Shown: piece by piece, positions 1 to 45,225 of the stretch | Numbering within the stretch: the stretch's first letter is position 1 | Layout of the letters: each line of letters begins with the position of its first letter | Assembly: GCA_029210965.1 (NCBI GenBank) | Contig: JARGFZ010000010.1 | Span: 1-45,225 of the forward strand | From: a bacterium | GTDB taxonomy: Bacteria; BMS3Abin14 | Direction: 5' to 3' | Length of the DNA stretch: 45,225 bases | Translations under genes and position numbers: made by a program | Notes under the pieces: model-generated | Database searches by the model: none | What the model was told of the DNA's origin: nothing | What the model saw: the letters and a program-made list of their open reading frames with translations, nothing else

Positions 1-465
1 GGAATCAAATGCGATCAGATCATCCGGCTTACTGGGCCTCGTTCCGCCAAGTACTATCCAGAGAAACTCCGGCGGGTCAAATACTTCGACGTCAAAACCG
101 GAAAAACACTGACCTTCCTCACCAACAACTTTACGCTACCCGCATTTACAATCGCCGAACTATACCGATGCCGTTGGCAGATAGAACTCTTCTTCAAATG
201 GATCAAGCAACATCTCCGAATAAAATCCTTCTACGGAACTTCCGAAAATGCGGTCAAAACTCAAATATGGATCGCTGTTTCCGTTTATGTGTTGGTGGCC
301 ATCATCAAAAAACGGCTCAAACTAGAAGCCAGTCTCTACACTATTTTACAGGTTTTGAGCATCACCACTTTCGAGAAAACGTCTATTTTACAAAGACTTA
401 CAGACTTGCATTGCACGGCTGAACCAGGGGCGTTGTATAACCAATTGAATTTGTTCAACTATTAA
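1..465 (+). CDS. IS4-family transposase, C-terminal fragment
   Basis: The open frame enters at base 1 and stops at TAA 463-465, giving 154 residues without a start codon in the window. The translation contains YRCRWQIELFFKWIKQHL, the Y-R-W-x-I-E-x-x-F-x-x-x-K signature around the catalytic glutamate of DDE transposases in the IS4 group. It then has a hydrophobic stretch and a C-terminus ending in NLFNY, typical of these enzymes. The frame is intact to its natural stop, so the copy may be functional upstream of the window. A 137-residue ORF starting at 9 in another frame is only a shadow. The element interrupts the minus-strand ATP-grasp gene that begins at 481. Confidence 0.85.
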   Translation, partial: GIKCDQIIRLTGPRSAKYYPEKLRRVKYFDVKTGKTLTFLTNNFTLPAFTIAELYRCRWQIELFFKWIKQHLRIKSFYGTSENAVKTQIWIAVSVYVLVAIIKKRLKLEASLYTILQVLSITTFEKTSILQRLTDLHCTAEPGALYNQLNLFNY

Positions 466-480
466 CCGGACACTACTGAC
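1..480 (+). mobile_element. right end of an IS4-type insertion sequence, cut by the window edge
   Basis: The element comprises the 3' part of a transposase gene and about 15 bases beyond its stop codon. The end sequence ccggacactactgacc (467-482) resembles terminal inverted repeats of IS4-group elements, from memory. The base after the end falls inside the ATP-grasp gene read on the other strand, so the junction near 480-482 is an insertion point. The left end lies outside the window, so target duplication and full length cannot be seen. Confidence 0.75.
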
Positions 481-1098
481 CCACGATGTCAAGGCCCACG
501 AGGAACGTCCCGTCCTGGACCAGCTTGGAGCGGACGATCTCGGCGATACGCAGCATTTCGTCGGTTACCTCGGCCGCGCGGAGCTTGCCGCCGGCGTGAA
601 TGTTCGAGCGCATGTCCTCTCCGGTGCGCACCCTCCTGAATGCGCAGTACCTGCCCTTGACCTGCAGGGGCGGCCGTTCATCACGAACAGCCGGGTGTCC
701 CCTTCCGTGGCCGCGGGAAGGTACTCCTGGGCTACGACGTAACCGTCACGGCTCACGGCGTCGATCATCTGGTTGAGGTTGGGGAAATCCTCCTTGCGGA
801 CGAGAAAGACGCTGGCGCCGCCAGACCCACTGACCGGTTTTAACACGATGGCGCCTTCTTCCCTGGCGAAGGCTTTTATCTCCTCGCGGTCCGCCACGTA
901 CAGTTCATGGGACTTATAGCGCTTTTTGGGCGCTGTAACTGCCCGGGCCCGGATGTTCTCGTCCTGGTCGTAGGCAAGGTCCCCGACCCCCATCGTCCAC
1001 GCCTCGTGCCCCTGGTTGATGGCTTCCATGGACAGCCTTGTGGTCGTGTAGGTTGCTTCTTCCGTCTTGATATCATTGACGATAAATCCGATCTTCAT
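481..1098 (-). pseudogene. ATP-grasp ligase (glutathione synthetase/RimK-like), frameshifted and cut by IS
   Basis: Start ATG at 1098, four bases after the stop of the upstream DUF1704 frame, so the two form an operon. The N-terminus MKIGFIVNDIKTEEATYTTT and the central VLKPVSGSGGASVFLV (ATP-binding loop) and GDTRLFVMNGRP are those of the glutathione-synthetase-like ATP-grasp proteins that accompany QEGLA/DUF1704 genes. One base is missing in the C run at 667-670: the frame in use continues with nonsense, while the next frame carries the expected VRTGEDMRSNIHAGGKLRAA and ends in VGLDIV exactly at the IS junction. The C-terminal metal-binding half is absent. The gene is therefore inactivated twice, unless the homopolymer change is a sequencing error. 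The family is thought to ligate amino acids to a carboxylate; the substrate is not known. Confidence 0.85.
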
Positions 1099-1102
1099 AC
1101 CG

Positions 1103-2110
1103 CTACCTCCTTCGCATTTTTCTTACTATATCCAATAGTGGCAGACCGCTCCTGATGTTGGCAAGCCTTTCCTGAGGTTCGTTCTCGCCAAGGAAACGGG
1201 GCAGGAGGGGGGGCGGCTTGAGGACCTTTCTCCACTGCAGTTCACGGATGACCGGGAGGTGGGAGAGGCTCACTTTCCCTATATAAAGGGACTCCAGGGG
1301 ACCGCCCTTGTGCAGGTATTCAAAAACATCCCGAAGTCCCCGGAGGTACACGGCGTCCTTTGTAAGGCCTCCCCCGTGGTACGTTCTCAGGATGATGCCG
1401 TAGGCGGTGCGCTGGGTGAAATGGTACCTGTTGGTCAACTCATGGAAGTTTCCGACGAAATCCATGCCGTCGAGCATGTTGCGAACCGCGACCACCCTCG
1501 CGGCCAGAATCCTCATCCTGGAGGCGCGCAGTTCCCCCACCAGGTATTCGCTCAGGACGGCCACCCCCTCCTGGAGGGCTTCGTAGCCCGCCAGGCCTGA
1601 GTACAGCTGCTGGAAGGGCTGGGCCCGGCCGTTGGCGTAGGTCAGGACGTGCGTCCCGATCTCGTGGTTGAGCAGGGCCTTCACCCTGCCCGGAGAGAGC
1701 TTCGTCGAGCTGCTTACCAGGAGGTTCCCCCGGGAGACGAGGAGTCCGACGAAATCGTCGCGTACCTGCACAGTGGACTTGAGTCCCGGGTGGAGCTTCC
1801 GGTACCCTTCGATCTCCGACCTGGCCAGCGCCGCGAAGGCCTGGGCGTCTACGGATGCTACGGTGTTGTTCCTGCCCCTGGACGGCAGGTGCCGGAGGAT
1901 CCCTTCCGCAAGTTCCAGCAGGTCCGCGTCCACCTCCCCGTAAACCTGTATCGAGGAGTAGAGGAAACGCGGCATGTTCCGGTCCCGCAGCATGTCGAAC
2001 TGCCGGTCCATGTCCTCGAGCTGTTCCCGGAACATCTGGGCCAGGGCGGGGTCCTCGATGCGGGTTACCGGCGCCTTGTACAGGTTTATTTTGAGGCTAA
2101 TGGGGTCCAC
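1103..2110 (-). CDS. QEGLA-motif DUF1704 protein (tyrosine-carboxypeptidase-like), 3' part of a broken gene
   Basis: This 335-residue frame starts at GTG 2110 but is the C-terminal two thirds of a longer protein: the codons upstream of the GTG read in frame back to a TAG at 2159-2161, and the text on both sides of the TAG matches the family without a break. The metal site is intact, HEIGTH at residues 149-154 and the name-giving QEG at 180-182, as in the DUF1704 / flavohaemoglobin expression-modulating QEGLA family, which is related to MATCAP carboxypeptidases. No good ribosome site precedes the GTG. The fragment might still be translated by reinitiation, but it lacks the conserved N-terminal region. 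It sits 4 bases upstream of the broken ATP-grasp gene. Confidence 0.75.
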   Translation of the reverse strand: MDPISLKINLYKAPVTRIEDPALAQMFREQLEDMDRQFDMLRDRNMPRFLYSSIQVYGEVDADLLELAEGILRHLPSRGRNNTVASVDAQAFAALARSEIEGYRKLHPGLKSTVQVRDDFVGLLVSRGNLLVSSSTKLSPGRVKALLNHEIGTHVLTYANGRAQPFQQLYSGLAGYEALQEGVAVLSEYLVGELRASRMRILAARVVAVRNMLDGMDFVGNFHELTNRYHFTQRTAYGIILRTYHGGGLTKDAVYLRGLRDVFEYLHKGGPLESLYIGKVSLSHLPVIRELQWRKVLKPPPLLPRFLGENEPQERLANIRSGLPLLDIVRKMRRR

Positions 2111-2158
2111 CGTAAGCGGACGGTAGTGCAGCTGGGGTTTTATCTCGAAGCGGGTCTT

Positions 2159-2793
2159 CTAAAATCCCCTGAAGCTTGATTCGGCGTTCACGGGTGTGAC
2201 GTTGAGAAGGATATCCATGCTGTCGGAGATCCCGGCCAGTACCCGGTCTGCTTCCCAGACGAACTGGACGATGGAGCGCCTTCCCAGCGAATGATAATGG
2301 GGCGGCCTGTGGCTGGTGTGATTCCTCGTGTAGCTGAAAAGGGCCCGGTTGGCGGCGAGGCTAAACTGCCGGGTTATCCTTCTGAGGACGTAAGGATATA
2401 GCTCGCCTGTTTCGGGGTTCAGGTAGAAGGGCGAGATCTCGATGCCCAGGAGATGGCATCCCATATCTCCAGGACCAGGCAGGTGCCGAACTGCTTTACA
2501 AGGTTCTGTACGACGACGTGGGTGAGGCTGGAAAGTTCCCCATAAAGGGATCGCTTGGCGGAGCACAGCAGGGGGGAAGAGAAAGCCTGCGCAAACTTCT
2601 CGGTACCGCTTTCTTTGGATAATGATGTCCTGCGGTATATGCAAATGAACGGAAGCTGCCGGTCGATGTGGAGACGCCCGTAGACAGGCAGTTTTCTCCT
2701 GATGAACTTGTTGTCTGCGAGCCGCCGTCCCACAGGCTTGATAAGTTGTGCTATCTCCGATGAAGCGTCCTTGGAATTTATATTTCTGGGCAT
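2159..2793 (-). pseudogene. 5' part of the broken QEGLA/DUF1704 gene
   Basis: The original start is probably ATG 2793, with aaggga about 6 bases upstream. The first frame carries KLPVYGRLHIDRQLPFICIY and runs to LVLEIW, typical of the family N-terminus. At about 2440-2470 the homology moves to a second frame, which continues with LLGIEISPFYLNPETGELYP and NVTPVNAESSFRGF and then meets TAG at 2159-2161. Beyond the TAG the same frame continues as KTRFEIKPQLHYRPL and joins the DUF1704 body. So there is one frameshift (perhaps with a small deletion) and one nonsense codon. Together with the damage in the downstream ATP-grasp gene this marks a decaying operon. Confidence 0.8.
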
Positions 2794-3124
2794 TTCGGTC
2801 CCTTTTCGGTCAGGTCAGGCGTCTGATGGGATTTTAACCTACTTTTTGCGTCGTTGGCTATCTCAATGGGAAATCAGGCGAAGAACCAGTGCGTTGTGGT
2901 GGTGAAGAAAGGCGGTGATCGGTGATCTGTGATCGGTGAACCGTGAATTGTGAAACGTGAATGGTGAAGAACGCCGGTCTCATATCTCAGGTAATATTGG
3001 TGATTGGTGATCATTTAACGTTTTTTACCCGGAATTACGCATTCCTCTGCGTCCTTCCTCCTCCCTCTCCCTCGACTAGGCTCGGGACCCTGAGCTTGTC
3101 GAAGGGCTTCCCTATTCCTCCTTC
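2794..3124. other. intergenic region with degenerate repeats
   Basis: No gene seen. The stretch 2914-3010 is a run of diverged ggtgat/gtgaat units (ggtgatcggtgatctgtgat and so on), a low-complexity family that recurs near 14462-14483 and 22935-22962. The last 70 bases are a palindromic repeat listed separately. The TTTTAACC region near 2831 shows no convincing promoter. Confidence 0.6.
3055..3124. repeat. REP-like dispersed repeat, copy 1
   Basis: A 70-base stretch that is 68/70 identical to 25606-25675; a shorter third copy is at 33111-33146. The core ctcgggaccctgagcttgtc lies inside an imperfect palindrome (ccctcgac ... gtcgaaggg). This copy and the one at 25606 lie directly downstream of the stop codon of a minus-strand gene, where a hairpin could protect or end the transcript. 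Confidence 0.8.
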
Positions 3125-3709
3125 TCATTTTGATCCAGGTGCTCCCGCGAGTTTTTCCCCCAGTTCACCGGCCTGCTCGAGAATGGTGGGATCTTTAGCC
3201 ACGATACCTGCCTCGAACTTGCCCCGTACCTGCAGTTCGCCGGCTATCTGATAACCCAGGGCTTTAATGGGCATACGCAGGGCCTCCATTGTGACGCCAA
3301 GGTCCTCCTCTTTCGTCTGTTCGGCCACGATGGCGAGGGCTGCGAACCGCCCCTGCCCTGCCAGCCGGCTCGACCATCCACGGGGCCGCTTGTCGTCAAA
3401 ATCGTAAAAGCAGTAAAGCCTGTCGATGAACCCCTTCATCCACGACGTGATGTTGTAGTTGTGTACTGGTGATACCAGAACCAGCCCCCTGGATTCCTTG
3501 ATCACCTGGTAGAAGGGTGTGAAATCGTCCTCGAACCTGGTGCAGATCTTGTCCTTCCGGCACCGTTCACAGCCGACACAGGACGAAAACTCAATGTCCG
3601 AAAGGTGGAGGAGGTGCGTTTCTGCCCCCGTACCCTTCAGTATCCTGTCTAAAATAAGGTCTGAATTTCCGCCGCGTCGCGGACTTCCCGATACCCCTAG
3701 AATGTGCAT
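3125..3709 (-). CDS. iron-sulfur flavoprotein / NADPH-dependent FMN reductase family protein
   Basis: 194 residues, ATG 3709 preceded by ggaggg at 6 bases. The N-terminus MHILGVSGSPRRGGNSD is the flavodoxin-fold phosphate-binding loop for FMN. It is followed by C44-x2-C47-x2-C50-x5-C56, the compact cysteine motif that binds a 4Fe-4S cluster in the Isf group of archaeal and anaerobic bacterial flavoproteins, then SPVHNYNITSWMKGFIDR, the usual FMN and dimer region. Isf-type proteins pass electrons between ferredoxin and other acceptors and may serve oxygen or peroxide reduction. The physiological partner is not visible here. It stands alone on the minus strand, with a REP-like repeat at its 3' end. 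Confidence 0.85.
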   Translation of the reverse strand: MHILGVSGSPRRGGNSDLILDRILKGTGAETHLLHLSDIEFSSCVGCERCRKDKICTRFEDDFTPFYQVIKESRGLVLVSPVHNYNITSWMKGFIDRLYCFYDFDDKRPRGWSSRLAGQGRFAALAIVAEQTKEEDLGVTMEALRMPIKALGYQIAGELQVRGKFEAGIVAKDPTILEQAGELGEKLAGAPGSK

Positions 3710-3818
3710 ACTGACCCTCCTGTTCCGATTATTTAATTTTCGGTATGTCAGAGAAAATTGCTCATAAACAGCTTGCAGTTATCAGTGGACCGTTTGTCCG
3801 CCGACTTGTCACCCTCTA

Positions 3819-4392
3819 CTATATACAAAATAGGGAGCTCTTGACCGCTGGAGTTTTAATAAAGCAGCTTGAGTGAAAATCGAACTGCCAGGTGGAGATA
3901 AACGAACCGTGTCCCTCCAGCCGGGCACCACAACTTTTCAACGCCTCGGAAGCCCTTTCGCAGGCGTCATCTTCATCGTGGATAACCCTGAAACACCTGT
4001 TGATAGTAGACTCTAGCCCCGGTTCGAGGACCAGGATGCGCCCCCCTTCCTTCAGAACGCGCCGCGCCTGGATAAGGGCTTTTTCGGGGTTCGGATGATG
4101 GTGAAGGGACAAGGAAAAGACAACCGTATCGACGCTGTTGTCCGGCAGAGGGATGCTTTCACCAGAGCCGACAACCAGCTTGACCCCGTTTTCCAGAAGA
4201 TGCCGGGCTTTGTCGATGGAGGCGAGGTCCGGATCCAGACCCAGGATCCAGACCCAGGATCCTCACAGAGACACTTTGAAGCGTTTCTGTTAAGCGGCCA
4301 TCACCGCAGCCCACTTCAAGTACATTCCCGGCGGAGGGGTTGAGGATGTCACGGATGAATTTGTTTTCTATGTTTTCAGGGTCGCAAAGCAT
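3819..4392 (-). pseudogene. class I SAM methyltransferase broken by a 13-bp tandem duplication
   Basis: ATG 4392 with aaagga 6 bases upstream. The first frame gives NVLEVGCGDGRLTETL (motif I, SAM binding) and then runs out of frame at 4232-4257, where a 13-base unit is present twice. Taking out one copy restores a continuous protein of about 186 residues: VRILGLDPDLASIDKARHLL, an acidic PLPDNSVDTVVFSLSLHHH (motif IV) and VLKEGGRILVLEPG (motif V/VI), with the natural stop at 3819. The reading is therefore one gene disrupted by a single simple event. Its substrate cannot be told; it resembles small UbiE/Methyltransf_11 enzymes. As sequenced, only two partial frames (4159-4392 and 3819-4112) are open. 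Confidence 0.85.
4232..4257. repeat. 13-bp perfect tandem duplication inside the methyltransferase gene
   Basis: gatccagacccag occurs at 4232-4244 and again at 4245-4257, followed by the first five bases of a third unit (gatcc). Thirteen bases shift the frame by one; loss of one unit restores the methyltransferase. Confidence 0.95.
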
Positions 4393-4678
4393 GAAATTCC
4401 TTTAAGAATCCGCGAATCCAGAATCCAGAGGAAAGATCAGTGCGATGTGCGTGATATGAAAAATAGTTTGTCATTGCGAGGCCCGAAGGGCCGCGGCAAT
4501 CCCAAAGATCAAAAGCTAATTTACCACAGCGCGGCCGGCTGAAGGCCGCATCACAGGGTTACACGGAGGAGAACAATCCAGGACTTTGTCTAAGTCTAGA
4601 TTTTGTTTTACCCTGTGTCACCCTGTGTCACCCTGTGAACCCTGTGGTGAATTATTCTTTTTAAATCTGGAATTAACT
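4393..4678. repeat. intergenic palindromic and tandem repeats
   Basis: No gene seen. 4470-4510 holds a copy of the tcattgcgaggc...gcggcaatccc palindrome common in intergenic DNA of many anaerobic bacteria. 4610-4650 is a run of ccctgtgtca-like decamers (three to four units) that can pair with the gggttacacgg/cacagggtt stretch at 4550-4570. Confidence 0.65.
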
Positions 4679-6067
4679 TCAATCTCTTTCCACCAGAGAA
4701 AATAGATTGTTCAGCGATTCCGCCAATGTCGGGTGGGCAAATGTCATGTTTTTCAGGTCCCGCCAGGTAAGACCGCCAGCCATGGCAACCTGGACAACGG
4801 CCATGAGCTCGCCCCCTTCCATGCCCAGGCAGGCGAAACCCAGAATTTGACCTGAATCTGTATCAACCAGAGCTTTCATGAAGCCATCCGTTTCGTCCAC
4901 TTCAAGGGCTCTTGCCACGTGAGTCATGGGCATCTGTACCATTTTGTAGGGTAATCCCCGCTCCGCCGCGTCCTTCTCTGACAACCCGATCCTGCCCAGT
5001 TGGGGATCGATAAAGACGACATAGGGAACAGCTCTGTTTTCAATGCTGACATCGCCCTTTTCAAACAGGTTGGACCTGACTACCCGGTAATCATCGTAGG
5101 CGATATGCGTAAAGGCCGGACCTCCCTTGACGTCACCCAGAGCATAAATGCCCGGTGCCGAGGTTCTGAGATGGTCGTCGGTGCGTATGTAACCCCTGTC
5201 ATCCACCTCCACGCCGGCGGCCGCAAGGTTGAGCATGTCTGTGTTGGGTGTACGGCCCGCGGCCAAAAGGAGGTGGGTGCCAGAGATCGTCTCCTCTCCT
5301 TCAAGGCAGGTCAATTTGAGATGGATGGTACCGTCAGGGTCTTGCGTGGCGCTGTGGGTGTCGGCCTGGAGAATGATCCTGATGCCGTCGCGGGTAAAGA
5401 TCTCCTGTATAGCCTGTGCCAGGTCCTCGTCCTCCTGGCTCAGTACATGGGCGCCCCGGTGGATGACGGTGACCTGGGATCCGAATCTTTTGAACATGCG
5501 GGCGAATTCCATGCCCACGTATCCGCCTCCGATGATCATGAGGTGTTCTGGGACCCGATCCAGTTCCATGATCGTCCCGTTGTTGAGTATGCTGCATTCA
5601 GGCAGGCCGTCTATATCCGGGACTGCAGGGCGTGTACCGGCATCAATGAATATTTTGTCTGCTTTCAGAAGGCGTGTACCACCGTCGTTAAGAGCGACCT
5701 CGATCTCTTGCCGGGAAGTAAACCGGGCTTCGCCCCACAGGATCTCAACGCCCCTGCGCAGGAGTTTAGCCTCGTCGCCGGAACTGAAGCTGGACACGAT
5801 GTCACGTTTTCTGCGACGAACGGTCTCCATTTTCACGGAAACCGGTCCCTTGAAAGTTACACCGTAGTCGGCTGCCCGGTTCACCAGATGAGCGACACGG
5901 CCGCTTGCCTCCATGGTCTTGGTGGGTGAACACCCTACGTTGACACAAGAGCCGCCGATATGTTCCTTTTCAACCAGCGCCACCTTTTTCCCTGCCACTG
6001 CAAACTTGACCGCCAGGGGGTTGCCTGCCTGCCCGGAGCCTATAATTATTGCGTCGTAGACGTTCAT
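4679..6067 (-). CDS. pyridine nucleotide-disulfide oxidoreductase (mercuric-reductase-like)
   Basis: The start is placed at ATG 6067, because gaggag lies 6 bases upstream; an earlier in-frame ATG at 6124 has no ribosome site and adds an unlikely 19-residue leader. This gives 462 residues. Order of domains: FAD Rossmann motif (IIIGSGQAGNPLA, residues 7-19), redox pair C41-VNVG-C46, NAD Rossmann motif (MIIGGGYVGMEFARMF), FAD motif (GIYALGDVKGG) and a C-terminal dimerisation domain with the FAHPTLAESL signature. The Cys pair and order are those of dihydrolipoamide dehydrogenase, glutathione and mercuric reductases. No extra N-terminal mercury-binding domain and no C-terminal vicinal cysteines are present, so Hg(II) reduction is unlikely; the substrate is unknown. 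Confidence 0.9.
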   Translation of the reverse strand: MNVYDAIIIGSGQAGNPLAVKFAVAGKKVALVEKEHIGGSCVNVGCSPTKTMEASGRVAHLVNRAADYGVTFKGPVSVKMETVRRRKRDIVSSFSSGDEAKLLRRGVEILWGEARFTSRQEIEVALNDGGTRLLKADKIFIDAGTRPAVPDIDGLPECSILNNGTIMELDRVPEHLMIIGGGYVGMEFARMFKRFGSQVTVIHRGAHVLSQEDEDLAQAIQEIFTRDGIRIILQADTHSATQDPDGTIHLKLTCLEGEETISGTHLLLAAGRTPNTDMLNLAAAGVEVDDRGYIRTDDHLRTSAPGIYALGDVKGGPAFTHIAYDDYRVVRSNLFEKGDVSIENRAVPYVVFIDPQLGRIGLSEKDAAERGLPYKMVQMPMTHVARALEVDETDGFMKALVDTDSGQILGFACLGMEGGELMAVVQVAMAGGLTWRDLKNMTFAHPTLAESLNNLFSLVERD

Positions 6068-6176
6068 GGCGAACTCCTCGCTATGGACTGGACACGGAGA
6101 CTTGAAGACACGGGGAATGACCACGCCGTGTCCCTCCCTCGCCGCGCCTCCGCGTTATATAGGCTTTCCCGTCTAT

Positions 6177-6461
6177 TCACGGGACGATCTCAACATCCTC
6201 CCCAAAGGCTACATGATCCTTGATGTCTTTGCCCGCCCTTGAAGGCTCACGATAGGACCAGGCAGCGTCATGGCCTACAAGGTCGCCCACAACGATATTG
6301 TAGTAGATCGCTGTTCCCTTCCAGGTACACAATGTTGAAGTGTCACTGAACTGCAGGTACTTCATGTCGACCGACTCTGGAGGAAAATAGTGGGTCCCTT
6401 CCAGGAGGATGGTGTCATCATAGTCCGCAATGATGGTGTTGTTAAAAACTGCCTTGGGCAT
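6177..6461 (-). CDS. DUF427 domain protein
   Basis: Start at ATG 6461, preceded by aggaagga; the longer frame to 6563 has no ribosome site. The 94-residue product (MPKAVFNNTIIADYDDTILL at the N-terminus, then YFPPESV and TLCTWKGTAIYYNI) matches the small single-domain DUF427 family, whose conserved core is the T-x-C-x-W-K-G-x-A-x-Y stretch. The fold is beta-rich and cytoplasmic; no biochemical role is established. It is on the same strand as the oxidoreductase, whose start lies 109 bases downstream, and might be co-transcribed with it. Confidence 0.85.
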   Translation of the reverse strand: MPKAVFNNTIIADYDDTILLEGTHYFPPESVDMKYLQFSDTSTLCTWKGTAIYYNIVVGDLVGHDAAWSYREPSRAGKDIKDHVAFGEDVEIVP

Positions 6462-6750
6462 TGAGGGATCCTTCCTGTTGTGTCGGCGGTGTACCGTTCC
6501 AGCGGTATCGTCATATTCAATATATGTCTTTTTCCTGTAACATAAATGGGCGTGGATAACCACCCCGGGACTTCGGCCAAAATACGAAATGGGTTTCGTT
6601 CAGCCCCTGGCCGGGGTGTCCGCAGATCGTTTTTCCTCTGGGGCCGGATCTTCCTTAAGTTAGTCGTTCGGTGTAATCCGCTAACCGTCCGGAACTGATG
6701 GCAATGGCAACCTGTATCCGGAGAGGCCAGTTGGCATCAAGGTTTTTAAT

Positions 6751-6789
6751 CCCCAGGATCAAAAATAAAATTCAATCGAGATCCTGGGG
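6751..6789 (-). terminator. hairpin at the 3' end of glk
   Basis: ccccaggatc (6751-6760) and gatcctgggg (6780-6789) form a perfect 10-bp stem with a 19-base loop. The stem starts inside the last glk codons and the loop contains the stop. Only attaaaa follows on the minus strand, so it is weaker as an intrinsic terminator than as an mRNA-end hairpin. Confidence 0.45.
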
Positions 6790-7791
6790 TTCCTGTTTCA
6801 TTTTGATCGCTTCCAGGGCGGCGCCCATTAGCGCCGCCTTGGGGTTCAGGATTACGTGGACCGGTATTTCCTCCATCATGGGAGCCAGCCGTCCTTTGGA
6901 AGTGAACGCCTCCATAAAGGAGTTGCCCTCAAGGGCCTTCAGGATCCTTGGGGCAATGCCTCCACCCAGGTAAAGACCACCGGTTGCCATGGTTTTGAGA
7001 ACAAGATTCCCCGACTCTGCTCCCAGGATGGAAACGAATGTCTTCACGGTGTCAGCGCACAGGGGGCAGGGTGGGTCCTTGTCGAGGGCCGCGCTGATGA
7101 TAGCGGGGGTGCGGTCCCCGGGAGATACAGGTATTTCCATCAGGAGTCCTGTGTCTTTGTATCTGTCGTAATTGTCGGTGCTTGCCAGGTAGTCGTAGAC
7201 ATTGGGAATCCCGATTCCCGAACAGACAATTTCCCAGCTCACATGGTTCCGCTTGTTCCTGAGGTAAGCCAGGAGGCCTGCCTGCTGCTCATCGCCGGGT
7301 GCGAAGTCGGTATGGCCGCCTTCGGTGGCGTGGCCCAGGTATTTGGAACCGTCCCAGGTGAGGAAGGCTTCGCCCAGACCTGTTCCCACAGCGATGACCG
7401 CCGCCGTTCCAGTTGCCGCTGGTAAGCCATGGTTTAAGGTCCGTATGTTGTTTTTTTCGAGTAAGGGAATAGAGCACGCCACCGCTTGAACGTCGTTGAT
7501 GAGCTTGACCTTGCCGATATCCATGGTAGTGGAGAGTGTTGTGCTGTCCACGGTCCAGGGAAGGTTTGTGACTATCGTTCTGCCGGACAGGATGGGTCCC
7601 GCGACAGCGAAACAGGCAGCCTGGATAGGACCTTGACGCGCCTGGTTGAGGAATTCGGTCACTATTTCCTCAAGGCTGCCGTGGGACGCACTGGAGAAGA
7701 CCTTTTCCGTCACAGGGCGGACGGGCCCCAACTCCTGACTGAAAAGCCCCAGAGCTGTTTTTGTGCCTCCTATGTCTCCGGCCAGGACCAT
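6772..7791 (-). CDS. glk: glucokinase
   Basis: ATP-dependent phosphorylation of glucose to glucose 6-phosphate. The start is put at ATG 7791, because ggaggt lies 6 bases upstream; the frame extends to an ATG at 7818, but that would place the ribosome site inside the gene. 339 residues. MVLAGDIGGTKTALGLF is the phosphate-1 ATP motif, ACFAVAGPI and KLINDVQAVA (catalytic Asp) follow, then AVIAVGTGLGEAFL (phosphate-2) and EGGHTDFAP, typical of the bacterial Glk family (PF02685) rather than ROK kinases, whose zinc motif is absent. It pairs in function with the glucose ABC importer at 18554-22886, although the two loci are 10 kb apart and on opposite strands. Confidence 0.92.
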   Translation of the reverse strand: MVLAGDIGGTKTALGLFSQELGPVRPVTEKVFSSASHGSLEEIVTEFLNQARQGPIQAACFAVAGPILSGRTIVTNLPWTVDSTTLSTTMDIGKVKLINDVQAVACSIPLLEKNNIRTLNHGLPAATGTAAVIAVGTGLGEAFLTWDGSKYLGHATEGGHTDFAPGDEQQAGLLAYLRNKRNHVSWEIVCSGIGIPNVYDYLASTDNYDRYKDTGLLMEIPVSPGDRTPAIISAALDKDPPCPLCADTVKTFVSILGAESGNLVLKTMATGGLYLGGGIAPRILKALEGNSFMEAFTSKGRLAPMMEEIPVHVILNPKAALMGAALEAIKMKQEPQDLD

Positions 7792-8590
7792 CCCAAAACC
7801 TCCAGGCAACTTATCCACCGTTTATTTTATCATACAGAAGAGAAGGTTACATGGGGGAAGATGTGGGAGCCAGGAGCCAGGAGCCAGGTGCCAGGAGGAA
7901 GGGGGAAGGGGGAAGGAAGAAAAAGAGAACACAGAACACAGAACGCAGTAATTAATTGAATGTAGAATCGAGAATGTAGAGCGTAGAAGAAAAGCGCCAT
8001 CCGGCTAAAAGCGGCAAAGGCTGTCTCTCGCAGGGACGCAGGGAAATAAGGATCAGCGGGAGACAATCACCCCACTCTGTCATTGCGAGGCAGTGGTTCG
8101 AGCCGAAGCAATCTCAAAGATCGGGATCGCTTCACACTGGTAATTTCCAAACACCCCCACCTCAATCCTCCTCTCAGGAACCCGCTTCCGCAATCTTCCC
8201 ATCCCTTGACGGGAAGGGACTGAGCGGAGGGTGAAATAAACGATCTGCCCGGAATGACGGATTTAGGGGTTGGGATTTTATTCTGCGTTCTGCGTTCTGT
8301 GTTCTACTCTCGAAGCAACTGTACCTTAACAATGATTCTCAATTTGTAATTATCCCCTTAATCCCCTTAATCCCCTTCATCCCTGTTAAGAATACGCATT
8401 GTGGAAGTGCTGTGAACTGTAAACCGTGATCAGTAAAACCCGGAATGTGGAACGACTATCACAGATCAGCCCAAACATTCGATTCAGCTTTTTCAGTGAA
8501 GCATAAATATGTTAAATTACCTTTGTCGTATCGGTTTGACAGTTTAATCCAGCAGGTAGGGATGTGTTCCCGTTTGGAAAGGGGAAGGTC
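7792..8590. other. long intergenic region rich in dispersed repeats
   Basis: About 800 bases with no supported gene. 7866-7900 is agccagg tandem units, 7925-7990 is a run of gaacacagaacgcag and gaatgtagaa units, 8079-8124 is a copy of the cattgcgaggc...gaagcaatctc palindrome, 8281-8306 is ttctgcgttctgcgttctgt, and 8355-8385 is three to four atccccttaatccccttaa units. Short ORFs here are all repeat-derived. The promoter of the cytochrome operon presumably lies in 8470-8570, but no clear -35/-10 pair is seen. Confidence 0.6.
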
Positions 8591-8971
8591 ATGAATAGAG
8601 CCACTATACTTCTGGTGCTGGTTGCCATCTCCATGTTTGTGCTGCAGCCTTTGTCTGTTTGCGCCCAGGGCAAGCTTGCCAACCTTGTGGGTTATGAGAA
8701 GGCAGATTACCTGACGGGCATGGTCAGCGTAAACTCCGCGGGTGACTCGGTGGCGCTTATCGGTTTGAAAACCGTTTACGATAAGCCTCTTGAGATCTTC
8801 GTGACCCGATCATTCGATCCATCCAGGGCTTTCAAGGTGGGTGATGTTGCCGCGGACAAACGAGGTGATATGTTCTTCGATATCCCGGCATTGGATATCG
8901 GCGGCTTCGATTCGGTGCTGCTCATGGTGCCGGGCTGGAGCGTCCCTGTTGGAGTCGGCCTCCTCCAATAG
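8591..8971 (+). CDS. small secreted protein of unknown function, first gene of cytochrome operon
   Basis: Start at ATG 8591, with ggggaagg just upstream; an in-frame ATG at 8564 has no ribosome site. 126 residues. Residues 1-25 form a signal peptide (positive MNR, hydrophobic ILLVLVAISMFVLQPL, then SVCAQG), and no lipobox is obvious. The mature part is a short beta-rich sequence with repeated hydrophobic strands ending in a Val/Gly-rich tail. No family recognised. It is followed at 17 bases by an unknown protein, then a HAMP protein and a ten-haem cytochrome, all on the same strand, so an envelope role linked to the cytochrome is a fair inference. Confidence 0.7.
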   Translation: MNRATILLVLVAISMFVLQPLSVCAQGKLANLVGYEKADYLTGMVSVNSAGDSVALIGLKTVYDKPLEIFVTRSFDPSRAFKVGDVAADKRGDMFFDIPALDIGGFDSVLLMVPGWSVPVGVGLLQ

Positions 8972-8988
8972 GGGTTGCTAACTCGTTC

Positions 8989-9552
8989 ATGCTGCCAACG
9001 GGTATACTCGTCAGAACTGATCTGGACGACCTGAGTTCCAGCTTGCCTGGCAGGCTGATCGCTTGTGGTCCATCCCGACTTACAGTAGAAAAGTCACCGG
9101 AAGCTACTGGTTTAGAAACAGTTTTTTTTCTGGAACTTTGCCAATGGTCGGATGAATGGTGTCTCATAGAAATAACCGGCCCCGAGGAGTTAGCGGCGCT
9201 GGTTGTGAAGAGTGTTGTACGGCATGAACCGGTCAGTGAGGTCTTGTCCAGTATCTACCGGCCCGGCGCAGGGGAATACAGCTATGCTCTTTTCAGGGAG
9301 GGCACCCTCCTGGAGACTTTTGAGAGCAAGGGGCCATCCATGGAAACCGTCAAATTTACCTCAGAACTTCGACGGGTTCCGCTCCAGAACCTGCTGGGGG
9401 CATCTGATTTCATGATCGAGTCCATGAACCAGTTCGGGATCGACACCAGTTCGAGGCCCGTAACTGACCACCGGAAGGTCAGGATCGAGGTTAACCTTCC
9501 CGGTAAAAGGACCTTCTGGCAGGCGCTGCTCGGCGCCGCTTCGCCTGAATAA
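8989..9552 (+). CDS. protein of unknown function in cytochrome operon
   Basis: 187 residues, ATG 8989. The ribosome site is weak (aggg 14 bases upstream, overlapping the previous stop). No signal peptide, no membrane segment, no known motif. The middle has TVFFLELCQWSDEWCLIEIT, and the C-terminus is KVRIEVNLPGKRTFWQALLG. Dense packing (17 bases after the previous gene, 25 before the next) and codon use like its neighbours support it as real. Function unknown; the setting suggests a part in assembly or regulation of the cytochrome system. Confidence 0.65.
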   Translation: MLPTGILVRTDLDDLSSSLPGRLIACGPSRLTVEKSPEATGLETVFFLELCQWSDEWCLIEITGPEELAALVVKSVVRHEPVSEVLSSIYRPGAGEYSYALFREGTLLETFESKGPSMETVKFTSELRRVPLQNLLGASDFMIESMNQFGIDTSSRPVTDHRKVRIEVNLPGKRTFWQALLGAASPE

Positions 9553-9577
9553 TATGGTTTAAACCGGGGGAGATAAA

Positions 9578-10156
9578 ATGTCCGATAGATACCTTCGCAA
9601 GAGATACCTTGTTGATCGTAAATACCAGATGCGGCTGATCCTCCAGATCGTGGTACTTGTCGTTGTGGCCACCAGCGTGTCGGCTGTGGCTACCTTCCTC
9701 CTTGCCAACAAGGAAGTCAGCACTGCTTTCTATCTGGCGCACAGGGACACATGGGATCTTAAGGAACTTCTGCTTCCGGTTATTACCGGTACGAGCCTGG
9801 TGACCTTTCTGCTCGTGTCTGCCATCAGTTCCCTTATTGCCCTGCGGGAGAGCCACAGGATCGTTGGTCCCGTGGTTCGGCTTACGGGCGCGGTGAGTGA
9901 TCTGGCCCAGGGCAGGATAAGCTTTGTGGGAATGCTCAGGAAGGATGACCTCCTCAAAGGCCTTGACGATGACATAAATACCCTTTCCGAGAACCTGGCG
10001 AGGCTGGATGGTCGTCTCAGGGCCGCAGTTGACAGCCTTAAGAAGGAGATCACAGGCCTCAGGGAATCGGAGACTCTTTCTACAGAACAAATCAGCAGGA
10101 TCAGGAAGTGCGCTAATGACTTTGAGGAAGCCCTGGGGTTTTTCAAGAGGAATTGA
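9578..10156 (+). CDS. two-pass membrane protein with HAMP domain
   Basis: 192 residues; ATG 9578 preceded by gggggag. Two transmembrane segments, about 18-43 (LILQIVVLVVVATSVSAVA) and 65-90 (LPVITGTSLVTFLLVSAISS), enclose a short periplasmic loop of about 20 residues. A HAMP-like linker follows (HRIVGPVVRLTGAVSDLAQG, then F...RKDDLLKGLDDDINTL) and a coiled-coil tail. It has no kinase, cyclase or MCP output domain. Short HAMP-only proteins of this kind are often next to multihaem cytochrome genes in deltaproteobacteria. The start of the cytochrome gene overlaps its last 41 bases, so the two are translationally coupled. Confidence 0.8.
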   Translation: MSDRYLRKRYLVDRKYQMRLILQIVVLVVVATSVSAVATFLLANKEVSTAFYLAHRDTWDLKELLLPVITGTSLVTFLLVSAISSLIALRESHRIVGPVVRLTGAVSDLAQGRISFVGMLRKDDLLKGLDDDINTLSENLARLDGRLRAAVDSLKKEITGLRESETLSTEQISRIRKCANDFEEALGFFKRN

Positions 10157-11579
10157 GCGGGTCTGCATAGGCGGCCTTGTCCTCCTGATCATCCTGGCAC
10201 CTGAAATAACTGAAGGAGCTCAAAACCCCCACGCTTTCATGGAAGGTCCGTCGCGGTGTCTTCAATGCCACGACACCAAACCTGTCGGTCCCGGCGGTTT
10301 ATTCATCAAGGACATCGTGAGTCTCTGCAGGGACTGCCATTCCATGGCCCATCGTATGTCCCACCCGGTGGATATCCGCCCGCAGGAGGGTGTCCATCCT
10401 GATCTTCCTCTGGATCACGAGGGAACGATCACCTGTGCAACCTGTCACGACCCGCACTCGGCCTCATCCTCCGCTACACCCTATGTAAGCCGGGGGATCG
10501 TGGAGCGTCTGAAGGGGATGTTCTCATCGGAGGGTTATCCCACCTACTTTCTCCGCATGCCCAATACGGAAGGCCAGTTGTGTCTCTCGTGTCATAAAGG
10601 AGAAGAGGTCGATCAGGATCACCTTGATGTTCCCACCATATTAGAAGGGGATTACACCGGCTCCAGGGCCTGCGAAAGATGCCATGAAGTTTTTTTCAGG
10701 GAGTGGAGCAAGACTTCCCACGCAAGGACCCTCCAGGACCCCAGAGAGAACCCGCAATCTATTGCGGCCGTATTTTCGGGGAGTGAGAGCTTCAAGCCCG
10801 AGGATGTGGAGATCGTGGTCGGTGTTCACTGGGTACAAAGGTATGTGGTCGACCGGGGCGGCGAACTTAAGGTTGCCCAGGGAGTCTGGTCCCTTGGTGA
10901 ATCGATCTGGACCAGGTCCTCCTGGCGGGAACAATCCTGGGAAGAGTACTGTGCCGGCTGCCACCTGACAGGCTATGACCCATACAGGGACTCCTATGTC
11001 GAGAAAGGCGTGGGTTGTGAGATGTGCCATGGTCCGGGTGGTAAGCATGCCCGCTCCGGAAAAGTGGGAGATATTGTCAACCCGGCCCGTATCGATTGGC
11101 GTCTTGCCAGCTCCATCTGCGCCTCCTGCCACACCAACGGCCATGACCCTACAGGACAGTTCCGTTACCCGGTGGGTTATCTTCCCGGACAGGATCTCGA
11201 TCTGTATTATCGCGGCCTGTTGCCCCATGTTGGCCAGGGAGAGGATACCTTCAAAGGTGACGGAACCCTGGAGGACAGGCTCCGATCCTTTGCTTTCTGG
11301 CTCGAACAGCTTTTCCGGCCTTCCAGGATCCTGTGCAAACAGTGCAAGAGCCTTCACATACTCTATGCTGAAGATGAGGTCTCCGGGAAGGTGGACCTGA
11401 CCCTGGCACAGTACTGTTTGACCTGCCACCAGGAACTCCATGAAGACCCGGAACATAAGCTCAGGTCCGGAGGTGATGTGGATTGCCGCTCCTGTCACGC
11501 TCCTCTAAAGGATAATCTGGGGCGGCCCAGTATCCACGACCACAAATATGAGTTTGATAGGCTCGTAAAAAGTCCATAA
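10116..11579 (+). CDS. ten-haem c-type cytochrome, periplasmic
   Basis: Start at ATG 10116, inside the HAMP gene, with aggaag upstream; the frame is open further 5' but only overlaps that gene. 487 residues. N-terminal signal sequence about 1-35 (CIGGLVLLIILAPEITEGAQ). Ten CxxCH haem sites begin at residues 48, 71, 107, 156, 186, 279, 301, 335, 434 and 457. An eleventh site at 407 reads CKQCK, with Lys instead of His. Scattered single His residues may be distal ligands. Most likely a periplasmic electron carrier or oxidoreductase in respiration; the substrate is unknown. The last codons (LVKSP, stop) are read from a copy of the ctcgtaaaaag repeat. Confidence 0.88.
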   Translation: MTLRKPWGFSRGIERVCIGGLVLLIILAPEITEGAQNPHAFMEGPSRCLQCHDTKPVGPGGLFIKDIVSLCRDCHSMAHRMSHPVDIRPQEGVHPDLPLDHEGTITCATCHDPHSASSSATPYVSRGIVERLKGMFSSEGYPTYFLRMPNTEGQLCLSCHKGEEVDQDHLDVPTILEGDYTGSRACERCHEVFFREWSKTSHARTLQDPRENPQSIAAVFSGSESFKPEDVEIVVGVHWVQRYVVDRGGELKVAQGVWSLGESIWTRSSWREQSWEEYCAGCHLTGYDPYRDSYVEKGVGCEMCHGPGGKHARSGKVGDIVNPARIDWRLASSICASCHTNGHDPTGQFRYPVGYLPGQDLDLYYRGLLPHVGQGEDTFKGDGTLEDRLRSFAFWLEQLFRPSRILCKQCKSLHILYAEDEVSGKVDLTLAQYCLTCHQELHEDPEHKLRSGGDVDCRSCHAPLKDNLGRPSIHDHKYEFDRLVKSP

Positions 11580-11884
11580 AGCCTGAAAAATGACCCATTC
11601 TTAGAATGATGGGTTGTTGCGATATGGCGAGGTAGAGGTATACTTGTTATAGGCTGCCTGGGAGATCCGGAAACGCTTGGCATGTAGGAGCGTTGAATCG
11701 AGATCCGGTTTTCCGGCCCGGCACAGTTCCCCTCCTTACCAAGCGGCCACCGACTGTGACGGGTTAAAAGGGCAGCCTTTTTGTGCTCATTTTTCCGCTG
11801 GTTGATTCGAACCAAATTTCTATATATATATACAGCCTCGTAAAAAGCCGCTTTGATCCTTTATAACGTTGATCGGAACCAATA
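11580..11884. other. intergenic region bounded by two copies of a ctcgtaaaaag repeat
   Basis: No gene seen. Direct copies of ctcgtaaaaag are at 11562-11572 and 11837-11847, and an imperfect hairpin acccattcttagaatgatgggt is at about 11594-11615. A tatata run lies at 11821-11832. No convincing promoter for the following methyltransferase. Confidence 0.5.
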
Positions 11885-12643
11885 ATGCCAACAACAGGGA
11901 TTTTGAATCGCATTTCAGTTGTCCTGTGCCGCCCCAGGTATGGCGGAAATATAGGGGCGGCAGCCCGTGCCGTGAAAAATATGGGGTTAGGAGGACTGGT
12001 TCTGGTTGCACCGGAGCAGTACCATAAAGACGAAGCAAGAATGTTGGCCTCCAATGCGTCTGATGTGTTGGAAGCGGCTTCAACATTTGATACCATTGAG
12101 GAGGCGGTAAACAATTGTGAAGTAGTCCTGGGTGCCTCTCGAAGGATAAAAAGCCATCGAATCCGCATAATGACTCCCCGGGAGTCTGCGGGGCACATCG
12201 TCACGAACCTGGGAGAAGGTAGGGCTGCGATCCTCTTCGGGCCGGAAGACAATGGGCTTACATCGGAGGAACTGAAACGGTGTCATGGGGTTATATCCAT
12301 ACCCGCGGATGAAAAACAGCCGTCCCTGAACCTGGCCCAGGCCATCATGGTCATTGCTTATGAAATGAGGATGGGAGTAGACGGGCTTCCATCGGTGCGG
12401 TCTTTTGGTGATGCATCCGGATCAGAGTTTGGACAGATGATGGAACAGGTATCGGCAGTTCTTGAAAAAAGCGGGTTTTTTATCCGCAACCCCAGGGAGA
12501 GGGTTCTCCTTCACCTGAAGGAGATATTTACCAACGGTGTTTCCACCTCCCAGGATGCCAGGATCGTCAGGGGCATCTTCAGGAGGATAGTCTGGGCGCT
12601 TGAACGAGATGAAGGCGCCGATAATATAGGTCCGGGAGAATGA
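11885..12643 (+). CDS. TrmJ-type SPOUT RNA methyltransferase, copy 1
   Basis: 252 residues, ATG 11885 with no strong ribosome site. The N-terminal SPOUT motif is VVLCRPRYGGNIGAAARAVK (N-x-G-x-x-A-R), motif II is ILFGPEDNGLTSEEL and motif III is QPSLNLAQAIMV, the trefoil-knot SAM site of the TrmH/SpoU superfamily. The extra C-terminal helical region (ERVLLHLKEIF...IVRGIFRRI) is that of TrmJ, which 2'-O-methylates position 32 of tRNA. A second relative is at 25698-26441, so at least one of the two may have another RNA target. The next gene starts 3 bases after its stop. Confidence 0.85.
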   Translation: MPTTGILNRISVVLCRPRYGGNIGAAARAVKNMGLGGLVLVAPEQYHKDEARMLASNASDVLEAASTFDTIEEAVNNCEVVLGASRRIKSHRIRIMTPRESAGHIVTNLGEGRAAILFGPEDNGLTSEELKRCHGVISIPADEKQPSLNLAQAIMVIAYEMRMGVDGLPSVRSFGDASGSEFGQMMEQVSAVLEKSGFFIRNPRERVLLHLKEIFTNGVSTSQDARIVRGIFRRIVWALERDEGADNIGPGE

Positions 12644-12645
12644 CA

Positions 12646-13173
12646 ATGAAGATTCGCCGTTTTGCTGCTTTTTGGTTCGCTGTGGCCCTGTTACTGTTCA
12701 TCCAGTCCGTACCTGTGACATCGTGTTATGCGGTGACCGTAGAGCCAGGGGACAGGGCGCCTCTCTTTGAGGCCCAGACCCTGGATGGGGATAAATTTGT
12801 CCTCAAGGAGCATCTCGGGAAAAAAGTCGTGCTCCTCAACTTCTGGTCTGTATTCTGCCGCGACTGTATCAGTCGGATAGAAGCGCTTAACAAGATGAAC
12901 GATCTTTTTTCCCAAAGAGACTTTGAGATTGTGGGGATCGCGGGGGACCCGCCGACGGATCGGATGCTGTCCCAGGTAAAGAAATATGCGGCCAAGATGC
13001 ACTACGATGTCATCCTTGATCCGGAGTTGGAGGTGTTTGACAGCTATGGTGTGGAAATCATACCGTTCGCTGTTCTGGTGGACAGGGACGGGACTGTGGT
13101 CGTGGCGATCCAGAGCCTTGAGCCGGAGCCACTGAAACTGATCTCGGATGCAATTGACCGCCTTACAAAGTAA
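12646..13173 (+). CDS. TlpA-like periplasmic thioredoxin
   Basis: Two in-frame ATGs exist (12640, overlapping the trmJ stop, and 12646); gggag at 12634-12638 is 7 bases from the second, which is chosen. 175 residues. Signal peptide about 1-28 (MKIRRFAAFWFAVALLLFIQ ... CYA). Thioredoxin fold of the AhpC/TlpA group: GDRAPLFEAQTLDG, VVLLNFWSVFCRDC with the active CxxC (C-R-D-C), and the cis-proline loop EIIPFAVLVDRDG. It should reduce or oxidise periplasmic thiols, perhaps in cytochrome c maturation, which would fit the ten-haem cytochrome two genes upstream. In contrast with the pair at 29965-32129, both cysteines are kept. Confidence 0.85.
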   Translation: MKIRRFAAFWFAVALLLFIQSVPVTSCYAVTVEPGDRAPLFEAQTLDGDKFVLKEHLGKKVVLLNFWSVFCRDCISRIEALNKMNDLFSQRDFEIVGIAGDPPTDRMLSQVKKYAAKMHYDVILDPELEVFDSYGVEIIPFAVLVDRDGTVVVAIQSLEPEPLKLISDAIDRLTK

Positions 13174-13187
13174 CAGGATCCGAAAAA

Positions 13188-13541
13188 TTGTCTTCCGCAG
13201 CCTTCTTTTTTATAAAGGTCGCCGTTTCAGCTTTTATCATAGCGGGGGTGAGTGAACTCGCCAAAAGGATGCCGTCCCTGGGCGGGCTTATCGCTGCCAT
13301 GCCCCTCACAACGCTGCTGGTGCTTATCTGGTTGTACGCCGAGACAGGCGATTACCAGTTGGCATACGATTTCACACGATCGGTCCTTTTCGCCATCGTT
13401 CCCACCATATTTTTCTTCATTACAGCCCTGTACCTGTTTAAAAAAGGAGTCTCTTTTATCACGATACTCGTCGTGAGCTTCGTCATTTTCCTGGGCGCTG
13501 CGGCGGTGCATCAGTGGCTATTGCCGGACAAACTTCGATAA
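13188..13541 (+). CDS. DUF3147 family membrane protein
   Basis: 117 residues from TTG 13188, 14 bases after the thioredoxin stop, with agga upstream. Four hydrophobic segments: about 5-25, 33-50, 64-84 and 88-108. The stretch ELAKRMPSLGGLIAAMPLTT with a conserved proline/glycine loop is typical of DUF3147, small inner-membrane proteins of unknown function. The rare TTG start suggests low expression or coupling to the gene before it. Confidence 0.75.
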   Translation: MSSAAFFFIKVAVSAFIIAGVSELAKRMPSLGGLIAAMPLTTLLVLIWLYAETGDYQLAYDFTRSVLFAIVPTIFFFITALYLFKKGVSFITILVVSFVIFLGAAAVHQWLLPDKLR

Positions 13542-14000
13542 CGCCAACTTGACGCGGAGACACGGGGACACGGAGACTCGGGGAAAAACCGTTATGTCAT
13601 TGCGAGGACCCTGAGCCAGATCGAAGGGGACGTGGCAACCTCGGGTTGAAAAGACCAGAATATTTACGCAGAGGGCAGGGAAAACGGGAATGCAGACAAA
13701 CATATGGTTTTTGTTGGGGGGAATTTTCGGAGCTTTATCTATGGTAGGTTTCGCGGCCGATCGGCTGAAGAACATGAGGAAATCCGTTCTACTTCCCTTA
13801 ACTTCTTTCGATACCAGGCTGAGTTTAATATCAGGAGTTTTTTTGCTATAAACCCTCAGATTGTTGGAGTGCTTATTTTGGACTTTGGACATTGGACTGC
13901 TTTTCCCCTGCGTCCCCTGCGATGGTGCCATAGCTGGCACCCCTGTGTAACCCTGCGTTAAGGCTTTTGATCTTATGTCTTTGCATCGGATGATCGAATT
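13542..14000. other. intergenic region with repeats and one candidate small ORF
   Basis: 13595-13643 is a copy of the cattgcgagg palindrome fused with a gaccctgagccagatcgaagggg stretch related to the REP-like family. 13545-13580 has cacgggga units. 13868-13900 has ttggactttggacattgga units. A 53-codon ORF at 13690-13851 is listed separately. A 280-residue minus-strand ORF across this region is a shadow. Confidence 0.5.
13690..13851 (+). CDS. candidate small membrane protein, 53 residues
   Basis: ATG 13690 to TAA 13849-13851. The translation begins MQTNIWFLLGGIFGALSMVG and has one clear transmembrane segment (residues 5-23), a charged loop (DRLKNMRKS) and a second hydrophobic end (LSLISGVFLL). 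The start faintly recalls DUF423 proteins, but the length is less than half of that family, so this could be a remnant. The upstream agggaaaacggga gives a possible ribosome site. It lies between repeats and has no operon partner, so the call is tentative. Confidence 0.35.
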   Translation: MQTNIWFLLGGIFGALSMVGFAADRLKNMRKSVLLPLTSFDTRLSLISGVFLL

Positions 14001-14402
14001 ATGAGTGAACACAAAAATCCTTTTCCAACCGTGGACATCATCATCGAGGTCGAGGGCGGCATTGTTCTCATCGAACGGAAGAACCCGCCCCACGGCTGGG
14101 CCATTCCGGGCGGGTTCGTGGATTACGGTGAAACGGTGGAGGCGGCCGCAGTGCGGGAGGCGAAGGAGGAGACTGGTCTTGTGGCCCACCTTACAGGACT
14201 CCTCGGCGTCTACTCCGACCCATCCCGGGACCCCAGAAGCCATACGATCTCCACCGTTTTTATTGCGGTGGCCCAGGGAAATCCTGTCGCTGATGACGAC
14301 GCCGCCGACGCAGGTGTGTTCACGGAAAAGTCGCTGCCTGAGAGAATTGTTTTTGACCATCGGAAAATATTAGGGGACTACTTTAAAACCCGTAACTCGT
14401 AA
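14001..14402 (+). CDS. NUDIX hydrolase
   Basis: 133 residues, ATG 14001. The Nudix box is complete: [18 protein letters not shown], then KEETGL (G-x5-E-x7-R-E-x2-E-E-x-G), at about residues 37-60, binding the divalent metals that hydrolyse a nucleoside diphosphate linked to another group. The following [20 protein letters not shown] is like ADP-ribose pyrophosphatase and MutT-like sanitising enzymes; the substrate cannot be fixed. The gene stands alone, and its stop codon is followed by a degenerate repeat (14462-14483). Confidence 0.88.
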
Positions 14403-14471
14403 TTTATAATTCGTTATTTGTATATAATCCCAAAGAGGACACCCTGCGCCTGCCGAATCACCAGTCACGAA

Positions 14472-15392
14472 TCACGAATCACGGCCCTTATCTATATACG
14501 GATTCTCCGGCAGATCCACGATCTCGAAGCCGGCCTCCGACAGCCGGTCCTGAATGTCCGATTCGATTGGTTGGTGAAGCAGGATCACGCAGGTGGTGGA
14601 ATGCGGTTTGAACCCGAGTCGGCAGAAAAGATCATTCATGACGATACGGCGGCGGACCTTTTTGAATGCCCTGGATGATCTGTCCGCCTTCACCTCCTCG
14701 AGTCCCTTCACGTAGTAATCGTTGATTCCCTTGACGGCTATCGCCGGCATGTTCATGCCCAGGGCTACCTTCTCCATTTCGAGCCTGGAGATGGCGTAGA
14801 CATAGTTCCCCGCTTCTTCGAAGATCTGGTGTCCGCCGGACCGACCTGTGATCTTCCTGGCTGTGTCGACCAGGGCCCGGAACAGCTTCCATCGCAATGT
14901 GGCGCCGATCTTAAGGTCCGTGGGTTCGATGAGAACCACCGCCTTTTTCGACACTCTGATCATCTCGTAGAGGGCGACCATAGGCCGCGGGAAGTGGTGC
15001 AGGGATTCCTTGCACACCGCAAGGTCGAACTCGTTGTCCGGGTAACTCAGGGACTCCGCGTTCTGCCGGCTGTATTCGGATATATAGCCGGCTCCGGCGC
15101 TTTCCTCAAGCAGGGTGTCAGAGATGTCGGTAGCGACAGCCCTGCCGCCGTTCTGTTGGATATAGTGGGCCTCCTGGCCGTACCGGCCGTCTCCCACCGT
15201 GATCCAGCGGTGATCCTGCCAGGCTTCGAGCAGGGGCTTTAAAAGCGCGAGTTTTCGGTTGTGCCGCCATGCGTCGACCGTGTTTTGGAGAAGCCACTTT
15301 TGAGCCTTCCCGTGCTTGTCGCTGCCCCGTGCGTGCTCTTCATAAAGCCTGCTGTGGCTTTCGTAGCTCTTCTCGTGAAAATCGGAGGACAT
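14472..15392 (-). CDS. SAM-dependent methyltransferase
   Basis: The frame opens at ATG 15398, but gggag sits directly against it and is correctly spaced from ATG 15392, which is chosen; 306 residues. Motif I is unusual: WITVGDGRYGQEAHYIQQNG, with VGDG for the usual GCG loop; then AVATDISDTLL (ribose-binding Asp), FDLAVCKESLHHFPRP (motif IV) and KAVVLIEPTD (post motif). The N-terminal 60 residues are polar and helical. The last residues (ENPYIDKGRDS) run into the cacgaatcacgaatcacgg repeat, which supplies the stop. The substrate is unknown; related proteins are found in surface polysaccharide and lipid loci, but no such genes lie next to it. Confidence 0.82.
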   Translation of the reverse strand: MSSDFHEKSYESHSRLYEEHARGSDKHGKAQKWLLQNTVDAWRHNRKLALLKPLLEAWQDHRWITVGDGRYGQEAHYIQQNGGRAVATDISDTLLEESAGAGYISEYSRQNAESLSYPDNEFDLAVCKESLHHFPRPMVALYEMIRVSKKAVVLIEPTDLKIGATLRWKLFRALVDTARKITGRSGGHQIFEEAGNYVYAISRLEMEKVALGMNMPAIAVKGINDYYVKGLEEVKADRSSRAFKKVRRRIVMNDLFCRLGFKPHSTTCVILLHQPIESDIQDRLSEAGFEIVDLPENPYIDKGRDS

Positions 15393-15488
15393 GACCATCT
15401 CCCGTGTGTGCGTGGAGTGTGGGTGCGTAGGTGGGCCAGATCTTTCGCATTAACGCACTACGCAAGTACGCACATACGATCATTTACC

Positions 15489-17183
15489 CTACGGCACCAA
15501 CGTCGGGGGCATTTCCGGTTCCCTTATCAGTTCCTGGACGCTGCGCTGGAAACCGGGAACAGTCGTGAGGATGTGATCCCTCATTTCCCTGCCGTTGTTA
15601 AACCGGCCCTGGGGTCTTTTCCTGAGGGCTCTGATCAGAGCACTTTCCATCTGGGCCGAAAGCCCGGGGTTGAAGGACCTCGGGCTGGCTGGTTCCACGT
15701 TCAGGATGTTTTGCATAAGCTCTATCTCGGTGTTTCCTGAAAACGGGAGACTGCCTGTGTATAACTGGTACATGACGACACCCAGGGCCCAGATATCACT
15801 TCGCCGCTCACTTCTGCCGTTGATCTGTTCCGGGCTCATGTATGGCCGCGTTCCGATAACTGTGGCGGATGTTTCCATTTCCTTCATGCGTCGTACAATA
15901 CCGTAGTCCAGCAGGACGATTGTCCCATCGGGTCGGACGATAATGTTGTCCGGTTTGATATCCCTGTGAACGATATCATTATCGTGAAGGTGAGAAACTA
16001 CATCCATGAGCTGATAGGCGATCCGGTCCCGGGCACGGTCATCTTCCAGAGGCAGGATGTCGGTAAGAGGGTGCCCCTCCACATATCGGGTAATGATGAC
16101 CGTCCGCCCCCTGTGACTGGCCACGTCCACCAGTTCCGGTATCCCTGGATGTCCTGCCAGGTCTCTCATGGCCTTGGCCTCCAGGATGAGGCGGGAGTTG
16201 ATCGCCTCGGATTTGGAGATCTTGATGACCAGAGTCCCTTGTTCAAACCCCAGAACGTCTCTGCCTTTCCACACGGATGTGTAAAAACCCTCAGACAATT
16301 CCTCGACCTTCTCGTACTGGTCGGCCACCATCTCACTTATCCGCGCCACCGATATGAAGTTTTTTCTGTGGGCCATCACCCGGCGGAAAGGTCTTAACAT
16401 CAGGTTCAACATCCTGTGCCGGATCGGGATGGCCGTATCCATCAAAGGGATATTGAACCCCTCGTAACCGAGAGTCTCACCTTCCATGTTTTTGTAGGTG
16501 TTGGCGGTGAGCAGGATGGTGATCCTTGAACCATCCTTGCGTTTGAAGTCGACCTTGAAGTCCTTGATAAACCCCTTCTTTTCGATGAGGAGCTGCAGCA
16601 CATCCCTGTCCCTGGGGTTAACATAAAGGTCGTCGGGGAGCCTCAGCTTAAGCATCTCCTGTTTGCTGGTGTAGCCCAGGATATTCAGAAGCGCGTCGTT
16701 GACCTCCAGGAAGCGACCCTCCCTTGTGGACAGGAAGTAGCCCTGATGTGATGAGGAAAATATTTTTCGATATCGGCGCTCAGTCTCCTGCAGATATGCC
16801 TCTTCATGGTGTATGCGCACCAGGTTCCCGACCCTGGCTAAAAGGAGGGGGGGGCTGATAGGTGGTGAAAAAACATCCATAGCTCCGGCGGAAAGGAGTT
16901 CCCCGAGGCGATTGTCGCTCAGTTCGACCTCAGAAAGGGCCAGCAAAGGCAGACTGCCTGTGCCGCTCTCAGTTCGAAGAGCTCGGCACAGAGCTGGACC
17001 GTCAGAAGTGTGGGTGATGTTGGCGACGATGACATCAGCATTCGCAGCTGCCTTGTGGGCGGTTTTCAGGTTTGGCGCAATGACGACATCCAGCCCGCCC
17101 CTGCGCAGCTGCTCGGCCAGGGCTTTCCCCGTTCCATTTCCTGGTTCAAAAAAAACAACTCTGGAGCGGCGTCCGGGATCCAT
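15489..17183 (-). CDS. Ser/Thr protein kinase with pseudo-receiver and PAS domains
   Basis: 564 residues. Residues 6-125 are a receiver-like domain in which the phosphoacceptor Asp is replaced (VIVAN55 where VLLLD is usual) and the conserved Lys is lost (SPP at 106-108). Residues about 135-250 are a PAS domain (YRKIFSSSHQGYFLSTREGR, then DFKRKDGSRITI). Residues 285-540 are a Hanks-type kinase: Lys321 in TLVIK, HRD with Asp408, Asn413, DYG 426-428 in place of DFG, APE-like SPEQ and SDIWALG. No transmembrane segment, so it is a cytosolic sensor kinase. Its ATG shares a base with the TGA of the metallophosphoesterase gene, so the two are translationally coupled. Confidence 0.9.
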   Translation of the reverse strand: MDPGRRSRVVFFEPGNGTGKALAEQLRRGGLDVVIAPNLKTAHKAAANADVIVANITHTSDGPALCRALRTESGTGSLPLLALSEVELSDNRLGELLSAGAMDVFSPPISPPLLLARVGNLVRIHHEEAYLQETERRYRKIFSSSHQGYFLSTREGRFLEVNDALLNILGYTSKQEMLKLRLPDDLYVNPRDRDVLQLLIEKKGFIKDFKVDFKRKDGSRITILLTANTYKNMEGETLGYEGFNIPLMDTAIPIRHRMLNLMLRPFRRVMAHRKNFISVARISEMVADQYEKVEELSEGFYTSVWKGRDVLGFEQGTLVIKISKSEAINSRLILEAKAMRDLAGHPGIPELVDVASHRGRTVIITRYVEGHPLTDILPLEDDRARDRIAYQLMDVVSHLHDNDIVHRDIKPDNIIVRPDGTIVLLDYGIVRRMKEMETSATVIGTRPYMSPEQINGRSERRSDIWALGVVMYQLYTGSLPFSGNTEIELMQNILNVEPASPRSFNPGLSAQMESALIRALRKRPQGRFNNGREMRDHILTTVPGFQRSVQELIREPEMPPTLVP

Positions 17184-17926
17184 CAGATCCCCTGGCTCAG
17201 GCGGGCGGCAAGAGATGGGGAAAGCCCGGCCTGAAGGATGCGCTCCTGGGCAGCGCTGATATTGTAAGGGACTCTTTTAAAAAAGATGATTCCTTGTTCG
17301 GTGTCGAAGATGGTGTACTGGGCTTTTGGATCACCGTTGCGGGGCTGACCGACACTTCCCGGGTTGATCAGGTATCGCCGCCCGGGCGCCAGAACAAGTT
17401 CCTCTCCGGGTTCAAACTTGTGAACGGGCCTGCCTGGGAGGTGGGTAAAGATCATGGGACGGTGGGTGTGCCCGAAAAAGGCGATACGGATCCTCGGGTC
17501 CCTGTCGGTAAGGTAGTCAAAAACCATCTGGGCGGTCTCATCTGTTCGAAGGTAACCGGTGGCATTGCCGGGTAACCCGTGAAAGAGAAACACCCCGGGT
17601 TGGGGAGAGAGGTTGACGGGCAGTTCATACAGGTTTTTCCTGATGTCGGGAGTCAGTGTGTCTCTTGTCCATCGAATAGCCTGGGCAGCGGTTGAGTTGA
17701 ACCCGCTTGCCTCAGCCAGGTCGCAGGCTGCCTGCTCATGGTTCCCGGTTATGAGGATAGCATGGAGATCAGCCAGCATCTGCAGGCATGCAAAAGGTTC
17801 GGCACCATAACCGACTGTGTCGCCAAGGCTCCAGATGGTCTGTATTCCTTCTGCACTGAAATCTCTCTGGACAGCTTCCAGGGCAGGGAGGTTGGCGTGT
17901 ATGTCCGCAAGAACCGCTACTTTCAT
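17183..17926 (-). CDS. metallophosphoesterase (YfcE/MJ0936-like)
   Basis: 247 residues, ATG 17926; no clear ribosome site. The calcineurin-like metal ligands are in order: D-x-H in VLADIHANLPAL (8-10), GD in SLGDTVGYG, GNHE in ITGNHEQA, H in LFHGLPG, and GHTH in FFGHTHRPM. It ends INPGSVGQPRNGDPKAQY, typical of the cyclic-nucleotide and phosphodiester phosphodiesterases of the YfcE group rather than PPP protein phosphatases. The stop TGA overlaps the ATG of the kinase gene (TGATG). Coupling a kinase with this esterase suggests a shared signal, but the substrate is not known. Confidence 0.88.
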   Translation of the reverse strand: MKVAVLADIHANLPALEAVQRDFSAEGIQTIWSLGDTVGYGAEPFACLQMLADLHAILITGNHEQAACDLAEASGFNSTAAQAIRWTRDTLTPDIRKNLYELPVNLSPQPGVFLFHGLPGNATGYLRTDETAQMVFDYLTDRDPRIRIAFFGHTHRPMIFTHLPGRPVHKFEPGEELVLAPGRRYLINPGSVGQPRNGDPKAQYTIFDTEQGIIFFKRVPYNISAAQERILQAGLSPSLAARLSQGI

Positions 17927-18553
17927 GCTTATACTTTATAACCGGAGAGGGCGCGAAGGGGAAGACCTAAGGCTGAGTACCCAGTACCCAGGAGCCGGGA
18001 GAAAAACAGGGCGGAGTATTGGACGCGGTGACGTCACGCCACTGGCGTGACAGGCTTTCGACACGGGGAGAAATTCGACTTGGCGAAAGGGTGTGGGGTC
18101 TGTAAAATAATACCCGGGAAGCCCGAAGGGGTAAATCAGCGCAGAGCGCTCAAAGCCCAAAGGAAAGGCTGGGCGAAGAGAGTGTGTCACTAAGTGCACG
18201 AAGGAGTTAATGCGAAAGATTTTTAGACATCAAACTTCGCCTTAACGCACAAACTCATTTACCCACACACGCGATCAATCCACCATGGAACCACCAAATT
18301 ACGGACTGACGGAACAACGGAATCACGAATAAAAAGTCATCAGTTACTTGCCTTACTTGCAAACGGGCATATATGGAGATAACCTTGCAGAGAGGGTTTT
18401 TTCTGATTGATGTGATCCTTGTAATGATCGCTCTTGAAATATCCCAGGGGCCATACGAGGATGTGGTGGTGGGAAGTGGCCTGTCACTCACCCTTAATGT
18501 GCAAGTCCCCGGGCGGTTCGGTATGTATTTGCCCGTTTTGAAAGGAGTGGGAG
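17927..18553. other. intergenic region upstream of glucose importer
   Basis: About 630 bases without a supported gene. 17975-18000 is a run of agtacccagtacccaggagcc, 18033-18051 is a perfect palindrome listed separately, and 18225-18265 is a stretch of cgcacaaactcatttacccacacac that resembles the inverse of 15395-15485. An ORF from 18373 overlaps gtsA out of frame and is not supported. Promoter of gtsA not recognised. Confidence 0.5.
18033..18051. promoter_or_regulatory. perfect 9-bp inverted repeat (possible operator or hairpin)
   Basis: gtcacgcca, one base, tggcgtgac. The palindrome lies about 110 bases upstream of the metallophosphoesterase start and 500 bases upstream of gtsA. It may be a protein-binding site, or part of a dispersed repeat, since related tgtcacgcc text occurs in the right-end direct repeat (45100-45110). 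Confidence 0.4.
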
Positions 18554-19810
18554 ATGAAACGTTGCGTATTTGTGTGGGTTATGGCATTGGCGATGGTGGT
18601 CTTTATGTCAGTTCCCGGTGCAATGGCCGGAGAGGTGGAGGTCCTTCACTGGTGGACCTCCGGAGGGGAAGCCAAGTCGGTGGCGGTGCTCAAGGATCTC
18701 CTTGAAAAGGAAGGCCACACATGGAAGGACTTCGCGGTTGCAGGAGGCGGGGGTGATACTGCCATGACCGTTTTAAGGTCCCGTGCTGTTGCGGGGAACC
18801 CACCCACAGCCGCCCAGGTCAAAGGGCCCCAGATCCAGCAGTGGGGCGACGAGGGGGTACTGGCAGACCTCGGCAGGGTGGCCAGGGCGGAAAAATGGGA
18901 CGATATCATTCCCGGCGTTGTGGCCCAGGTCATGAAATACAAGGGCCAATACGTTGCCGTACCGGTGAACGTTCACCGTATAAACTGGATGTGGGTCAAC
19001 CCCGCGGTTTTCAAGAAAGCCGGGGCGACCATCCCCAAGACCTGGGCTGAGCTTGAAGAGGCTGCCAAGAAGATCCAGGCTGCCGGCATGGTACCCATAG
19101 CCTTTGGAGGACAGGACTGGCAGGAAGCAACAGTTTTCGAGTCCATCGTTATAGGGCTGGGCGGCGCTGATTTTTACCGCAAAGCGCTGATGAAGGCTGA
19201 CCCTGCCGCTCTGAACAGCCCAACTATGGTCAAGGCTTTCGAACGTTTCAAGAGCCTCAAGCAGTATACTGACAAGAACGCTCCCGGCCGCGACTGGAAC
19301 CTGGCCACCGCCATGGTTATCAAGGGCGAGGCCGGCATGCAGTTCATGGGCGACTGGGCCAAGGGCGAGTTTACCGCCGCGGGTAAGAAGCCGGGAGTTG
19401 ACTATCTGGCCTTGCCCATGCCGGATACCGATAAATATTTTCTTTTTAACGTCGACAGCTTCATCTTCTTCAAACAGAGGTCCGTTCCTGCAGGTCAGGC
19501 TGCCGAAGCCATGGCCCGGTTGATCCTCCAGCCCAAATTTCAGGAGGTTTTCAATATCAACAAGGGCTCCATCCCGGTCAGGCTCGGGATGCCGAAGAAA
19601 AACTTTGACGCACCTGCACAGATGTCCATGGACGATTTTGTTGCCACGGCGGCATCCGGGGGGCTGGTTCCGAGTATGGCCCACGAGATGGCGGTCTACC
19701 CGGAGGTCAGGGGAGCCATCTTCGACGTTGTCACCAACTTCTACAACTCGGACATGTCCGCTGCTGATGCGGCAAAGCGGCTTGCCTCTGAGGTTGCGGC
19801 AGCCAAGTAA
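18554..19810 (+). CDS. gtsA: sugar ABC transporter substrate-binding protein (glucose/mannose type)
   Basis: 418 residues; ATG 18554 with ggagtgggag upstream. Signal peptide 1-25 (FVWVMALAMVVFMSVPGAMA). The mature N-terminus EVEVLHWWTSGGEAKSVAVL, AVAGGGGDTAMTVLRSRAVA and VPVNVHRINWMWVNP closely follow the pattern of Pseudomonas GtsA and related glucose-binding proteins of the CUT1 family. It captures the sugar in the periplasm for the permease pair and ATPase encoded just downstream. A 15-bp perfect stem-loop separates it from gtsB and may give it higher mRNA levels than the membrane genes. The symbol is by similarity; the substrate could also be mannose or another hexose. Confidence 0.88.
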   Translation: MKRCVFVWVMALAMVVFMSVPGAMAGEVEVLHWWTSGGEAKSVAVLKDLLEKEGHTWKDFAVAGGGGDTAMTVLRSRAVAGNPPTAAQVKGPQIQQWGDEGVLADLGRVARAEKWDDIIPGVVAQVMKYKGQYVAVPVNVHRINWMWVNPAVFKKAGATIPKTWAELEEAAKKIQAAGMVPIAFGGQDWQEATVFESIVIGLGGADFYRKALMKADPAALNSPTMVKAFERFKSLKQYTDKNAPGRDWNLATAMVIKGEAGMQFMGDWAKGEFTAAGKKPGVDYLALPMPDTDKYFLFNVDSFIFFKQRSVPAGQAAEAMARLILQPKFQEVFNINKGSIPVRLGMPKKNFDAPAQMSMDDFVATAASGGLVPSMAHEMAVYPEVRGAIFDVVTNFYNSDMSAADAAKRLASEVAAAK

Positions 19811-19841
19811 AACAGGTTGCAATTCAGCTCACATCCCATCA

Positions 19842-19875
19842 TCCATACCCGGCCCTCACCAGGGCCGGGTATGGA
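19842..19875 (+). promoter_or_regulatory. intra-operon stem-loop between gtsA and gtsB
   Basis: tccatacccggccct (19842-19856) and agggccgggtatgga (19861-19875) form a perfect 15-bp stem with a cacc loop. No U run follows, so it is more likely an mRNA-stability or attenuating hairpin than a full terminator, as seen between binding-protein and permease genes in other sugar operons. Confidence 0.75.
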
Positions 19876-19951
19876 CTTACCTTGCCCGGGGGAGAGGCGG
19901 GGCTTTCTCCGATAGCAGCCGGGGAGGCAGGCGTCTGACCAGGGAGTGACG

Positions 19952-20860
19952 ATGTCCAATGAGGGTCGACAAACCGGCAGGGGGTTCGCGGGGAGTCTCC
20001 AGCGCTATTTGCCCGGAATTGTCCTTTCCCCCACCATCCTCGCCGCCGTAGTTTTCATCTACGGTTTCATAATGTGGACGGCGTGGATCTCCCTGACGGA
20101 GTCCGGGCTGCTTCCTCGTTATAAATTGGCCGGGTTCCTTCAGTATGTGAAGCTTTTTCAAAACGATCGGTGGTGGGTGGCGAGCAGGAACCTGGCGATC
20201 TTTGGAACCCTTTTCATCTTTTTCTGTGTCGTATTCGGCCTCATCCTGGCGATCCTGCTGGATCAGCGGATCCGTGTCGAGGGGGCTTTGCGGACCATTT
20301 ACCTTTATCCCATGGCCCTTTCCTTCATTGTCACTGGCACCGCCTGGCGGTGGATGCTCAACCCGGGTCTCGGTTTGGAGCGCCTTGTCAGGGAGATGGG
20401 GTTTACCTCTTTTACCTTCGATTGGCTGGTCAATTCCAAGATGTCCATATACACCATTGTGATAGCCGGGGTTTGGCAGTCCACGGGGTTTGTCATGGCC
20501 CTGTTCCTGGCCGGGCTCCGGGGGATCGATGATTCCATCATAAAGGCGGCTCAGGTGGATGGTGCCTCCCTGCCGAAGGTCTACTGGCGTATTATTATCC
20601 CCAGCATGCGCCCCGTTTTCTTTTCTGCGGTGATCATTATGTCTCACATCGCCATCAAGAGTTTCGACCTCGTTATGGTGCTGACCAGGGGCGGCCCCGG
20701 CTACTCTTCGGACCTGCCGGCAACTTTCATGTATACCTTTGCTTTTACCCGCAACCGTCTGGCGTTCGGGGCCGCCAGCGCTATCATCATGTTCATGGCG
20801 GTCATGTCCATCATTGTGCCTTACCTTTATTCGGAGCTGAGGATGAAGCGCAATGGCTGA
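19952..20860 (+). CDS. gtsB: sugar ABC transporter permease 1
   Basis: 302 residues. ATG 19952 is placed 5 bases after agggag; an in-frame GTG at 19946 overlaps that ribosome site. Six transmembrane segments are visible, starting at IVLSPTILAAVVFIYGFIMW. The EAA loop reads AAQVDGASLPKVYWRIIIPS, which contacts the ATPase. It belongs to the MalF/UgpA class of CUT1 importers and forms the channel with the next protein. Its 3' end overlaps the next gene by 8 bases, showing co-translation. Confidence 0.9.
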   Translation: MSNEGRQTGRGFAGSLQRYLPGIVLSPTILAAVVFIYGFIMWTAWISLTESGLLPRYKLAGFLQYVKLFQNDRWWVASRNLAIFGTLFIFFCVVFGLILAILLDQRIRVEGALRTIYLYPMALSFIVTGTAWRWMLNPGLGLERLVREMGFTSFTFDWLVNSKMSIYTIVIAGVWQSTGFVMALFLAGLRGIDDSIIKAAQVDGASLPKVYWRIIIPSMRPVFFSAVIIMSHIAIKSFDLVMVLTRGGPGYSSDLPATFMYTFAFTRNRLAFGAASAIIMFMAVMSIIVPYLYSELRMKRNG

Positions 20861-21740
20861 AAAATCTCTTGCAGTGGTCACCAGGACCCCTGGCGTTGTC
20901 GCAGGCAGGATATTTATCTACACCCTGCTTGGCATTGCCGCCGTTTATTTTCTGCTGCCTTTCCTCGTTATGGTCATGACCTCTGTCAAAACGATGGAGG
21001 ACATCAGGATGGGTACCCTGATCTCACTGCCCCGGGAGATCAACTTCGATGCCTGGGGTGAAGCCTGGAGTTCGGCGTGCATCGGGGTCAACTGCCAGGG
21101 TATCAGGGGCTATTTTTTCAACTCCGTCAAGATGGTTATCCCGGCCGTTTTAATTTCTACTGCCTTCGGGGCCATTAACGGCTATGTTTTTTCCAAGTGG
21201 CGCTTTAAAGGGAGTGAATTGATCTTCTCTTTGCTCCTCATCGGCTGTTTTATACCCTTCCAGGTGATCCTGCTTCCCATGGCCCTGACCCTGGGCGCTT
21301 TAGGGATCGCGCAGAGCATTAACGGGCTTATCCTGGTCCACGTCGTTTACGGCCTTGCCTTCACCACCCTCTTTTTTAGAAATTTCTACGTTTCCATACC
21401 CGACGATCTAGTCAGGGCGGCTCGCATCGACGGTGCCGGTTTTTTCCGTATCTTCTGGAGGATCATCCTGCCGGTGTCGGCGCCCATTATAGTGGTCACC
21501 GTGATCTGGCAGACCACACAGATATGGAACGATTTCCTCTTTGGAGTTGTTTTCAGCGGTGGCGATTCCCAGCCCGTTACGGTGGCACTGAACAACCTGG
21601 TGAACACATCCACCGGCGTGAAAAAATACAATGTGGATATGGCAGCGGCCATCATCGCCGCCTCGCCGACACTCCTCGTGTATATCCTTGCGGGGAAATA
21701 CTTTCTGCGAGGGCTGACAGCAGGGTCGATCAAGGGCTAG
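20853..21740 (+). CDS. gtsC: sugar ABC transporter permease 2
   Basis: 295 residues, ATG 20853, overlapping gtsB by 8 bases. It begins with a membrane segment (IFIYTLLGIAAVYFLLPFLV), continues with five more, and has the EAA motif AARIDGAGFFRIFWRIILPV. The extended periplasmic loop after the first segment contains two cysteines (SACIGVNC), a feature seen in glucose-type permeases of this subfamily. It is the MalG/UgpE-type partner of gtsB. Confidence 0.9.
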   Translation: MAEKSLAVVTRTPGVVAGRIFIYTLLGIAAVYFLLPFLVMVMTSVKTMEDIRMGTLISLPREINFDAWGEAWSSACIGVNCQGIRGYFFNSVKMVIPAVLISTAFGAINGYVFSKWRFKGSELIFSLLLIGCFIPFQVILLPMALTLGALGIAQSINGLILVHVVYGLAFTTLFFRNFYVSIPDDLVRAARIDGAGFFRIFWRIILPVSAPIIVVTVIWQTTQIWNDFLFGVVFSGGDSQPVTVALNNLVNTSTGVKKYNVDMAAAIIAASPTLLVYILAGKYFLRGLTAGSIKG

Positions 21741-21773
21741 TTTACTTTCCAGTAGATAGAACGGGGAGGCTAT

Positions 21774-22886
21774 GTGTCATCATTGACGATCAAAGGTGTG
21801 TACAAATCCTTCGGGCACGTGGAGGTCCTGAAGGATATTTCTCTGGACATCCAGTCAGGAGAGTTTTTGGTCCTGGTGGGGCCCTCAGGGTGCGGAAAAT
21901 CCACACTGCTCAACCTCATCGCCGGCCTGGAAATTGTCACCCGGGGGGAGATCTTTATCAGTGACCAGATGGTAAACGGTGTCAGCCCCAAGGATCGGGA
22001 TATCGCCATGGTGTTCCAGACCTATGCCCTGTATCCCAGCATGAGCGTGCGAAAGAACATCTCCTTCGGGCTGGAGATGAGGAAGGTCCCCAAAGATGAG
22101 ATCAAAAAAATAGTGAAGAAGGTGTCGGGCATCCTGCAGATCGAGGAACTGCTGAACAGGAAACCGGCACAGCTTTCCGGGGGACAGCGGCAGCGGGTTG
22201 CCATGGGCAGGGCCCTGGCGCGCAACCCGTCCATATTCCTTTTCGACGAACCCCTCAGCAACCTGGACGCCAAGCTCAGGGTGGAGATGCGCACGGAGAT
22301 TAAGCTGCTCCACCATCGTCTTGGCGTGACTACCGTATACGTCACCCACGATCAGATCGAGGCCATGACACTGGCTGACCGCATCGCCATTATAAAGGAT
22401 GGGACTATCCAGCAGCTCGATACACCCAGGAACGTCTACAAAAACCCCGCAAATCTTTTCGTGGGCGGGTTCATCGGATCGCCGGCCATGAATTTCCTGC
22501 CCAGCCAGGTGGTTCAGGTCGGGGACGGGCAAGGGGTCGTTCTGGATGTGGATGGAGGCCAAAGCTATACCCTTCCTGCCTCCCCAGGGAACGGTGCGCT
22601 GGCCAAGTGGGTGGGCCGGGAGGTCCTTCTGGGTCTCAGACCCGAGTACCTGTCCGATTCCCTACCCGACCAGGATGAAGAGCCCCAGGTCCATGAGCTG
22701 GAGTGCCGGGTGACGGTGGTGGAGCCGACAGGCGCCGATACCATCATTTTCGTCAAGATCAACGGCGTGAAGGTCACCTGCCGCGTTCACCCGGACAGTG
22801 CCGGGAAGCCGGGTGAGACCATGAAATTGGTCACCGACATGAACAAGGTCTTTTTCTTTGATCCGGAAACGGGGGAGAGAATATAA
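21774..22886 (+). CDS. sugar ABC transporter ATP-binding protein (UgpC/MsmX/MalK type)
   Basis: 370 residues from GTG 21774, with ggggagg upstream; an ATG two bases earlier is in the wrong frame. Walker A GPSGCGKST, Q-loop Q in MVFQTYALYPSM, signature LSGGQRQRVAMGRALARNP, Walker B IFLFDEPLSNLD and H-loop YVTHDQ are complete. Residues about 235-370 form the regulatory OB-like (TOBE) domain of CUT1 ATPases. It powers the import of sugar by gtsABC. The gene ends the operon; degenerate repeats follow at once. Confidence 0.92.
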   Translation: MSSLTIKGVYKSFGHVEVLKDISLDIQSGEFLVLVGPSGCGKSTLLNLIAGLEIVTRGEIFISDQMVNGVSPKDRDIAMVFQTYALYPSMSVRKNISFGLEMRKVPKDEIKKIVKKVSGILQIEELLNRKPAQLSGGQRQRVAMGRALARNPSIFLFDEPLSNLDAKLRVEMRTEIKLLHHRLGVTTVYVTHDQIEAMTLADRIAIIKDGTIQQLDTPRNVYKNPANLFVGGFIGSPAMNFLPSQVVQVGDGQGVVLDVDGGQSYTLPASPGNGALAKWVGREVLLGLRPEYLSDSLPDQDEEPQVHELECRVTVVEPTGADTIIFVKINGVKVTCRVHPDSAGKPGETMKLVTDMNKVFFFDPETGERI

Positions 22887-23052
22887 ATCAGTGCAGAGTG
22901 CAGGGTGTAGAGTGTAGGGTGTAGAGGGAAAGGCCGTGATTCGTGAATCGTGATTGGTGAAAAGCATCGCCTTTATAGTATCGGTGGCTCCCCCAAGAGT
23001 TAAGGTTCCCCTCCGCGTTCCTCCGCGAACTCCGCGTTTAGTCAGCAGTTGA
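22887..23052. repeat. degenerate tandem repeats after the importer operon
   Basis: gtgcagagtgcagggtgtag units at 22890-22925, gtgattcgtgaatcgtgatt at 22936-22960, and ccgcgttcctccgcgaactc at 23013-23035. These are members of the low-complexity families scattered through the window. A ttctgcgttctgcgtcctgc run continues into the 3' end of the next gene (23051-23090). Confidence 0.6.
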
Positions 23053-23054
23053 TC

Positions 23055-24074
23055 TTATTCTGCGTTCTGCGTCCTGCGTTCTGCATTCTGTTGAGCCCAT
23101 ACCTTCAAAACCCTGTCGATCTCGGCGTCCCTTGCCGGGTCCACGACCTTCCGGACCGGGTCTTCCTCAAACCAATTCAGGGACCTGTGGATCCCCTCCT
23201 GGAATGGGATCAGTGCGGAAAAACCCGGGACAAACCGTTTTATCTTGGAGTTGTCGAAGACCATGCTGTAGCCCTTGTCTCCCATCAAGCCCTGGCCCAG
23301 GGTCGAACTGATCTCGTTGACTACATCAGATGGGATGTGGACGATGTTCACATCCAGGCCCAGAGTCTTTCCGATGATTCTGTAAAAGGCGTCCCACGTC
23401 CGGGCTTCGTCAGAGGTGATGTGAAAGATCTCTCCGACAGCTTCAGGGGTAACGAGGAGGCCCGTAAAACCTCTGGCAAAATCGTCGCTGTGGGTAATGG
23501 TCCAGAGAGATTGGCCGTTGCCCGGAGAGATGACCTTTTTGCCGTCCAGCAGCCTCCGGGCAATGGTAAAATCCCTTGACCCAATGGGAGTGGGGACCCA
23601 GCCGTCAGTATAGGTGTGTGACGGCCTCACGATCGTCACAGGGAAACCGTTCTTCCTGTGGTTATCAAGGAGCAATTCTTCGCAGGCGATCTTGCCTTGA
23701 GCGTAAGGCCAGTAAGGGTTTCCGACGGGGGTTTCTTCGGTGATAAACCAGTGGGGCGGAGGTTTGAGATAGACAGAGGCGGAACTGATGAAGATGTAGT
23801 GTTGCGTCAACGGTCCTAGGAGCTTGATATCCTGGCGCACATGTTCAGGTTCGAAGGCAACCCAGTTGACGATGCAGTCAAAACGGTGACCGGCTAAGGC
23901 TTTTCCCACTTGCTGCGAATTCCGAATATCCGCTTTTAAAGTAGTGACGCCGGGGGGTGCCAGGTCCGGGTGGCTTCCCCGATTGAGATGAAACAGTTCA
24001 TGCCCCTGCCTGACAGCTTCCCGTGAGCAGGAGGAGGAGATGATGCCTGTGCCGCCGATGAATAGAATTTTCAT
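23055..24074 (-). CDS. NAD-dependent epimerase/dehydratase family protein
   Basis: 339 residues, ATG 24074. Rossmann NAD-binding start MKILFIGGTGIISSSCSREA, then FISSASVY and YAQGKIACEEL, the Ser...Y-x-x-x-K catalytic set of extended short-chain dehydrogenases. The length and the sequence around PSHTYTDGW are like the atypical group annotated as NAD-dependent epimerases close to CSP41 and isoflavone-reductase-like proteins; the substrate is unknown. The C-terminus, after VLKVWAQ, reads QNAERRTQNAE and is encoded by the dispersed ttctgcgttctg repeat, which also supplies the stop. The natural protein probably ended a little earlier or elsewhere. Confidence 0.85.
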   Translation of the reverse strand: MKILFIGGTGIISSSCSREAVRQGHELFHLNRGSHPDLAPPGVTTLKADIRNSQQVGKALAGHRFDCIVNWVAFEPEHVRQDIKLLGPLTQHYIFISSASVYLKPPPHWFITEETPVGNPYWPYAQGKIACEELLLDNHRKNGFPVTIVRPSHTYTDGWVPTPIGSRDFTIARRLLDGKKVISPGNGQSLWTITHSDDFARGFTGLLVTPEAVGEIFHITSDEARTWDAFYRIIGKTLGLDVNIVHIPSDVVNEISSTLGQGLMGDKGYSMVFDNSKIKRFVPGFSALIPFQEGIHRSLNWFEEDPVRKVVDPARDAEIDRVLKVWAQQNAERRTQNAE

Positions 24075-24153
24075 TATGAATTCCGGATTCCGGATTCCGG
24101 ATTCAGGATCGCAAATGAAAAATCCTCAATTCTCAATCCGCAATTCGCAACGC

Positions 24154-24543
24154 TCAAACCGTGATCTCCACCTTATTACCATCCGGGTCCAGGACAACGC
24201 TCTCGTAGTATCCGTCCCCTGTGCGCCGCGGTCCGTCCAGTACAGTGTGTCCCGCTTCCCGAAGCTGCTGCGTAAGGATGTCGACCTTAAATTCCGATCC
24301 CACCGAGAAAGCGATGTGGGCATATCCGGAGGAAGATTCTGCATGCTCCGGGGACGGTTCGGGTGCCGCGGCAGACCTCATCACCTCCAGGCGCGCCCCC
24401 GACGGGAAGGTAATGAAGTACGATTCAAACCCCTTTAAATCGTTGGCGTACTTGGGCCCCGCCTCAGCCTGGAACCATTGGCAGTAAAACTCCACCATGG
24501 CCTGCAGATTCTGTGTCCAGACGGCAATGTGTTCAATGCGCAT
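24154..24543 (-). CDS. VOC superfamily (glyoxalase-like) protein
   Basis: 129 residues, ATG 24543. It starts MRIEHIAVWTQNLQAMVEFY and has two beta-alpha-beta-beta-beta units. Metal-ligand positions fit the family: H5, E53 in ARLEVMR, H76 in YAHIAFSV and E126 in NKVEITV. Such proteins are lactoylglutathione lyase or dioxygenase relatives; the substrate is unknown. It lies 79 bases upstream of the epimerase gene on the same strand, and the gap holds ggattcc tandem units, so co-transcription is possible. Confidence 0.85.
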   Translation of the reverse strand: MRIEHIAVWTQNLQAMVEFYCQWFQAEAGPKYANDLKGFESYFITFPSGARLEVMRSAAAPEPSPEHAESSSGYAHIAFSVGSEFKVDILTQQLREAGHTVLDGPRRTGDGYYESVVLDPDGNKVEITV

Positions 24544-24928
24544 GAGTCTATTAAAGCACGAAACGGGCGGGAGTACAGGGGAAAATCAGTGTTTGGTGAC
24601 AAAGCTCAAAACTCAGACCCTCAAAAAACGGCAATATTTTTCAGGGATGAAGGGTTGAAAGGGATGGGGATAATCAGTGCAAAGTGCAAAGTGCAAAGTG
24701 CAGAGTGCAGCGTGCAGAGAAAGAAATATTCCAATGCGTAAAATCTAACAACTACCCATCGTAGCATTGTCCAACTTTTTGTGCTTTTCCCCGACACGAC
24801 GATACGCCGATACCGTGTTTTTCACACACACGCACACACGCACGCACCCTCCACGCACGTACGAGATCTTCTCTCTGCGTCCTCTGGTGCGCCAGGTTAA
24901 ACAGCTCTTACCGCTTTTTGCTGAAACG
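24544..24928. other. intergenic region with purine and CA-type repeats
   Basis: No gene seen in about 385 bases. 24675-24722 is gtgcaaagtgcaaagtgcag units, and 24822-24862 is a cacacacgcacacacgcacg stretch. Short ORFs here are repeat-derived. Confidence 0.55.
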
Positions 24929-24931
24929 AAA

Positions 24932-24953
24932 AAAGGAGCCGTATGGCTCCTTT
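24932..24953 (-). terminator. intrinsic terminator of the twin micro-membrane-protein operon
   Basis: On the minus strand aaaggagcc, atac, ggctccttt forms a perfect 9-bp stem followed by tttcg, so the transcript would end in six U in all. It lies 22 bases after the stop of the second small gene. Confidence 0.85.
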
Positions 24954-24975
24954 CATTCGAGATGTTGCTGATATT

Positions 24976-25113
24976 TTAGCTGATTTCCTGGGTTGCGCGT
25001 GACCGCAGGGCCCGGCTGGCTTTCAGAACACCACCAGCGAAGAGAGCTATGAACACGGTTGCGGCGCAAAATACCATGGCGACTACGGACAACATTGTGA
25101 TGAACTCTAACAT
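24976..25113 (-). CDS. small membrane protein B of a tandem paralogous pair (45 residues)
   Basis: ATG 25113 with aaggagg 7 bases upstream, stop TAA at 24976. The translation starts MLEFITMLSVVAMVFCAATV and continues FIALFAGGVLKASRALRSRA. One transmembrane helix at residues 5-30, then a basic tail, so the tail is probably cytoplasmic. It aligns with protein A over its first 36 residues without gaps (x-E-F, A/S-V-x-A-x-V-F, A-T, G-G-x-L), showing a local duplication. No known family recognised. It is followed by a strong terminator. It is too short for most gene callers but is well supported by the ribosome site, the homology to A and the operon frame. Confidence 0.8.
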   Translation of the reverse strand: MLEFITMLSVVAMVFCAATVFIALFAGGVLKASRALRSRATQEIS

Positions 25114-25158
25114 TTTATTTTCCTCCTTGGGATACGTTTATCTACTTAAATTAAAGGG

Positions 25159-25302
25159 TTATTTAGAATTTACATCTTTCGCTTCGCGATTGAATATTCC
25201 CTTTTTCATCCGAAGAAGCCCACCGGACAGCAGAACTACCAGGATAGTCGCGGTTATAAAAACCAGAGCGATTACAGCCATTGTCATCATGAATTCTGTC
25301 AT
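25159..25302 (-). CDS. small membrane protein A of a tandem paralogous pair (47 residues)
   Basis: ATG 25302 preceded by ggggaggaaaacaaa; a longer frame to 25419 would read through the promoter and is rejected. The protein begins MTEFMMTMAVIALVFITATI, has one membrane helix at residues 6-31 with a Gly-Gly pair (LLSGGLLRMKKG), and a basic, polar C-terminus ending AKDVNSK. The start lies about 48 bases downstream of a near-consensus sigma-70 promoter (TTGACA, 17 bases, TATAAA). The gap to B is 45 bases and includes the ribosome site of B. Function unknown; strong promoter, strong ribosome sites and small size suggest an abundant accessory subunit of a membrane complex or a stress peptide. Confidence 0.82.
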   Translation of the reverse strand: MTEFMMTMAVIALVFITATILVVLLSGGLLRMKKGIFNREAKDVNSK

Positions 25303-25345
25303 TTTGTTTTCCTCCCCAACCTCAAGTTGTGTGGTTTCGTTTTCT

Positions 25346-25371
25346 GAGCTTGTGTAATTTATAACAAGCTC
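25346..25371. promoter_or_regulatory. 8-bp inverted repeat around the -10 box (putative operator)
   Basis: gagcttgt (25346-25353) and acaagctc (25364-25371) are perfectly complementary and separated by ten bases that contain the TATAAA box. A repressor bound here would block RNA polymerase at the small-membrane-protein promoter. Confidence 0.65.
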
Positions 25372-25386
25372 CGCTTGGCATGTCAA
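25358..25386 (-). promoter_or_regulatory. near-consensus sigma-70 promoter of the small membrane protein pair
   Basis: On the minus strand TTGACA (25386-25381), 17-base spacer, TATAAA (25363-25358). Start of transcription expected near 25350. This is the clearest promoter in the window. Confidence 0.8.
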
Positions 25387-25697
25387 GCATTTTTTTGAGA
25401 AAAAAAGCACAAGGGCCAATTTTATGGCTCAAACATAGCACTAATGCGAACTTTCACAAGCATGGAAGGGAATTGGTCAGACCAAAATGAAGGTTTGAAG
25501 TTTGAGGTTTGAGGTTTTGAGTAGGGGGAAATAATTCAGATTTTGATTTAGGTGTTTCTCGGAAGGGGGAAGAAAGAAGGGTGAAGGATGAAGGAATTCA
25601 TAAAATTCCTCCTCCCTCTCCCTCGACCAGGCTCGGGACCCTGAGCTTGTCGAAGGGCTTCCCTGTTCCTCCTTCAGATGATCGGGCGTGTTTGCCA
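25387..25697. other. intergenic region between the small-protein promoter and the second trmJ-like gene
   Basis: No gene seen. 25489-25520 is aggtttgaagtttgaggttt, a low-complexity unit; the REP-like repeat copy 2 is at 25606-25675. Confidence 0.55.
25606..25675. repeat. REP-like dispersed repeat, copy 2
   Basis: 68 of 70 bases identical to 3055-3124, in the same orientation, and likewise just downstream of a minus-strand stop codon (25698). Confidence 0.8.
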
Positions 25698-26441
25698 TTA
25701 CTTGTTCCTTAGATGATACAGCAACTTACGGCAAACACCTCTGATCATCTTCACTTCACTCTCCCCCGGCCCCGCGCGGTTCACAAACTCCCTCACCGCT
25801 TTCATCATGTGATCCGGGTTGTCCTCCCACAGGAACCCCACCTCCGTGAGAAGTTCCTGAATGTGGGTATACATCCCTTCAACCTCCTCGAAGGAGGCAG
25901 AGTCAGGAGAAGCCGGTGGAGATTCAGGCTTGGCATGGGTCATGAGAGTGAATAGAACGAGCAGGACCGCCTGGGCCAGGTTGTAGCTGGCCAGTTCCCC
26001 ATCGAAGGGTAGGGTCACTGTCGTATGGCAGAGTGTCAGCTCCTCATTGTTTAATCCGGTACTTTCGGGACCAAAAAGTAGGGCGGTTCCCCCTGAAATT
26101 GAACGGCTGAGGATCTGGGGGGCTGCAGTCCCGATCTCGGTGGACTGCCAATATTTTCTGCTCCTGCCGGTGGTTCCCACGAGGTACCTGGCTTCAGAAA
26201 GGGCGATGGCTTCTTCCAGGGAACCGCATCGGGGAGCCCTGTCAAGAATGTGGGCGGCCGAAACGGCCAGTTTACCGGCGGTAGGCCAGTCCTCAGTTTC
26301 AGGGCAGGAGATGATAAGCCTGGAAAATCCGGTGTTCCCCATGGCCCGGGCGACTGATCCTATGTTCTCGGGAATGGCAGGTCGGTGGAGGATGACCGTG
26401 ATGTTATCCTGCGGGCGCGACGGAAGGGGGCTTGGGGCCAC
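25698..26441 (-). CDS. TrmJ-like SPOUT RNA methyltransferase, copy 2
   Basis: The start is put at GTG 26441, because aaggag lies 5-6 bases upstream; the frame is open to 26561, but that part only overlaps the poly(A) polymerase gene. 247 residues. Motif I ILHRPAIPENIGSVARAMG, motif II LLFGPESTGLNNEEL and motif III ELASYNLAQAVLLVL are complete, and the C-terminal region (MKAVREFVNRAG ... MIRGVCRKLLYHL) is TrmJ-like. It overlaps pcnB by 38 bases and is presumably co-transcribed with it, linking tRNA or rRNA methylation and RNA tailing. It is quite diverged from the copy at 11885. Confidence 0.85.
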   Translation of the reverse strand: MAPSPLPSRPQDNITVILHRPAIPENIGSVARAMGNTGFSRLIISCPETEDWPTAGKLAVSAAHILDRAPRCGSLEEAIALSEARYLVGTTGRSRKYWQSTEIGTAAPQILSRSISGGTALLFGPESTGLNNEELTLCHTTVTLPFDGELASYNLAQAVLLVLFTLMTHAKPESPPASPDSASFEEVEGMYTHIQELLTEVGFLWEDNPDHMMKAVREFVNRAGPGESEVKMIRGVCRKLLYHLRNK

Positions 26442-27696
26442 GTTTTCTCCTTCGACGGGTCCGCTTTGGATCGGGTTTTTGAGAAGGTGAAGGACCCTCA
26501 AGTTTCTGCCACTCACTGATGAGTTCCCTGCCTTCCGGGGTGGTAGAGGCCACGATCTCAAATAGGGTAAAGGCGTCCCTGAAATAGGATTTCCGCAGGA
26601 CCGTACGAGGTTTGAATCTGCTTCCGCGAAGTTCGAAAAGACGGACTTGTGCCGCCAGGATCTGCCTGATGATATCCTGCATCCGCTTGGGTACCTGCAT
26701 ACGCCGACAGATCGGTAAAATGGCGTCTCGAGCCAGCTTTAAAAGATCGTCACCGGAACTCCCTCGATAGAGGAAATCATAATAGGGGTAGAAAAGGCAG
26801 GCGAAGATAAGCCATGGATGCGGGGTTTCGCCGGAGCGCAACCGTTTGTCCAGTTTTGAAAAAAGGTCGTGGTAAAAATTGCCACCTTCTATCCTGATGT
26901 GCTGGTCTATCTCGGGGAAAAGGGTCGAGAGCAGCCCGAGTTCCTGAAGACGGCCAAATGCGCTGGCCGCCGTGCCCCGACCCATCATGCGGATGATCTC
27001 CTCCAGAATCCTGGGTGTGGCGCCTTCCCATATGTCATCTTTTGATTCCCGGATGAGCCGCTCACTCTCAGAGTCAAGATCACAATCGAGCAATGCGGCG
27101 AACCTGACTCCGCGCAGCATGCGGATAGGGTCCTCGCGGAAACGGACTTCAGGGTCACCAATGCAGCGGATCAGCCGGTTTTCCAGGTCCTTCAAGCCGT
27201 TGACATAGTCGATCACCGAAAAATCGGAAATGTTGTAAAAGAGGGCGTTTACGGTGAAATCCCTTCGAAATGCATCCTCCCACGGTGTGCCGAAAGTGTT
27301 GTCTGAGGTGACCGGTCCGCCCTCCGCGTTGATCTCGGAAATGGTCCGAAAGGTTGAGACTTCAATGATCTTTCCACCCCTGAAATAGAGGTGAGCGAGA
27401 CGGAATCGGCGGCCGATAAGGCGGCAGTTGCCGAAGATCTTTTTGATCTCATGAGGGTGTGCTGAGGTGCTGATGTCAAAGTCTTTGGGTTTTTTTCCCA
27501 ACAGCAGATCCCTGACACCCCCACCGACCAAATAGGCGATATGCCCGTGACGATTGAGCCGGTAGAGCACCTTAAGGGCGTCGGGGTCGATACTGGAACG
27601 GGAAAGTGTATGTTCCGAGCGAGGAACGATGACAGGTTCTGGATGTAGGGTCGAATTATCGGATCTGCTGTGCATTACCCCTTTAATTAGGCCCAT
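26404..27696 (-). CDS. pcnB: poly(A) polymerase / CCA-adding enzyme family (PcnB-like)
   Basis: 430 residues, ATG 27696 (ATG 27675 with gggg just before it is an alternative). Class II nucleotidyltransferase: LVGGGVRDLLLGKKPKDFDI (residues 56-75) with the two metal-binding Asp in DFD, RRDFTVNALFYN, and the RNA-binding IRMLRGVRFAA. The motif LIGRRFRLAH (93-102) and the strongly basic C-terminus (KRTRRRRKRGPKPP) are characteristic of bacterial poly(A) polymerase rather than CCA enzymes. It adds 3' adenosines to RNAs and so promotes decay. It is the first gene of an operon with the TrmJ-like gene. Confidence 0.85.
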   Translation of the reverse strand: MGLIKGVMHSRSDNSTLHPEPVIVPRSEHTLSRSSIDPDALKVLYRLNRHGHIAYLVGGGVRDLLLGKKPKDFDISTSAHPHEIKKIFGNCRLIGRRFRLAHLYFRGGKIIEVSTFRTISEINAEGGPVTSDNTFGTPWEDAFRRDFTVNALFYNISDFSVIDYVNGLKDLENRLIRCIGDPEVRFREDPIRMLRGVRFAALLDCDLDSESERLIRESKDDIWEGATPRILEEIIRMMGRGTAASAFGRLQELGLLSTLFPEIDQHIRIEGGNFYHDLFSKLDKRLRSGETPHPWLIFACLFYPYYDFLYRGSSGDDLLKLARDAILPICRRMQVPKRMQDIIRQILAAQVRLFELRGSRFKPRTVLRKSYFRDAFTLFEIVASTTPEGRELISEWQKLEGPSPSQKPDPKRTRRRRKRGPKPPSVAPAG

Positions 27697-27978
27697 ATGT
27701 CAATTTTGTCAAGCAAGTTGGCATTAATGAGAGCTTACGGTGCCTGCCTGTTTGATAAAGTTAAGAATGTAGAACCGAAATACCTCAGAATGTTGAATGT
27801 AGAATGTAGAACACAGGAAAAACAGGCGAAATGATCTTGACAGCCTTATTGAGATGATGAACACATTCCACATTCGTTCTTCATTGACATGGGTCATAGC
27901 GTGGTTATTTTTACACTCATTAGAAGGTCAATTAACCGTTTCTTTTAATATAAAGAGCATTTAAGGAGGTACAGAACC

Positions 27979-29886
27979 ATGGCAAAAGTAATAGGGATCG
28001 ACCTTGGAACGACCTACTCGGCCGTTGCTGTTATGGAGGGAGGGAGCCCCAAGATCATTCCCAACGAAGAGGGCGGACGAACCACACCTTCTGTTGCGGC
28101 TTTCACCAAGGACAACGGTCGTCTTGTTGGCCAGGTAGCCAAGCGGCAGGCCGTAACCAATCCGGAGAGAACGATCTACTCCATCAAGCGGTTCATGGGA
28201 AGGCGTCTAAAAGAGGTTCCCGAGGAGATCAAGATTGTACCTTACAAGGTGGATAAGGACAGTTCCGGTGGCGTGGTGGTCAAGATCGACGACAAAACCT
28301 ACACTCCCCCTGAGATTTCCGCCATGATCCTTCAGAAGCTGAAGAAGGCGGCTGAGGATTATCTGGGCGAAAAGGTTACACAGGCTGTCATCACTGTTCC
28401 GGCTTATTTCAACGACAGTCAGAGACAGGCCACCAAGGACGCTGGCAAGATAGCCGGTCTTGAGGTGCTTCGTATCGTTAACGAACCCACAGCTGCGGCG
28501 CTGGCCTACGGTCTGGACAAGAAGGCTGATGAGAAGATCGCAGTCTACGACTTCGGCGGAGGCACCTTCGACATCTCCATCCTTGAAGTCGGTGACAACG
28601 TGGTCGAGGTAAAGAGCACCAACGGCGATACCCATCTGGGCGGCGACAATATCGACCAGGTCATCATCGACTATCTGGTAGTGGAGTTCAAGAAGGACCA
28701 GGGGATAGACTTGTCGGGTGATCCCATGGCCATGCAGAGGCTCAAGGAGGCTGCGGAAAAAGCCAAAATTGAGCTTTCCACTACCCAGGAAACCGACATC
28801 AACCTGCCCTTCGTCACAGCCGATCAGAGTGGCCCAAAACATCTCAACATCAAGCTGACCCTGGCCAAGTTCGAGCAGATGATAGGTGACCTTGTTAAGA
28901 GGACCATCGGTCCGTGCAAACAGGCCTTAAAAGATGCCGGACTCAAACCGGCCGATATTGATGAGGTGATCCTGGTTGGTGGTTCCACAAGAATCCCCAT
29001 GGTTCAGAAGGCTGTTCAGGACCTGTTTGGGAAGGAACCCCACAGGGGGGTCAACCCGGACGAAGTCGTTGCCCTGGGCGCGGCGGTCCAGGCGGGCGTG
29101 CTGTCAGGAGAGGTCAAGGATGTTCTTCTGCTCGACGTGACTCCTCTCTCCATGGGTATCGAGACCCTGGGCGGTGTCATGACCGTCCTCATCGAGAGAA
29201 ACACCACCATACCCCATCGCAAGTCGGAGACCTTTACCACTGCGGATGATAACCAGACCCAGGTGGAGATACATGTGCTCCAGGGTGAAAGGCAGATGGC
29301 TGTTGATAACCGGACCCTCGGAAAGTTTCACCTCATAGGACTTCCTCCCGCGCCTCGTGGAATGCCGAAGGTCGAGGTGACCTTCAACATCGACGCTGAC
29401 GGTATCGTGAACGTGTCCGCTAAAGACACCGCCACCGGCAAGGAGCAGTCTATCAAGATCGAGGCGTCCACCGGCCTGTCTGACGATGAGGTCCAACGCA
29501 TGGTGTCCGATGCCGAGTCCCATGGTGAGGATGATCGCCTCAAGAAGGAGACTGTCGAGGTTCGCAACAGACTCGATAACCTGGTCTACGAGGTTGACAA
29601 GAACCTCAAGGAGAATCGCGACAAGATCGATGAGGAGAATGCAAAAAATATAGAGGATGCACTCGAAAAGGGGCGTGAGGCCATCAAGGGCTCTGACAAG
29701 GGCGAGATGGAGAGCGCAATTGAGGAGATCAGCAAAGCCTCTCACAAACTTGCCGAGGTTCTCTACCAGGCCGCGCAGAGTGACTCTGGTGCCGCCGAAG
29801 GTGATCCGGCTCCGGATGGTGGCCCTGGCGGAGACGACGATGATGTCGTTGACGCTGAGTACACAGATACTGACACTGACGCGTAA
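27979..29886 (+). CDS. dnaK: molecular chaperone DnaK (Hsp70)
   Basis: 635 residues, ATG 27979 with a strong ribosome site (aaggaggt). The ATPase domain begins [20 protein letters not shown] and carries the Hsp70 signatures [12 protein letters not shown]-like ([14 protein letters not shown]) and [13 protein letters not shown]. The linker [15 protein letters not shown] leads to the substrate-binding domain (about 390-505) and the helical lid. The C-terminus is acidic and ends [17 protein letters not shown], close to the EEVD-like tail of bacterial DnaK. No grpE or dnaJ lies beside it. No heat-shock sigma site was recognised in the 280 bases upstream, which contain only gaatgtagaa repeats (27765-27830) and an AT-rich stretch (27935-27965). 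Confidence 0.97.
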
Positions 29887-29910
29887 AGCATCCCGAACCA
29901 TAATTTTTCA

Positions 29911-29946
29911 GGGCCTGGCGGAGATTTACTCTGCCGAGCCCTTTTC
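29911..29946 (+). terminator. terminator after dnaK
   Basis: gggc ct ggc g gag (29911-29923) pairs with ctc t gcc ga gccc (29930-29941), followed by ttttctt. An imperfect but GC-rich stem with a short U run, between dnaK and the next gene. Confidence 0.7.
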
Positions 29947-29964
29947 TTCACAAAGGATAAAGAT

Positions 29965-30930
29965 ATGATCCCGGGATCATCCAGAATAAATCCGGTTTAT
30001 AATATCTTAATGCGCCTGGGTTCCCTGGTTATTTTGTTCAGCCTGGGATGGCCTGTTTCCGCCCTGGCCATCCACGAGCAGAGCAACAGAGAGATCGTTG
30101 AAGGGGATATTGTCCCCTGGATGCCTGAAAAAACTATCCAGGGCAATGCGATCATGATCCCGGCGAATGAAGGGATCACAGTGGTTCTGTTCTGGGCGAC
30201 CTGGAGTTCGAGGTCGAAGCAGGCCCTTGAGCTCTGGAATAAGTTCAAGGATGACTATGCTGATCAATCCCTGACCATTATAACGGTCAACGCTGAGCGG
30301 GATGAACTTTCCAGCCAGGAACTTCAGAGCATCGACCAATACATCGTGGAAAATATCCCAAACCTTCCTGTCGTCCTGGATGGAGGATTGAACCTTTTCA
30401 ATACCTATGCTGTCATTGCATTGCCGACAGCTTTTTTCCTGGAAAGCTCGGGGAAAGTACTCTACCGGTACCCCAGTTTCCCAGCCAGCGCGGCCCTTGA
30501 CCTTCAGGAGGAGCTTGAGGTCACCCTCGGCCTCAGGAAAAGGCAGACGCAAGAGGAAGAGGCCTCAAGAGGCAAGCTGGAGTATCAGCCGAAAAACAAC
30601 GCGCTCCTGTACTACAATCTGGGTGTCCGGCTTTACAAAAAAGGGTTCAGGGAAAAAGCGCTTCAACGGATCATCATTGCTCTTCAAAGGGATCCTGAAT
30701 ACCAGGATCCCCTGCGCGCCATGGAAGGGATTTTTTTCGGCGACGGCAGGACACCAGAAGATGAGGCCAGGCTTAAGACCTTCCTGATGGAGAACGGCCT
30801 TGATGGCCAGGTGGACCGGATCGGGGAGGGGAAGCCCCTATTGATCGAGGTGCCTAAAAAGATCGATGCCACGGAGCGAATGCGTCAGCTCATGGAAAAA
30901 AATGCTCCCTCTCCAGGCTCTTCCCGGTAG
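29965..30930 (+). CDS. thioredoxin-fold plus TPR protein lacking the redox cysteines, paralog 1
   Basis: 321 residues; ATG 29965 with aaagga upstream. Residues about 16-36 are a signal or anchor helix (LGSLVILFSLGWPVSALA). Residues 45-190 are a TlpA/AhpC-like thioredoxin fold, with VVLFWATWSSRSKQALELW where the CxxC should be: both cysteines are serines (S81, S84). A cis-proline loop (ALPTAFFL) remains. Residues about 200-270 hold one or two TPR-like helices (KNNALLYYNLGVRLYKKGFR), and the C-terminus has ATERMRQLMEKN. It cannot do thiol exchange and may be a binding or scaffolding protein in the periplasm. Paralog 2 follows at 31158. Confidence 0.82.
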   Translation: MIPGSSRINPVYNILMRLGSLVILFSLGWPVSALAIHEQSNREIVEGDIVPWMPEKTIQGNAIMIPANEGITVVLFWATWSSRSKQALELWNKFKDDYADQSLTIITVNAERDELSSQELQSIDQYIVENIPNLPVVLDGGLNLFNTYAVIALPTAFFLESSGKVLYRYPSFPASAALDLQEELEVTLGLRKRQTQEEEASRGKLEYQPKNNALLYYNLGVRLYKKGFREKALQRIIIALQRDPEYQDPLRAMEGIFFGDGRTPEDEARLKTFLMENGLDGQVDRIGEGKPLLIEVPKKIDATERMRQLMEKNAPSPGSSR

Positions 30931-30950
30931 TTTTGAGTCCAAAACAGTCA

Positions 30951-30998
30951 AATTACCGAATATTACATTTTGGGTAATTGAGCTCTTGTGTTCACAAG
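30951..30998. promoter_or_regulatory. two palindromes between the thioredoxin-fold paralogs
   Basis: aattacc (30951-30957) and ggtaatt (30973-30979) form a 7-bp inverted repeat with a 15-base spacer; cttgtg, tt, cacaag (30985-30998) is a perfect 14-base dyad. They lie 160-200 bases upstream of paralog 2 and may be operators or the 3' hairpin of paralog 1. Confidence 0.4.
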
Positions 30999-31157
30999 GG
31001 TTAATGGAAATTAAGCACACTCATGGCTTGTTTACGCAAATCGTGCATTAGTGAAAGGTTACACAATCGTAACTTCCCCGTTCCTCTTTTTGTACTCGAC
31101 TGATAATATTAAGCGTTATGTGGTCATTTGAGACTGTCTTACTCAAGAGGTATGTCA

Positions 31158-32129
31158 ATGAACTTTCAAAACAAAACAGCAATACTTGCGGTAGTGATCC
31201 TCGTTGCCACCCTGGCTGTCCCCGCCGTAGGCCAGCCGGAAAGAGGGATCGAGGTTGGTCAGAAAATAAAACCCAGGCAGTTCAGGACTATCGAACGGGA
31301 GAAAATAATCCTGCCGGTTGAGGAAGGGTTGACTGTTCTGTTGTTCTGGTCCACCTGGAGCCCTCGATCGGAGCCTGCGCTGCAGTTGTGGAAAAAGTAC
31401 GGGGACGAATACAGGGACTACGGGGTTAACGTGTTCACTATCAACGCAGATCACCAGGACATGCAGCCCGAGGATGTTCAGAAAGTTAGGGAATATATCG
31501 CCCAGAGGGAGATCGATCTTCCGGTGGTTGTGGATTCGCAGTTGGAGTTTTTCAACGAGATAGGGGTCATTGTTCTTCCCACAGTGCTGTTTTTCAAACC
31601 AGACGGGACCCTGGATTATAAATATGCCAGCTTTCCATCAAGCGCGGAGTTGGATCTCAAGGAAGACCTGGAAGCGAAGCTTGGCATTGCCGACGAACCT
31701 ACTGCCGAGGAAGAGACCACCCGCGGCAAGCTGACCTATCAGCCTAAAAACAATGCGCTCCTGTTCTTCGGTCTGGGGAAGCGGTACCACGAAAAAGGCT
31801 ATCCAGAGAAGGCCAGGGACAAGTACATCGAAGCGCTTCAAAAAGATTCGGAATATGCTGATCCGCTGCGCTCGCTGGAGAGACTCTTTTTTGATAAAGG
31901 CAGAACGCCGGAGGCCGAGGATCGTTTAAAAACCCTTCTCACAGACAGTGGACTCGAAGCTGTTATCGGGAGCATCCAGGAGGAACCGGAGGGGATGGAA
32001 GTTGAGCAGATGTCCGCACCTGAAGCAACTGCCCAATCGGGTCAGGTGTCTGCACAGGCTGCCACACCTGAAGCAAAGAAACTGACCCCCATGGAGCGAA
32101 TGAAGCTTCTTATGGAGAAGGGGAAATAA
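31158..32129 (+). CDS. thioredoxin-fold plus TPR protein lacking the redox cysteines, paralog 2
   Basis: 323 residues. ATG 31158 is chosen, because aagagg lies 7 bases upstream; two earlier in-frame ATGs (31128, 31152) have no such site. Signal peptide 1-25 (AILAVVILVATLAVPAVGQ). Thioredoxin fold 35-180, with LLFWSTWSPRSEPALQLW: Ser68 and Ser71 in place of CxxC, as in paralog 1. TPR-like part at about 205-270 (KNNALLFFGLGKRYHEKGYP). An Ala/Gln-rich linker precedes the shared C-terminal tail (TPMERMKLLMEKGK). The protein is nearly colinear with paralog 1, so this is a local gene duplication in which both copies keep the serines. The shared C-terminal ERM-x2-LMEK motif may be a binding site. 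Confidence 0.82.
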   Translation: MNFQNKTAILAVVILVATLAVPAVGQPERGIEVGQKIKPRQFRTIEREKIILPVEEGLTVLLFWSTWSPRSEPALQLWKKYGDEYRDYGVNVFTINADHQDMQPEDVQKVREYIAQREIDLPVVVDSQLEFFNEIGVIVLPTVLFFKPDGTLDYKYASFPSSAELDLKEDLEAKLGIADEPTAEEETTRGKLTYQPKNNALLFFGLGKRYHEKGYPEKARDKYIEALQKDSEYADPLRSLERLFFDKGRTPEAEDRLKTLLTDSGLEAVIGSIQEEPEGMEVEQMSAPEATAQSGQVSAQAATPEAKKLTPMERMKLLMEKGK

Positions 32130-32281
32130 CGTCTGGACCTGGACCTTGACCTTGACCTGGGTTTAGATACGGACTGGCCGTTTTACCAGGACCAGGACCA
32201 GGACATCGATTATTCCCCATTCCCATTCATCCTTCCGGATTTTACCTTTTAACATCACAATCAATGAGGTAAAATCCGGTC
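32130..32281. repeat. short intergenic region with ggacct/ccagga repeats
   Basis: ctggaccttgaccttgacct at 32133-32160 and ccaggaccaggaccaggaca at 32187-32206 are partly complementary and could form a hairpin between the thioredoxin-fold gene and the thiamine-binding gene. Confidence 0.55.
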
Positions 32282-32590
32282 ATGGTAATCGCTGAAATTA
32301 CAGTCGTCCCTTTGGGTACGGGCACTCCCAGCCTCAGTCGTTTTGTGGCAGATGCCGTCAAGGCTCTCAAGGATACAGGCATCCGTTACACTCTTACCCC
32401 CATGGGTACTGTTTTGGAGGGAACGCTGGAGGAGGTCCTCGAGGCAGTACGCATGCTGCACCGGCTGCCGTTTAACCAGGGGGTTGGACGGGTGTCAACC
32501 CGCTTGGTCATTGATGAGCGGAGAGATAAAGATGCGACTGCTGCGGGGAAAGTGGCATCGGTGGAGAAACGACTGAAGAATGGTGAATAG
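32282..32590 (+). CDS. MTH1187 family thiamine-binding protein
   Basis: 102 residues, ATG 32282. The sequence MVIAEITVVPLGTGTPSLSR, then IRYTLTPMGTVLEGTLEEVL and GVGRVSTRLVIDERRD, matches the small ferredoxin-like-fold MTH1187/YkoF group (PF01910), tetrameric proteins that bind thiamine or its hydroxymethylpyrimidine part. Possible roles are thiamine salvage or buffering; no transporter or thiamine synthesis gene lies beside it, and no TPP riboswitch was found upstream. A gagg at 13 bases is the only ribosome-site candidate. Confidence 0.85.
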   Translation: MVIAEITVVPLGTGTPSLSRFVADAVKALKDTGIRYTLTPMGTVLEGTLEEVLEAVRMLHRLPFNQGVGRVSTRLVIDERRDKDATAAGKVASVEKRLKNGE

Positions 32591-32774
32591 GGGAGGAGGA
32601 AGGTGGAATAGATCTGCTTCTTCAATCCTTTACCTGGACCAACCCCGGTGATACCCGGATTTCCATTTCAGGCCCTGGTGGGCCTTGAGTTTTTGAGGGG
32701 ACTGTTTTTTATCCTCTCCTCTTATCCTCTACCCTCAAGGGGTAGGAAGAATCAGAAAATTGGACTAAAAACCA

Positions 32775-32851
<77 letters not shown>

Positions 32852-32859
32852 GATATAAA

Positions 32860-32890
32860 AACAGCCCGCCAATCGGCGGGCTGTTTTTTA
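32860..32890 (+). terminator. intrinsic terminator of tRNA-Arg
   Basis: acagcccgcc, aatc, ggcgggctgt (32861-32884) form a 10-bp GC-rich stem followed by ttttttatt. Classic rho-independent form. Confidence 0.92.
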
Positions 32891-32905
32891 TTTCTCTGAT
32901 TCTAT

Positions 32906-32995
32906 CGATGCAGGATGAGAACCTGATGACCGCAGGTCAAGAGTGAGTTTGTCCTGAGGAACACCGCAGGTGTGACGAAGGGAATCCTGCATCGC
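32906..32995. repeat. tRNA 3'-end duplicate and inverted copy
   Basis: gaatcctgcatcgc at 32982-32995 is an exact copy of tRNA-Arg 32832-32845, and cgatgcaggat at 32906-32916 is the inverted form of its core. ccgcaggt, also a tRNA T-arm string, occurs at 32964-32971. This may be an old attachment-site remnant or a decayed partial tRNA copy. Confidence 0.6.
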
Positions 32996-33110
32996 CATTG
33001 GTTCTTATACTCTCCGCATCCCGGTTTTGGTTCCCAACTCTCTGCTCATGAATTCTGGATTCCTTTTAATTCAATGTTTTGCTATCGTTCCATCTGACTG
33101 CTGACCACCC

Positions 33111-33146
33111 CTCGACAGGATCGGGACCCTGAGCTTTGTCGAAGGG
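33111..33146. repeat. REP-like dispersed repeat, copy 3 (short)
   Basis: ctcgacaggatcgggaccct followed by gagctttgtcgaaggg, the core of the 70-base family at 3055 and 25606, with one extra t in the right arm. It lies 30 bases upstream of the FHA gene. Confidence 0.75.
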
Positions 33147-33175
33147 TTAACTACTAGAGGACAGAGGACTAATAA

Positions 33176-33556
33176 ATGGCCAAACTTATCGTCATGTTCA
33201 AGGATCAGACCCTGCGGGAAGTTCATGTGGGCAACGAGACCATCAAGATCGGACGGGATTCATCGAATCACATCCATCTGGAAAACCCGGCTGTATCCCG
33301 GTTCCACGCAGAGATCTACCGACAGGGCTTCCCCTTCTTTGTGGAGGACAAAAAAAGCACCAACGGGGTTCATGTCAACGATGTGCTTATTAACTGGAAA
33401 AGCGGCATCAAGGACGGCGACAGGATAACCATCGGGAAACACACGCTGGTATTCAGGGAGGAGTCGACGGATCATCCCGACTTACACCAGGTGAGCCTTA
33501 CCGATATCGATGGCACTATCGCTCTGGACGGAGGCAAGTTGAGGAAGAAACGGTAA
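33176..33556 (+). CDS. FHA domain protein
   Basis: 126 residues, ATG 33176 (gagg about 15 bases upstream, weak). A single forkhead-associated domain fills the protein: GR at 26-27, SRFHAEI at 41-47 and STNGVHVN at 61-68 are the phosphothreonine-binding residues. FHA proteins read out threonine phosphorylation; the only Hanks kinase in the window is at 15489-17183, so a functional link is possible but not shown. The C-terminus is short and basic (GGKLRKKR). No fused effector domain. Confidence 0.88.
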   Translation: MAKLIVMFKDQTLREVHVGNETIKIGRDSSNHIHLENPAVSRFHAEIYRQGFPFFVEDKKSTNGVHVNDVLINWKSGIKDGDRITIGKHTLVFREESTDHPDLHQVSLTDIDGTIALDGGKLRKKR

Positions 33557-33816
33557 AAAAGGACCGTTTGACGTAAAGACGCAGAGACCCGGGGACGCGG
33601 GGACACGAAAAATCCTCGGGCTCTGTCATTCCGGGCAGAGCGAAAGCGATGACCGGAATCCAGTTGCACTTGCCTGCCACGGCGACTTGTCACGGCAGAG
33701 CCGAAGGCGACGACGGAAGTTCGAAGAACAAAGACGGGTCATCGTATGCCATAATCTGATCAAGGCGATCCCTGTTTTTGATCTTCTTCTACGTTCTACA
33801 TTCCACATTCTGCATT
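33557..33816. repeat. intergenic repeats between FHA gene and the Lgt-like gene
   Basis: 33623-33664 is a tgtcattccgggcagagcga ... ccggaatccag palindrome, 33680-33715 a cttgtcacggcagagccgaa unit, and 33790-33850 a run of ttctacattctgcattct and ctgcgttctgcgtgctgcgt. The last run forms the 3' end of the Lgt-like gene. Confidence 0.65.
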
Positions 33817-34593
33817 CTATTTTTCACTGCGTTCTGCGTGCTGCGTCCTGGATCTTCCCCTCATCCCTTTCCATGCGATCCACACCCCGATCCCGAACAC
33901 GATCATCGAAAAGTACTGTCCTGGCGTAAGTCCCCAATACAGGCGGTCCTCTACCCGAAGACTGTCAAGGTAGAACCTTACTGATGAGTAGAGGAGGAAA
34001 ATCAGCGCGATGGGGAACCCCCGAAAAGGTTTATAGTTCCTCAGGCCGTATAATATTATTGTTAGAATGACCGTCCATAGCATTTCATAAAAACCAAGGT
34101 TGTGCCGTACGACCCCCTTCATGTCCGCCATGCCCAGGACAAAGTTTGTAACGCGGCCGGGGTGGTCAAAGGCGATAGTGCAGCCGAGCCTGGCGATGGC
34201 CCAGGCAGGGACCAGGCCGTAAAGGAGGGCTTCGAGATAGGGGTATGGAGCAGTTTTTTTTCTCCTGAGGCAGATCCATGCACCCAGCGCACCTCCGAAA
34301 AAACCGCCGTACGAGGAGATACCTCTCCAGATCATGAGCAGCATGAGGGGGTTTTCTTTGACAAGATGGTAGTTGTAAAAAAATGCCCAGAAAAAGTGTG
34401 ATATGGCGAACCCGATAACAGCCGCCCAGATGCCCGCGGTGCCCATGATCTCGGTACCTAGCCCGGTTTTTTGGGCCCGCCGCAGGGTGAGATGATAGCC
34501 AACTATCAGTGCCAGGGCCACGATAGCCCCGAAGGGATGGATCTGCAACGGGCCGAAGATCTTTATGGAAGGTATGGAGAGGTTGGGGATCAT
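33817..34593 (-). CDS. prolipoprotein diacylglyceryl transferase-like protein (divergent Lgt)
   Basis: 258 residues, ATG 34593, weak ribosome site. About seven transmembrane segments. The start IHPFGAIVALALIVGYHLTL, the GISSYGGFFGGALGAW stretch (H/Y-G-G region) and the arginine motif ARLGCTIAFDHPG belong to the Lgt family, which moves diacylglycerol to lipoprotein cysteines in the inner membrane. The Lgt signature normally reads G-R-x-G-N-F-x-N-x-E; here it is R-L-G-C-T-x-A-x-D-H-P, a variant branch seen in deltaproteobacteria. It may act on a special substrate. The C-terminal RTQHAERSEK is encoded by the dispersed tgcgttctgc repeat. Confidence 0.75.
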   Translation of the reverse strand: MIPNLSIPSIKIFGPLQIHPFGAIVALALIVGYHLTLRRAQKTGLGTEIMGTAGIWAAVIGFAISHFFWAFFYNYHLVKENPLMLLMIWRGISSYGGFFGGALGAWICLRRKKTAPYPYLEALLYGLVPAWAIARLGCTIAFDHPGRVTNFVLGMADMKGVVRHNLGFYEMLWTVILTIILYGLRNYKPFRGFPIALIFLLYSSVRFYLDSLRVEDRLYWGLTPGQYFSMIVFGIGVWIAWKGMRGRSRTQHAERSEK

Positions 34594-34601
34594 GGTTAAA
34601 T

Positions 34602-34714
34602 ACCAATCTCAAATCTCATATCTCAAATCTCAAAATATGGTTTGCTGTTAATATTCATAAAATATATTAAGATATAAAGCCTCAGTCTGAGATCTGAGAT
34701 CTGAGATCTGAGAT
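34602..34714. repeat. inverted gagatct repeat arms
   Basis: aatctcaaatctcatatctc (34605-34632) and tctgagatctgagatctgag (34684-34712) are degenerate tandem heptamers in opposite sense and could pair into a long hairpin between the Lgt-like and antiporter genes. A similar pair is at 41907-42001. Confidence 0.7.
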
Positions 34715-34717
34715 CGC

Positions 34718-36268
34718 TTATCCTATTTCTTCCTCGCTCTCCAGCTTTTCAAGGCGGTCGTCAATCCCCCTCATAAGTTCATCAGCCGCTTCGTGAGAGA
34801 GGTCGCCCTGGATCATCATTTCGTAGAGGGTGCTCTTTTGAAGGGTGAGGGTCGCCTGTCGCGTCCTGTTTTCCCAGGAGCGCTGTACATCCGGGTGTGC
34901 CCCCAACTCCTCGATCCGAAACTGGATAATCCTCAACTCCTCCTCCAGTTCACCGGCCACACGGTCGAAGATCATTTTAGTCACTCTCCCGGAGGTGAGC
35001 TTGTTCTTCATTTCATCCAGTGCTCGCCTGATCGCTACCGACCGTGCTACAGCACGCTCATACTGTTCTTCTTCCACCATCCGTCCTCCAAGTCCCAACG
35101 CTCTGACCAGGGGTGATACCGTAAGGCCCTGGACAGTCAGGGACAGGAACACGATGCCGAAAACCAGATTGATTATGAAGGTTCTTTCAGGCATTTCCGG
35201 CAGGCCGAGAGCCAGGGCAACAGGGATCGATCCGTGGATGCCGCCCCAATTGATCACGTGCAGCCACCTCATTGGCAGCCGTTCTCCCGAAAGGTTGAGA
35301 AGGAGAAGGGTAGGATAGCAGGCTGCGGCTCTGGCAATTGTGACAATGGCAAAACCACCCAAAATGAAAGGCCAGATCGACCAGAGCTCGAATACGTGGA
35401 TCTGGGTACCTATCATCAGGAATATGAGGGAGTTGATGATGAAAGCCGCGATCTCCCAGAAATTCTTGATCGCGAGTCGCGTGGTGGGGCTCATGGCAAG
35501 CCTTGCCCCCTGGTTGCCTATGAGGACTCCGGCCGCGACCACTGCCATGACACCGGAAACGTGGAGAGTGTGTTCCGCTACGATAAACGCTCCAAAGGCC
35601 AGGAGCAGTGTGATGAGCACCTCCAGGACATGATCGTCGAGGCGTTTGAGGAGGAGAAACGCCAGGTAACCGAAAACCACTCCGGTAAGGAGTCCACCTA
35701 CCACAACCTTCAGGAAGAGAAAGACGGATGCGGTGACGTTTAGAGATCCGGAGGTGACAATGCCGATGATAACGCTGTAAAGGACAATGCCGGTGCCGTC
35801 GTTGAAAACCGACTCACCTTCCACGATCATGGACAGGCGCTTGGAAACACCCAGCTTTTTAAAAAGGGCCAGGACCGATATGGGGTCGGTCGGGGTGATC
35901 ATAACCCCCACCAGTAGGGCCACCGTCATGGGAAGCCCTGTCATGCGCTGAATAAGGTAGCCCGCCAGGAACCCGGAGACCATGAGTCCGGGGAAGGCAA
36001 GAGCCCCGATGGTCTTCATGTTGCGTTTCAGGTCAGTCAGTTCAAAGTGGATCGCCCCTTCAAAAAGGAGGGGTGGAAGAAAAATGAAGAGGATAAGCTC
36101 CTCGGTGAGGCGATAGGGCTTTACTGCTGCCAGGCTGACGAGGAGGCCGCCGAACACCAGGGCGATGGTGTAGGGGAGCCGAATGTACTTGACGGCCACA
36201 GCGATGGCGGCCGCTACGGTAAGCAGGGTGAGGAACTGGATCTCGGAGGAGATTAATAAGTGGTCCAT
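34718..36268 (-). CDS. CPA1-family sodium/proton antiporter
   Basis: 516 residues, ATG 36268. About twelve transmembrane segments over residues 10-395. The transport site VMITPTDPISVLALFKKLG (T-D-P), followed by VEGESVFNDGTGIVLYSVII (N-D pair), and the C-terminal GGIHGSIPVALALGLP are the hallmarks of NhaP/NHE-type antiporters, which exchange Na+ or K+ for H+. A cytosolic helical tail (about 400-516) rich in Glu and Arg could sense pH or bind a regulator. Directly downstream are the gagatct repeats. No partner gene lies in the same operon. Confidence 0.88.
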   Translation of the reverse strand: MDHLLISSEIQFLTLLTVAAAIAVAVKYIRLPYTIALVFGGLLVSLAAVKPYRLTEELILFIFLPPLLFEGAIHFELTDLKRNMKTIGALAFPGLMVSGFLAGYLIQRMTGLPMTVALLVGVMITPTDPISVLALFKKLGVSKRLSMIVEGESVFNDGTGIVLYSVIIGIVTSGSLNVTASVFLFLKVVVGGLLTGVVFGYLAFLLLKRLDDHVLEVLITLLLAFGAFIVAEHTLHVSGVMAVVAAGVLIGNQGARLAMSPTTRLAIKNFWEIAAFIINSLIFLMIGTQIHVFELWSIWPFILGGFAIVTIARAAACYPTLLLLNLSGERLPMRWLHVINWGGIHGSIPVALALGLPEMPERTFIINLVFGIVFLSLTVQGLTVSPLVRALGLGGRMVEEEQYERAVARSVAIRRALDEMKNKLTSGRVTKMIFDRVAGELEEELRIIQFRIEELGAHPDVQRSWENRTRQATLTLQKSTLYEMMIQGDLSHEAADELMRGIDDRLEKLESEEEIG

Positions 36269-36375
36269 AAAGTATTTAATTCCGAATTCCGAATTGAGGA
36301 TTGAGGATTAAAACAACCATCCGGCGTATGATCCTCCAGTTCTCAATCAGGAATGCTCAATTCTCAATGTTTTTC

Positions 36376-36783
36376 CTACTTATTCCTTGTACCTCTTTCC
36401 TTTTCCCTGAGCGAGCGATAAAATCTGTCTTTATCAATTATCGCCCGCTCTATCTTCCCCTCCGCCACCTTTTCCACTTCGTCGTGTACCTCGACATCGA
36501 ACAGATATTTTACACCCCTGGATTCTATCAAGGTAACCCTGGCTGTAATAGACATGCCTGGTGGTGTGGGTTTCAGATGGTAGACGGAGATCCAGGTGCC
36601 TACGGAGATCTCATCGGGTCTCATGACTGTTTTCAGTGCATCGGTGGCTGCGGCTTCGAACATCATTGCCACCATGGGTGTAGCCAGCACATCGACACCG
36701 GTGTTCCCCATGGAGCTTGCAAGGTGTTTTTCCCCCACAGTAACAGTGAATTGTCCTGTTGCTCCTGGTTCCAGACGATTCAT
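36376..36783 (-). CDS. FlK-type acyl-CoA thioesterase
   Basis: 135 residues, ATG 36783. Hotdog fold. The catalytic triad of fluoroacetyl-CoA thioesterase FlK (Thr42, Glu50, His76) is reproduced with the same spacing: Thr35 and Glu43 in LATPMVAMMFEAAA, His69 in TWISVYHLKP. The family includes housekeeping acyl-CoA thioesterases without fluoroacetate specificity; the FlK specificity comes from lid residues that cannot be judged here. The basic C-terminus (SLREKERGTRNK) runs into repeat DNA. It stands alone between the antiporter and the citrate synthase gene. Confidence 0.85.
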   Translation of the reverse strand: MNRLEPGATGQFTVTVGEKHLASSMGNTGVDVLATPMVAMMFEAAATDALKTVMRPDEISVGTWISVYHLKPTPPGMSITARVTLIESRGVKYLFDVEVHDEVEKVAEGKIERAIIDKDRFYRSLREKERGTRNK

Positions 36784-37120
36784 TTCAGCCCGCTCTCTGC
36801 AATAGATAACTTTGAGTCTGGCATGATTTTAGACCAGATCCAAAGTGTGAAACAAACCACAGGTCGCCCTGTGCGCCAAGGTAATCCGAGGTGAAAGTGA
36901 AAAACTGCTTGCATACAGCATAGTTTATACTGTATTTTGTATACAATTTTCAGGGTGCCTGTCTTAGCAATGTTCCCATGCTTCTGATTATCGTTTCTGG
37001 GACCCTGTCTTCAGCTTAAAACTTATCCGATTCGGGTTGTCTTTTATGGGGATACCATTATTTCAGTCAAATCTCAAACTGGGAAGCGAAGCTTTCTAAA
37101 ATCAGGGAAGGAGTTGTGTT
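36784..37120. other. intergenic region upstream of citrate synthase
   Basis: About 337 bases without a gene. The only marked element is the pair of palindromes at 36913-36946, listed separately. A t-rich stretch near 37040-37080 precedes the ribosome site gggaaggag (37108-37116). Confidence 0.55.
36913..36946. promoter_or_regulatory. adjacent palindromes atacag...ctgtat and ttgtatacaa (putative GntR-type operator)
   Basis: atacag (36913-36918) pairs with ctgtat (36930-36935), and ttgtatacaa (36937-36946) is a perfect 10-base palindrome. TTGTATACAA is like known operators of FCD-type GntR regulators such as MatR. tacaat at 36942-36947 could be a -10 box inside it. The site lies 175 bases upstream of the citrate synthase start. 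Confidence 0.5.
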
Positions 37121-38395
37121 ATGGCTAGCTTAAAGGAAAAATTCGGGGGAAGTCTCCCAGCTATCAGGGATGACATCCGAAACCTTGTGAAGAGCCACGG
37201 TGACGTTGTTCTTTCCGAAGCTACGGTCGCTCAGGCCTACGGTGGGATGAGGGGTATCAAGAGTATGATATGCGATACCTCGGAAGTCAGTCCCGATAAG
37301 GGTCTCATTATCCGCGGCATCCCCCTCCTTGAGATAACCGACAAGCTTCCCGAGGAGATATTCTGGCTTCTGGTGACAGGAGAACTGCCCAATGCAGATG
37401 AACTCAAGGGCCTGCAGGCAGACCTTACCGCGAGAGCGGGTGTTCCCGCGTATGTCTGGGATGTGATGAGGGCCATGCCCAAGGATGCCCACCCCATGGC
37501 CATGATCAGTGTGGGTATCCTGGCGATGCAGAACCTGTCCGAGTATGCCAAGGCTTACGCGGCGGGGGTTAAAAAGACGGAGTACTGGGAATCCACCATG
37601 GAGGATGTCCTTAACCTGATCGCCAAACTCCCGGAGCTGGCGGCCGGTATCTACAGGATCAGGTTCCACGATGGCAAATTGATCCCCCACGACCCCAAGG
37701 ATGACTGGGGAGGCAACATGGCCAAAATGCTTGGCCTGCCCGATCCGGAAGGCAAGCTGGCTGATCTCATGAGGCTCTACCTGACTCTGCACTCTGACCA
37801 CGAGAGCGGCAACGTCAGCGCCCATGCGTGTCACACCATCGGTTCCGCACTTTCTGATTTTTACTATTCTCTTTCCGGCGGCCTGAACGGATTGGCCGGA
37901 CCGCTCCACGGTCTGGCTAACCAGGAGTGTCTGTCCTTTGTTCTCGAGATGATCGAGAAGTACGGTGGAGCCCCCACCGACGAACAGCTCACCGAGTACT
38001 GCTGGGACACCCTTAACAGCGGCAAGGTCATCCCCGGTTACGGGCATGCCGTTCTCAGGGTAACCGATCCCCGTTTCACTGCTCAGGTTGCGTGGGGCAA
38101 GGAGAGAATACCGGAGGATCCAGTGTTCAAAACGGTGGCCAAAATGTTCGACCTGGTGCCCGGGATCCTCAAGGAACAGGGAAAAGCAAAGAACCCCTGG
38201 CCCAACGTCGATGCGGCCTCCGGTTCCCTGGTCTATCATTTCGGTATCAAGGAGTTCCCCTTCTATACGGTCCTGTTCAGCGTTTCCCGCGCCCTCGGCG
38301 TCGGGGCCCAGCTGATCTACAACAGGGCTCTGGGTGCACCCATTGAGAGGCCCAAGTCAGTGACGACCCAGTTCGTCAAGGGTTTTGTGAAATAG
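37121..38395 (+). CDS. gltA: citrate synthase, eukaryotic type
   Basis: 424 residues, ATG 37121, with gggaaggag upstream. It joins acetyl-CoA and oxaloacetate to form citrate. The catalytic residues are His263 (GPLHGLANQE), His309 (GYGHAVLRVTDPR) and Asp364 (NVDAASGSL). The N-terminal LVKSHGDVVLSEATVAQAYG and GGMRGIKSM, and the long FYYSLSGGLNGLAGPLHG, are those of the mitochondrial-like (Si) citrate synthases rather than the usual Gram-negative hexameric type; this branch was described in Geobacteraceae. There are no NADH-site cysteines of the E. coli enzyme. A very strong terminator follows. Confidence 0.95.
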   Translation: MASLKEKFGGSLPAIRDDIRNLVKSHGDVVLSEATVAQAYGGMRGIKSMICDTSEVSPDKGLIIRGIPLLEITDKLPEEIFWLLVTGELPNADELKGLQADLTARAGVPAYVWDVMRAMPKDAHPMAMISVGILAMQNLSEYAKAYAAGVKKTEYWESTMEDVLNLIAKLPELAAGIYRIRFHDGKLIPHDPKDDWGGNMAKMLGLPDPEGKLADLMRLYLTLHSDHESGNVSAHACHTIGSALSDFYYSLSGGLNGLAGPLHGLANQECLSFVLEMIEKYGGAPTDEQLTEYCWDTLNSGKVIPGYGHAVLRVTDPRFTAQVAWGKERIPEDPVFKTVAKMFDLVPGILKEQGKAKNPWPNVDAASGSLVYHFGIKEFPFYTVLFSVSRALGVGAQLIYNRALGAPIERPKSVTTQFVKGFVK

Positions 38396-38417
38396 ATCCT
38401 GCGAGCGTTTGATCGTC

Positions 38418-38454
38418 AAAAAGCCCGGGCGGGGAACCGCCCGGGCTTTTTATT
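38418..38454 (+). terminator. strong intrinsic terminator of citrate synthase
   Basis: aaaaagcccgggcgg, ggaa, ccgcccgggcttttt followed by att: a stem of 10 GC pairs flanked by A and U runs, so it can also work on the other strand. Confidence 0.95.
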
Positions 38455-38509
38455 AGTAATTTTGCGTGCGTACTGGACGAAATGATGAAGTTAGTCTAAT
38501 CCTATAAGT

Positions 38510-39523
38510 ATGACTTCTACTTCTACTTCTACTTCTACTGGCACCCACGCCCTTGGTCTCCTCTCTGGCGGTCTCGACAGCATGCTGGCGGCAGAGCTGC
38601 TTCGCAGGCAGGGGATCAAGGTCACGGCGATCATTTTCCAGACCCCCTTCTTCGGGAGCACCAAAGGGGTTGCCGCGGCCACCCAGCTCGATATCCCCTA
38701 CAGGATCGAGGATATAACGGTGGACCATCTGGTCATGGTCAAGTCTCCGCATTACGGTTACGGCAAGAATATGAACCCGTGTATCGATTGCCACGCCATG
38801 ATGTTTGCAAAAGCGGGAGAGCTCATGGAGGAGCTTGGGGCTCACTTTCTTTTCTCGGGTGAGGTTCTGGGGCAGCGGCCAATGTCCCAGAACCTCAAGG
38901 CTCTGAAGCTGGTGGAAGAGGCTTCAGGCTACCAGGGCCTTATTCTGCGTCCGTTATCAGCAAAGCTCCTGCTTGAAACCGACCCCGAAAGGGATGGGCT
39001 GGTGGACAGAAAGCAGATGCTGGATATTCAGGGCCGCTCGCGGAAAAGACAGATGCAAATGGCTCAGGACTGGGGACTTTCAGAGTACCCTGCTCCGGGG
39101 GGAGGCTGCCTTCTCACCGACCCCGGGTTCTCGGTGCGCCTTGATGAACTGTTCGATACAAACCCTTCAGCAGACCCAATTGATGTGGAGAAGCTGAAAC
39201 TGGGACGCCATTTTCGCCTTCCAGGAGGTAGTAAGGCTGTGGTGGGCAGGCATCACAAGGACAATGAGGACCTTAAACCGTTGATCCGTGCAGGGGACAT
39301 TCAGCTGAAGCAAAGCGACGCTCCAGGCCCACTCACCATCCTTGATCCCAATGCCTCCGAACAGGATATTCTGGCAGCCGCTGCCCTGACGGCGCGCTAC
39401 ACGAAAGCCGGTACTTCCGGAGACAAGGTGTCTATTCTGGTGATAAGATCTGAAGTAGATGAAGCTGTTATGGAGGTTCAGCCCATGAGCCTCATGGATG
39501 TGGAAGAGTATCGTGTCGGATGA
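38510..39523 (+). CDS. PP-loop ATPase with NFACT-R (DUF814) domain, tRNA-modification type
   Basis: 337 residues, ATG 38510. The PP-loop LGLLSGGLDSMLAAELL (residues 16-32) is that of ThiI/MnmA-type sulfurtransferases or ligases that adenylate tRNA. CIDCH and FSGEVLGQRPMSQN follow, and PAPGGGCLLTDPGFS recalls the cysteine region of such enzymes. Residues about 225-335 look like an NFACT-R/DUF814 RNA-binding domain. Proteins of this build are annotated in deltaproteobacteria as tRNA 2-thiouridylate-type enzymes; the exact base is unknown. The first 11 residues (MTSTSTSTSTG) come from a hexamer repeat. There is no ribosome site before the ATG, so the true start is uncertain. Confidence 0.78.
   Translation: MTSTSTSTSTGTHALGLLSGGLDSMLAAELLRRQGIKVTAIIFQTPFFGSTKGVAAATQLDIPYRIEDITVDHLVMVKSPHYGYGKNMNPCIDCHAMMFAKAGELMEELGAHFLFSGEVLGQRPMSQNLKALKLVEEASGYQGLILRPLSAKLLLETDPERDGLVDRKQMLDIQGRSRKRQMQMAQDWGLSEYPAPGGGCLLTDPGFSVRLDELFDTNPSADPIDVEKLKLGRHFRLPGGSKAVVGRHHKDNEDLKPLIRAGDIQLKQSDAPGPLTILDPNASEQDILAAAALTARYTKAGTSGDKVSILVIRSEVDEAVMEVQPMSLMDVEEYRVG
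38512..38538 (+). repeat. hexanucleotide microsatellite acttct, more than four units, at the 5' end of the PP-loop gene
   Basis: gacttctacttctacttcta continuing to 38538; each unit adds Thr-Ser. Gain or loss of a unit keeps the frame. Confidence 0.9.
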
Positions 39524-39791
39524 ACAGGTTTGGATACCGGTAGATGGTGTCCTGGATCTTCACACCTTTCGTCCCAATGAGACAGCGGATGTGGTGGAGG
39601 AATACCTGCGTGTCTGCCTGGGAAAAAAGATCAGCCAGGTGCGGATCATTCACGGTAAGGGAAAAGGGATTCAGCGGAAGATAGTGCACTCCCTGCTTAA
39701 CCGGTTGGATTTTGTCTCTTCCTTCAAGGGAGCAGAGGAAACAGCTGGTGGTTGGGGAGCAACTATAGTTACCTTAAAGGTGGCACTTTAA
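39498..39791 (+). CDS. Smr domain protein
   Basis: 97 residues from ATG 39498, overlapping the PP-loop gene by 26 bases; a GTG at 39513 preceded by ggaagag is an alternative start. The domain is complete: LDLHTFRPNETADVVEEYL with the LDLH motif, QVRIIHGKGKGIQRKIVH with the HGxG motif, and FVSSFKGAEETAGGWGATIV. Smr domains nick or cut nucleic acids (MutS2 C-terminus) or act in ribosome rescue. This is a stand-alone Smr protein, cotranslated with a tRNA-type enzyme, which suggests RNA as target. The next gene starts on its stop codon. Confidence 0.88.
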   Translation: MWKSIVSDEQVWIPVDGVLDLHTFRPNETADVVEEYLRVCLGKKISQVRIIHGKGKGIQRKIVHSLLNRLDFVSSFKGAEETAGGWGATIVTLKVAL

Positions 39792-40816
39792 TGACAAGAT
39801 CAGCCGAGATCTTTAGCGTATGCCTGCTATTGATAATTTGCGTAACGCCAGCTGCTTACGGAGAGTTGGTGCGGGGCGGAGCAACCTTGAGTTCCGTGTC
39901 CTCGGTGGTCAAGATCAGCCGTGAGGGTAACGGTCTTGACTCGCTGGTGCCGGGGGAGATCCTTTATGTCTTCACGGATTCCGGCGAGCCTGTATCCCAG
40001 ATCTTCGTAAAGGATGTTTTTTCCGATGTGATCCACAGTGAACCTTTGCCCGATGCTGTTGCCCGGCAGATCCGGGAAACCAGGACCATCCTGATATTCA
40101 GCAACCTCAGGGAGTACGGTGACTTCATTATTGCCTTTCGTAACGGTACCCTGGAATCTTTCGGTGACTTTATCACCCGGAACCCTGACAGCGAATTCCG
40201 TGAAGAGGCTCAGCGTATCTATGACGGCCTTGTGTATCGTCCTTTCAAGGTGAAAGGCACGCACCAGGCCCTTGAGGATTTTCTTAAAAAACACCCTGAC
40301 AACTACTATGCGGGAAGTGCCATGAAAAGGAGAGATGATCTCCGCTACATACCGGTAAAGGAGGCCAACAAGATAAGCCAATACCGGTGGTTCATTTCCA
40401 CGTATCCCGACAACCGCAACGCTGAAGAAGCCAGAGCAAAGATTGGGGCGATCCTTTCAACATACGAGGACACCAAACTGGAAGAGGTCGCAAGATACCC
40501 TCGTAGCCACCAGGGGAAAAAGGTCAAGTTTCCCGGCACCCTGCACAGTGCCCTGCCGATCTATGTCGAAGGTCCGGGAATTGGAAGAAAAACGGCCCAA
40601 TTTAAAAGTCCCAGGAACTCCTCCGAGTATCTCAATTTCCAGGTAACGCAGAACGACATTGTCCTCTGGAGACTTTTTGCCAACAGAGAGGATGAATACG
40701 TTGTGAAGGTGGTCCAAAAGTCCGGGAAGGGTGATCATATCCTTGTCTATGGTGTTGTATTCGATACCCTGGGGGGGGCGCCCTGGATCGATGTGGATGA
40801 CATCGAGAAATACTGA
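39791..40816 (+). CDS. secreted protein with TPR-like repeats
   Basis: 341 residues. ATG 39791 shares a base with the Smr stop TAA; aaaggtgg is 7 bases upstream. Signal peptide 1-24 (IFSVCLLLIICVTPAAYGE). Residues about 105-240 contain helical repeats with the spacing of TPR/BamD-like proteins (FGDFITRNPDSEFREEAQRI, ALEDFLKKHPDNYYAGSAMK, YRWFISTYPDNRNAEEARAK): three units with F/L-I-x-x-x-P-D/N. The C-terminal 80 residues are beta-rich, ending DTLGGAPWIDVDDIEKY. Likely a periplasmic or outer-membrane associated scaffold. No lipobox cysteine follows the signal. Confidence 0.78.
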   Translation: MTRSAEIFSVCLLLIICVTPAAYGELVRGGATLSSVSSVVKISREGNGLDSLVPGEILYVFTDSGEPVSQIFVKDVFSDVIHSEPLPDAVARQIRETRTILIFSNLREYGDFIIAFRNGTLESFGDFITRNPDSEFREEAQRIYDGLVYRPFKVKGTHQALEDFLKKHPDNYYAGSAMKRRDDLRYIPVKEANKISQYRWFISTYPDNRNAEEARAKIGAILSTYEDTKLEEVARYPRSHQGKKVKFPGTLHSALPIYVEGPGIGRKTAQFKSPRNSSEYLNFQVTQNDIVLWRLFANREDEYVVKVVQKSGKGDHILVYGVVFDTLGGAPWIDVDDIEKY

Positions 40817-40837
40817 AGTACCGGGAGGAGGATAGCA

Positions 40838-41203
40838 ATGGTCTGGTTCCTGTATGTGGTAGCTATATTATTTATCGCCAAAGGCAGCTTTCTTGTTCTG
40901 CACACGGAGAGGGCTTTAGAAATAACCGGAATGTTGATTGAAAAAGGCAGCCACAGGATCTGGGGCATCGCGGGTGCAACTTTTGGAGTCCTGCTCTGTG
41001 TTGCGTCATTCTGGAGCGGTGTGGTCTGGTTCCTCTTCCTCCTCGGGTTGATGTTCACGGGAATTGGCATATTCTTGTTCCTCGGTGAGAAGGAAAAAGT
41101 TCAGCCACTCCTCCGAACATGGAGTTCGATGTCAAACAGCGGCCTGAGACTTTGGGGGCTGATCCTGGTAGTCACGGGTACAGCGATTCTGTCGTGGGTA
41201 TAG
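40838..41203 (+). CDS. small membrane protein with internal duplication
   Basis: 121 residues, ATG 40838 with gggaggagga upstream. Four hydrophobic segments (about 2-21, 41-60, 62-82 and 103-120). The two halves look related: V/L-F-x-G-x-F-L ending in a charged E-x2-L/V stretch, then a conserved R-I/L-W-G-x-x-x-x-x-x-G. It resembles DUF2065-type small membrane proteins, but not enough for a firm call. It follows the secreted TPR protein by 21 bases and is likely in the same operon. Confidence 0.68.
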   Translation: MVWFLYVVAILFIAKGSFLVLHTERALEITGMLIEKGSHRIWGIAGATFGVLLCVASFWSGVVWFLFLLGLMFTGIGIFLFLGEKEKVQPLLRTWSSMSNSGLRLWGLILVVTGTAILSWV

Positions 41204-41292
41204 GAGAGTGTAGAGTGCAGAGGAACTGCTCTTGATTATCGGGATATTATTGAATGCCCTTAACTCTACACTCTACACATTACACTCTGCAC
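41204..41292. repeat. inverted gtgtagagtgcag repeat arms
   Basis: gagtgtagagtgcagagg (41205-41222) and ctacactctacacattacac followed by tctgcacta (41266-41294) are roughly inverted copies that could fold over a 45-base loop. Confidence 0.6.
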
Positions 41293-41305
41293 TAGGCGAA
41301 GCGCT

Positions 41306-41896
41306 ATGAGATACATAAGCATATTCCCGCAATATCCCGTCAGTATCCTCAAAATGGAGGAACTCAAAAGGTATCGCCAGAAGGTCATCAATGACCAGGT
41401 GACCGTTTCTTCTATCGTCAGGATGCTTAATAACCACTCTCCGATAATGAAGACCGTCAATGGGCACTACGTCAACAAGTCTTTCATTGTGGGGGTCCGA
41501 GACTACGATATCCCTGCTAACAGGCGTTCCAGCCAGGCCAAATATGAGAGGAGGAACCAGATAAACCTCTACGTTTCCATGGACCTGTCCACCATGGAGG
41601 AAGTTTCCGGGATCATATCAGTGCAGAAGATAGCGAGCACTGTGGAAGCCTGTATGGAAAGGGCTCTGGCGCCATGTGACCCAGGTCGGTTCATCGGTGT
41701 ACTGACAGACTGGAATACGACGGAAAAGCTGGACAACATGATAGATCCCCGCATCCAGAAGGAACTGGACGAGGCCAACCTGAGCCAGTCCTTCTTCGCT
41801 GTAAACAGGAACATGATTAAGAAGTTTTCCCTTGTCAGGGAAATGGGTGATGAATCAATTGAAAAGTTGATCCAGCCATCCGGCAAGGTAGGATAG
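41306..41896 (+). CDS. protein of unknown function
   Basis: 196 residues, ATG 41306; no clear ribosome site. Soluble, mixed alpha/beta, no signal or membrane segment. Notable stretches: MRYISIFPQYPVSILKMEEL, NHSPIMKTVNGHYVNKSFIV and INLYVSMDLSTMEEVSGIIS. Met- and Asn-rich for its size, unlike the neighbours. I recognise no family. It stands alone between two inverted-repeat regions. Its codon use and length support a real gene. Confidence 0.6.
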   Translation: MRYISIFPQYPVSILKMEELKRYRQKVINDQVTVSSIVRMLNNHSPIMKTVNGHYVNKSFIVGVRDYDIPANRRSSQAKYERRNQINLYVSMDLSTMEEVSGIISVQKIASTVEACMERALAPCDPGRFIGVLTDWNTTEKLDNMIDPRIQKELDEANLSQSFFAVNRNMIKKFSLVREMGDESIEKLIQPSGKVG

Positions 41897-41906
41897 GCTG
41901 GATGGA

Positions 41907-42001
41907 TGATCTCAAATCTCAGATCTCAAATTGAGTTAAACATCAACCACCAGGTAGTGGTTATGTCTGATCTGAGATCTGAAATCTGAGATGTGAGATT
42001 G
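41907..42001. repeat. long inverted gagatct repeat
   Basis: gatctcaaatctcagatctc (41908-41930) is inverted at 41970-42000 (tgatctgagatctgaaatct gagatgtgagatt). The central caaccaccaggtagtggtt (41945-41962) is itself a hairpin. Same family as 34602-34714. Confidence 0.7.
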
Positions 42002-42036
42002 ATTTTTCCCCGCAACGCGGGGGAAAATTACACCCC

Positions 42037-42249
42037 TCACGTCCCGCCATAGCCGACCTTGATCTTTTCGCCGTCGACGATGACCGGGACCTGCCGCTTG
42101 CCCCCAGTGACCTTTAGCATCTCGTCCAGTGAACCTGGATCTGCAAGGACATCCCTGTAGTCGACCGTTCGTCCCTCTCCCTCAAAGGCCTCACGGGCCT
42201 TCACGGTGTAGGGTCAGCTGAGTTTTCCATAAATGATGACTTTGCTCAT
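42037..42249 (-). CDS. selenocysteine-containing glutaredoxin-like protein (UXX-star type)
   Basis: ATG 42249 with ggagg 4-5 bases upstream, final TGA at 42037. Codon 12 (42216-42214) is TGA, and all other codons are open: MSKVIIYGKLS-U-PYTVKAREAF, then ADPGSLDEMLK and GKRQVPVIVDGEKI, ending KVGYGGT; 70 residues. The in-frame TGA falls exactly at the first active-site cysteine of the glutaredoxin fold (normally C-P-Y-C/T), followed by P-Y-T. The cis-Pro loop (QVPVIV) and the C-terminal Gly pair are kept. This matches a recognised group of tiny glutaredoxin-like selenoproteins. A perfect hairpin begins 12 bases after the TGA (SECIS candidate). Ordinary gene finders cut the gene at codon 12. 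It needs SelB, SelA, SelD and tRNA-Sec elsewhere in the genome. Confidence 0.88.
42185..42201 (-). promoter_or_regulatory. candidate bacterial SECIS hairpin of the selenoprotein mRNA
   Basis: On the minus strand aaggcc (42201-42196), loop cgtga, ggcctt (42190-42185): a perfect 6-bp stem whose loop is 19-23 bases after the UGA, with a GU in the loop. Position and form fit the SelB-binding hairpin of bacterial selenoprotein mRNAs, which lies within the coding region just after the UGA. Confidence 0.7.
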
Positions 42250-42289
42250 AAAACCTCCGTGAATAGTGAACTGTGAAAGGTTGATGGCT

Positions 42290-42320
42290 TCGCAAAAAGC
42301 CGATCACGGACTTTTTGCGA
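42290..42320. repeat. tcgcaaaaag hairpin element
   Basis: tcgcaaaaag (42290-42299), 11-base loop, cttttt gcga (42311-42320): a perfect 10-bp stem. Related half-elements (ctcgtaaaaag) lie at 11562 and 11837. It sits between the selenoprotein and the ferredoxin gene and could terminate or protect transcripts. Confidence 0.7.
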
Positions 42321-42535
42321 CCCTGTCATGGTTGAAATCCTGAAAACCCCAGATTTCGTTTTTCCATTATAGGCAATTATGCGGATAATTTCAAAAAGCC
42401 ATAAACACTACAAATAGATGCTTGACAAGTGGAGTGCAAAAATATTTCTCTACGCTCTACGCTCCACGGTTCTCTGGCATTCCAGTGCTCTTTCTGCTAA
42501 TTATATGAACCTTTCCAAATCAATGGAGGTAATCG

Positions 42536-43075
42536 ATGCATCTAACAGTCATCCCGGAGAGATGCTCCGGGTGCAAGATCTGCGAGCTTGCCTGCAGCGT
42601 TGGACGTGAGGGGGCCAACAACCCCAAAAAGAGCCGTATGCGGGTCATGGTGCTGTATCCGCACCCTGTGATCCGCATGCCCATCGTCTGCAAGCAGTGC
42701 GGCGTGCCCAAGTGCGGGGAAGGATGTCCCACCAACGCCATTTACAAGGAAAACGGGGTCGTGCACCTTGACCAGGAGAAGTGCATCTCCTGCAACCAGT
42801 GCCTGACCAGTTGCCCCTTTGGCGCCATGTTCCTTCACGAGGACATTGAGCATCCTTTCAAATGCGACCTGTGTGACGGCGGCGAACCTCTATGTGTCCA
42901 GGCCTGTCCCAAGGAAGCGCTCAAGTTTCACCCCAAGCACATACTGGGTCAGGCCCATCGCCTTTCGGCGGCACACAGCTACGCCAAAATGAGCAAGGTG
43001 GAGTACATGGACGACGGCCAGAAGAAGACCCTCAAATACGCGAAGATCACGAAGGGCGGCAGCGATGACCGTTAA
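42536..43075 (+). CDS. four-cluster ferredoxin-like electron-transfer subunit of AOR
   Basis: 179 residues, ATG 42536 with ggaggt upstream. Four cysteine sets: C10-x2-C13-x2-C16-x3-C20; C52, C55, C60, C64; C83, C86, C89, C93-P; C110, C113, C120, C124-P: sixteen cysteines for four 4Fe-4S clusters, as in DmsB/HycB-type subunits. The gene overlaps the aldehyde ferredoxin oxidoreductase gene by 11 bases, so it is the natural electron acceptor of that enzyme, passing electrons from aldehyde oxidation to ferredoxin or a membrane partner. No signal peptide: cytoplasmic. Confidence 0.9.
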   Translation: MHLTVIPERCSGCKICELACSVGREGANNPKKSRMRVMVLYPHPVIRMPIVCKQCGVPKCGEGCPTNAIYKENGVVHLDQEKCISCNQCLTSCPFGAMFLHEDIEHPFKCDLCDGGEPLCVQACPKEALKFHPKHILGQAHRLSAAHSYAKMSKVEYMDDGQKKTLKYAKITKGGSDDR

Positions 43076-44876
43076 GGGGGGTTATTTTTTTAAGATCCTG
43101 GAAGTGGACCTCACGTCAGGGACGAGCGAGGTGCGCCCTTTCGACGAGGACTTTGCCCTCCAATACATCGGCGGACGCGGTTTCGGCGCCAGGATCCTTG
43201 CCGACCACCTCAAGGGAAGGAAAAAGAGGATCGATCCCCTGGGGCCGGACAACATCCTTATCATCGCCCCCGGTCCCCTCACCGGCGCTTACCTCCCGGC
43301 TTCGGGCAAGAACTCATTCATTACTATCTCGCCGGCGACGGGTATCTACGGTGATTCCAGCATCGGCGGGGTCTTCGGTGTGGAACTTCGCCAGGCCGGT
43401 TATGACGCTGTGGTGATCAAGGGCAAGGCCCCGGTGCTGTCTGCCCTGAGCATCCAGGACGATACGGTCAAGGTGATCCCCATACCTCATGCCGCAGGGG
43501 CTACCGCCCTGGAAGGCGAGCACATGGTCCGGGAAGCCACCGGCGATGAGGACATGAAGATCGCCTGCATTGGGCCGGCCGGAGAGAACGCTGTCGTCTA
43601 CGCCTGTGTCAACACAGACTGGAGCCGTAACGCGGGCCGGATCGGGATCGGCGCGGTCATGGGGTCCAAGAACCTCAAAGCTGTTGCTGTCAGAGGTTCC
43701 AGAGATCTTCCCATTTTCGACCTTCCAGGGTTGATGGAAGCCTCCGCCGAGGGGTACGCTCTGCTTAAGAGTCACGAATTCTTCAAGTTCTGGCAGGACC
43801 AGGGTCTCATGTCGGTGGTGGATTACGCCAACAAGATGGGGATCCTGCCCACCAGGAATTTCCAGGAAACGGTCTACGACAAGGCCGACCGGATGAACGG
43901 TTACATGATGGAGGACCGTTACAAAATCGGGGATTCGGCCTGTTTCGGGTGTTCCATGTCCTGCGGAAATGTATGTCTCGTCAAGGAAGGCAAGTACCGG
44001 GGTACCGTCACCGAGGGCCCGGAGTACGAGTCCGCGGCGATGCTCGGCAGCAACCTTGGTTCCTCCAACTTTGCCTATATCCTCAAGGCCAACGCCCTGT
44101 GCGATGAACTGGGAGTGGACACTATTTCCACCGGCTCCATCATCGGTGCTGTCATCGAAGGCCTGGAGAGAGGCTTTATCACCTCTGAAGATATAGATGG
44201 TATCGAGATCGAATGGGGGGACGAGGACTCCATCCTGGCACTTATCAACAAGATCGCCTTCAGGGATGGCGTAGGAAATACGCTTGCCGGCGGGGCCAGG
44301 GCCATAATCAGCCGCTGGCCTGAAATGGCCCGCGTCATCAATCACGTCAAGGGCCTGGAGCAGTCGGCCTATGACGCCCGCGGAGCCATCTCCATGGCCC
44401 TGGGGTACGGAACCTCAGATATTGGAGCTCATCACACCCGAGCCCTTACTGTCTTCAACGAACTGGAGACGGGCAACAACCTGGAGTTCGAGGACAAGAT
44501 CAACTTCCTGATCTACCACCAGACGGTGAGGCCCCTCTTTGACATGCTGGGAGTGTGCAGGCTTCCATGGATCGAACTCGGGTTCCCGGAGGAGTATTAC
44601 CAGCGGTTCTACAAGGCCATTACCGGCCAGGATCTGTCTATGGACGAACTGTTTGAAAGATCCAGACACATTTACGATCTTACTCGGGCCATCAATGTAA
44701 GCCTGGGCATCAGCCGCAAAGATGACTATCCTGCCCAGCGATCCTTCGAAGATCCGGTACCCTCAGGCCCCACAGCGGGTAAGGTCATCGACCGGGATGA
44801 TTATGAGAAGATCCTGGGGATGTATTATGAGAAGCGGGGATGGGATCAGGACGGCAAGCCGGAGCTAAAGCTCTAG
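43065..44876 (+). CDS. tungsten-type aldehyde:ferredoxin oxidoreductase
   Basis: 603 residues, ATG 43065, overlapping the ferredoxin gene by 11 bases. It oxidises aldehydes to carboxylic acids using a bis-pterin tungsten (or molybdenum) cofactor. The cluster ligands are C293, C296, C300 and C498 (CFGCSMSC and LGVCRLPW), nearly the numbering of the Pyrococcus furiosus enzyme (288, 291, 295, 494). IGGRGFGARIL and the pterin-binding GGVFGVELRQAGYDAVVIKG and ARGAISMALGYGTSDIGAHH are conserved. Full length (family about 600-620). Neighbouring genes for cofactor synthesis are not in the window. A role in aldehyde detoxification or carboxylate reduction in an anaerobe is likely. Confidence 0.93.
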   Translation: MTVKGGYFFKILEVDLTSGTSEVRPFDEDFALQYIGGRGFGARILADHLKGRKKRIDPLGPDNILIIAPGPLTGAYLPASGKNSFITISPATGIYGDSSIGGVFGVELRQAGYDAVVIKGKAPVLSALSIQDDTVKVIPIPHAAGATALEGEHMVREATGDEDMKIACIGPAGENAVVYACVNTDWSRNAGRIGIGAVMGSKNLKAVAVRGSRDLPIFDLPGLMEASAEGYALLKSHEFFKFWQDQGLMSVVDYANKMGILPTRNFQETVYDKADRMNGYMMEDRYKIGDSACFGCSMSCGNVCLVKEGKYRGTVTEGPEYESAAMLGSNLGSSNFAYILKANALCDELGVDTISTGSIIGAVIEGLERGFITSEDIDGIEIEWGDEDSILALINKIAFRDGVGNTLAGGARAIISRWPEMARVINHVKGLEQSAYDARGAISMALGYGTSDIGAHHTRALTVFNELETGNNLEFEDKINFLIYHQTVRPLFDMLGVCRLPWIELGFPEEYYQRFYKAITGQDLSMDELFERSRHIYDLTRAINVSLGISRKDDYPAQRSFEDPVPSGPTAGKVIDRDDYEKILGMYYEKRGWDQDGKPELKL

Positions 44877-45039
44877 AACGCAGCACGCAGAACGCAGCAC
44901 ACAGGAGATAATACGACCAGAGCGGTAAGCTCTGGTAATCAGTGATGGGGAAATACAAAGTCCGGCGCGCAATGCTCCGGACTTGTTTTATCGCAATGCT
45001 TTTGTTTTGTTGTTCACGCTTTACTACTATTTCCCTTCC
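44877..45039. other. intergenic region after the AOR gene
   Basis: No gene seen. gaacgcagcacgcagaacgc (44877-44896) is a further copy of the ttctgcgttctg family, inverted. The terminator at 44958-44990 is listed separately. Confidence 0.6.
44958..44990 (+). terminator. terminator after the AOR operon
   Basis: aagtccgg (44958-44965), 11-base loop, ccggactt (44977-44984), then gtttta. A perfect 8-bp stem with a short U run, about 80 bases after the AOR stop. Confidence 0.7.
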
Positions 45040-45225
45040 TCTTTACCAAACCCTATCACGATATACGAACCGCTCTTTTCATCCTGGCGAAGGCGGACCT
45101 GTCACGCCGTAGCCACTCTCAAATGTTATTACCTCTATTTGGTGCCTTCTTTACCAAACCCTATCACGATATACGAACCGCTCTTTTCATCCTGGCGAAG
45201 GCGGACCTGTCACGCCGTAGCCACT
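45040..45225. repeat. 78-bp direct repeat, two copies (second cut by window end)
   Basis: 45040-45117 and 45148-45225 are identical over 78 bases, starting tctttaccaaaccctatcac and ending tcacgccgtagccact. Period 108, with a 30-base spacer. The end gcgaaggcggacctgtcacgcc is a common dispersed palindrome type. The second copy runs to the last base, so a longer array may follow. Confidence 0.9.

Follow-up and report, generated by a model that had tools for sequence, protein, structure and literature searches.

The locus examined here raises two questions: whether an in-frame TGA at the active-site position of a short glutaredoxin-like gene encodes selenocysteine (Sec), and where the protein made from that gene ends. 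The gene lies on the minus strand of the window, that is, the whole 45,225-nucleotide stretch of bacterial DNA that was analyzed. Its ATG (42247-42249) stands behind a Shine-Dalgarno sequence, GGAGG (42254-42258, minus strand), and relatives carry GGAG-like sites, so the open frame and ribosome site described in an earlier sequence-only reading are present. That reading had also taken TGA at codon 12 as a Sec codon; it ended the protein after 70 residues, at a second TGA, with a single Sec and no resolving residue. The frame instead continues for three more residues, giving 73 codons plus TAA (42028-42249). Based on comparisons with homologous genes, the most probable reading (probability of roughly 0.92) is that the product is a double selenoprotein with a glutaredoxin fold, 73 residues long and belonging to UXX-star family 1, in which UGA-12 would be decoded as Sec via a SECIS hairpin within the coding region and UGA-71 via a second SECIS hairpin past the stop codon. 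With both TGA codons read as Sec, the translated product is MSKVIIYGKLSUPYTVKAREAFEGEGRTVDYRDVLADPGSLDEMLKVTGGKRQVPVIVDGEKIKVGYGGTUGV*. This corrects a gene call that stop-codon-based annotation would truncate, as the sequence-only reading did.

The family assignment comes from profile comparisons. The 70-residue version of the protein, with TGA read as Cys, scores 97.4 bits against the NCBIfam profile of UXX-star selenoprotein family 1 (NF041114; curated cut-off of 72), covering profile positions 1 to 67 of 70. In the whole-genome search, the match extends over profile positions 1 to 70 at 91.7 bits and reaches position 42031, so that the family profile aligns through both TGA codons, including the one previously taken as the end of the gene. 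The protein also matches the Pfam Glutaredoxin family (PF00462) at 45.3 bits, above the gathering score of 22.9, and codon 12 (42214-42216, minus strand), in the context GKLS-U-PYT, aligns with the active-site Cys of this family. The predicted fold is that of a glutaredoxin, with a mean pLDDT of 91; glutaredoxins head its PDB matches, and NrdH and Spx rank high as well.

Homologs were sought in two groups of genomes. NF041114 genes scoring over the cut-off were found in 10 of 12 genomes from the window's phylum, all of which belong to one family and which include the window's own genome among the carriers. A homolog with 52% identity was identified on a spirochaete contig, and 10 members were found over the cut-off in 393 genomes of that spirochaete's phylum. 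Each of these genes carries two TGA codons. Across the resulting set of 20 members, positions 12 and 71 are always TGA and never Cys; both belong to the 23 invariant columns, which also include P13-Y14-T15, V54-P55, and G68-G69. The same search also retrieved more distant glutaredoxins, of the YruB type, in which the first position is occupied by Cys and TGA is absent. The conservation of TGA at codon 12 in every member indicates that this codon is neither a chance occurrence nor a sequencing error. Because the genome is a draft in 157 contigs and sequencing errors can produce a TGA where Cys is expected, the gene might otherwise be taken for a pseudogene or its TGA for a misread TGC or TGT; given that both TGA codons are shared by 20 genomes from two groups and that the protein is otherwise conserved, this explanation is vanishingly unlikely.

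The full Sec machinery is present in the genome. Profile searches identified SelA (602 bits; cut-off of 268), SelB (352 bits; cut-off of 242), and SelD (353 bits; cut-off of 125), the last with one in-frame TGA, and a tRNA-Sec was found at 73 bits, with the anticodon TCA according to ARAGORN. The selD gene (contig C53, locus L012, 1501-2430) is itself a selenoprotein gene, with the TGA in KAAG-U-AAK, and provides a positive control for the use of Sec within this genome. Together with the invariant UGA and the matching SECIS, these findings strongly support the earlier proposal that codon 12 of this glutaredoxin-like protein, in its UxxT motif, specifies Sec. The three objections named with that proposal (a genome lacking Sec machinery, homologs with neither C nor U at the position, and a sequencing error) were each resolved in favor of Sec.

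The second TGA (codon 71; 42037-42039, minus strand) could nevertheless be an ordinary stop, with UGA-12 as the only Sec codon. The resulting 70-residue product would keep the glutaredoxin core, and termination is always in competition with Sec insertion. For E. coli fdhF, recoding was measured at 30 to 40% (PMC4513850); at such a rate per UGA, efficient hairpins would be needed for more than a modest yield of full-length protein. Against termination at UGA-71 stand the codons downstream of it, which read GGN-GTN-stop in 19 of the 20 members and GGN-ATT-stop in the remaining one, with G, C, T, and A all occurring at the third positions. Silent variation of this kind is characteristic of sequence that is translated, and it argues strongly against the second TGA as the usual end of the protein. 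In the window, these codons are GGG GTG TAA, giving the C terminus GYGGT-U-G-V and a true stop codon at 42028-42030; the arrangement, with the second Sec two residues ahead of the stop (GGTUGV-TAA), is the same in all 20 members, among which the stop codon itself varies (TGA in 11, TAA in 6, and TAG in 3). The published family entry also counts two Sec residues (PMC13188914), and a covarying SECIS lies at the right distance beyond UGA-71. A protein that normally ends at residue 70 is therefore very unlikely. The family name reads naturally in the same terms, as Sec, two residues, and a stop codon (UXX-star); this is our own reading of the name, and the sequences agree with it.

Bacterial SECIS elements have been modeled as a stem of 4 to 16 bp and a loop of 3 to 9 nt, with G in the first two loop positions and the loop 16 to 37 nt from the UGA (PMC13188914). 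Both hairpins at this locus, and those of nearly all relatives, satisfy this model. SECIS 1 (42183-42203, minus strand) is located inside the coding region and carries the loop CGUGA from +18 nt after UGA-12, with a folding z of about -2 to -2.5. It corresponds to the hairpin that the sequence-only reading had placed 12 bases downstream of codon 12: the stem, with 6 perfect pairs (8 with G-U), starts 10 to 12 nt after the TGA. Every one of the 20 members has its loop at +18 or +19, and loops containing AGG occur in most of the spirochaetes. Compensatory changes in the stem are few (GGCC/GGCC to ATGCC/GGCAT or AAGCC/GGCTT), and covariation lends SECIS 1, whose sequence is nearly constant, moderate to modest support, for which coding constraint partly accounts.

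The second and stronger hairpin, SECIS 2 (42002-42028, minus strand), had been overlooked along with U71. Starting on the final base of the stop codon, it has an apical stem, CCCCGC/GCGGGG, and a loop, GUU, from +20 nt after the second UGA. The observed score of 19.1 compares with a mean of 6.5 for dinucleotide shuffles. To control for hairpins being picked by score, 249 stops of long open reading frames from the same loci were evaluated; scores of at least 15 were reached by 3% of these, compared with 19 of the 20 family members. The arms of the stem covary, with 16 different 5' arms in the 20 genes: a gene's own arms are 98% paired, compared with 58% when arms are mixed between genes, and the hairpin of one member (G062s) contains one mismatch. 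Being situated just 3' of the gene and G+C-rich in most members, this hairpin could also be regarded as an intrinsic terminator. However, neither the window (AAAAATCAAT) nor the relatives, with at most 4 T in 8 nt, have a T-run after it, and the stem varies in sequence with no loss of the loop G or of the distance to UGA, so that a role as a terminator is highly improbable. The hairpin is thus a probable bacterial SECIS wholly 3' of the stop codon, and it adds comparative RNA evidence for the family's second Sec. Rfam searches of the locus returned chance matches only, below the gathering scores, and across the whole window nothing rose above threshold save a tRNA-Arg.

In 11 of the 20 members, the stop codon six bases past the Sec codon is itself UGA (the window's own stop is TAA). 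These genes suggest a mechanism in which SelB would discriminate between UGA codons by distance: a UGA followed by a loop after 16 to 25 nt would be recoded, and the stop codon six bases farther on, with the loop at about 7 to 16 nt, would be too close to the hairpin and would terminate translation, whether or not it is a UGA. Two of the members that stop at UGA (G009 and G010) have the loop 15 nt past that codon, near the model's lower limit, and distance is therefore perhaps not the whole story. The family offers a natural test of how SelB separates a UGA for Sec from one that serves as the stop six bases off. On such a mechanism, selenium supply could set the ratio of the 70-residue to the 73-residue product.

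The chemistry of the protein can be considered along similar lines. The window's protein contains no Cys, and consequently U12 and U71 are, apart from Met, its only sulfur- or selenium-bearing side chains. In glutaredoxins, the residues that follow the Gly-Gly motif lie close to the active site, and it is thus plausible that U71 can meet U12. Far from lacking a resolving residue, as had been claimed, the protein has in U71 an obvious candidate partner for U12. By homology, U12, at the start of the first helix (U-P-Y-T), and U71, just after Gly-Gly, may act together through their two selenium atoms, as a redox couple or as a clamp for a metal or metalloid. A diselenide/selenol redox couple and a metal clamp are the two candidate chemistries, and binding of metal or substrate has been proposed for UXX-star proteins (PMC13188914). 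The combined proposal, that position alone reads UGA in two ways within nine bases and that the two Sec residues make a cysteine-free diselenide or metal-binding center in a minimal glutaredoxin, is put forward tentatively, as possible rather than probable. A glutaredoxin fold with two Sec residues and no cysteine would also be a compact system for studying the chemistry of selenium in diselenides or in metal binding.

The gene is flanked on one side by two divergent neighbors, a 4Fe-4S ferredoxin-like subunit (42536-43075, plus strand; Pfam Fer4 families) and an aldehyde ferredoxin oxidoreductase family protein (43065-44876, plus strand; PF01314 and PF02730). A link to this aldehyde oxidoreductase operon had been suggested. 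The adjacency stands in the close relatives: all 9 same-family relatives that carry the UXX-star gene have the oxidoreductase next to it, as the window does. The functional tie does not, since the operon is absent from all 10 spirochaete loci, of which five share TrkA/TrkH genes and four of those five also share an acyl-CoA dehydrogenase. The association was therefore judged to be lineage synteny and is weak evidence at best on function. On the other side lies a convergent gene for a 196-residue protein (41306-41896, plus strand) that yielded no Pfam or NCBIfam match and is recognized by synteny in close relatives; it is found beside the UXX-star gene in at least five relatives, with 53 to 64% identity over most of its length. 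Between the two genes, an imperfect inverted repeat with 23-nt arms (ATCTCAAATCTCAGATCTCAAAT and its complement) occupies positions 41909-41999, and similar short-unit repeats adjoin the UXX-star gene in relatives G006 and G007. In relative G006, moreover, the C-terminal half of the gene is present a second time, as a truncated copy (L036, 1501-1596) next to a run of N; this copy ends in GGTUGV with a TGA stop and could be either an assembly artifact or a true duplicate.

Ten further frames that read through TGA in the window were scanned, and no other selenoprotein was found. One of the candidates, a methyltransferase-like frame (3819-4400, minus strand), turned out to be an ordinary gene, with the TGA in its downstream piece attributable to chance. 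It is broken by a frameshift that stems from the tandem duplication of 13 bases (CCTGGGTCTGGAT, present twice around 4230-4260).

Among known systems, the closest is UXX-star family 1 itself, which appears in Table 1 of a 2026 review as "Distant Grx-like protein 1 (UXX-star selenoprotein family 1)," with the motif UxxT and 2 Sec (PMC13188914). The window's protein resembles the members of this family (NF041114) in size, in the UxxT motif of the first Sec, in the C-terminal Sec-x-x-stop, and in the number of Sec residues. Nothing excludes membership, and the public relatives of the window's lineage are unclassified metagenome-assembled bacteria. The gene is most likely a genuine double selenoprotein gene, a further member of a family already described. 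The profiles of UXX-star families 2 and 3 are related, and the matches to them are weaker, falling below the cut-offs (48.8 bits versus 100 for NF041211 and 56.8 bits versus 97 for NF047338). The profile of glutaredoxin 3 (GRX_bact, TIGR02181) also remains below its cut-off (33 bits versus 90). With classical glutaredoxins and selenoglutaredoxins, such as those described by this profile and the Clostridium oremlandii Grx, the window's protein shares the thioredoxin-like glutaredoxin fold, the active-site position, the Pro loop, and the Gly-Gly motif. It differs from them in carrying UxxT rather than C/UxxC and in ending directly after GG-T-U-G-V, without their last helix. Finally, bacterial SECIS elements of the E. 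coli fdhF type are typically located within coding regions (PMC13188914), whereas SECIS 2 is located beyond the stop codon. This second SECIS, together with UGA as Sec and UGA as stop six bases apart in 11 relatives, is what the locus usefully adds to the picture of the family.
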